Source of the DNA: Magnetococcales bacterium
GTDB lineage: Bacteria > Pseudomonadota > Magnetococcia > Magnetococcales > JADFZT01
Length of the DNA: 40,895 bases
Direction: 5' to 3'
NCBI GenBank assembly: GCA_015232395.1
Contig: JADFZT010000040.1
Coordinates: 1-40,895, forward strand
A program made the translations under genes and the position numbers. The notes beneath the pieces are model-generated. The model had not been told where the DNA came from and did no database searches. It saw only the letters and a list, made by a program, of their open reading frames with translations. This document shows, piece by piece, positions 1 through 40,895 of the stretch (its first letter is position 1; each line of letters begins with the position of its first letter).

Positions 1-122
1 GTCACCACCACCTGAAGTGCCAGATCGGGGGCTTGGGCGATCTCCTTCATCACCCAATAGAGGTGGCCATATTCGGCGCGAGTACCGGTGACGACGCAGA
101 TTTTAGGGGGGGGAGTGCTCAT
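1..122 (-). CDS. UDP-N-acetylglucosamine 2-epimerase (NeuC/LegG type), N-terminal fragment
   Basis: Only the first 40 or so residues are inside the window; the gene runs off the left edge. After an ATG at 122 the protein begins with a short proline stretch and then reads KICVVTGTRAEYGHLYWVM, which is the characteristic N-terminal beta strand and loop of hydrolysing UDP-GlcNAc 2-epimerases (NeuC, LegG). These enzymes make ManNAc-type precursors for sialic, legionaminic or related nonulosonic acids of surface glycans. No clear ribosome binding site is visible upstream. The gene follows rloB in the same direction with 33 bases between them. The family call rests on the N-terminus alone; the exact substrate cannot be told. 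Confidence 0.6.
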   Translation of the reverse strand, partial: MSTPPPKICVVTGTRAEYGHLYWVMKEIAQAPDLALQVVV

Positions 123-155
123 AATAGGAGGATTGTGGCATCCTGCCCGGAAAAT

Positions 156-884
156 TTATAGAGCCCGAATGGCTTTTAGAAGAGTTGGCAGTTGGGTGGA
201 GGGATTTTTTGGTTGAATGAGGTTGCTGGAAACTCCTACTTGTAAAGCACGTTCTTCAGCCTTTTCCCAACCATCGGAACAGGACTCAAGAAGATCAAAG
301 ATTTGCTTGTTTCCCTTTCCATAATCATCCATCTTGGACTTCATGCGAAGTTCATTATCAATCAATCCATCACAATCGTTATACGGCGGTTCAAAAAAAC
401 CAAAATGCAGTAAAAACCAATACTCTAGACAGGGTGTCGTAACGATGGAACTACATGAAATTTTTTCACCAAACAGGTTACCCTGGAGTCGACTGATCGC
501 TTTTTGAAAAGACTCCTTTCGAGAAAAACTTATGGCCGAATCTCCATCAAAAAGACAATAGACTGCTTCATATGGTGTCCCGCCTTTCTTTTCAGATCTT
601 TGCTCTGCATTAAAAATCGCCACCGCACTATTTACCACATTATTTGGGTCAGTTCCAAAATGGCTTTTAACAACATTTATCTGATGTTGCTTTTTAAAGA
701 ATTTGTCTCGAATCAAATCAGTCAGATAATTTACTGCACTTTCACTATCCTCACAGACGACAAGAATCCGCTTGGGAGTGGCACGTTTTTTCCGATGACT
801 CCTTCCGAGGCGGACTTCTTTACGTTTGGTGTGTTCCCGTGCCGAACTTTTGCCAGTACCCGGAACTGTCTTTCCCCGGCTCAT
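156..884 (-). CDS. rloB: RloB-like (AbiLii-like) defence effector
   Basis: A 242-residue protein of the RloB family, whose members have a TOPRIM-like core and are thought to be nucleic-acid-cleaving effectors of abortive infection. A basic N-terminal tail (residues 16-39) precedes the first strand, ILVVCEDSES, where Glu45 sits at the expected acidic position; the usual EGxxTE motif is changed to EDSES. A second acidic strand carries FDGDSA, and the segment TTPCLEYWFLLHF matches the conserved P-x-[FL]-E-x-W-x-x-x-H-F block of the family. Its ATG overlaps the stop of the upstream ATPase gene in an ATGA, so the two are probably translationally coupled. The coding sequence is AT-rich (43 G+C of 120 bases at 301-420), which suggests horizontal transfer. 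Nuclease activity is inferred, not shown. Confidence 0.8.
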   Translation of the reverse strand: MSRGKTVPGTGKSSAREHTKRKEVRLGRSHRKKRATPKRILVVCEDSESAVNYLTDLIRDKFFKKQHQINVVKSHFGTDPNNVVNSAVAIFNAEQRSEKKGGTPYEAVYCLFDGDSAISFSRKESFQKAISRLQGNLFGEKISCSSIVTTPCLEYWFLLHFGFFEPPYNDCDGLIDNELRMKSKMDDYGKGNKQIFDLLESCSDGWEKAEERALQVGVSSNLIQPKNPSTQLPTLLKAIRAL

Positions 885-2266
885 TCCTCTGGACCTTTCC
901 GTTTTTTCCGGCCCGAGTCAAGCCCACTTTTTCCCACCAGGCGGGGCAAAATCGGCAGAGCACCATATCGACCGTTTAAATAGCGTTTTTGAAAGGCATA
1001 CTCTTCTCTGACATCAAAATCAGAGATGGGATAGAGTTCACTTCCCAGATCATTCCCCTTTTCAATCATCCATATTTGATCCCGCCGAAGCAGGTCACTA
1101 TCGAGTAAAGCAACATCGTGGGTGGTGGCGATCAACTGGGCACCCTGAGGATTGGTCCTTGTATCGTGGACCAAATCGAACAGGGCGCGGACCAGTTTGT
1201 GGTGGAGACTGTTGTCCAGCTCATCGATAAATAACACCAACCCCTGGTTTAGCAACTCCAACCAGTACCCTGCCAACAAAAACATTTTGTGTGTTCCGAC
1301 CGACTCTGCATCCCAGGGCCGTTTTATCAGAGAGGATGTCTCTCCTTCTACGATTTTGGACGATGCGGCCATATAACTCCCGATCGTAGCGCCATCCAAA
1401 ACTTTTTGATTCATCATCACCCTACCGCCCTCAAACCGACCAAGAAGCTCTTTCATAGACGGTGCCCCCCAATTGGTCCTTGGAATAATTTCCACATCAA
1501 TGTCCAAATGAGAAATACTGGCATCGGCAAGCTTTAAAAAGACCAATGCCCACTCACGCCCTCTTTCCTCGCGGCAAGCCTCCCATGTTTTAACGGGCAA
1601 TACGCTCTCTTCTTCACCTGGAGTATCAATTCGAATCCTCAATTTATCCCGAAACCACCCAAACACTGGCTCCATGGAGGGGCTGTTGAGCTGAATGGCG
1701 GTAGAAAGAAACAAAGCATTATTGCGGGTTTTTTCCTGATAAAGCGTGAGATTCCGTTTACCTTCCATCTTTTGTATGGCAGGACAGTTCCAAATTTCCT
1801 CACCACTTTCAACATCCCGGCCACGCTCGATCCAAGTGCGTTTAGCCTCTCGCTCCCCTGCCTTCCCGAAGCTATAGAGCCACTCTTCCTCCACTCGCTC
1901 CTTGGTGGCGGTAAAACCATACTGATAGCGCACCTTATTCGAGATAAACACCACCTCAAAGAGACTCGGCTCCCCTTCATCCTCTGGATCAAACAAAAAA
2001 GGATCCACTGGAATAGGATCCCCGGATTGCCATTTGGCCGACTCCACCACGATCTTTTTCATCACCCCCATCGCCTGGATCCAGTTGCTCTTGCCAGCAG
2101 CGTTGGGGCCGTAGATGACTGATGATTTGAGAAGCTTGGGGGCATCCCGACGCCCGGTTTCAATACAGTGCTCCGGATGCTCTTTGAAGGGAGTCACGGC
2201 CACCATGTCCAAGGTCTGGGGTTCCTGGAAGGAGCGAAAGTGGCCAACGGTCAACTGGATCAGCAT
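881..2266 (-). CDS. rloA: RloA-like (AbiLi-like) AAA/ABC-type ATPase
   Basis: A 461-residue ATPase of the AAA_15/OLD-like group that partners with RloB. The N-terminus (MLIQLTVGHFRSF) is typical of this family; Walker A is GPNAAGKS at residues 53-60, and Walker B (LVLFIDELDNSLHH) is near the C-terminus, followed by an IATTHD switch histidine. Such proteins are thought to act as phage sensors or scaffolds that control the associated TOPRIM effector, as in AbiL, PARIS and retron- or OLD-linked systems. I chose the ATG at 2266 over a GTG at 2296 because the family begins directly with the first beta strand; neither start has a good Shine-Dalgarno. The stop overlaps rloB by 4 bases. Two inverted repeats lie upstream and may be its operators. 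Confidence 0.82.
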   Translation of the reverse strand: MLIQLTVGHFRSFQEPQTLDMVAVTPFKEHPEHCIETGRRDAPKLLKSSVIYGPNAAGKSNWIQAMGVMKKIVVESAKWQSGDPIPVDPFLFDPEDEGEPSLFEVVFISNKVRYQYGFTATKERVEEEWLYSFGKAGEREAKRTWIERGRDVESGEEIWNCPAIQKMEGKRNLTLYQEKTRNNALFLSTAIQLNSPSMEPVFGWFRDKLRIRIDTPGEEESVLPVKTWEACREERGREWALVFLKLADASISHLDIDVEIIPRTNWGAPSMKELLGRFEGGRVMMNQKVLDGATIGSYMAASSKIVEGETSSLIKRPWDAESVGTHKMFLLAGYWLELLNQGLVLFIDELDNSLHHKLVRALFDLVHDTRTNPQGAQLIATTHDVALLDSDLLRRDQIWMIEKGNDLGSELYPISDFDVREEYAFQKRYLNGRYGALPILPRLVGKSGLDSGRKKRKGPEE

Positions 2267-2283
2267 GTCAGATTCCAAACAAG

Positions 2284-2298
2284 AGGTGAATTTCACCT
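2284..2298. promoter_or_regulatory. Palindrome upstream of rloA (AGGTGAA-T-TTCACCT)
   Basis: A perfect 7-base inverted repeat with one central base, 18 bases before the chosen rloA start. It sits just downstream of a possible minus-strand promoter (TTGCAA, 17 bases, CATTAT; alternatively TATAAG as -10). A site this close to the transcription start would suit a repressor. No dedicated regulator gene is seen next to it, so the binding protein is unknown. Confidence 0.35.
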
Positions 2299-2306
2299 TA
2301 TAATGG

Positions 2307-2333
2307 AAATTTTGCAGAAAATTTGCAAAATTT
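2307..2333. promoter_or_regulatory. 10-base inverted repeat in the divergent defence promoter region
   Basis: AAATTTTGCA and TGCAAAATTT flank a 7-base spacer (GAAAATT). The repeat lies in the 231-base gap between the divergent rloA and recQ-PRTase genes and overlaps the likely -35 (TTGCAA) of rloA. It could be an operator or an RNA hairpin; the AT-richness makes a DNA operator more likely. A -10-like TATCAT at 2463-2468 points toward the recQ-like gene but has no good -35. Confidence 0.3.
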
Positions 2334-2497
2334 TTCCTCCTAGGAAAAAATCAATCCACTGAAAGCAATGAAGGAAATTTATTCTCCCCTTTTAATACCC
2401 CTTTTTTTCATAGCCAGCACTACCGCCAAAAATAACCAGAGAAGCTAAAAAAACAATCATGTTATCATGGCAGCTCCAATCAAACAGGAGCCAAGTG

Positions 2498-4591
2498 ATG
2501 GAAGATATCGACCGGCTTAAATCACGCAAACTGCTCTGCCAGGCACTGAATAATCCTGAGGCTAATTTTCGGGAGGGGCAGTGGCAGGCGATCACTCAGC
2601 TGGTGCATCAAAAATCCCGGCTGCTCATGGTGCAACGCACCGGCTGGGGCAAGAGCCTGGTTTACTTCCTTGCTACCAAGCTCCTACGGGATCGCGGGGC
2701 AGGCCCTACCCTGTTGATCTCTCCCCTGCTGGCACTCATGCGCAATCAGCTGGAAGCTGCCAAACGCCTCGGTGTAATGGCGGCTACCCTCAATTCAGCC
2801 AACAAGGATGAGTGGGAGCCCATTCAACAAGCTCTCTTGAACGATTCGTTGGATCTCCTGCTCATCTCCCCGGAGCGACTGGCCAATGAATCGTTCCGGG
2901 AAAATATTCTCATGGAAATCGCCCAAACCATCGGCCTTTTCGTGGTAGATGAGGCCCACTGTATCTCCGACTGGGGCCACGATTTTCGACCGGACTATCG
3001 ACGCATCACCCGTATCCTTCAAGCACTTCCCTCCAACCTCCCGATGCTGGCCACTACCGCCACTGCCAATGACCGGGTCGTGGGAGATGTGACCGAACAG
3101 TTGGGGCCAAACCTGCAACTGATCCGTGGTCCCCTGCGCCGAAACTCTCTCTATCTACAAAACATTGATATGCCAGAAGCGGCTGATCGGTTGGCCCTTC
3201 TGGCTGAAAAAATCCCCAAAATCCCTGGCTGTGGCATCGTCTACACCCTCACCGTCCAGGATGCCCGGCAAGTAGCCGACTGGCTGCAACAAAACCAAAT
3301 TGACGCCGAAGCCTATTGGGGGGGATTGGATACCCCTATCCGATTGGAACTGGAAGAGCGCCTGCTGAAAAATCAGATCAAGGTTTTAGTGGCGACCAGT
3401 GCATTGGGCATGGGATTCGACAAACCGGATCTGGGGTTTGTCATCCACTATCAACGCCCCCAATCAGTCATCCACTACTATCAGCAGGTGGGGCGTGCCG
3501 GACGTGCCATGGAGCAGGCCTTTGGGTTTTTGTTGAGTGGTGACGATGACGATGAAATCATCGACTATTTCATCCATAACGCCTACCCCAAAAAACGACT
3601 CATACAGGAAATTCTCGCAGCCCTGGAAGAGTCTCCAGAGGGACTCAACATACGAGAGCTTGAAAGATGCACCAATTATTCCTTCGGTGAAATCAATAAA
3701 ACCATCAAAATTTTAGCCACCGAATCCCCCGCCCTGATCGCACCACATAAACACAGCTGGTATAGAACAACAGCTCCCTATCAACCAGATATGGCCAAAA
3801 CAAACACGTTGATCTCTCTGCGCATGCAGGAAAAGCAGCGCATGATCGACTATCTTCACCATGACAAATGCCTGGCGGTTTTTCTCGCCGCTGAACTGGA
3901 TGATCCCGATACAACCCCCTGTGGCAAATGTGCTCCCTGTCGCGGCAAACCCCTCATGAGGGAAAATCAATCAGAAGCCAAGGTGATCGAAGCCCAGCAA
4001 TTTTTGGAACTGACGGCCCTTCCCATTCAGCCGATCAAGCAGTGGCCAAAGAGTGCCTTTCCCAAGTATGGCTGGCAGGGAAATATTGCCAAGGAACTAC
4101 ACATGGAGGAAGGGCGAGCATTGTGCCGCTGGGGAGATCCCGGGTGGGGCAGAATGGTCCGGGATGGCAAACAAAAACAGGGACGCTTTGATGATCAGCT
4201 GGTGGTGGCTATGGCCGAGATGATCCGGGAGCGCTGGCAGCCAGAACCCATGCCCACCTGGATCTGCCCCATTCCCTCCACCAACCACCCCCGGCTGGTA
4301 TTGGAGTTTTCCGAAAGGTTAGGCCAAGCTCTGGCGCTGCCAGTGATCGCCTGTGTGGAAAAAACCAAACCCACCCAGCCCCAAAAGGAGATGCAAAACC
4401 GCTATCAGCAAGCCCACAATCTGGATGGTGCATTTCATATTGAGGCGCTGGTGATGCGTGATGAGCCGGTTTTGTTGGTAGATGACATGGTCCATTCCCG
4501 TTGGACCTTGACGGTGGTGGCTGCATTGTTGCGCAATAGAGGTTCGGGGCCGGTTTTTCCGGTCACCCTGGCCCAGGTCATATCCCGTTGA
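2498..4591 (+). CDS. RecQ-like helicase fused to a ComF-type phosphoribosyltransferase
   Basis: A 697-residue fusion. The N-terminal two thirds is a RecQ-family SF2 helicase: Q motif FREGQ at 24-28, Walker A TGWGKS at 48-53, DEAH at 151-154 followed by CISDWGHDFRPDY, TATATA motif III, QVGRAGR motif VI, and a zinc site with CGKCAPC at about 475-481. The C-terminal part is a type I phosphoribosyltransferase whose PRPP loop reads VLLVDDMVHSRWT (Asp near 662), as in ComF and related proteins. The ATG at 2498 has AGGAG seven bases upstream and is preferred over one at 2459. The DprA-like gene follows after 25 bases. RecQ unwinds 3'-tailed DNA; the PRTase substrate is unknown. Helicase + PRTase + DprA matches the competence proteins ComFA, ComFC and DprA, and PRTase + DprA matches the ShosTA defence pair, so a defence role is inferred. 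Confidence 0.85.
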   Translation: MEDIDRLKSRKLLCQALNNPEANFREGQWQAITQLVHQKSRLLMVQRTGWGKSLVYFLATKLLRDRGAGPTLLISPLLALMRNQLEAAKRLGVMAATLNSANKDEWEPIQQALLNDSLDLLLISPERLANESFRENILMEIAQTIGLFVVDEAHCISDWGHDFRPDYRRITRILQALPSNLPMLATTATANDRVVGDVTEQLGPNLQLIRGPLRRNSLYLQNIDMPEAADRLALLAEKIPKIPGCGIVYTLTVQDARQVADWLQQNQIDAEAYWGGLDTPIRLELEERLLKNQIKVLVATSALGMGFDKPDLGFVIHYQRPQSVIHYYQQVGRAGRAMEQAFGFLLSGDDDDEIIDYFIHNAYPKKRLIQEILAALEESPEGLNIRELERCTNYSFGEINKTIKILATESPALIAPHKHSWYRTTAPYQPDMAKTNTLISLRMQEKQRMIDYLHHDKCLAVFLAAELDDPDTTPCGKCAPCRGKPLMRENQSEAKVIEAQQFLELTALPIQPIKQWPKSAFPKYGWQGNIAKELHMEEGRALCRWGDPGWGRMVRDGKQKQGRFDDQLVVAMAEMIRERWQPEPMPTWICPIPSTNHPRLVLEFSERLGQALALPVIACVEKTKPTQPQKEMQNRYQQAHNLDGAFHIEALVMRDEPVLLVDDMVHSRWTLTVVAALLRNRGSGPVFPVTLAQVISR

Positions 4592-4616
4592 ATGGATCCC
4601 TCAGGAGTGGAATTCA

Positions 4617-5933
4617 GTGGCAATCCCATCCCATATATTGAGCCCGGACGCCCAGGTAACCCTGCTGTTGTGTGGGGTGTTCGGTGCCAAAAATGAAGCT
4701 GTCAAACCCCTCCCCCCCAAAGGATTCAACGAAGTAGCCGCCTGGTTGCGGGAGGAAAAACTCCGGCCCGGGGATCTCCTGACAAAAAAAGGGGAAAAGC
4801 GGCTCTCCAAAGCAGCTGGGGATTCAGTAATTCTGGAAACCGCTCTGAAACTCCTCAAGCGGGGGGCGGCCCTGGCGTTGGCTGTGGAAGCGTGGAGCCA
4901 GCAGGGGGTGTGGGTGCTCTGCCGGGGCGACAAAGCCTATCCCAAACGCCTGCGGGAGCGCCTGGCTGCTGCGGCCCCTCCCCTCCTCTATGGCGCTGGT
5001 AATCCTGAAAATCTCTCCAAAGGGGGCATCTCCGTGGTGGGCTCCAGGGCAGCCTCTGCCCAATCCTTGGCCTTCACCCGACAACTCGCCATGCGGGCTG
5101 CCGGAGAACGTGTTCAGATTATTTCCGGGGGGGCCAAGGGGGTGGACCAGGAAGCGATGCTCACCGCGCTCAACCAGGGGGGGAGCTGCGTGGGGATTCT
5201 CGCCGACAGCCTCACCCGGGAAGCCCTCTCCAAAAAATATCGCACAGGCCTTCAGGAAGGTCGCCTCACCCTCATCTCCCCAGTCAATCCCGAAGCGGGT
5301 TTCAATACCGGGGTGGCCATGGGGCGCAATCGTTTTATCTATTGCCTGGGGGATGCCGGGGTGGTGATCCATGCCACCCCCAAAAAGGGGGGTACCTGGC
5401 AAGGAGCCCAGGACAACCTGAAAAAAAGCTGGGTGCCCCTGTTGGTGTGGGACGGCTATGCCCTTCCCGATGGCAACCGGGCGTTGATCAAGCAAGGGGG
5501 AACGCCCCTGGGTGAAAAAATATTTGATCCCGATTTTAAGCTCCATCAGCTCTATAAACCCAACGATGATAAGGAAGAATCCAGCCAACCAGCCGCTGAC
5601 GCCATCCCTGAACCTGCCACCCAAAACAAAACAATCGAATCAAACCCCCAAGCCGCCCCTCCCGATGCACCGCCCCCCACTCAGGAGAGCACCAAAACAT
5701 CCCCCCCGGATTTTTGGCATGATCACGTCTGGCCCACCCTGGAGCCTCTACTCACCACGCCACTCACCAGCGCTGAAGTGGCTGGAAATCTGGATGTGGC
5801 CATCGGTCAGGTGAACAAATGGCTCAAGCGGGGAGTGGATGAAGGCAAACTCCACAAGATCAACAGCCCCGTTCGCTACCACCTGGCCTCCCTGGCCGGG
5901 AAGCAGGGGACATTGGGTTTTGATGAGCCATAG
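4617..5933 (+). CDS. DprA/Smf-like DNA-processing protein (ShosA-like)
   Basis: A 438-residue protein with a DprA Rossmann-like core: VVGSRAAS near 138, IISGGAKGVDQEAM near 168-181, and GRNRFIYCLGDAGVV with HATPKKGGTWQGA near 236-265. A proline/glutamine-rich linker (about 322-362) leads to a C-terminal winged helix (about 375-430). Canonical DprA binds ssDNA and loads RecA; this one is diverged (GAKGVD where chromosomal DprA has SGLAxGID; GRNRFI retained). The start is a GTG at 4617 with AGGAG nine bases upstream. It follows the RecQ-PRTase gene by 25 bases, so they form an operon. In ShosTA the DprA-like partner counteracts a toxic PRTase; the same relation is possible here but not shown. 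It is unlikely to be the housekeeping dprA because of context and divergence. Confidence 0.85.
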   Translation: MAIPSHILSPDAQVTLLLCGVFGAKNEAVKPLPPKGFNEVAAWLREEKLRPGDLLTKKGEKRLSKAAGDSVILETALKLLKRGAALALAVEAWSQQGVWVLCRGDKAYPKRLRERLAAAAPPLLYGAGNPENLSKGGISVVGSRAASAQSLAFTRQLAMRAAGERVQIISGGAKGVDQEAMLTALNQGGSCVGILADSLTREALSKKYRTGLQEGRLTLISPVNPEAGFNTGVAMGRNRFIYCLGDAGVVIHATPKKGGTWQGAQDNLKKSWVPLLVWDGYALPDGNRALIKQGGTPLGEKIFDPDFKLHQLYKPNDDKEESSQPAADAIPEPATQNKTIESNPQAAPPDAPPPTQESTKTSPPDFWHDHVWPTLEPLLTTPLTSAEVAGNLDVAIGQVNKWLKRGVDEGKLHKINSPVRYHLASLAGKQGTLGFDEP

Positions 5934-5956
5934 CCTTGGCTTATGGAGCGATTTTT
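5928..5956 (+). terminator. Possible terminator across the dprA-like stop codon
   Basis: CCATAGCC and GGC-T-TATGG form an imperfect stem with one bulged T that includes the TAG stop. After AGCGA there is a run of five T. The loop is tight and the T run is short, so this is a weak candidate for the end of the defence operon. Confidence 0.3.
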
Positions 5957-6389
5957 GTGGTTTCAGATGGAGCGACCGGATAAGGTACTGTTATTCGACT
6001 CATCCGAGGAGTTCCCTGTGGCCCAAGATGATATCCACACAGCCAAAAACCTTATAAAAGGACGCCCATTCGGCATTTTGAAAAGAAATAGTCGCGTGGA
6101 TAAGGTTTTTCCTGCTCCCCTTCTCGAAAAGGAGCCTTCTGCCTGGGGAAGCAGCTGATTAGGGCTATTTTTTCCAAATACCCATGCCCTGTTTTGAATA
6201 CAGCAAAACCATTTTTCCATCTCATTGTCCAAAAATTCATTCAACCCTGCACACCATAAAAAAATTTTGCACTTTGGCAGCTACCCTGCAGGTCAAACAG
6301 CCGCTGCCTGGATGAAGCAAAAGTCCTGAGTGAGAGCCATCCCACCAGGATCACCCTGAAACAACGCCACCCCTATCGGGAAACCACCT
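5934..6389. other. Non-coding gap between defence island and oxygen-sensor operon
   Basis: 456 bases without a convincing gene. A minus-strand frame of about 93 codons (5963-6244) has no recognisable family and no ribosome binding site. The one notable structure is an imperfect hairpin at 6112-6154: CTGCTCCCC pairs with GGGGAAGCAG (one bulge) around a 24-base loop, followed about 12 bases later by a T6 run at 6167-6172. It could be a terminator-like or REP-like element. No integrase, tRNA or attachment repeat was seen at this boundary. Confidence 0.4.
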
Positions 6390-7235
6390 ATGGATACCAT
6401 CTTGGACTATTCCGGCCCCATCGAGCTTGCCCCCGGGGTCTATTGGGTGGGCTATTCAGATACCTTTGCCGGACTCAACTGCAACCCCTATCTGATTGTA
6501 GATAACGGGGAGGCGGTGCTGATTGATGGGGGAAGCCGACCCGACTTCAGCACGGTGATGCGCAAAATTTTGCAAACCGGCATCTCTCCGGAAAACATCC
6601 ACACCCTCATCTATCAACATTTTGATCCGGATCTGTGTGGCTCCATCCCCAATTTTGTCGATATTATCGGGCGTGACGATCTGAAGATCATCTCCAAGAA
6701 GGAAAACAACCCCTTCATCCGCCACTATTCGGACGCGACCACTCCTCTGTGCATCGACACCCTGGGTAGGGAGCTGGTTTTTGGTTCGGGCCGCAAGCTG
6801 CGTTTTATTCCCACCCCTTACGCCCACTCTCCTGGCAGCTTCATGACCCTGGATGAGCGTTCCGGCACTCTTTTCACCAGCGATCTTTTGGGTTCCATCA
6901 ACCTGGGAGCCAATTGGCAACTGGTGCAACAAACCCACGAAATGTGCCGCCATTGTGAGGAGCCCTATCCCAGCAATCCCACCGAAAAGTGTGAACGCGC
7001 TGAACAGCTCTGCATCTGGTCCGGTCTTTTCTCCTTCCACCGCACGGTGATGCCCTCCAACGCCGCCCTGCGACATGCCATCGCCCAAATCCGCGCGGCT
7101 AATCCCACAATGGTCGCTCCACAACATGGCTCCGCCTTCGACCAAAAATCGGATATCGAAAAGATTTTAAATCGCCTGGAGCGGTTGGAGGAGGTGGGCA
7201 TTGATGGGGTGATTGATCGTGAAAGGAGAGGTTGA
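6390..7235 (+). CDS. Metallo-beta-lactamase-fold di-iron (ODP-type) protein, likely oxygen sensor
   Basis: A 281-residue MBL-fold protein resembling the ODP (oxygen-binding di-iron) domain of flavodiiron proteins. Ligands visible in order are His77-x-Asp79-x-Asp81, His146, Asp165 and His246; flavodiiron proteins use His-x-Glu-x-Asp, so the Glu is replaced by Asp. No flavodoxin domain follows, so it is a stand-alone ODP. A cysteine-bearing insert (MCRHCEEP to QLC, about 189-211) might hold a metal or disulfide. Four bases separate its stop from the GAF/HD-GYP gene, which suggests that it reports O2 or NO to a c-di-GMP phosphodiesterase, or that it scavenges O2. The family is supported by sequence; the sensor role is inferred from the operon. 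Confidence 0.75.
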   Translation: MDTILDYSGPIELAPGVYWVGYSDTFAGLNCNPYLIVDNGEAVLIDGGSRPDFSTVMRKILQTGISPENIHTLIYQHFDPDLCGSIPNFVDIIGRDDLKIISKKENNPFIRHYSDATTPLCIDTLGRELVFGSGRKLRFIPTPYAHSPGSFMTLDERSGTLFTSDLLGSINLGANWQLVQQTHEMCRHCEEPYPSNPTEKCERAEQLCIWSGLFSFHRTVMPSNAALRHAIAQIRAANPTMVAPQHGSAFDQKSDIEKILNRLERLEEVGIDGVIDRERRG

Positions 7236-7239
7236 TTCC

Positions 7240-9237
7240 ATGGCGACCCAAAACCTCCTGCACCAGGCCATGGCGCGACTGGGGCCCGATGATCCCCTCT
7301 ATATCGATATCGCCGACCTGTGGATTTCCAATAAGGCCGACGCCACCGACAAGGCGATCAATGATCGGCTGCTGCGGGAGCTGGTGGTGGAGTGCGCCCG
7401 GGCGGAACGCAAACTCAAGTCACTGCTGGAAGAGAATGAATTCCAACGGGAGCTGATTCGTTACAACGCCGAGCAGCTGAAAGAAACGGTCAAGGAGCGC
7501 ACCCGGGATCTGGTGTTTTCCCAAAAAAAGCTCAAATCCCTGGTGGAGCTGGGTATTGCCCTCTCCGCTGAGCAGGATATGGATGTGTTGCTGCAAAAAG
7601 CGCTTTTCGGGGGCAAGGAGTTAAGCCACGCCGATGCCGCCACCCTCTACATGCGTACGGATGACGACCAATTGCGCTTTGCCATACGCTCCAAATCAGA
7701 CGATCTTCCCAGCTTCACCGTACCCCTGAAAAACCCCCAAACCGGCCAGCCCAACTATCACCATGTATCCGCTTATGTGGCCCTCACAGGCAAATCGGTG
7801 ATCATCGACGACATCTATGCCGAAAAACGCTTTGATCTGACCGGCACCCACGCCTTCGATAAAGAGAGCGGCTACCGCTCCATCTCCATGCTTACGGTGC
7901 CTCTTCTCCCCCGGGGCGGCAGGCCGATCGGTGTTTTGCAGTTGATCAACGCCATAGACCCTGAAACCGGGGAGGTGATTCCCTTTGATGCCACCATCCT
8001 GGGATTTGTCGAAGCGATGGCGGCTCAGGCGGCGGTAGCCCTGGATAATCTCCGTCTGGCCAAGGCCCAGGAAACCCTCCTCACCTCCGTCACAGAGATG
8101 GTTGCCAGCGCCATTGACACCAAGAGCCCCTATACCGGGGGCCACTGTGAACGGGTACCGGAAGTGGGGCGCATGCTGGCTGAAGCCGCCTGTAACGCCA
8201 CCCAAGGCCCCTTTGCTGATTTCAAGATGAACAAATGGGAGTGGCGGGAGTTTCACCTGGCAGGGTGGCTCCACGACTGCGGCAAGGTTTCCACCCCGGA
8301 ATATGTGGTGGACAAAGCCACCAAGCTCGAAACCATCTACAACCGCATCCACGAGGTACGCACCCGTTTTGAGGTGTTGCTGCGGGATCGAATCATCGAC
8401 TATCAAAAAGGATTGTTGGCGGGGGGAGATCCCCAACAGCTGAAGGAAAAGTTGGAGCATGAGAGCGCTGCACTCAAGGATGACTTTGACTTTTTGGCGG
8501 AGTGCAACGTGGGGGGGGAATATATGGCTCCAGCCAAAATCGAACGACTCAAGCAGATCGCCACCACCCCCTGGCAGCGTCATTTCAGTGATCGCATCGG
8601 GCTTTCCGACATCGAATCCCGGCGTCTGCGAAACACCCCTGTTCCGGAGCTGCCGGTTACTGAAAACCTACTGGCCGACCACCCCCATCACATCGTCTCC
8701 CGGGAGGAAATCCCCCTCTCCTTCGATACGGAAAAATTGGGATTAAAGCTCACCATACCCAAACATCTCTATAACTATGGGGAGCTTTACAACATGGCCA
8801 TCCCCAAAGGAACCTTGACCCCGGAAGAGCGTTTCAAGATCAACGAACATGTCATCCTCTCCCTGAAGATGCTCAATCAGCTCCCCTTCCCGGAAGAGAT
8901 GTCCCGGGTGGCTGACATTGCCGCTTCCCATCATGAAACCATGAACGGTACCGGCTATCCCCGAAAGCTCTCCAAAGCGGAGATGCCCCTCCAGTCCCGC
9001 ATCATGGCTATTGCCGATATTTTTGAAGCCCTGACCGCTCGGGACCGCCCCTACAAAAAGCCCAAAAAGATGAGTGAGGCGCTCAAAATTCTCAACATCA
9101 TGTGTCGGGAGCAACATATCGACGAAGAGCTGTTCGATCTATTTATCGAAAGCGGCGTGTGGCAGGAGTATGGGGAGACTTTCCTCCATTCGGAACAGCT
9201 GGATGTAGCGGATGCCAGCGCCTTTCTCAGCCGCTAA
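7240..9237 (+). CDS. GAF/HD-GYP domain protein, cyclic-di-GMP phosphodiesterase
   Basis: A 665-residue cytoplasmic protein. A coiled-coil-like stretch (about 50-105) precedes a GAF domain (about 115-280), a small-molecule sensor fold. The HD domain has LHDCGK with His345-Asp346 and the signature HHETMNGTGYP begins at His564, giving all hallmark residues of HD-GYP enzymes, which hydrolyse c-di-GMP to GMP. The HD-to-GYP distance is about 219 residues, far longer than the usual 60-70, because of an inserted region rich in charged residues (about 365-530). The ATG at 7240 has AAGGAGAGG eight bases upstream; a start at 7213 is less likely. It forms an operon with the di-iron MBL protein. Confidence 0.88.
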   Translation: MATQNLLHQAMARLGPDDPLYIDIADLWISNKADATDKAINDRLLRELVVECARAERKLKSLLEENEFQRELIRYNAEQLKETVKERTRDLVFSQKKLKSLVELGIALSAEQDMDVLLQKALFGGKELSHADAATLYMRTDDDQLRFAIRSKSDDLPSFTVPLKNPQTGQPNYHHVSAYVALTGKSVIIDDIYAEKRFDLTGTHAFDKESGYRSISMLTVPLLPRGGRPIGVLQLINAIDPETGEVIPFDATILGFVEAMAAQAAVALDNLRLAKAQETLLTSVTEMVASAIDTKSPYTGGHCERVPEVGRMLAEAACNATQGPFADFKMNKWEWREFHLAGWLHDCGKVSTPEYVVDKATKLETIYNRIHEVRTRFEVLLRDRIIDYQKGLLAGGDPQQLKEKLEHESAALKDDFDFLAECNVGGEYMAPAKIERLKQIATTPWQRHFSDRIGLSDIESRRLRNTPVPELPVTENLLADHPHHIVSREEIPLSFDTEKLGLKLTIPKHLYNYGELYNMAIPKGTLTPEERFKINEHVILSLKMLNQLPFPEEMSRVADIAASHHETMNGTGYPRKLSKAEMPLQSRIMAIADIFEALTARDRPYKKPKKMSEALKILNIMCREQHIDEELFDLFIESGVWQEYGETFLHSEQLDVADASAFLSR

Positions 9238-9271
9238 CGGGGGCTGGCAAATCGGATTCCCATGGAGGCGC

Positions 9272-9300
9272 TTGGGGTCAGGCTCTTTTTTTTCTACAAT
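9272..9300 (+). promoter_or_regulatory. Putative sigma-70 promoter for the glycosyltransferase gene
   Basis: TTGGGG at 9272-9277 and TACAAT at 9295-9300 are separated by 17 bases. This predicts transcription from about 9307 and a leader of some 40 bases before the ATG at 9346, and it argues against the upstream ATG at 9262 as the start. Confidence 0.4.
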
Positions 9301-9345
9301 GGTGCCTTCCCGTTCCATTCATCCTTCCACCTTCCGGACCCGTAC

Positions 9346-10635
9346 ATGACCATCCACAGCCCAGCCCACCCGACCATTTTTTGGCCTTCCCAGCTCCTGC
9401 CCCTGATCGAGCAAGCCCCCTCCACGGCTGACCTGGCCACTCCAGAGCAGCTGGCACTGGTGCAACAAATGGCCGATGGGTTGCTGGAGCATCGGCCAGA
9501 AGCGTCCGCCATCGAAGCGTTGGAAAAAAAAATGGCCGACCATCGCCCGGACTATCCCCTGGCAGCACATCTGGCCATCAAGCTCGCCCGCTCCAGGCAA
9601 GCTTTGGAATCTCTGGAAACGCCCCTGCACCTTTCCGTCATTTTTGCCATCTACAAGGAACACACCCGGATTTTGACCCGGGAGGAGCATCCCCACGGCG
9701 AAAATTTTTTGCGCACCAAAATCGATCAGCTCAACTGGCTTTGCCAGGGATTGGCGGGAGTCACCTGGGAGATGGTGCTGGTGGATGATGGCTGCCCGGA
9801 AGGAAGCGGCGAGCTGGCGCAAAAAATTCTCTTGGAAAAACAGGATCAGGAGAACGTCCGGGTACTGTTCCTGGCTGAAGCGATCCGGATGGGACTACCG
9901 GTCACCGATCCGATGGTCACCACCGACGATAGCCGCAAGGGAGGCTCCATCGCTTATGGTTTGTGGGAAGCGACCCGTGAGCCCAAGCCCAATCAGGTGG
10001 TGATCTATACCGATGCCGACCTCTCCACCCATCTGGGGCAGTGTGGGCTGATTGCCGAGGGGATCGTCAAGCAAGGGGCGGATGCGGCGATTGGCTCCAG
10101 GCGGGAACCCCTCTCCATTGTGGTGAAGGGGGGCAGTCGCAACGAGCGGGGGAAACTGTTTATCTATCTCTGGAAACGGATGTTGCCGAACTTGGCGGAA
10201 ATCATCGATACCCAGTGCGGTTTCAAGGGGTTTCGTGCAGACGTCGCCAGAAAAATCGTACAGGGGTTGACCGAAAAAAAATTCGCCTTCGATATCGAGC
10301 TACTGCTTAAAGTACAGCTCAACCGCCCAGGTGCCATCGTCAAAATTCCCGTCGCCTGGATCGACAGCGAAGCGGCCTCCACCACCACCGAGTTTCAACC
10401 CTATCTGAAAATGCTGAAGAGTATCACCGGCTTCTACCGCACCTATCTCCCCCCCACCCCCCACGCCGAACCCTATGCGGAGTTGATCGAACAGATGGAT
10501 AGCGAAGGGTGGAAGCGGCTGCTCGATCCAGTACCGGAAGGCATCGTCCAGCGTGAACCCATCGCCTTCAAGGATTACCACGGCGTCTCCGCCCAAATGC
10601 TGGCCCGCATCGCTGGGGTCAATCTCTCAGGATAG
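9346..10635 (+). CDS. Family 2 glycosyltransferase
   Basis: A 429-residue protein with a GT-A fold: an N-terminal helical region of about 100 residues, then LSVIFAIYKEH, VLVDDGCPEGS and the metal/nucleotide-sugar motif YTDADLST (DxD). The later block IDTQCGFKGFRADVARKI resembles the acceptor region of dolichyl-phosphate-type GT2 enzymes. No membrane segments are evident, so it is likely cytoplasmic or peripheral. The sugar donor and acceptor cannot be told. I chose the ATG at 9346 because a promoter-like pair lies between it and the ATG at 9262. It is followed 32 bases later by an AT-rich terminator hairpin. Confidence 0.8.
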   Translation: MTIHSPAHPTIFWPSQLLPLIEQAPSTADLATPEQLALVQQMADGLLEHRPEASAIEALEKKMADHRPDYPLAAHLAIKLARSRQALESLETPLHLSVIFAIYKEHTRILTREEHPHGENFLRTKIDQLNWLCQGLAGVTWEMVLVDDGCPEGSGELAQKILLEKQDQENVRVLFLAEAIRMGLPVTDPMVTTDDSRKGGSIAYGLWEATREPKPNQVVIYTDADLSTHLGQCGLIAEGIVKQGADAAIGSRREPLSIVVKGGSRNERGKLFIYLWKRMLPNLAEIIDTQCGFKGFRADVARKIVQGLTEKKFAFDIELLLKVQLNRPGAIVKIPVAWIDSEAASTTTEFQPYLKMLKSITGFYRTYLPPTPHAEPYAELIEQMDSEGWKRLLDPVPEGIVQREPIAFKDYHGVSAQMLARIAGVNLSG

Positions 10636-10667
10636 CCATCCACACTGCCTTCCAACTCTGTCAGCTT

Positions 10668-10689
10668 AAAAATCGTCTGCCGATTTTTT
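10668..10689. terminator. Bidirectional terminator between glycosyltransferase and hepT
   Basis: AAAAATCG and CGATTTTT form an 8-base-pair stem with loop TCTGC and a T6 tract on the plus strand; the A tract gives a T run on the minus strand. It sits 32 bases after the glycosyltransferase stop and between convergent genes. The stem has few G-C pairs, so efficiency is uncertain. Confidence 0.45.
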
Positions 10690-10861
10690 CCAGGACAGAG
10701 ACGATCCAGACGTTCAGGGATTGCTGGTTGCGTGCGGCGCTAATCGCTGTGTGGGTTCAGCGGGAAATGGACTGGCCTCCGTTCACTTCCAAGCTCACGA
10801 TCTTTCGGAGTGCTTTTAATCTCGATCAACCTCACTTGGATTTCATCCTGCTCCTGGGTAC

Positions 10862-11206
10862 TCATGGAACATCCTCTTTTGCTACCTGGATATTTCTGAT
10901 CGCCTTCATCAACCCAGGCACACGTTTTTCAACAACCTGCCAAATGATCTCCAAATCGATACCAAGGTAATCGTGAGCGAGAACATTCCGGAATCCGGAT
11001 AAAGTTCGCCAGTCGACTAAAGGGTTGGCCTGCTTAAGATCCGAGGAGAGTTTCTGACTCGATTCTGCCATGATCTGGAGATTTCGAAGCACTGCATCCT
11101 GAATGAGGCTTGATCGGAAAAAATCTGCTCTGCCCCCAGCCACATATTCCGAAATCTTCTGAAGGCAGATCACCATATGCTCCAGATAAACGCTATCCTT
11201 ATTCAT
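10862..11206 (-). CDS. hepT: HepT-like HEPN ribonuclease toxin
   Basis: A 114-residue all-alpha HEPN (DUF86) protein. The catalytic motif R-x4-H-x-Y is visible as RNVLAHDY, at the place used by HepT toxins for metal-independent RNA cleavage. It overlaps the MntA gene upstream by 4 bases (ATGA), the normal arrangement of HEPN/MNT toxin-antitoxin pairs, in which the nucleotidyltransferase AMPylates the tyrosine of HepT. Such pairs act in stress or phage response and in plasmid or island maintenance. All key residues are present, so it is probably functional. Confidence 0.88.
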   Translation of the reverse strand: MNKDSVYLEHMVICLQKISEYVAGGRADFFRSSLIQDAVLRNLQIMAESSQKLSSDLKQANPLVDWRTLSGFRNVLAHDYLGIDLEIIWQVVEKRVPGLMKAIRNIQVAKEDVP

Positions 11207-11487
11207 AAGGGAATCGCCATGGAGACCACCTCCTCACGGATGGCACGATGCAATCCCTTCTCCGTGACCAGATCGACTTTGCGCTGCAACAGATCCTGCA
11301 AATCCATCAACAGCGCCCCCATATCGAAATAATCCCGCCCTTCCCCCAAAGCCACGAGAAAATCCACATCGCTCCCATCACCAGCATCCCCCCGAGCCAT
11401 GGAGCCGAACACACGGACATGGTAAACCCCGTGCTTTTCGGCCAGCTCCAGGATGGTTTTCCGATGTTTGGCGATCAGGGGGTGCAT
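11203..11487 (-). CDS. mntA: MntA-like minimal nucleotidyltransferase antitoxin
   Basis: A 94-residue minimal nucleotidyltransferase with the full GS-x10-DxD motif (GSMARGD through SDVDFLV). Members of the MNT family neutralise HepT by transferring AMP groups to its RxxxxHxY tyrosine. It starts only 11 bases after the stop of the degenerate GGDEF gene in the same direction and overlaps hepT, so the three may share a transcript. The ribosome binding site is weak. Confidence 0.88.
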   Translation of the reverse strand: MHPLIAKHRKTILELAEKHGVYHVRVFGSMARGDAGDGSDVDFLVALGEGRDYFDMGALLMDLQDLLQRKVDLVTEKGLHRAIREEVVSMAIPL

Positions 11488-11498
11488 TTTATTTCGAC

Positions 11499-12962
11499 TC
11501 AGCCTCCCAGCACCCCATAGCGCCCCACCCGGGCCTCCTTGCGGGCGGCTTTGAGGAGGGTGGCGGGGGTATCGCCATTTCGGGGATAGGTGGCAGCACC
11601 GATGGCTAGTTGGGGGGTGACCGGGCCTGCGTCAAGAGGCATATCCTCCCCCAACACCTCCCGGAATTTTTTCAGAGTCAGCTCCAGCTCCTCATCACCG
11701 GCAAATCCCGGAAAAAGCACCCCAAACTCGGAGCCGGTCAAACGTGCTGCGGTGTCGGTGTTGCGGATCAAGGATTCCAAACGTTTGGCCAGCTCCCGCG
11801 CAGCACCTGTCCCCGCCCGGTTGGCGAAGGTGTGGTTGATGAAGGGGAGGTTGTCAAACTTGACCACCAATATCGCCAGGGTCTCCCCACTGCGGCTGTG
11901 GCGACCGATTTCCACCTCCAGGCGATCCCGAAACAGCCTCGCCCCCGGCAGCCCGGTTCTAGGATCGGTCAGGTTGGTCGCAGCAGCGGGATGATCGCTG
12001 GGCAAGGTTCCCTTCAAACCGGTGAGGGTTTCACACAGACGCAGAAAAAACAGCTCGTTGGGAAACTGCCGGAAGGGAAGCAGCAGCAAATCCTCTTCCC
12101 CCTCTGCGGTCACCCCCTCCTTCAACCCCAGCACCAAATCCGGATCTTCATGATAAAAACCCTCGACGCTCTCCCAGGAGACAAACTGGGTCGACTCCTT
12201 GGATTTGATGGCGACGCCGTCCATCCCCATGCGCACCTCTCCTCGGCGAGGGAGAGGAAAAATCACCGGCTCCTTTTCTGCCAAAGGAGCGGTGGCCTGT
12301 TTCATCAGATAATTACACCAGCTCTCTTCCGCCGCCCGGGCAAAGAGATAGTTGACCATGGGCTCGCTCAAGGAATCCGCATGATAATTCGTCCCACTCA
12401 TCTCAAACAGAATCCCCCCTCGCTCATCCTTCCAGGTAAAGGTGACATTGTCCTGGTCTACCTTCTGATAGAGAAAGTGCTCCCCCTCCACATGGTTGCG
12501 GTGGGTTTTAACCAGTTGCACGGCATTGGCAAAGCGAAAGGAGCGAACCCGAATCGGTCCATCCATATCCGAACGGCTCATAAAAACCATTCCCTCCTCC
12601 CCCACATAGGTGCAGGTGGAGCGGGAGTGGGTCTCGGTCCAGCCATAAATCACCGCCACCACTGTCGCCACCACTGCCAGGCTCATCACCAAAGGGGAAT
12701 AAGGGAGGGACATGGTTTGGATCACCACCCCGGCCAAAACCACCATTCCCACCCCAGCTCCCCCGGCAATCATCTGCCGTTTGGCTCGGGGCATGCCGGG
12801 GTCGTTGTCATATTGCAGGGAGCTGTAGGCGCTCAGGATCGGGCCGATATCCGAAGGGGGTTTGCCAAACAGATGGGGATAGCTGGGTTCGGGTTCGATT
12901 TCGGTTTCGTCAGCGAGGTTTGCGTCTGGGGTGAGTGGGTTGGAACGATCAGGGGTAGTCAT
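11499..12962 (-). CDS. Membrane protein with degenerate GGDEF domain
   Basis: A 487-residue protein. After a cytoplasmic N-terminus of about 63 residues there are two closely spaced transmembrane helices (about 64-85 and 90-108), a middle domain of unknown type (about 110-320), and a C-terminal diguanylate-cyclase fold (about 325-487) recognised by DPRTGLPGARLF and by ARLTGSEFGVLF. The active-site signature is T409-G-S-E-F instead of GGDEF, so the first Gly and the catalytic Asp are changed. Diguanylate cyclase activity is therefore doubtful; it may bind GTP or c-di-GMP or act as a scaffold. ATG at 12962 has AAAGGA a few bases upstream. It is followed directly by the MntA/HepT pair. Confidence 0.8.
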   Translation of the reverse strand: MTTPDRSNPLTPDANLADETEIEPEPSYPHLFGKPPSDIGPILSAYSSLQYDNDPGMPRAKRQMIAGGAGVGMVVLAGVVIQTMSLPYSPLVMSLAVVATVVAVIYGWTETHSRSTCTYVGEEGMVFMSRSDMDGPIRVRSFRFANAVQLVKTHRNHVEGEHFLYQKVDQDNVTFTWKDERGGILFEMSGTNYHADSLSEPMVNYLFARAAEESWCNYLMKQATAPLAEKEPVIFPLPRRGEVRMGMDGVAIKSKESTQFVSWESVEGFYHEDPDLVLGLKEGVTAEGEEDLLLLPFRQFPNELFFLRLCETLTGLKGTLPSDHPAAATNLTDPRTGLPGARLFRDRLEVEIGRHSRSGETLAILVVKFDNLPFINHTFANRAGTGAARELAKRLESLIRNTDTAARLTGSEFGVLFPGFAGDEELELTLKKFREVLGEDMPLDAGPVTPQLAIGAATYPRNGDTPATLLKAARKEARVGRYGVLGG

Positions 12963-13258
12963 GACTTTTCCTTTGCCATCGCCAATGCCGGGGCTAAAAA
13001 AAGCATCTGAAATCAGAACACTTCAAGCCCCACCTATCCAAAACACCAACAGAAGGCCAGAGATCGAACCACGGCGGCAAAAGTGGCGCATCCGCCAGAA
13101 GCCCAAGGAAGCCCGCATCAGCCCCCATCCAGGCCTTCAATCTGGCCGTCATTATAGCCTGATTCAAACCCAACCCGTTATCTTTTTCGACGCTTTCTCA
13201 GCTGTTTTTTCAAGCTGTTTCAAAAAAAACCCTCCCTTCGATCCCAGCGCTCAGGCCA
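12963..13258. other. Intergenic region upstream of the GGDEF gene
   Basis: 296 bases between the amidohydrolase stop and the GGDEF start, both on the minus strand. A perfect minus-strand TATAAT occurs at 13151-13156 but lacks a good -35 at the right distance. A GGTTCGATC string near 13065 resembles a tRNA T-arm but has no surrounding cloverleaf. I see no gene here. Confidence 0.35.
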
Positions 13259-14506
13259 TCAAACATTCCCCACGGACCCAGCCCCGAAAAAACGCCCGGT
13301 TTCGAACGCCTGATCCGGCAATCGACGCCCCTGCCAACGCAGGGTACGCTTGAGAACAAAATCGAAGAGCAAGGGGTTGTAAGGGCGTATTTTTCCCAAC
13401 ACGGCACTCTGCTCACCGGTCAACAACCCAAACCTTTCCAGCTTGCCCAGGCTCAACAAAAACGGCACCCCCGGCAGGGGATAGTCAGAGCCGTTGAGCA
13501 GGCTTGGAAAATGCGCCTCCCGCTCAAACAGGGATTTCATGAATGCTTCGCTGCGATTGACATTCAAGGTGGCCGCCAGATCCCCAAAAATCCGCCCCCG
13601 ATAGTCCGGTGTATTGAGCAAACGATAGAAGAGTTCATAGCCGGGACGCTCCGGGCCATGATCCCCCTGATCGACATCCACATATTCCCCCAGGGAACTA
13701 CAATGAGCCGCAATCACCCGAACCCCCTGATCCAATGCCCGCCTGAGAAGCAACGGATTGGCCCAGGATTGGGGGGCTGGGCCGTGGAGGGCGTGTTCGG
13801 CACCGGTATGGCTCAACAAGGGCAGATCCAGGCGCGCCATGGCCCGGTAAAATCGATCACAGAGGGGAGAGGCGGGATTGATCCCCATGGCCTGGGGCAG
13901 CCACTTCACCCCCCGAGCCCCCTTGGCTGATACTTCTTCCAGCACCTCCACACAATCCGGACGATAGGGGTGAACCGAGGCCAACCACTGAAAACGATCC
14001 GGGTGGGCACTGACCAGCCTTTCAGCATAGGCGTTGGGGGTAAAGATCGGACTCGCCTCAGAATCCCGCTCCCCTTTTTCGCTATATACCGCATCAAAAG
14101 CCAGGAGCATCAGCCGAGCCCCCGCTGGAAAATCCGCCATCAGAGCCAGCATGTGATCCACGTAGGCGCGATCTTCTCCCGCACCCGGGGTGACACACGC
14201 CCCGTTCAAAAACACCTTGCGCCCCACATATTGAACCGGATGTAAAATGCTCTTCATGTTGGGGTTGACCCAGGCCCCGCTGCCACTGCCGCCGGAACCT
14301 GCCAGATGGACATGACAATCCCACACCAACCCGGGATCGAGCCCCTCCCAGGCCTGATGGACGACAGCATGATCCTCCAGTTTTTGTGGCAGCGGCCCCG
14401 GCAGGCAGGGATTGATCACCCCGTTCATCAGATCATCCGAAAGACACCCCCCAAGCCCCAAGCCCCCCAAAGCAGCCAGGGATTTTAAAAAAGCCCGCCG
14501 TTTCAT
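13259..14506 (-). CDS. Tat-exported lipoprotein, amidohydrolase (amidohydrolase_2) family
   Basis: A 415-residue protein with a twin-arginine start (MKRRAFLKS) and a lipobox ending at Cys21 (LGGC), so probably exported folded and lipid-anchored. The mature part is a TIM-barrel amidohydrolase: metal ligands suggested by WDCHVHL, GVKWLPQ (Lys), LLSHTG, AAHCSS and NGSDYPL (Asp) occur in the correct order. Substrates in this superfamily vary widely and cannot be read here. Its ATG overlaps the stop of the Aas-type gene (ATGA) and has GGGGGAGA upstream, so it is the last gene of the TetR-aas operon. A role in envelope lipid or acyl metabolism is inferred from this position only. Confidence 0.75.
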   Translation of the reverse strand: MKRRAFLKSLAALGGLGLGGCLSDDLMNGVINPCLPGPLPQKLEDHAVVHQAWEGLDPGLVWDCHVHLAGSGGSGSGAWVNPNMKSILHPVQYVGRKVFLNGACVTPGAGEDRAYVDHMLALMADFPAGARLMLLAFDAVYSEKGERDSEASPIFTPNAYAERLVSAHPDRFQWLASVHPYRPDCVEVLEEVSAKGARGVKWLPQAMGINPASPLCDRFYRAMARLDLPLLSHTGAEHALHGPAPQSWANPLLLRRALDQGVRVIAAHCSSLGEYVDVDQGDHGPERPGYELFYRLLNTPDYRGRIFGDLAATLNVNRSEAFMKSLFEREAHFPSLLNGSDYPLPGVPFLLSLGKLERFGLLTGEQSAVLGKIRPYNPLLFDFVLKRTLRWQGRRLPDQAFETGRFFGAGSVGNV

Positions 14507-17500
14507 CTGTTCTCCCCCAAAACCCAGGCATTCACCGCTGGATAGTCGGTCTTGCCGGTTCCAAGCAAGGGCATCTTGTCGATGGGGCGGATATCCCGGG
14601 GCACCATCAATTCCGCCGCACCACTGGCCTTGGCGTGGGCCATCAAAGCCCGCCTGGCCGCATCAACCTGAGTAGTGACCAGCACCAGCGCCTCTCCTTT
14701 GGCTCCCCCATCCCGGGTTACCACCGCATGCATCGCCTTGGGCCATAATTCAGCGGCCAAGCTCTCCACTGCCGTGAGAGAGACCATCTCCCCGGCAATC
14801 TTGGCAAACCGCTTGGCCCGCCCCCGGATCGCCATATACCCCTCTGCATCGATCTCGACGATGTCGCCAGTGTCATACTCTCCCTGCTCCGGCGGCTCCA
14901 ACACGCCGGGATTGTCCGCCCGAAGATAGCCCAACATGATGTTAGGCCCCTTCACCACCAGCCGCCCCCCGGCATCGATCCCCGGCACCGGATCCAGGCG
15001 GTGTTCAATACTGGGAAGCAAGCGACCCACGGTGCCGGGTTTATAGTGCATGGGGGTGTTGAGGGAGAGGGCCGGTCCGGTTTCAGTCGCGCCATACCCT
15101 TCCAAAATCCGCAAGCCAAATTTTTCTCCCCACACCTTTCGGGTCTGATCCCGAAGCTTTTCCGCCCCGGCAAAAACATGGCGCAGGGAATAAAAATCGT
15201 ACGGATGAGCCATGCGGGCATAGCCGGAAAGAAAGGTGTCGGTGCCAAACAGAATGGTCGCGTTGGTGTCATAAACCGCTTCCGGCACGATGCGATAATG
15301 GAGCGGTGAGGGATAGAGAAAGGTGCGAATGCCTGAAACAATCGGCAGCAAAGTACCACCCGTCAAACCAAACGAATGAAACACCGGCAAGGCGTTAAAG
15401 ACAATATCAGTGGCGTTATAATCCACCCGGGAAGAGAGCTGGCAGCAGTTGGCCAGGAGATTTTTGTGGCTCAACACAACCCCTTTGGGCGCCCCTTCCG
15501 AGCCGGACGTAAACAGAATCACAGCCCGCTCCTCAGCCCGCCGATAGCCATCCAAACGCAGCCAGCCGGAAAGCCCGCTCTGCACAAGCCCCATTAATTT
15601 ATCAGCGACCCCAATCTCTTCCTTAAGATCCTCCAGCCACACCAACTCCACCTCTTGGGCCAAGGCCTCGGCCACTTTTTCCAGTTTGGCCATGGTCACA
15701 AAACGGCGGGAGGTGATGACCCGTTTGAGTTTTGCCGTGCGGCAGGCCGAAACCAGGTTTTTTTCCCCGGCGGAATAGTTGAGCATGGCGGGCACCAACC
15801 CTCGGCTCTGAAGGGCAAAAAAGGTCACCACCACGGCGTTGGAGTTGGGCAACATCACCCCGACAGCCTCCCCCGCCCGGCTGCCTCGGGATAGTTTTTT
15901 GCCCAACACCAGGCTGCCGGTGATAAGCCGACCATAACCCATGGGCTCCCGGGCGACATCCTCCAAGATGGGACGTTTGCCACCATGGATCGCCCGGGCG
16001 TCCTGAATCGCCTGAAACAGGGTCCGATCCGAGTTGCAGGTATCGCTCATCATTTCCGTGAGCAGGTCATAGAGCCGCTGCCCCAAAAACTGCCTGCGCC
16101 GCCGACCTTTCAACTCTTCGGGAATAGCGAATTTACGAGGCGGCAAAATCGTCAGGGTGATCTTGGGAAACCACCGCTGACGCACCTTGCCCTTGAGCCG
16201 GGAGAGAGGGGTATATTGCGCCCCTTCGATGCGGATGGGGAGCAGGGGGGCATCGGCCTTGTCAGCGATGAGCCCCGGACCCTCGTAGATTTTCATCAGC
16301 GAGCCCGTCACCGTAATCCGCCCCTCGGGAAAGATCACCAACCGCCGCCCCTCTCCCACCTTCCGGGCAAGGGTTCGGGTCGCAAAAGGGTTGCCCGGAT
16401 CCATGGCGAAGGCTTCCACCACCTTCAAAAATGGCTTCACCCACCAAAGCCCCGCTATCTGGGTATTGATGGCAAAGAGGGGGCGTCCCGGGAGAAAGGC
16501 TGCGAGAAGCGCTGCATCCAGAAAGGAGACGTGGTTGACCACAATAACCGCCCGCCCCCCACAAGCGTCCAAATGTTCCTGCCCTCGCACCTCCACCCGA
16601 TAGAACAAAGCAAAAAAACGTACCAGCAGGGCTTTTAAAATGGCTTCAGGCAGCAGTCCGCAGATATAGATCGCCACCAGCAGGTTAACCAACCCCATGG
16701 TGAGAAATATTTCCGGCACCGAAAAGCCCCGGGAGAGCATCTCCACCCCGGCTACGGCAGAAACCACCATAAAAAGGGCATTCATGATGTTGTTGGCAGC
16801 AATAATCCGCGCCCGATGGCCTTCTTCCACCCGATCCTGAAGAAGCGCATAGAGGGGCACGATATAAACCCCACCACTGATGGCGATCATGAAAAGATCA
16901 AACCCGATCCGCCAGTTGGCCCCATGGGCTAAAAATGCCCCTGCCCCACCCAGCTCTGTACCCGTCACCACCGCCGCGTTGGAAGCAAAATAGAGATCGA
17001 CCGAAAAGAGGGTGATCCCCAAAGCACCGAAGGGGACGTGGCGCGCATCCACCTTGCCCTGCAACAGGCGATTGCTCAGCAACGAACCCAAACCAATCCC
17101 CACCGAAAAGAGGGTCAAAAGCAGGGTCACCACCTGCTGATCCCCATGAAGCACATCCCGGGAAAAGGTGGGAAATTGTGCCAGAAAGGTGGCCCCAACC
17201 AACCAAAACCACGAAATACCGAGAATCGCCAGAAAGAGATCCCGCCTGGCAGCGGCATAGGTGATCAGCCGCCAGGACTCCCGCAAAAAATGGGGATCCA
17301 CCACAAGCCCCGGTTCGGCAGGCGGCTGCACAGGGATCGACCGACTCACCCACCAGCCTGAAACCGCAATGATAAAAACACCTACAGAAACAAGCCCAAC
17401 CCCACCGTCAGCCAGAATCAACAATCCCCCGGCGATGGTGCCGATCAGAATGGCCAAAAAGGTGCCCGCCTCCACCAGGGCATTCCCCGCCACCAACTCT

Positions 17501-17925
17501 TCCCGACTGAGCAACTCCGGCAGGATGCCATATTTTAAAGGACCAAAAAGAGCAGACTGGCTTCCCATCAAGAAAAGCACCGTCAGCAAAAAATAGGGAT
17601 TTCCCAAGGCAAACCCTATTCCCGCCAGAATCATGATGGCGATCTCCCCCAGCTTAACCAGCTGAATGATGCGGGATTTTTCATATTTATCGGATAGTTG
17701 ACCAGCCAATGCGGAAAAAAGAAAAAAGGGTAGAATGAAAACACCCGCAGCCACCGTCACCAAAACACGCCCATCCACCCCCGACTCCGCCGCCACCCGA
17801 TAGGTGATGAGGATGACCAGCGCATTTTTAAAAATATTGTCGTTCAATGCCCCTAAAAACTGGGTGACGAAAAGGGGCCAAAAACGGCGTCCTTTGAAAA
17901 GCTCCATGATCGATTGACTCATCAC
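14503..17925 (-). CDS. aas: Fused lysophospholipid transporter / acyltransferase / acyl-ACP ligase (LplT-PlsC-Aas type)
   Basis: A 1140-residue three-part membrane protein. Residues 1 to about 420 are an MFS transporter of the LplT type (QFLGALNDNIFKNAL; about 12 helices). A PlsC-type acyltransferase follows with NHVSFLD (His465, Asp470) and FPEGRITVTG. The C-terminal 500 residues are an AMP-forming acyl ligase with FTSGSEGAPKG (about 800-812), YGATETGP and YDTGD. In E. coli LplT and Aas are separate proteins that import lysophospholipid and reacylate it using acyl-ACP; here both are fused. It overlaps the TetR gene upstream and the amidohydrolase downstream by 4 bases each, so all three are coupled. 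Likely role: membrane phospholipid repair at the inner membrane. Confidence 0.88.
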   Translation of the reverse strand: MMSQSIMELFKGRRFWPLFVTQFLGALNDNIFKNALVILITYRVAAESGVDGRVLVTVAAGVFILPFFLFSALAGQLSDKYEKSRIIQLVKLGEIAIMILAGIGFALGNPYFLLTVLFLMGSQSALFGPLKYGILPELLSREELVAGNALVEAGTFLAILIGTIAGGLLILADGGVGLVSVGVFIIAVSGWWVSRSIPVQPPAEPGLVVDPHFLRESWRLITYAAARRDLFLAILGISWFWLVGATFLAQFPTFSRDVLHGDQQVVTLLLTLFSVGIGLGSLLSNRLLQGKVDARHVPFGALGITLFSVDLYFASNAAVVTGTELGGAGAFLAHGANWRIGFDLFMIAISGGVYIVPLYALLQDRVEEGHRARIIAANNIMNALFMVVSAVAGVEMLSRGFSVPEIFLTMGLVNLLVAIYICGLLPEAILKALLVRFFALFYRVEVRGQEHLDACGGRAVIVVNHVSFLDAALLAAFLPGRPLFAINTQIAGLWWVKPFLKVVEAFAMDPGNPFATRTLARKVGEGRRLVIFPEGRITVTGSLMKIYEGPGLIADKADAPLLPIRIEGAQYTPLSRLKGKVRQRWFPKITLTILPPRKFAIPEELKGRRRRQFLGQRLYDLLTEMMSDTCNSDRTLFQAIQDARAIHGGKRPILEDVAREPMGYGRLITGSLVLGKKLSRGSRAGEAVGVMLPNSNAVVVTFFALQSRGLVPAMLNYSAGEKNLVSACRTAKLKRVITSRRFVTMAKLEKVAEALAQEVELVWLEDLKEEIGVADKLMGLVQSGLSGWLRLDGYRRAEERAVILFTSGSEGAPKGVVLSHKNLLANCCQLSSRVDYNATDIVFNALPVFHSFGLTGGTLLPIVSGIRTFLYPSPLHYRIVPEAVYDTNATILFGTDTFLSGYARMAHPYDFYSLRHVFAGAEKLRDQTRKVWGEKFGLRILEGYGATETGPALSLNTPMHYKPGTVGRLLPSIEHRLDPVPGIDAGGRLVVKGPNIMLGYLRADNPGVLEPPEQGEYDTGDIVEIDAEGYMAIRGRAKRFAKIAGEMVSLTAVESLAAELWPKAMHAVVTRDGGAKGEALVLVTTQVDAARRALMAHAKASGAAELMVPRDIRPIDKMPLLGTGKTDYPAVNAWVLGENR

Positions 17926-18560
17926 ACATTCCCCTTATTGAAAGCGGCTGGTTGTTCCGCCTCTTGATGACGCATTCCAGCCAAAAAATAGCGTGTCAAC
18001 GATTGGGCCAAATCGGCCACAGTATGGTGTGTAACGGCATCAAGCCGCCCACTGCCACCGAGCGCCCATATGCCATGGAGGCCACACCAAAAAACCCGCG
18101 CCGCTTCCCGGCATTCGGCCTTTTTTTCCGGGCCAAAGAAGGGATCCAACACCCTTTCCAAAACCGCCATGGTGCGCTCCACCTTATCCCAATACCAATC
18201 CGGCAAAACCATCTCATCAGGCCGTTTCTGCTCCAACAGAAGCTGCCACAGGTGACGGTTTTGCGTGGTAAACGTCAGATAAGCCCCCACCAACTCCGGC
18301 AACACCTCCTCTGGCAAGCCAGGCCTGGAAGCCTTGATCAACGCCCTGCGCAGTTGATCCAGAGTCACACCGTTGACCCGCAGGATCAGATCGTCCAGAT
18401 TTTTAAATAAATTATAGAGAGTCCCCGGAGAATAACCGATCTGGGAGGCCACCCGCCGGGCTGACAAAGCCTCTGCTCCCTCCAGGGTGACGATCTCCCT
18501 GGCAGCAGCCAAGGCCATAACCAAAATCTCTTCCCGATTGTGATTTCTGCGCCTAGCCAT
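17922..18560 (-). CDS. TetR/AcrR-family transcriptional regulator
   Basis: A 212-residue regulator with an N-terminal helix-turn-helix (LSARRVASQIGYSPGTLYNLFKN, about residues 33-55) and an all-alpha ligand domain of the WHG-like kind containing conserved tryptophans. It is the first gene of an operon with the aas-type and amidohydrolase genes (ATGA overlap). Two palindromic TGAAC-N3-GTTCA sites 46-92 bases upstream of its ATG are the likely binding sites, so autorepression and control of the whole operon are expected. The ligand is probably an acyl compound given the operon content, but this is inference. Confidence 0.85.
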   Translation of the reverse strand: MARRRNHNREEILVMALAAAREIVTLEGAEALSARRVASQIGYSPGTLYNLFKNLDDLILRVNGVTLDQLRRALIKASRPGLPEEVLPELVGAYLTFTTQNRHLWQLLLEQKRPDEMVLPDWYWDKVERTMAVLERVLDPFFGPEKKAECREAARVFWCGLHGIWALGGSGRLDAVTHHTVADLAQSLTRYFLAGMRHQEAEQPAAFNKGNV

Positions 18561-18605
18561 ATTATTCTCACATAACCCTTTGAAGTTCCATCAATCATTT
18601 CATTT

Positions 18606-18618
18606 TGAACACTGTTCA
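18606..18618. promoter_or_regulatory. TetR operator candidate 1 (TGAAC-ACT-GTTCA)
   Basis: A perfect 5-base inverted repeat around a 3-base centre, between the divergent tetR and rpn genes. It shares both half-sites with the second palindrome, whose centre is 33 bases away, about three helical turns, so two dimers would bind the same DNA face. Confidence 0.6.
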
Positions 18619-18637
18619 CTCATATAGTGCCACATTA

Positions 18638-18652
18638 TTGAACAGCGTTCAA
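18638..18652. promoter_or_regulatory. TetR operator candidate 2 (TTGAAC-AGC-GTTCAA)
   Basis: A perfect 6-base inverted repeat around a 3-base centre, the longer copy of the same motif. On the minus strand its TTGAAC half-site could also serve as the -35 of the tetR promoter, so binding would block transcription. Confidence 0.65.
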
Positions 18653-18835
18653 CACAAAAACAGGCATTTTATTTCCCAATCCTCTCTGGCGTTTTCATAC
18701 CAAAATTGTTTACATGTCGAAGCGGCATCCCTTTTGGATCCTGAGCCACCCAGCTCTTTCACCAGACTCCAGGCCCCCTTTTCGAAGGATCCACCGCCTC
18801 AATCTTTCTGCCAAACCCTCGGGATTTGCTTGTTT

Positions 18836-19705
18836 ATGCGCTTTGATACGACCCTCAAAGAGATTTTTCAAACGCCACCCCAGCGGCTCCTCACCATCCT
18901 GGTAGGTCAAGAGGCGACTGAACTTTTGACCGTGGAATATCCTTCCGTCAAAAAACGTCTGCCAGACTTGGTAGCCCGTCTGAAGGATGGCAGCCTCTTC
19001 CATCTTGAACTGCAAAGCCACATGGAAGCAGATATGAACTGGCGTATGTTGGAATATTATCTGCTGATCCGCAGACAATATCCCCAAGCCCCACTTCACC
19101 AACTGGTTCTTTTTGTCGGCAGAGACAAACCAACCTTTGAGACGAATATTGCAGAAAAAATGCTGCAATTCAGATATGATCTGAAGGACATACGCTATGT
19201 GGACTGCCAAATGATGCTGACCAGTCCCCGGATAGAGGAAAACCTGCTGGCTATTCTCTGCCACCTGAAAAATCCTCAGGGGACTGTTCGGGAAATCCTA
19301 ACCCGTATTGCACGCCTTTCACCAAAAGTGCGAGCTGATCAGCTGGAACGACTGATGATTTTGGCAGGACTCCGTAAGCTTGAAACGGTTGTCCAGAAGG
19401 AGGTTAAAGAGATGCCTATTTCGATAGAATTGATGGACAATGACTTTTGGCGGGATGCCTTTTTAAAGGGAGAGGCTGAGGGGAAAATCAAAGGAGTCCA
19501 GGAAGGGAGGCAAGAAGGGAGGCAGGAAGGTGCAGCATCTGTGTTTGTACGCCAAGTGGAGTATCGCTTTGGGCCTCTTCCAAATGAAATTCAGGAACTA
19601 ATCGACCGAGCTGACAAAGCCACCCTGGAGGAGTGGAGCTTACAGGTTTTGGAGGCCAAATCCCTGGCCGACCTTTTTGACCGGGTGGGCATCAAAAAAG
19701 AATAA
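18836..19705 (+). CDS. Rpn-family PD-(D/E)XK nuclease / transposase-like protein
   Basis: A 289-residue protein of the Rpn (recombination-promoting nuclease, formerly transposase_31/DUF4351) group. The core shows RLPDLVARLKDG followed by FHLELQSH, giving the Asp and Glu-x-Gln of a PD-(D/E)XK active site, then the NWRMLEYYLLIRRQYP block typical of the family. The C-terminal tail holds a GRQEGRQEG repeat (from a 12-base direct repeat near 19501-19530) and a DUF4351-like end. I chose the ATG at 18836 because family members begin with (R/Y)-D-x-x-L-K-E; no clear ribosome binding site is present. Rpn proteins cut DNA in vitro and are linked to recombination and phage defence. It is divergent from tetR. 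Confidence 0.8.
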   Translation: MRFDTTLKEIFQTPPQRLLTILVGQEATELLTVEYPSVKKRLPDLVARLKDGSLFHLELQSHMEADMNWRMLEYYLLIRRQYPQAPLHQLVLFVGRDKPTFETNIAEKMLQFRYDLKDIRYVDCQMMLTSPRIEENLLAILCHLKNPQGTVREILTRIARLSPKVRADQLERLMILAGLRKLETVVQKEVKEMPISIELMDNDFWRDAFLKGEAEGKIKGVQEGRQEGRQEGAASVFVRQVEYRFGPLPNEIQELIDRADKATLEEWSLQVLEAKSLADLFDRVGIKKE

Positions 19706-19731
19706 CTTCCTCCCCGAAGCAATCGGCCACT

Positions 19732-19751
19732 CGTTTAAAAACGCTTTTTTT
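19732..19751. terminator. Weak terminator between rpn and hemerythrin gene
   Basis: CGTT-TAAA-AACG forms a short stem followed by C and seven T on the plus strand, 26 bases after the rpn stop and between convergent genes. The 4-5 base-pair stem is short. Confidence 0.3.
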
Positions 19752-19762
19752 GGTTAGCTTGA

Positions 19763-20608
19763 TCACACCACCCCCTGCACGTTCAAAAAAAGGCCGAACT
19801 GCTTGTCTTCGATCATGATGTGTTGATAAAGCCACTCAAACAGAAAAGTCTCTACCTCCTTGGGTAGCTTGGGATCGGAGAGGCTCTCCATCTCTCGCTT
19901 GATAATGCTGAGACGCTTGATGAAAAATTGGTGCTCAACGATGTGTTCCTCCACCCTGGGATAGCCCGCTTTTTCCAACAGCTTGCGTTCCCGATTAAAA
20001 TGGGTTGCAGTGTAAGCGATGAGGGCTGGCAAAAGTTGACGAACCATTGTGGTCTTCATCTGGGCATCTCTCAAACGATTGATAATGCCGATCAATCGTT
20101 TGTGATCTTCGTCGATCACTCCAATTCCCACGTTCCAGGCTGGATTCCACTGATCCCGCTTGTCGTCCCAATAGTTGCGTGATTCCAGATCATCCCGGCC
20201 CCACCCCTCCTCCTCAGTTCTGATAATGGCGGTGGTACGACCCATGCGGATCAGAGCCAGGTTGCTGATGGCAGCATCTGGATTTTGACTATACTTTTCA
20301 AGAATATTCGGGTCAGTGACCGAGCGAATATTTTTTTCCAGACAGAGCCACTGAATAAAACGGTCAGAGGTCTGCTCGAAGGCAATTTTCAGATATTTCC
20401 CCCCATAAAGCCCCCTCGCCGCCTCAAACCGATCCGCCAGAGAGTCGCCATTCAATGCGGTCTCCAACAGTTGTTCCTGTTGTGCATCCTCGGGGTTTTG
20501 GCTGGCGGCTTCCTCTGGTTCGTTCAACCTCTGTATCAAAAGCTCCCGCTGTTGCGGGTTCAGCCGACTCAAACCGGAAAGCCAGGTTTTAAAATCAGTA
20601 TCCAGCAT
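19763..20608 (-). CDS. Bacteriohemerythrin-domain protein
   Basis: A 281-residue protein with a novel N-terminal region (about 1-150; helical, one copy of a QNPEDAQQEQ acidic stretch) and a C-terminal hemerythrin domain (about 155-281). All expected di-iron ligands are visible: DEDHKRL, THFNRERKLL, EEHIVEH and WLYQHIMIED. Hemerythrins bind O2 at a non-haem di-iron centre and serve storage, delivery or sensing. The N-terminal region could be a partner or sensor module but is not recognised. It is 171 bases downstream of the acyl-AMP ligase gene on the same strand, with no clear structure in that gap. Confidence 0.85.
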   Translation of the reverse strand: MLDTDFKTWLSGLSRLNPQQRELLIQRLNEPEEAASQNPEDAQQEQLLETALNGDSLADRFEAARGLYGGKYLKIAFEQTSDRFIQWLCLEKNIRSVTDPNILEKYSQNPDAAISNLALIRMGRTTAIIRTEEEGWGRDDLESRNYWDDKRDQWNPAWNVGIGVIDEDHKRLIGIINRLRDAQMKTTMVRQLLPALIAYTATHFNRERKLLEKAGYPRVEEHIVEHQFFIKRLSIIKREMESLSDPKLPKEVETFLFEWLYQHIMIEDKQFGLFLNVQGVV

Positions 20609-20779
20609 GGGTTAATACCCTTTCATGACAGAAAGAACCGGAAGATAAAGCAAGAACTGGCCTCCCTAATGGGTTTGAAAGCACAGATTAACCCAAACCG
20701 GCTCTTTTCGGAAACCGACAGTTCGAAAAACCGCCATGAATCAGAACGCTGTTCTCATCCAATGGGAGAAGACCCCCTC

Positions 20780-23440
<2,661 letters not shown>

Positions 23441-23577
23441 TTTATTTTTTTTATATCTGGAAAATGCAGAATCTCACCAAGTTTCATCTAAAACAGACTA
23501 CATTTCAAAAACTTGCCAAAACTGGTCTCCATATTGCTTTTTAAGCTTGCTCCACCCATTCATGGAGAACCAAGGCG

Positions 23578-24063
23578 ATGATTTCCTGGCTGGACAGACA
23601 GATCAAAACCCAAAAACAAGCCCCAAGCGTGATCACTTGGTTGGACAAACATATCAATGCCCGCAAGCAAGCCCCAAGTGGCCTGGCTCTGCACATTCAG
23701 GAGCCCAACTCCGAGGGTTACGACTTTTACTACCGTACTCCGGACAGCTCAGAATATTTTTTGGGCCGCTCCACAGCAGAATGCAGTTTTCAGCAGCTTC
23801 AGATTCAACTTCACGATCCCCACGTCTCCCGCCTCCACTGCCGATTTTTCCGGCTGCCCCACGGACTCTGGATGGTTGAGGATCTCAACAGCAGCAACGG
23901 TACCTTTCTGGGCCGCCAGGAGAAAGGGTTCATCCCTGCAGGCCGGGTGCGTCGCCCCATGCCCATCCGTCCAGGCGTAACGATTTTCGTGGGCAAAACC
24001 ATCCTCACCGTCCGCTCCACAGAAGCCGTCCGTACCCCATTCTGGAAATTCCGCGCTGCGTGA
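23578..24063 (+). CDS. FHA-domain protein with a duplicated N-terminal segment
   Basis: A 161-residue protein. Residues 2-17 (ISWLDRQIKTQKQAPS) and 19-34 (ITWLDKHINARKQAPS) are a tandem repeat with a period of 17 residues. Then comes an FHA domain (about 45-150) with all phosphothreonine-binding hallmarks: LGRS, DPHVSRLHCRFF and LNSSNGTFLG. FHA domains bind phosphothreonine peptides and link to Ser/Thr kinases, type VI secretion or other signalling. No kinase is visible nearby. The ATG at 23578 has GGAG ten bases upstream. It is divergent from the acyl-AMP ligase and 110 bases upstream of the PARIS-like pair, so it may be part of that cassette or independent. Confidence 0.85.
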   Translation: MISWLDRQIKTQKQAPSVITWLDKHINARKQAPSGLALHIQEPNSEGYDFYYRTPDSSEYFLGRSTAECSFQQLQIQLHDPHVSRLHCRFFRLPHGLWMVEDLNSSNGTFLGRQEKGFIPAGRVRRPMPIRPGVTIFVGKTILTVRSTEAVRTPFWKFRAA

Positions 24064-24173
24064 TAACAGGGTATCTTGCCCCATTTTCCCCAGCGTCATA
24101 ACATGGGGGTTGTTTCATCCGGAAGCAATCCCCTTCCCCATCCGGACCCAATACCCCGGAAAGGGTCAATCCG

Positions 24174-25334
24174 ATGTCCGACGAAATCATCGTCCACGAA
24201 TTCCGCCCCCTCTTCCTCACTGTGGAAAACATCGGCCCCTTCCAGGGGAAACCCTACACGGTAGATTTCACCACATCGGACAACGAACCCTGCAATTTTT
24301 TTCTCCTCATTTCCGAAAATGGCCGTGGCAAGACCACCCTGCTTGAAACGATGGTAGATTTGGTATCGCTGCTTTCCACTTCTAATGGTCTACCCCTGAA
24401 AATGCTCAGAGAAGAACTCAAAAAGGATACTGGCCGCGCCCAAATTGATTTCTTTTTTAAATACAACTTTTCCGGATCATCAACAAAGGCTATGATTTTC
24501 AGCATTGAGGCCGGAAAACGGAAACACAATCCTCTCAAAGACTGGGCTGAGGACGAGGTTCAAATTTTTTCTGCCAGAAACCAGGAAACACATATATGGC
24601 TCAACAGATCCACAAAACAAGAAAAATGGCATAGAAGGAATAAAGTAAATATAGGCCCTCAATCCGGACGACTAGAAATGTTTGCCGATTTTGCCCAGAA
24701 GGCACGGGGACAATCACCTGGTCAAACTGAAAACAATCCACCAACCATCCTCTTTTTTCCAGATAATCGCGGTATCCCACCTGCTGATTCTTTTGGTAAC
24801 CGCTCTATCAGCCAACCTTCAAATTGGAGATATCAACTCGTTCATCAGTTTGGTCTTGAACGAGGTTGGAACCGCTCCCTGGACAACATGCTGGTCTGGC
24901 TCTCCTGGCTGGATGATGGGCGCCTTGAAAAAGCCAAGCAGATGGTCAACGATTGGGCCTTCAAGGATACCAATAAAGTTCTGGAAGGGATCCGCAAGGA
25001 ACCTCCAGAAGCGGTGGTCAACAATAACGGCGTTAAACACCGGTTGGATCTCTTGAGTGGTGGAGAGAGAAACCTGGTGCAGCTCTGTTTGAGGCTGGGC
25101 GCTCACATGACCCAAAACACCATCGTTTTGATTGATGAGCTGGATCTACACCTGCATATCAAATGGCAACACCGACTACTCAACCGGTTGAAAGGAATGG
25201 TGAAGGAAAATCCCGGTCTCACGGTGATCGCCACAACCCACTCAAAAGAGATCATCGAAGCCTTTGCCAGCGACCTGAAAGAAGAGGGGCTGCGCAAGGG
25301 GGGGCAGATCATCGATCTGGACACAGACCGGTAA
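24174..25334 (+). CDS. PARIS AriA-like ABC/AAA_15 ATPase
   Basis: A 386-residue ATPase. Walker A is S-E-N-G-R-G-K-T-T at 47-55 (the usual first Gly is Ser), the ABC signature LLSGGERN is near 294, Walker B VLIDELDLHLH near 320, and the switch histidine in IATTHSKEI near 356. Such ATPases pair with a DUF4435 TOPRIM protein in PARIS, where AriA senses a phage trigger such as an anti-restriction protein and releases AriB. The ATG has GGAAAGGG eight bases upstream, and the DUF4435 gene follows after nine bases. The middle part is AT-rich (about 35-43% G+C in single lines at 24421-24660) compared with neighbours, a sign of transfer. It could also be another OLD/ATPase pair type. Confidence 0.82.
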   Translation: MSDEIIVHEFRPLFLTVENIGPFQGKPYTVDFTTSDNEPCNFFLLISENGRGKTTLLETMVDLVSLLSTSNGLPLKMLREELKKDTGRAQIDFFFKYNFSGSSTKAMIFSIEAGKRKHNPLKDWAEDEVQIFSARNQETHIWLNRSTKQEKWHRRNKVNIGPQSGRLEMFADFAQKARGQSPGQTENNPPTILFFPDNRGIPPADSFGNRSISQPSNWRYQLVHQFGLERGWNRSLDNMLVWLSWLDDGRLEKAKQMVNDWAFKDTNKVLEGIRKEPPEAVVNNNGVKHRLDLLSGGERNLVQLCLRLGAHMTQNTIVLIDELDLHLHIKWQHRLLNRLKGMVKENPGLTVIATTHSKEIIEAFASDLKEEGLRKGGQIIDLDTDR

Positions 25335-25343
25335 TTCCTCATT

Positions 25344-26264
25344 ATGGCCACTTTCAAAAGCCTGCCCGATGCTCACACCATTGCCAGCCGCTATGATGGC
25401 CGTCTACCGGTCTATCTGGAATCTAAAGAGGATGCTCAGGTTTTTGCAGAACGCTGGTTCAATGGCTCCCGGGATACGCTGAGGTTTATCGCAGCGGATC
25501 AAGTTGGTACCGGCGGCTGCCAAGGGGTCATTCAGCAAGTCGCCCAGGATCGGGATGCTGGATTGGCTGCCTACGGTATCGTTGATCGGGATGTACTTTT
25601 GGGTATTTCCTGCCCGGACCTCTTTTTTTTCCCGGAAGAAAACACCCCGCACATTCCCTGGCCCCTCCCCCCCGAGATCATCGTTCTCGACTGCTGGGAG
25701 ATGGAAAACTATCTGCTCGACTCCGAGGCTGTGGAAACCTTTCAAGCTGATGAGCAAGGCCGGAGCAAATGGGATAGTGGGGTCGTCCTGGAAACACTCT
25801 CTGATTTCGCTCAAAACCTATTGGGGCTGATGGCGGCCAATCTGGTACTTATGACCTATCGAAAGGAGAGCCTCTCCCCTCTTTTTGAAGCTGCTGTCCT
25901 CGAACCATCCCGAGAAAAACTCACCAGCCACCTTTCAACAAAAATTTCCATCCCCGACATCAACACCGAGGGACTATTCGATCAATATGCAGAATTGATT
26001 GGGGAAACCGTCCCTACAACCTCAGCTGATTTCCACAATAATTGGGAACAGCTGCGCTGCCGGGTGGATGGAAAAATGTTCCTGACCCGATTTTTCCATA
26101 AGCCTGGCCATAAAAACAATCTACCCCGTTTCCACTTGGCGACCCGCATCAAGGAGCAAAACCGGGTAAGCCCTGAACTTACTCGTCATATCGAACGGTT
26201 GGTCGATATTGCCAATGGCCGTTCTCCCGCTTCACCCCAAATCAGCCCTCATCAATCCCCATAA
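25344..26264 (+). CDS. DUF4435 / TOPRIM-like effector (PARIS AriB-like)
   Basis: A 306-residue protein with the DUF4435 signature: LPVYLESKEDAQVF with Glu26 in the TOPRIM glutamate position, GIVDRDVLLG with Asp81 and Asp83, and LDCWEMENYLLD (about 113-124) that is characteristic of the family. In PARIS, AriB is a TOPRIM nuclease freed from AriA that cleaves host tRNA and aborts infection. It follows the ATPase gene by nine bases. Its last 13 bases overlap the 3' end of the convergent pabBC gene, so the cassette sits directly against a core gene. The tRNA-cutting activity is inferred from the family and not from sequence. Confidence 0.8.
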   Translation: MATFKSLPDAHTIASRYDGRLPVYLESKEDAQVFAERWFNGSRDTLRFIAADQVGTGGCQGVIQQVAQDRDAGLAAYGIVDRDVLLGISCPDLFFFPEENTPHIPWPLPPEIIVLDCWEMENYLLDSEAVETFQADEQGRSKWDSGVVLETLSDFAQNLLGLMAANLVLMTYRKESLSPLFEAAVLEPSREKLTSHLSTKISIPDINTEGLFDQYAELIGETVPTTSADFHNNWEQLRCRVDGKMFLTRFFHKPGHKNNLPRFHLATRIKEQNRVSPELTRHIERLVDIANGRSPASPQISPHQSP

Positions 26265-28156
26265 ATCCGTGCGCCCAACACATCATCCAAAAGCCTTACC
26301 TCACGACTACCCCGAACGGCATTGCCCATGACGATTTTTTCAGCCCTTGCCAGGTCACCCAGGGTGAGGCTTTGTTCGATGGCATTCAGTTGTTTCATCT
26401 GCTTTTTTCGCCATAAGCTTGGCAACAATCCATCCGTCAGGGGGGGGGCTCGCCAAAGACTATCCAACAACACCAAAATTCCCTGAATCGCTCCTTCCGT
26501 CACCTGCCCCAGGTTATTCAGAAACAACGCCTCGTCATAGCCTGCCTCTTGGGCCTCCCGCAATCCCCGATTGAACAGCTCCCGTCGGCTGGTTTTGTGC
26601 CCCAGCAAGGGATCCATTCGGTCTACCCGGGTGGGATCGATCCGAACTTTGAGGGGCTGATTATCTTGGGAAACCGACCGCTGAGAGAGGGAAAAAGTGC
26701 CATCCGGTGCCAATAGCAGGCGAAGGGCATCCAGAATGGAACCCGCCTCAAGCCACTCTTGCACCTGAGCCAGGACTTCCCGTTCCAACGGATCCCTCTC
26801 CCAGGCAAACCCCAATGAGCGGGCGGAATATTCCAGACGATTCAGATGCTCTCTCAACCATGGAATCTCCCCCCGCTCATTCATCCCCATGGTTTCAATC
26901 AACTGGAACGGTTCCGGAATTTTTTCCAAAAAACACCCTTTCTCACCAATTTCCAACCACTCCCGGTCGATTCGGGAATCAGCCACCACCCCCCCTCCCA
27001 AACCGATTCGGCAAATCCCCTGCCCCTGGCGCTCCCTTCCCCCCCTCCCCTCAGTCTTGCCCCCACTCCGACCACTTGTTTGCCCACTGCCAACGGTCTG
27101 GGTCACCGTGCGGATAGCCACGTTGAAGATAAAATCCCCACCGGGCTTGATCACCCCAATGGAACCGGTATAAAGCCCCCGGGGACGCTGTTCCAACTCC
27201 CGGATAATCTCCATGGTGCGGTGCTTGGGAGCGCCGGTGATGGAAGCCGCCGGGAAAAGAGCCGAAAATATTTTTTCCAATCCAATCCCAGCCCCAATCC
27301 GTCCCTGTACCCGGGTTTCCAGGTGGCGAACAGTGGGATAGATGCGGGGCTCAAACAGATGCGGGGCTCTCACTGAACCGACTTCACACACCCGCCCCAG
27401 ATCGTTGCGCACCATATCGACAATCATCAAATGTTCTGCCCGCTCCTTTTGGGAAGCCAGCAATTCTTGGGAAAGAAACCGGTCCTGTTCCGGGGTCCCC
27501 CCCCGAGGCCGGGTGCCTTTGATGGGCGCAGAGGTGAGATGCTCTCCCTCTCGCAGCAAAAACAGCTCCGGGGAAAAAGAGGCTGCACGCATCTCTCCGG
27601 TATCCAGATAAGCGGCAAAGGGGTGACGATGGCGTGGTTGCAGTTTCAAAAAAAGGGCTGCAGGATCAAGCTTTTCCAGGGAGGCCTCCAGGGTATAGTT
27701 CACCTGATAGCTATCCCCGGCCTGGATATAGTCGAGAATTTTTTCCAAATCCCCGAGATAGCGGCTGCGGGAAATTTCCGGGGTCGGCGGGTGATGTGCC
27801 GAGAGAACAGAAAGCGGCACATCGGCTGGATAAACCGCCTCACAAACCCGGGAAAAAACCCCAAACCAAACCAGGGGAAAAGCCTCATCACCAGGAGAGA
27901 CAGGCAGATCAAAAGCCGCTGCCGCCTCATAGCGAATTCCACCCCCGACCCAAAAACCCCGCTTGGCAGCCGCTTCGGCCCCAGCCAATACAGCGCTTAC
28001 TTCAGACGGTTTTCGGGCAATGAGAATTTCGACCGGTGAACCCAGCCAGAGGGGATGCTTGAGGGGAGCAAAGTCGAGGAGGAGTTGGGGAGAACCATCC
28101 CCCAGCCCCTCCCAAGTCAGCTTGAGCCGCTTGGGAGAGGTGGGTGACAAGGTCAA
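26252..28156 (-). CDS. pabBC: Aminodeoxychorismate synthase component I fused to aminodeoxychorismate lyase
   Basis: A 634-residue fusion in the folate pathway, making p-aminobenzoate from chorismate. The PabB half (about 1-390) has IVDMVRNDLGR, PAASITGAPK, GLYTGSIG and a GLGGGVVADS block; a Gly/Arg/Gln-rich insert of some 25 residues interrupts the last part. The PabC half (about 400-634) is a fold-type IV PLP protein: HKTSRRELF with the likely PLP lysine, EALFLNNLGQVTEG and GNAVRGSREV. The usual Asn after the TE motif seems replaced (TEGAIQG). The start looks like TTG at 28156 because an in-frame stop directly precedes it; no ATG or clear ribosome binding site is near. It follows sdhE by 25 bases. 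Confidence 0.85.
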   Translation of the reverse strand: MTLSPTSPKRLKLTWEGLGDGSPQLLLDFAPLKHPLWLGSPVEILIARKPSEVSAVLAGAEAAAKRGFWVGGGIRYEAAAAFDLPVSPGDEAFPLVWFGVFSRVCEAVYPADVPLSVLSAHHPPTPEISRSRYLGDLEKILDYIQAGDSYQVNYTLEASLEKLDPAALFLKLQPRHRHPFAAYLDTGEMRAASFSPELFLLREGEHLTSAPIKGTRPRGGTPEQDRFLSQELLASQKERAEHLMIVDMVRNDLGRVCEVGSVRAPHLFEPRIYPTVRHLETRVQGRIGAGIGLEKIFSALFPAASITGAPKHRTMEIIRELEQRPRGLYTGSIGVIKPGGDFIFNVAIRTVTQTVGSGQTSGRSGGKTEGRGGRERQGQGICRIGLGGGVVADSRIDREWLEIGEKGCFLEKIPEPFQLIETMGMNERGEIPWLREHLNRLEYSARSLGFAWERDPLEREVLAQVQEWLEAGSILDALRLLLAPDGTFSLSQRSVSQDNQPLKVRIDPTRVDRMDPLLGHKTSRRELFNRGLREAQEAGYDEALFLNNLGQVTEGAIQGILVLLDSLWRAPPLTDGLLPSLWRKKQMKQLNAIEQSLTLGDLARAEKIVMGNAVRGSREVRLLDDVLGARIYGD

Positions 28157-28181
28157 ATCAGAACGCAGATAGGCGTTTGTG

Positions 28182-29069
28182 TTAAAGCACGCCGCGAGCG
28201 GAAAGAGTGGGTCTGGGGCTGATGTGGAGGCGGTTCAGACCCAGTTTTTTCTCGTCGATTTCCATGGCAGCCCCCAAAAGCTGGGCAAAGTTCATCTCAG
28301 GCAGGCCGATAAATTTTCCAACGCTTTTTTCGGCAACACCTTGATAAGCACCCATGGCCATGTCACAGAGGGTACAGGGGGAGATCATCACTTCGGCCCC
28401 GGCATTCTTGGCGCTCAGGCAGTTTTTGGCCACCATTCCCTTCATCTCTTCCTGGTCGGAGAGCATGACGTGGAAGCCGCAGCATTTGTCCTGGCCATCG
28501 TAGGAGACCGGGTCGCCGCCCAAAGTCGCAATCAAGCGATGGAGATGATCGGCTTTTTCCCCCGCTTCGCCATCGTAGATATGTTCGGGACGCAGGTTGT
28601 GGCAGCCATAAAAAGGGGCCACCCGCAGGCCGTTCAAGGGGCGTTTGATCCGACTTTTCAGCATGGTCTGGTCCACCAGATCGGTCATCACCCATAGCAG
28701 ATGATGGACTTTGATGGTGGCTTCAAAAGGACGCACGCCTGCTTCGGAGAGAACCTTGTTGATCTTTTCCAGAATTTCCGGCTCGGTCTTGAAGCGATAA
28801 TTGGCATAGGAGAGGGTCTGGAGGCAGGTGTTGCAGATGGTGACCAGATCCCGGCCTTGGGCTTCGGCCTCGGATAGAATCCGGGCAGCCACAGCCAGGG
28901 AAAAGGCGGGCTTGGTCTCTCTCAGGCTCACCGCACCACAGCAGGTGGCGTTGGGCATATCAAAGAGACCTATATCCAACTCCTGGCAAACGGCTCGGGC
29001 CGCTTCATCGGCCTCTTTTTGAACCTGTTTGGCACCACAGCCGGGATAATAAGCAAATTCCAGGGACAT
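28182..29069 (-). CDS. sdhE: CCG-domain subunit of succinate dehydrogenase/fumarate reductase (SdhE/HdrB-like)
   Basis: A 295-residue protein with two cysteine-rich CCG domains as in heterodisulfide reductase HdrB and class E succinate:quinone oxidoreductases: YPGCGAK, ATCCGAV and CNTC in the first; YGCHN, KCCGFH and SPCTLCD in the second. It probably carries a non-cubane 4Fe-4S cluster and links SdhAB to the membrane in place of the usual haem anchor. No SdhC/SdhD-like membrane gene is present. The ATG at 29069 has AAGGAGTC upstream; a longer frame to 29216 is not needed. It lies in the sdhA-sdhB-sdhE-pabBC order. The assignment as SdhE-type rests on motifs and context. Confidence 0.82.
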   Translation of the reverse strand: MSLEFAYYPGCGAKQVQKEADEAARAVCQELDIGLFDMPNATCCGAVSLRETKPAFSLAVAARILSEAEAQGRDLVTICNTCLQTLSYANYRFKTEPEILEKINKVLSEAGVRPFEATIKVHHLLWVMTDLVDQTMLKSRIKRPLNGLRVAPFYGCHNLRPEHIYDGEAGEKADHLHRLIATLGGDPVSYDGQDKCCGFHVMLSDQEEMKGMVAKNCLSAKNAGAEVMISPCTLCDMAMGAYQGVAEKSVGKFIGLPEMNFAQLLGAAMEIDEKKLGLNRLHISPRPTLSARGVL

Positions 29070-29267
29070 TTCCGACTCCTTATAACCGCTGATTCGATTC
29101 GCCGAACCGCTGTTGCTCTTCCTAAAGACCAGATTATAACCGTCCGCAATCAAGGAGGGCTGATCCAGTCCGGGTACCCTATGACTGGTCAGGGATACCC
29201 TTGGGTCCGTTCCCAAGCTGCACCCGACGTTCGGACCACAGCCTGTGCATCTTTGAGAGATGCCGCT

Positions 29268-29311
29268 TTCCCAATTTGGGAACCACCTCTTTACTCGGGA
29301 ACCACCTCTTT
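29268..29311. repeat. 15-base direct repeat and palindrome at the sdhB 3' end
   Basis: GGGAACCACCTCTTT occurs at 29278-29292 and again at 29297-29311 on the plus strand, so the last codons of sdhB are duplicated just past its stop. It adjoins a palindrome TTCCCAA-T-TTGGGAA at 29268-29282. A small local duplication is the simplest cause; an RNA processing or attenuation role is possible. Confidence 0.6.
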
Positions 29312-30274
29312 GGCCTTGGTTTCCACGTCCGGCTTGTCCCGTTCGAGAATGTCGTAGATTTTACTCAACTCGTCGAGATTTCCAGATTTGTGTGGAAATG
29401 GCGAAGGCACTTTGCCCTTCTTCATGAAGTGCAACATGGTGCCCATTTCCTTCATGGCACCGATAACGCCGATGGTGCGGACCATGAGGGTAAATTCGTT
29501 GAGGTCGCCGGTTTTTTTGATATCCTCGTGGAAGGCCAGAGCATGTTTGGGGCCTGGACCATCCTTGAAGCCCTTTTCCAGGCCTCGGGTACGCAGCTTG
29601 ACGATCGCCTCCATGGGGGCGACATCCTTGGGACACATTTCCACACACATGGCACAGCGGGAACAGGACCACATCATGTGGTTTTCGGAAAGATCCTTCA
29701 GCCGGGCGGTCTTCTGCCCCTCCCGGGGATCCGACACAAAGCGAAACGCCTTGGCCAGTGCAGCGGGGCCGATAAATTCCGGGCTCACCTCACTCATGGT
29801 GCAGTCGGAATAACAGCAGCCGCACATGATGCACTGGGTGACGTGGTTCACCTGATCGTAGGCGCTCTTGCCCACGTCGGTATTGGCCTCGGGCCCCTCT
29901 TCCAGGTAGGGTTTGATTTTGCGGATCCGTTTGAAAAACGGTCCGATATCCACCACCAAATCCTTGAGAATGGGCTGGTTGGCCATTGGGGCCACCTCAA
30001 CGACGCCATCCCGGGAAACAGCTCCGATGTGGGTTTTGCAGGCGAGTCTTGTGCGACCACTGATTTTCATGGCACAAGAGCCACAGATGGCCGAACGGCA
30101 GGATTGACGGAAGGTCAGACCCCCATCCTGATGGCCTTTGATCTCCTCCAAGGCGGTCAGCACCGTGGTGGTTTCTTCCGCCTCCACCCGATATTCCTGC
30201 CAGCGGGACTCGATTCGCCCCTCCCGGCTTTTACGGTTACGTTGGATACGAAAGGTGTAAAACTTAACAGGCAT
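29291..30274 (-). CDS. sdhB: Succinate dehydrogenase/fumarate reductase iron-sulfur subunit
   Basis: A 327-residue iron-sulfur protein. The N-terminal ferredoxin domain has the 2Fe-2S motif CRSAICGSC with a later LAC; the C-terminal domain has CIMCGCCYSDC and CSRCAMCVEMCP for the 4Fe-4S and 3Fe-4S or second 4Fe-4S clusters. It passes electrons from the SdhA flavin toward the quinone side. The ATG has GGGAGG five bases upstream. A C-terminal extension after the last cluster (about 75 residues) is longer than in E. coli SdhB and seems typical of SdhE-linked enzymes. It sits between sdhA (32 bases) and sdhE (221 bases). Confidence 0.9.
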   Translation of the reverse strand: MPVKFYTFRIQRNRKSREGRIESRWQEYRVEAEETTTVLTALEEIKGHQDGGLTFRQSCRSAICGSCAMKISGRTRLACKTHIGAVSRDGVVEVAPMANQPILKDLVVDIGPFFKRIRKIKPYLEEGPEANTDVGKSAYDQVNHVTQCIMCGCCYSDCTMSEVSPEFIGPAALAKAFRFVSDPREGQKTARLKDLSENHMMWSCSRCAMCVEMCPKDVAPMEAIVKLRTRGLEKGFKDGPGPKHALAFHEDIKKTGDLNEFTLMVRTIGVIGAMKEMGTMLHFMKKGKVPSPFPHKSGNLDELSKIYDILERDKPDVETKAKEVVPE

Positions 30275-30306
30275 CGACGCCTCCCATGGATCCGCTCGTC
30301 ATCCGA

Positions 30307-31998
30307 TCAGTAGGTACGCTCTTTGGGTTCGTATTTGGGATTGCCCACCGTACGAATATCTTCGTAGGAGAGCACTACCTCGCCCTTGTCGGGATCCCAA
30401 CGGGTGATCGTGTGCTTGCGCCAGTTGGCGTCATCCCGTTCGGTATAATCGGTGCGTGAGTGCGCCCCTCGGGACTCGGTACGGGCCAGAGCCCCTTTGA
30501 TGATACACTCCGCCAGGTCGATCAGGTTGCCCAACTCCATCGCCCGCAACAGATCGACATTAAACTCATCGGATTTGTCGTAGACGTTGATGATATTGTA
30601 ATCCTTGCGCAGCTTGGGAATCTGGCCGGCAGCGGTTTCCAGACCTTCCGGGGTCCGGTAGACGCCGCAGTAGGCATTCATGGCACTGGCCATGCGGGCG
30701 TGCAGCTCTACTGGCTTCATACCCCAATCCTGGCGGCTTTTGAGCTCGTGGATTTGATCCCGAACGTGGTGGAGATCGGTCATGGGGAAATCCCGGAGGC
30801 TTTGCCCTTGAGCATAACGGGTGGCGGCCTTGCCGGTGATCTTGCCAAAAACAATGGCATCCAACAGGGAGTTACCCCCCAGACGGTTGGCACCATGAAC
30901 CGAAGCACAGGCGGCTTCTCCTGCTGAAAAGAGCCCGGGCAGTGGCGAGGCCCCTTCCTTGTCGGTTCGGATACCCCCCATGGAATAGTGGGTCGTCGGT
31001 CGGATGGGGATGGGCTCCTTGATGGGATCCACCCCTTCCAGATCAATGGCCAACTGGCGCACCTGGGGCAGTCGCTCCAGAATTTTTTCAGCGCCCAGAT
31101 GGGTCAGGTCCAAAAAGACCGCGCCATCCGTGCCCCGACCTTCGAGAATTTCAGTCTGCTCAGCGCGAGAGACCACATCCCGGGAGGCCAGTTCAAATTT
31201 GGTGGGGGCATATTTGCCCATAAACCGCTCGCCGGCGGAATTAATCAGATACCCTCCCTCACCCCGGGCACCCTCGGTGATCAAAATACCGGAGGTACGC
31301 AGACCTGTGGGATGGAACTGAACAAATTCCATATCTGCCAACGGCGCTCCCGCCCGCATCGCCAGGGCCATACCGTCACCGGTATTGGTGGTGGCGTTGG
31401 TGGAGGAGAGATAGACCCGGCCATAACCGCCCGTGGCCATCAATACCGCCTTGCCCCGGATGGGAAAAATCTTGCCGGTCTTGATGTCATAAGCAACCAC
31501 ACCCGCCACGTGCCCTTCGGCATCGGTGACCAGGCGCATCACCTGACACTCTTCATAGACCGGGACGTTGGCCTGGACCAACTTTTCCCAGAGTGTGTGG
31601 AGCAGCACCTGACCGGTGCGGTCAGCGGCATAGCAAGTTCGGTCGAAGCTGGCACCGCCAAAGGGGCGCTGGGCGATATCGCCATCATCAAGACGGGAGA
31701 ATGGGGTGCCCATTCGGTCCATCTCACGGATTGCTTCGGGGGCCTCCTCACACATCAGCTCGATGGCATCTTCGTCGCCGATATAGTCAGAACCCTTTAC
31801 CGTATCATAGGAGTGGGATTCAACCGAGTCTTGTGTGTTGATGGCGGCATTAATTCCCCCTTGTGCGGCACAGGAGTGACTCCTGAGGGGATGAATCTTG
31901 CTCACAATCGCCACATTGATACTCGCTTTGACCCCTTCCAAGGCAGCGCGCATCCCCGCCAAACCGGCGCCGACTATGATCAGGTCATGGATTTTCAT
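30307..31998 (-). CDS. sdhA: Succinate dehydrogenase/fumarate reductase flavoprotein subunit
   Basis: A 563-residue flavoprotein that oxidises succinate or reduces fumarate. The FAD fold begins with GAGLAG (10-15); [12 protein letters not shown] has His41 as the covalent FAD attachment residue; THYSMGG and [15 protein letters not shown] are active-site and FAD-binding blocks; [11 protein letters not shown] matches the substrate-binding region. The ATG at 31998 with GGGAGG four bases before AGCC-ATG is preferred to a start at 32037. It is the first gene of the sdhABE-pabBC run. The direction of the reaction cannot be told from sequence alone. Confidence 0.92.
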
Positions 31999-32316
31999 GG
32001 CTCCTCCCAACGCTGATGTTCCACCGTAGGCTTCCATACCAAAATCGATACTGACAGATATAAAAAACTCTCAAACAAATTCTTGTGCAACCGCCCGATA
32101 ATTCTTGTTTCAGCAGCTATTTATATAGTTAAAAAACCACTTCCCCCCTATCGAAGGCGACACTTTAAATGAGATGTTACGAAAAGTCAAAAAAAGCAAT
32201 CACACCGGTATTAATTTTTTTTTGCGCGTCAAAGGCCCAGCCGGTTTGCCCCCCCCTTCGACCCTGTGATAGAAAACATAAAGAGATGAGGAACCTTCAG
32301 GAGATCAGCCACACAC
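31999..32316. other. Divergent promoter region of sdhA and leuS
   Basis: 318 bases, markedly AT-rich at 32038-32225. A TATAGT hexamer at 32124-32129 could be a plus-strand -10 and the overlapping TATAAA a minus-strand -10, but neither has a good -35. I found no FNR/ArcA-like site by eye. The leuS ribosome binding site (AGGAG at 32299-32303) is 13 bases from its ATG, longer than usual. Confidence 0.4.
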
Positions 32317-34929
32317 ATGGACGCTACAGCACAATCCCGCAATAAATATAATCCCCAGGCCATCGAAGCCAAATGGCAGGGTATCTGGGCCGACGAAAAA
32401 ACCTTTTGCGCCGTGGAACAGGGAGACCGGGATAAATTTTATCTCCTGGTGATGTTCCCCTACCCCTCCGGGCGGATACACATGGGCCATGTGCGCAACT
32501 ATGCCATTGGCGATCTCATCGCCCGCTATCAGATGCGCCTGGGCAAAAATGTCCTCCACCCCATGGGCTGGGACGCGTTCGGCATGCCCGCTGAAAATGC
32601 CGCGATCAAACAGGGAGATCACCCCAAAGGGTGGACCTATCGCAACATCGAAGCGATGCGCAAAGAGATCCAATCCATGGGGATCTCCTATGATTGGGAC
32701 CGGGAGTTGGCCACCTGTGATGCCGACTATGCCCATTGGGAGCAGCAGCTCTTTTTAAAGCTTTATGATAAAGGCTTGGTCTACCGCAAAAAATCCCTGG
32801 TCAACTGGGATCCCGTGGATCACACCGTGCTGGCCAACGAACAGGTCATTGACGGCAAGGGGTGGCGCAGCGGGGCCACGGTGGAGCGCCGGGAACTCTC
32901 CCAATGGTTTTTAAAAATCACCGACTATGCCGATGAACTGTTGGCGGATCTGGATCAACTCTCCGGCTGGCCGGAAACCGTCCGCACCATGCAGGCCAAC
33001 TGGATCGGCAAAAGCCACGGGGTTGAATTTTCATTCAAGATCAAGGATTCAGAAGAAACCCTCCCGGTCTACACCACCCGCCCGGACACCATCATGGGGG
33101 TCACCTTTTGCTCCATCGCCGCCGAACACCCCCTGGCGCACAAGGTAGCCGAATCAAACCCCTCGGCCCTCACCTTCATCCGGGAGTGCCAAACCTCCGG
33201 CACCAGCGAAGAGGTGCTGGAGCGTCAGGAGAAAAAAGGCTTCGATACCGGTCTGAAGGCGATCCACCCCCTGACCGGCGAAGAGGTGCCCCTCTTTATC
33301 GCCAATTTTGTCCTTATGGGCTACGGTACCGGGGCGGTGATGGCTGTTCCCGCCCACGATCAACGGGATTTTGAGTTTGCCCGTAGCCACGACCTACCCA
33401 TCCGGGTGGTGATTCAGCCCCCGGGGGAAGCTCTGGACCCCGACACCATGGCTGAAGCCCACGTAGGGGCCGGGGTGCTGGTCAACTCAGGGGAGTTTGA
33501 CGGCCTCGACAACGAATCCGCCAAGGAAGCGGTCGCCAAAGCCTTCGAAGAGAAGGGCATCGGTCAATCCACGGTCAACTTCAGACTTCGGGATTGGGGC
33601 ATCTCCCGACAGCGCTACTGGGGCAACCCCATTCCCATGGTCCACTGTGACGCTTGCGGCGTGGTGCCGGTGCCAACCCCACAACTACCGGTGGCCTTAC
33701 CGGAAAATGTTTGGGAAGAGGCGGGTGCTGGCAAACAGGCGGGCAACCCCCTGGCGCTTCATCCGGAGTGGAAAAAAACCACCTGCCCCAAATGTGGTGC
33801 AGCGGCCCAGCGGGAAACCGACACCATGGACACCTTCATGGAGTCCTCCTGGTATTTTCTGCGCTACTGCTGCGCCGATCTCGACACCGCTCCCCTCGAC
33901 CGCCAACGGGTCGATTACTGGATGCCGGTGGATCAATATGTCGGCGGTATTGAACACGCCGTGCTCCATCTCCTCTACGCCCGTTTTTTCCACAAGGCGA
34001 TGCGGGATGTGGGGGAAGTCACCTGTGATGAGCCCTTCAGTCGGCTTTTGACCCAGGGGATGGTGCGCAAGGATACCCACAGCTGCCCGAATCACGGCTG
34101 GCGCTACCCCACTGAAGTCAAATCGGACGAGGGAAAGCTCCTCTGCGTTGAGTGCGATGGGGCCATCCAGGTAGGCCGCAACGAAAAGATGTCCAAATCC
34201 AAACACAACGTGGTGGATCCCACCGACCTGATTTCGGGGTATGGGGCGGATACCGCACGGCTGTTCATGCTGTTTGCAGCGCCACCGGAGCGGGATCTGG
34301 AGTGGAACGACAGTGGGGTGGATGGCGCTTGGCGCTTTATCAATCGGCTCTGGCGGCTGGTCAATGATGTGGTCCAGCGCACGCCTGGGATTGAGCCTGT
34401 CAAGGGCATGCCGAAAGCCGCTGATCTGCGCAAGCTGCGCTCCAAAACCCATCAGACCATTGCCAAGGTGACTGGAGATATCACCGATCAGCAGTTTAAC
34501 ACCGGGATTGCGGCGGTGATGGAGTTGGTCAACGAAGCCTCACCACACCTGGGCAAGGAGGAGAGTCTCCTCAAGGGTGAAAAGGCGGCTGTTTTGCGGG
34601 AAGTGGCAGAGATGGCCGTGATGCTGCTCAATCCATACATTCCCCACGTCACGGAAGAGTTGTGGATCCATCTGGGCCATACTGATCGCCTGAGCCACCA
34701 TCCCTGGCCCCAAGCCGATCCCGAAGCCCTGGTCAAAGAAGTGATTACCCTGGTGGTCCAGGTCAACGGCAAGCTGCGCTCCCGACTTGAAGTTTCCCCG
34801 GAGACCGATAAAAAAGAGCTGGAAACCGCCGCCCTGGCCGATCCCAAAGTTCAATCGTTCCTCGACGGCAAAACCGTGCGCAAGGTGATCGTCGTACCGG
34901 GCCGTCTGGTCAACATTGTAGCCAAGTGA
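32317..34929 (+). CDS. leuS: Leucyl-tRNA synthetase
   Basis: An 870-residue class I aminoacyl-tRNA synthetase of the usual bacterial length that charges tRNA-Leu. The HIGH signature is HMGH within YPSGRIHMGHV (about 49-58); KMSKS is at 624-628. The CP1 editing domain with GTGAVMAVPAHD, a zinc-like C-x2-C pair (CPKCGA, about 490), and the anticodon and C-terminal domains are present. The gene is complete and in the standard order leuS-lptE-holA. Its stop overlaps the possible GTG start of lptE. Confidence 0.97.
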   Translation: MDATAQSRNKYNPQAIEAKWQGIWADEKTFCAVEQGDRDKFYLLVMFPYPSGRIHMGHVRNYAIGDLIARYQMRLGKNVLHPMGWDAFGMPAENAAIKQGDHPKGWTYRNIEAMRKEIQSMGISYDWDRELATCDADYAHWEQQLFLKLYDKGLVYRKKSLVNWDPVDHTVLANEQVIDGKGWRSGATVERRELSQWFLKITDYADELLADLDQLSGWPETVRTMQANWIGKSHGVEFSFKIKDSEETLPVYTTRPDTIMGVTFCSIAAEHPLAHKVAESNPSALTFIRECQTSGTSEEVLERQEKKGFDTGLKAIHPLTGEEVPLFIANFVLMGYGTGAVMAVPAHDQRDFEFARSHDLPIRVVIQPPGEALDPDTMAEAHVGAGVLVNSGEFDGLDNESAKEAVAKAFEEKGIGQSTVNFRLRDWGISRQRYWGNPIPMVHCDACGVVPVPTPQLPVALPENVWEEAGAGKQAGNPLALHPEWKKTTCPKCGAAAQRETDTMDTFMESSWYFLRYCCADLDTAPLDRQRVDYWMPVDQYVGGIEHAVLHLLYARFFHKAMRDVGEVTCDEPFSRLLTQGMVRKDTHSCPNHGWRYPTEVKSDEGKLLCVECDGAIQVGRNEKMSKSKHNVVDPTDLISGYGADTARLFMLFAAPPERDLEWNDSGVDGAWRFINRLWRLVNDVVQRTPGIEPVKGMPKAADLRKLRSKTHQTIAKVTGDITDQQFNTGIAAVMELVNEASPHLGKEESLLKGEKAAVLREVAEMAVMLLNPYIPHVTEELWIHLGHTDRLSHHPWPQADPEALVKEVITLVVQVNGKLRSRLEVSPETDKKELETAALADPKVQSFLDGKTVRKVIVVPGRLVNIVAK

Positions 34930-35447
34930 AAGAGATCATGGGGACTTTAAATTCAAGACCCGTACTGTTTTTTGCAACCCTGCTACTGGTGGCAACCCTA
35001 TCCGCCTGCGGCTATCGCTTTCCAGGAGAGGCCCCTGTTTCCGGCATCTCCGGGGTGCAGGTGGGAGGGGCCGGATCCGATTCAGCCCCCCTGCTTGCAC
35101 GGCAGTTAAAACGCAAACTGGAGCGACGCTTGCGCCTTTCAGCCACCCAGCCCGGGGATACGGAGGGCGCGATTTTGCATTTGAATCTGGAGATGCCGGA
35201 TCAATCGGTCATCGTTCAGGAGCAGTCGGGTCGAGCTGACCAGTATCGAGTCACTCTGAGAGCCCAACCCCGCCTCGCCTCTGAAAAAAAGTCGGGTAAA
35301 AACCACTTTCCGGTGGTGAGCGGTACGGCCACCTTCTATGACCTCAGTGCGGGCACCACCAGTCGCGCCGCCCAAATCCAAGCCCAGTCCGAAGCCCTCG
35401 ACCAGCTGGCCGATGCGGTGGTGGCGGTGGTTTCGGAAAACAACTGA
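34926..35447 (+). CDS. lptE: LPS-assembly lipoprotein LptE
   Basis: A 173-residue outer-membrane lipoprotein. A signal peptide ends in the lipobox LSAC-GYRF; the CGYRF start of the mature part is typical of LptE, which plugs LptD in the LPS export pore. The GTG at 34926 overlaps the leuS stop (GTGA); an ATG at 34938 (AAAGAG upstream) is the alternative and leaves the signal peptide intact. Sequence similarity in this family is low, so position between leuS and holA and the lipobox carry much of the call. Confidence 0.85.
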   Translation: MKEIMGTLNSRPVLFFATLLLVATLSACGYRFPGEAPVSGISGVQVGGAGSDSAPLLARQLKRKLERRLRLSATQPGDTEGAILHLNLEMPDQSVIVQEQSGRADQYRVTLRAQPRLASEKKSGKNHFPVVSGTATFYDLSAGTTSRAAQIQAQSEALDQLADAVVAVVSENN

Positions 35448-35845
35448 GCTTAGGATTCAACCGCCTGTCAAAGCTCGGCTTTTTTGAAAAACCCGTAACC
35501 GGATTGGATCATGATCAAAGCGGATTGGGTGATCAAAGAACGGGTTGGACAGTCAACAAGCAGATCGATGGATGTCAGGCAGGATCCCACCTTGAGGGAA
35601 AAGGTAAAATTAAAAAAACGCGCCGAGGGTACCGGGGATAGAGGGAGGGGATGGTCCCCCGACGCGGGGTGGAGGAGAGAGAAGACGAACCCAGTCAGGA
35701 ACGTGAATGGTGATCGTCACCACCCTATGCAGTCAGACAGGCCCCTCCCCCATTGGTTCCCATTCAATCTTGACGCTTCCGATATTTTTTTTGAGTTTGG
35801 TCAATTTCCCACCCGGAAAACGATCCGTTATTTCGTGAGCCATTC
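35448..35845. other. Gap between lptE and holA
   Basis: 398 bases. After a likely terminator near the start (35470-35485), there is an open frame of 112 codons (from 35511) with low-complexity charged composition and no family match; I do not consider it a gene. CCCCG-ACG-CGGGG at 35657-35669 is a compact G-C hairpin without a T run. A TTGACG at 35770-35775 could be a -35 for holA but has no clear -10. Confidence 0.4.
35470..35485 (+). terminator. Rho-independent terminator after lptE
   Basis: AAAGC-TCG-GCTTT followed by further T (six T in all), beginning 22 bases after the lptE stop. The stem is only 5 base pairs, so strength is moderate. Confidence 0.45.
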
Positions 35846-36892
35846 ATGAAACTGAAAAGTCAGGATCTTCTCTTTCGCCTCAAAAACGAAGCCCCACCCA
35901 TGGGGATATTGCTCTATGGCCAGGAGGCGGGCCTGGTGATGGAAAATGCTGGGGCCATTCGTCTCGCGGTGATGGGGGAGGATGAGGAAGAGGCGGAATT
36001 CGATGCGGAAACCTTTTATGCCGGAGACCTCAACGAAGAGCGTTTTCTCACCAGCTGCCAATCCCTCCCCTTCATGGCCAAGCGCCGTCTGGTCACCATC
36101 CGGGAAGCGGATCAACTCCCCCCCAAGGTGCGGGAAACGGTCCTGGCTTATCTTAAAAAACCCTCACCCACCACCGTATTGTTGATCACAGCGGGGCCCC
36201 TGGAAGCAGGAAATCCCCTACGAAAAAGGCTGGAATCCAACAAAAAAATGTGGTGCGTCCCCTTCTATCCCCTGGAAGGGGCGGCTCTCAACAACTGGCT
36301 GCGTGGCCGCCTGAAAGAAGCGGGCTTCCAGGTGGATCGGGACGCCCTGATGCATTTGGGGGAGCGCCTGGAAGGGGATACCCGGGTGGCGGGGCAGGAG
36401 TTGGAAAAGCTGGCACTTTTCATGGGTAAGGAGCGCTCCATCGGTCTGACTGATGTCATGGCGGTGGTGGGTGAGACCGCTAACGCAAGCCCTTTTGCCC
36501 TGGCCGCAGCGGTAACCGGAGGCCAAGGCAAGGAAGCCCTCACCATTTTGGACAAGCTGCTGGAATCAGGAGAGGAGCCCCTGATGCTGCTGGCCCTCAT
36601 CACCCGCCGAATCCGACAACTGGTCAAGGGGCGGGCGCTTTTGGATCAAGGGGTGCATCCGGACAAGGCAGCCCGGGAGCTGAAGATATTTTGGAAGGAA
36701 CAGAAGCCTTTTTTTGCCCAGTGTCGCACCCTGCCCGGAACGGCGGCTGCCAGTGCGCTTCTTTACTGTCTGGAGGCGGATGCCGGACTCAAGGGGGGCG
36801 GCCCCCCTGCCCGTCAAACGCTGGAACGGCTGGTCATTCGGATTGTGGCGCTGATTCCCGGGCGTCCCGAACCTTTCCGGCGCTCACTTTGA
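35846..36892 (+). CDS. holA: DNA polymerase III subunit delta
   Basis: A 348-residue protein of the usual HolA length, the clamp-loader wrench that opens the beta clamp. Family blocks visible are GILLYGQEAGLV near the start, RRLVTIREADQLP, and the C-terminal LMLLALITRRIRQLVK with the following collar-domain helices. It follows lptE, as in many proteobacteria, although here with a 398-base gap. The ribosome binding site is weak. Its 3' end overlaps the convergent MFS gene by 59 bases, which is unusual for a replication gene but leaves both reading frames intact. Confidence 0.92.
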   Translation: MKLKSQDLLFRLKNEAPPMGILLYGQEAGLVMENAGAIRLAVMGEDEEEAEFDAETFYAGDLNEERFLTSCQSLPFMAKRRLVTIREADQLPPKVRETVLAYLKKPSPTTVLLITAGPLEAGNPLRKRLESNKKMWCVPFYPLEGAALNNWLRGRLKEAGFQVDRDALMHLGERLEGDTRVAGQELEKLALFMGKERSIGLTDVMAVVGETANASPFALAAAVTGGQGKEALTILDKLLESGEEPLMLLALITRRIRQLVKGRALLDQGVHPDKAARELKIFWKEQKPFFAQCRTLPGTAAASALLYCLEADAGLKGGGPPARQTLERLVIRIVALIPGRPEPFRRSL

Positions 36893-38045
36893 GTAAAAGC
36901 CAGATACCGACAATTCCCAGAGCCACGCCAATAAACAGCTTCCCCTGGATGATCTCGTAGAGCAGCCCCCCCACCACCGGCCCGATCACCCGCCCCAGAG
37001 CGCTCATGGATTGAAAGAGCCCCATCATCACCCCCTGTTTTTCAGCGGTGGTGTTGAGGCTGACCAAACTCGAAAAGCCCGGATGGACCAACCCTGCTCC
37101 CAAAGCCACCAGGGCCAACCCCCCCAGGGTACCAACCCAGCCACCAATCAGGCCCAAGATACCCAATCCAGCTGAAACCAGCACCAACCCCATCCGTGCC
37201 GTGCGTTTTTCCCCTACCCGGGGAGCCAATCGCCGCACCAGCCCCCCCTGGGAGATCGCCATCATCACCCCCACATAGGCAAACACCCAACCGGTGGTGG
37301 CCATGGTCCAACCCATCAATTCCTGCCCCCACAGGGGAAGCGTCACCTCAAAGGCGGAAAAGAGGGTGATAAATCCCCCCATGAGAAAACAGACCGCAAG
37401 GGCTCCCGGATAGGCCCGGGCCTCGCGCCAGGGTTGCAGGGAGAGGGGGTGGTAGCGGGGAGCGGGTTTGCTGTTGGCAGCGGTTTGCAGATTTTTGGTT
37501 TCCGCCAAAAAGAAAATGGCCGCCAAGCCGTTCAGGCCGGTGATGGCAGCCGCCGCAAGGGGAGCGGCTTCCAGGCCATATTGGGAGAGCAGCCCGCCCA
37601 TCGCAGGCCCCAGCACAAAGCCCAAACTAAAGGCAGCCCCGATCAGCCCCATCGCTTGGGCGCGTTTTTCAGGGGGGGTGATGTCTGCCATGGCTGCTTG
37701 GGCTGCAGCAATGTTGGCCCCCATGATCCCTGCCACCCCCCGGGCGACAAAAAGCAGCCACAAAGAGCCTGCCATACCGTAAACAAGATAGGAGATGCAT
37801 GAGCCGAACAGGCCGACGATCAGCACCGGTCGCCGCCCCCATCTGTCGGAGATTCGCCCCCAGAAGGGCGCGAAAAGAAATTGCATTAAGGAGTAGATCG
37901 CCATCAACCAGCCGATCTGCCAGGGTGCGGCCAAAAACCGGGGGTCGGAAGCGTAGAGAGGCATGAGGGGCAGCACCATGCCGAACCCCAAAAGGTCCGC
38001 AAACACGGTGATGAAGATAATACCGGTGGAGGCTTTACGTCTCAT
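36834..38045 (-). CDS. MFS transporter, TetA-like drug/proton antiporter
   Basis: A 403-residue inner-membrane protein with about 12 hydrophobic helices. Motif A (FAPFWGRISDRWGRRPVL, between helices 2 and 3) and the motif-C-like GFVLGPAMGG in helix 5 place it in the drug:H+ antiporter group similar to TetA. The substrate is unknown. The ATG at 38045 has GAGG upstream; a TTG just before it is not needed. The gene ends inside the convergent holA gene. Confidence 0.85.
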   Translation of the reverse strand: MRRKASTGIIFITVFADLLGFGMVLPLMPLYASDPRFLAAPWQIGWLMAIYSLMQFLFAPFWGRISDRWGRRPVLIVGLFGSCISYLVYGMAGSLWLLFVARGVAGIMGANIAAAQAAMADITPPEKRAQAMGLIGAAFSLGFVLGPAMGGLLSQYGLEAAPLAAAAITGLNGLAAIFFLAETKNLQTAANSKPAPRYHPLSLQPWREARAYPGALAVCFLMGGFITLFSAFEVTLPLWGQELMGWTMATTGWVFAYVGVMMAISQGGLVRRLAPRVGEKRTARMGLVLVSAGLGILGLIGGWVGTLGGLALVALGAGLVHPGFSSLVSLNTTAEKQGVMMGLFQSMSALGRVIGPVVGGLLYEIIQGKLFIGVALGIVGIWLLLKVSAGKVRDARESAPQSE

Positions 38046-38097
38046 CAATTAAACCTCATCCCCCCCCGGGAATAAACAACTGGAAAATTCAGGAAAC

Positions 38098-38367
38098 TTA
38101 CAGACGCAGGAACCAGGCGGTCAGAACGGCCCCGGCATTAAAGATCAGCGGGACGGCAAAGGGACCTAGCTTGATACCCGCTGGCTGAAACTGAACGGCC
38201 CAGATCCAAGGAAGCGCCACCACGATGGAAGTGAGCAGTCCAGTCGTAGGCCCTACGTGGATAAAAACCGCCCAGGGCGCCACAGCCGTCGCCACATAGA
38301 TCGCCAGCAGCCCCACAGCCCAGAGGGTCAGGATGGTCAGGCTGATTTTTTGGGGAGGTGTGGTCAT
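38098..38367 (-). CDS. Small hypothetical membrane protein
   Basis: An 89-residue protein with about three hydrophobic helices (LTILTLWAVGLLAIYVATAVAPW, LLTSIVVALPWIWAV and the C-terminal LIFNAGAVLTAWFL). I recognise no family. The ATG at 38367 is chosen over a TTG at 38445; no good ribosome binding site is visible. It lies between nhaD's terminator and the MFS gene on the same strand, so it may have its own promoter. Confidence 0.55.
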   Translation of the reverse strand: MTTPPQKISLTILTLWAVGLLAIYVATAVAPWAVFIHVGPTTGLLTSIVVALPWIWAVQFQPAGIKLGPFAVPLIFNAGAVLTAWFLRL

Positions 38368-38469
38368 CGATTCGGGTTCAGATGTTGGTGGCAGCAGAAA
38401 AACATCCTTTGATTCACAAGCCCAGTCAAAACAGAAGCCCTTCAATCGACAAAAAAACTTTCAAAACAC

Positions 38470-38511
38470 AAAAAAAGGGGCGGCGGGTTTGCACCTCGCC
38501 GCCCCTTTTTA
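38470..38511 (-). terminator. Strong rho-independent terminator of nhaD
   Basis: On the minus strand a 9-base-pair G-C stem (GGGGCGGCG/CGCCGCCCC), extended by A/T pairs on both sides and a further GGT/ACC pair inside the loop, is followed by seven T. It starts 24 bases after the nhaD stop at 38534. Confidence 0.9.
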
Positions 38512-38533
38512 AGAGTCAAACAGTCAGCTCAGC

Positions 38534-39991
38534 TTAGGGAATGACAGCTGGGATGTTGTCAAAGTAGTCGCCGTTGACCAGGAAGTGGATCCAGATGCTG
38601 GCAGCATAGCCCAAGGCAATCGCGGGGGCCCATTTCAGGTGACCGAAGAAGGTGTACATGCCACGGGCTTGGCCCATGAGCGCCACACCAGCGGCGGAGC
38701 CGATGGAAAGCATGGAACCACCCACACCAGCGGTGAGGGTCACCAGCAACCACTGACCCATATCCATCTGGGGCCCCATGGTCAAAACGGCAAACATCAC
38801 CGGGATATTATCGACGATGGCCGACAGGAAACCCACCATGACATTGGCGTAGGTTGGACCCCAATCGATATACATCACCTTGGAAGTTACGGCCAGATAG
38901 CCGATAAAGCCCAAGCCACCCACGCAGATGATGACCCCATAGAAGAACATCAGGGTGTCCCATTCAGCCCGACCCACCTGCTTGAAGATATCGAAACCCA
39001 CATCGCCGATCTCCTGCTCCTGCTCGTAACGGCGGCGGCGATTGGGGTTGGAGCCCCTGTAGTCGCCGTAGGTCTTTTTGAGATAAAAACCAAACAGCTT
39101 GAGATAGGAGAGACCCAGCATCATACCCATCATCGGGGGCAGGTGCAGGAAGTTGTGGAAGCTGACAGCGGTAACGATGGTGGCAAGGAAGAGAAAGATG
39201 ATCCGGATACCGCCCCGTTTGATATGCACCACCTCAGTGCTGGCTTCGGGTTTTTCGTTGGGGATGGCAAAGTGCATGATCACCGCAGGCACCAGCCAGT
39301 TAACGGCGGAGGGGATGAAGAGGACAAAGAAGGTCTGGAAGGCCACGATCCCTTTTTGCCAGACCATCAGGGTGGTGATATCGCCGAAGGGGCTGAAAGC
39401 ACCACCAGCATTGGCAGCAATCACGATATTGATACAGGCCAAGCCGACAAATTTGGGATTGGAGCGACCCACGGCCAGCACCACGGCACACATCAGAAGA
39501 GCGGTGGTGAGGTTGTCGGCGATGGGGGAGATGAAGAAGGAGAGGACACCCGTCATCCAGAAGAGCTGACGATAGCCAAATCCCGAACGCACCAGCCAGG
39601 CGCGCAGTGACTCAAACACCAACCGCTCATCCATGGCGTTGATGTAGGTCATGGCCACCAGGAGGAACAGGAAAAGCTCGGCATACTCAAGGATGTTGTG
39701 CCGCACGGCCACTTCCGCCGCGTGGGGCATGCCGTGGCTGGCATAAACAGCGGCAATCATCGCCCAGATAATGCCCGCAGCCAGGAGCACCGGCTTCGAT
39801 TTTCTGAGGTGGGTAAACTCCTCGGCCATCACAAAGATGTAGGCCACAATAAAAATCAGCAGGGACAGGTAGCCGACAGCGCTATTGGTGAGGTCGATCA
39901 TCTCCCCACCACCACCTGACGCCCAAGCCGAACCCGGCAAACCGACGGCGAATGCCGCCAGGGCCAACAAAATGCTCCAAAACCTGGTCAA
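38534..39991 (-). CDS. nhaD: NhaD-type Na+/H+ antiporter
   Basis: A 485-residue membrane antiporter of the NhaD/ArsB (IT) superfamily with about 12-13 helices; blocks such as SFFISPIADNLTTALLM, NAGGAFSPFGDITTLMVW and SAIVDNIPVMFA are typical. It exports Na+ or Li+ in exchange for protons and is common in marine and haloalkaliphilic bacteria. No in-frame ATG exists near the beginning; a TTG at 39991 has GGAGAG six bases upstream and starts a clean signal-peptide-like helix (TRFWSILLALAAFAVG...AWA-SGG). A cleavable N-terminus is likely. A strong terminator follows, so it is monocistronic. Confidence 0.9.
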   Translation of the reverse strand: MTRFWSILLALAAFAVGLPGSAWASGGGGEMIDLTNSAVGYLSLLIFIVAYIFVMAEEFTHLRKSKPVLLAAGIIWAMIAAVYASHGMPHAAEVAVRHNILEYAELFLFLLVAMTYINAMDERLVFESLRAWLVRSGFGYRQLFWMTGVLSFFISPIADNLTTALLMCAVVLAVGRSNPKFVGLACINIVIAANAGGAFSPFGDITTLMVWQKGIVAFQTFFVLFIPSAVNWLVPAVIMHFAIPNEKPEASTEVVHIKRGGIRIIFLFLATIVTAVSFHNFLHLPPMMGMMLGLSYLKLFGFYLKKTYGDYRGSNPNRRRRYEQEQEIGDVGFDIFKQVGRAEWDTLMFFYGVIICVGGLGFIGYLAVTSKVMYIDWGPTYANVMVGFLSAIVDNIPVMFAVLTMGPQMDMGQWLLVTLTAGVGGSMLSIGSAAGVALMGQARGMYTFFGHLKWAPAIALGYAASIWIHFLVNGDYFDNIPAVIP

Positions 39992-40417
39992 CGTGATCTC
40001 TCCATTACCGTGAGATGTGAATCCCCATTCCCTCTCTCTCCAAAAAGCCGATATATATACGCAATTGGGAAGCTGCAAATTCGGCCATCCGGACCAAGAG
40101 CCCTCAGGGGAAAAAGTAGGTTACTATAGATGGAAATTTACAGGGCTGCAATGTCAACTTCACCAAGTGAAAATTCTCCTGCCCCACTTTAGCAGAAAAC
40201 CATTTTCAATAATGGTAAAATCAGCCAAGATTCCAATGAGATTCAACACTCATGAAGGGCTATTCAAAAGACTAAATACGATGAAAACTTGCGGATTGGT
40301 GGCTTTGGGTCTATGGTTCCCGGCTTCATAAGGCAAAGTCTCTCGGCTATGGGAGGCTGGGAACCACTTTTGAGAGGACCCGATTTGAGTCCCCTTCAGC
40401 ACTGAACGGAGGATGTC
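39992..40417. other. Leader and intergenic region upstream of nhaD
   Basis: 426 bases between nhaD and the stress-protein pseudogene. It holds the putative nhaD promoter (40050-40078). An imperfect hairpin at 40373-40395 (AGAGGAC with GTCCCCT) is near the pseudogene start. A frame of about 100 codons (40017-40331) shows no family and no ribosome binding site. No known riboswitch could be matched by eye. Confidence 0.4.
40050..40078 (-). promoter_or_regulatory. Putative nhaD promoter
   Basis: On the minus strand TTGCAG (40078-40073), a 17-base spacer, and TATATC (40055-40050, within a TATATATATC run). Predicted transcription begins about 50 bases before the TTG start, which supports that start. 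Confidence 0.35.
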
Positions 40418-40733
40418 GTGTCACAGCTAAACTGCAACAAGATTCTGATATCCGTCGATTTTTCACCCGATAGCCTGGTGATGATCCTCGCAGAAAACAG
40501 CCCCTCCTCACCAGCCGACAATCACAACATCAAGCTGAACACCTCTTTTTCCAGAGGCCAGCCAGCCAGTCAGATCCTTAATCATCGCCAGATAGACGAA
40601 AACCGATGTGATCGTCTTGGGTATTATGGATACCAGCGGCCAAACAGGACTCTCCCACACGTTCACAGGCTCCACAGCCTAGCGGGTGGTGCGACAGGCT
40701 GACATTCCAGCGTTAACACCTGAAAAACCTTAA
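40418..40733 (+). pseudogene. Decayed universal stress protein (UspA family)
   Basis: A GTG at 40418 with GGAGG five bases upstream begins NKILISVDFSPDS, the first strand and ATP-loop start of UspA proteins. The middle is much too short (about 30 residues before GQPASQ, where UspA has about 90), indicating a large deletion. After that point the family sequence continues in the +1 frame: IAR-stop-TKTDVIVLG, GQTGLSHTFTGSTA-stop-RVVRQADIPALT, ending at TAA 40731-40733. So the gene has a deletion, a frameshift and two in-frame stop codons, while the C-terminal phosphate-binding loop region is still recognisable. It is surely non-functional as an intact UspA. Confidence 0.8.
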
Positions 40734-40895
40734 AAAAAGAACCGGATACACCATTAACAAGCAGCCTGTTCACCGGGAACATTTTCGGGCCATCAACCTT
40801 TCACCGGGGTGGTTTTCTTCTGAGATCCAGTAATTTCTGTGGCCGTCGGCTTTCAGCTGATAGCGGCGACCACAGATGTTGGTGGCTGTTCAGAT

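Follow-up and report, generated by a model that had tools for sequence, protein, structure and literature searches.

A probable PsyrTA (RqlHI) operon in a Magnetococcales bacterium has an unusual residue in the PRPP loop

Identification of the operon

Two adjacent genes in a Magnetococcales genome most probably constitute a PsyrTA system, also named RqlHI; from the sequence comparisons below, we put the probability of this assignment at about 0.9. The pair is a copy of an already described system and does not represent a new kind of system, since PsyrTA has already been named, characterized experimentally, and included in standard defense-annotation libraries. The window analyzed here is the whole 40,895-nucleotide stretch of DNA (assembly GCA_015232395.1, contig JADFZT010000040.1, positions 1 to 40,895, forward strand). 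The first-pass annotation had described a RecQ helicase fused to a phosphoribosyltransferase (PRTase) and followed by a DprA-like gene; both open reading frames were found in that place, and their domains were confirmed. This reading was correct, and most of the checks proposed with it have already been done in a homolog. The genes and the likely translation signal between them are as follows.

2459 to 4591, plus strand: psyrT (rqlH), 710 amino acids, with a RecQ-type helicase (residues ~35 to 375) and a C-terminal PRTase (residues ~505 to 710)
4603 to 4607, plus strand: AGGAG, the likely ribosome-binding site of psyrA, 9 nucleotides upstream of the GTG
4617 to 5933, plus strand: psyrA (rqlI), 438 amino acids, with a GTG start; a DprA/Smf Rossmann protein with a C-terminal winged-helix-like region and putative antitoxin

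The psyrT frame is open from the ATG at 2459, contains a second in-frame ATG at 2498 (the start chosen in the first-pass annotation), and stops at 4591, which leaves 25 nucleotides before the psyrA start. The PADLOC model for PsyrT matched the window protein with 944 bits (E = 1e-284; 679 of 689 model positions covered), and the model for PsyrA matched its partner with 411 bits (E = 1.4e-123); these E values rule out chance. PsyrA also contained a DNA_processg_A/DprA domain (7e-35). Compared with the Escherichia coli proteins, both taken from an ST131 chromosome, PsyrT was 51% identical to RqlH over 690 amino acids, and PsyrA was 35% identical to RqlI over 410 amino acids. ST131 RqlH has Lys49, Asp148, and a DIVD motif from residue 663, which are the sites of the published mutants, and this agreement validated the numbering used below. 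For the window copy itself, the direct observations are homology, domain architecture, motif conservation, and gene linkage.

Helicase region of PsyrT

Residues 39 to 350 of PsyrT matched the DEAD and Helicase_C domain profiles as well as RecQ family models, and the nearest solved structures were those of RecQ helicases. Conservation was scored across 84 homologs for three motifs.

2642 to 2656, plus strand: Walker A motif GWGKS, PsyrT residues 62 to 66; Lys65 corresponds to RqlH K49; present in 84 of 84 homologs
2948 to 2959, plus strand: DEAH box, PsyrT residues 164 to 167; Asp164 corresponds to RqlH D148; present in 84 of 84 homologs
3920 to 3940, plus strand: cysteine cluster CGKCAPC, PsyrT residues 488 to 494, past the helicase core; present in ~60 of 84 homologs

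Because only about 60 homologs have it, the cysteine cluster is dispensable for the PsyrT family.

PRTase domain and PRPP loop

3971 to 4588, plus strand: PRTase domain, PsyrT residues 505 to 710 (~205 amino acids), recognized by PF00156 in homologs, by a profile against the PDB, and by its AlphaFold2 fold
4469 to 4507, plus strand: PRPP loop VLLVDDMVHSRWT, PsyrT residues 671 to 683, containing D676 (RqlH D663) and H679

The PRTase was not seen in a Pfam search of the single full-length PsyrT sequence, and the domain alone, used as a single-sequence query, had no significant match in the PDB. PF00156 was matched in 32 of 39 homologous C-terminal domains, and a profile of the domain matched PRPP synthetases in the PDB, with HGPRT and PurF matched more weakly. 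As modeled by AlphaFold2 (pLDDT, 94.9; pTM, 0.90), the domain resembles type I PRTases, and Helicobacter pylori ComF had the highest query-normalized TM-score among the matches listed (0.54). On this family profile and predicted fold, the identification of the C-terminal domain as a PRTase holds. The domain had been called ComF type, which is only loosely right: it scored 20.3 bits against the GntX/ComF family model, for which the cutoff is 304, so that the ComF likeness is one of fold only, and the loop motif is more like that of Gpt/HPRT enzymes than a ComF loop.

The loop pattern of the PsyrT family is VDD-h-V-D-S-(R/G)-W-T. D676 is the second residue of the DD pair, and 83 of the 84 homologs have Asp there. 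Residue 679 (codon CAT, positions 4493 to 4495) is a His and corresponds to RqlH D666, the fourth residue of DIVD. At this position, 77 of the 84 homologs have Asp, including all 15 that are closest to the window, and the window copy is the sole one with His; six further homologs have N, G, or E, among them three with a PsyrA partner present (N in locus L088; G in loci L064 and L086). Since several partnered members also differ at this position, residue 679 does not define the family, and His679 alone is no proof of decay.

In Gpt/HPRT-type enzymes, the Asp that occupies this place in the loop is catalytic, and His679 might weaken the window PRTase. A tentative and rather doubtful reading of the sequence is that this PsyrT is a natural active-site variant, with the PRTase chemistry perhaps altered or lost and the helicase and antitoxin retained. 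If so, the His679 copy could serve as a natural experiment to distinguish a toxin that acts via base or nucleotide transfer from one that acts via PRPP binding only.

Linkage and distribution

Linkage was evaluated in the best 80 genome loci, 79 of which had enough downstream sequence. A PsyrA homolog adjoined PsyrT downstream on the same strand in 76 of these 79, a figure that describes the nearest relatives and does not extend to distant RqlH homologs. The linked loci span Cyanobacteria, Chloroflexi, Proteobacteria, Bacteroidota, Verrucomicrobia, and others, so that the cross-genome search suggested in the first-pass annotation did recover the fusion next to a DprA-like gene in diverse bacteria. 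At five loci (L015, L034, L060, L090, and L092), a PsyrT-like gene was present and no PsyrA homolog was found within the available flanks, and these are possible solo forms. A survey published in 2015 recorded RqlH without RqlI in 55% of strains, mostly Gram positive (PMC4670107).

The genome of the window was searched together with 60 relatives; of these 61 genomes, about 9 had a PsyrT-level match, and nearly all had RecQ-type helicases. The window's genome has a separate RecQ (G000:C3; 316 bits) and a separate DprA (G000:C8; 249 bits). On an E. coli conjugative plasmid (L103, 6043 to 9560), psyrTA is flanked by hsdS and hsdR within a type I restriction-modification operon, and a Nostoc plasmid also has the pair; among 50,697 phage records, there was no full-length PsyrT. 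The patchy spread, the plasmid copies, and the separate RecQ and DprA are together typical of an accessory conflict module.

On the chromosome of E. coli AVS0935 (NZ_CP124405.1, 3043220 to 3046606), an IS3-family element splits psyrT and a separate ComF-annotated fragment remains, an arrangement that resembles the published case of Shigella sonnei 53G.

Neighboring genes

156 to 884, minus strand: RloB/AbiLii, by domain and defense-model match
881 to 2296, minus strand: AAA_21 ATPase/AbiLi (RloA-like), by domain and defense-model match

The RloAB neighbors noted in the first-pass annotation were thus found, and they correspond to AbiLii and AbiLi. This RloAB-like pair (156 to 2296), divergent from psyrTA, is a separate, second candidate defense system. 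Beside the other PsyrTA loci, a close RloA homolog occurred at one only (a partial open reading frame in L093) and RloB at none; this lack of recurrence speaks against RloAB as a functional partner of PsyrTA. Elsewhere in the window, the region from 23578 to 26264 (plus strand) encodes an FHA-domain protein, an AAA_21 ATPase, and then a DUF4435 protein that matches AriB weakly (35 bits); a PARIS-like pair may be encoded here. A HepT-like ribonuclease toxin homolog lies at 10862 to 11206 (minus strand).

Published function and proposed mechanism

In E. coli, RqlH without RqlI activates the SOS response and causes filamentation and growth loss, and this toxicity is mostly removed by deletion of the PRTase domain or by D663A; RqlI binds RqlH and neutralizes the toxicity (PMC4670107). 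The laboratory strain E. coli K-12 MG1655 has no copy of the system (PMC4670107). The PRTase domain by itself is nontoxic, and the helicase mutations K49A and D148A make some effects worse (PMC4670107), which together imply that the helicase also restrains the PRTase. Toxicity, the need for the PRPP-loop Asp, neutralization, interaction, and SOS induction were thus shown in E. coli homologs and would extend to the window proteins by analogy. The proposed mutations of the PRPP-loop Asp and the Walker A Lys were accordingly already in print for RqlH (D663A and K49A). The proposal of a PRTase toxin kept in check by a DprA-like protein agrees with RqlHI as far as the DprA-like partner is concerned and falls short in leaving out the helicase, without which the PRTase is nontoxic.

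PsyrTA is cataloged as an anti-phage system acting via abortive infection (PMC10855318, citing Millman 2022 and Sberro 2013). Protection by a native E. coli PsyrTA was undetectable against the phages tried (PMC12409345), so that defense is not universal. The first-pass suggestion of a defense system built from the logic of competence stands as regards anti-phage cataloging, and the competence comparison had already been drawn (PMC4670107 and PMC5512222); what does not stand is its novelty, the pair being PsyrTA/RqlHI.

In the proposed mechanism, the operon would be a toxin-antitoxin and abortive-infection system, the latter role being inferred for the window copy. PsyrT, a RecQ-type helicase, bears a PRTase that would be genotoxic or growth arresting once unrestrained. 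PsyrA, with its DprA fold, would bind PsyrT and restrain the PRTase jointly with the ATP-driven helicase domain, and the complex would most likely reside on abnormal or replicating DNA. Phage infection might disturb the complex, for example, if the DprA-like subunit were lost, titrated, or captured by single-stranded DNA, and the freed PRTase could then use PRPP in a reaction on DNA or nucleotides that halts both growth and the phage. That the helicase and DprA-like subunits sense some disturbance of the DNA as the trigger, and that DNA bases or nucleotides are the target, are conjectures to which we give somewhat less than even odds. Recognition of phage or foreign DNA ends by the helicase, as proposed in the first-pass annotation, would be a further, speculative step.

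Alternative explanations

Russell and Mulvey proposed that the pair serves DNA maintenance or repair on host DNA, with PsyrT altering a base and PsyrA resolving it (Fig. 10 of PMC4670107), in which case toxicity would be a by-product of imbalance and not defense. The description of Mycobacterium smegmatis RqlH as a RecQ-family helicase and the frequency of RqlH without RqlI in Gram-positive bacteria (PMC4670107) are in keeping with this model, as are the five solo PsyrT loci. However, the patchy spread, plasmid carriage, and restriction-modification or Abi surroundings fit an accessory conflict module better, and deletion of rqlH and rqlI together caused no observed fitness loss (PMC4670107); we regard the repair model as possible and on the whole unlikely. 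A further alternative is that the Asp-to-His change at 679 has inactivated the PRTase and that the operon is a detoxified, decaying relic. The uniqueness of this His among 84 homologs and the catalytic role of the equivalent Asp in Gpt/HPRT-type enzymes speak for such a relic, but both frames are intact and of full length, the remaining motif residues, including D675 and D676, are conserved, and the partnered homologs with N or G at this position also lack the Asp. Decay is less probable still than the repair model.

The three domain types of the pair are identical to those of natural transformation, the analogy has been made in print (PMC4670107 and PMC5512222), and H. pylori ComF had the best query-normalized TM-score listed for the PRTase, all of which would suit a module for DNA processing resembling ComFA/ComFC/DprA. 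Against a transformation module, the helicase is RecQ-like and not ComFA, the genome has its own DprA elsewhere, the distribution is accessory, and transformation was undetectable in the authors' E. coli isolates (PMC4670107); this explanation is very improbable. Least credible of all is an ordinary housekeeping RecQ beside a DprA gene placed there by chance. The helicase core is indeed RecQ-like, but PsyrT scored 286.5 bits versus an equivalog cutoff of 640.2 for RecQ and has a C-terminal PRTase, the genome has its own RecQ, and the DprA-like neighbor is kept at 76 of 79 loci, so that linkage and domain data refute it.

Comparison with known systems

DpdF of the Dpd system has a RecQ-like helicase core, and some short DpdF models also match the C-terminal region of PsyrT; PsyrT was rejected as a DpdF with a score of 159.2 bits versus a cutoff of 550 for the NCBIfam model, and no sign of further Dpd genes was found among the open reading frames examined. 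ComFA, ComFC, and DprA of natural competence share the helicase, PRTase, and DprA domain types with the pair but are encoded by separate genes, use another helicase family, and have a core competence function.

ShosTA is similar in combining a PRTase effector with a partner of DprA fold, and shosTA, syrTA, and rqlHI have been grouped by their DprA-homolog antitoxins (PMC9122126). The ShosTA toxin, as described, has a PRTase but lacks a RecQ helicase (PMC9122126), whereas the window PRTase is fused to one; moreover, the DprA-like protein scored 82 bits to ShosA versus 411 to PsyrA.

Both window proteins matched the profiles of Pseudomonas syringae PsyrTA (PADLOC PDLC03928/PDLC03927) over their full length, and no defining difference from that pair (Sberro 2013, via PMC8790059 and PMC10855318) was found. 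In extraintestinal E. coli, RqlH-RqlI (PMC4670107) has the same domain order in both proteins and the same gene order, and it shares the Walker A, DEAH, and PRPP-loop residues except Asp666, which is replaced by His679 in the window PsyrT; the E. coli genes overlap, with rqlI starting within rqlH, whereas the window genes are 25 nucleotides apart. PsyrTA/RqlHI is widespread. The window copy, which is well conserved and comes from an unrelated bacterium, widens the sequence diversity and shows one active-site residue that is unusual, but it leaves the picture of the system unchanged.
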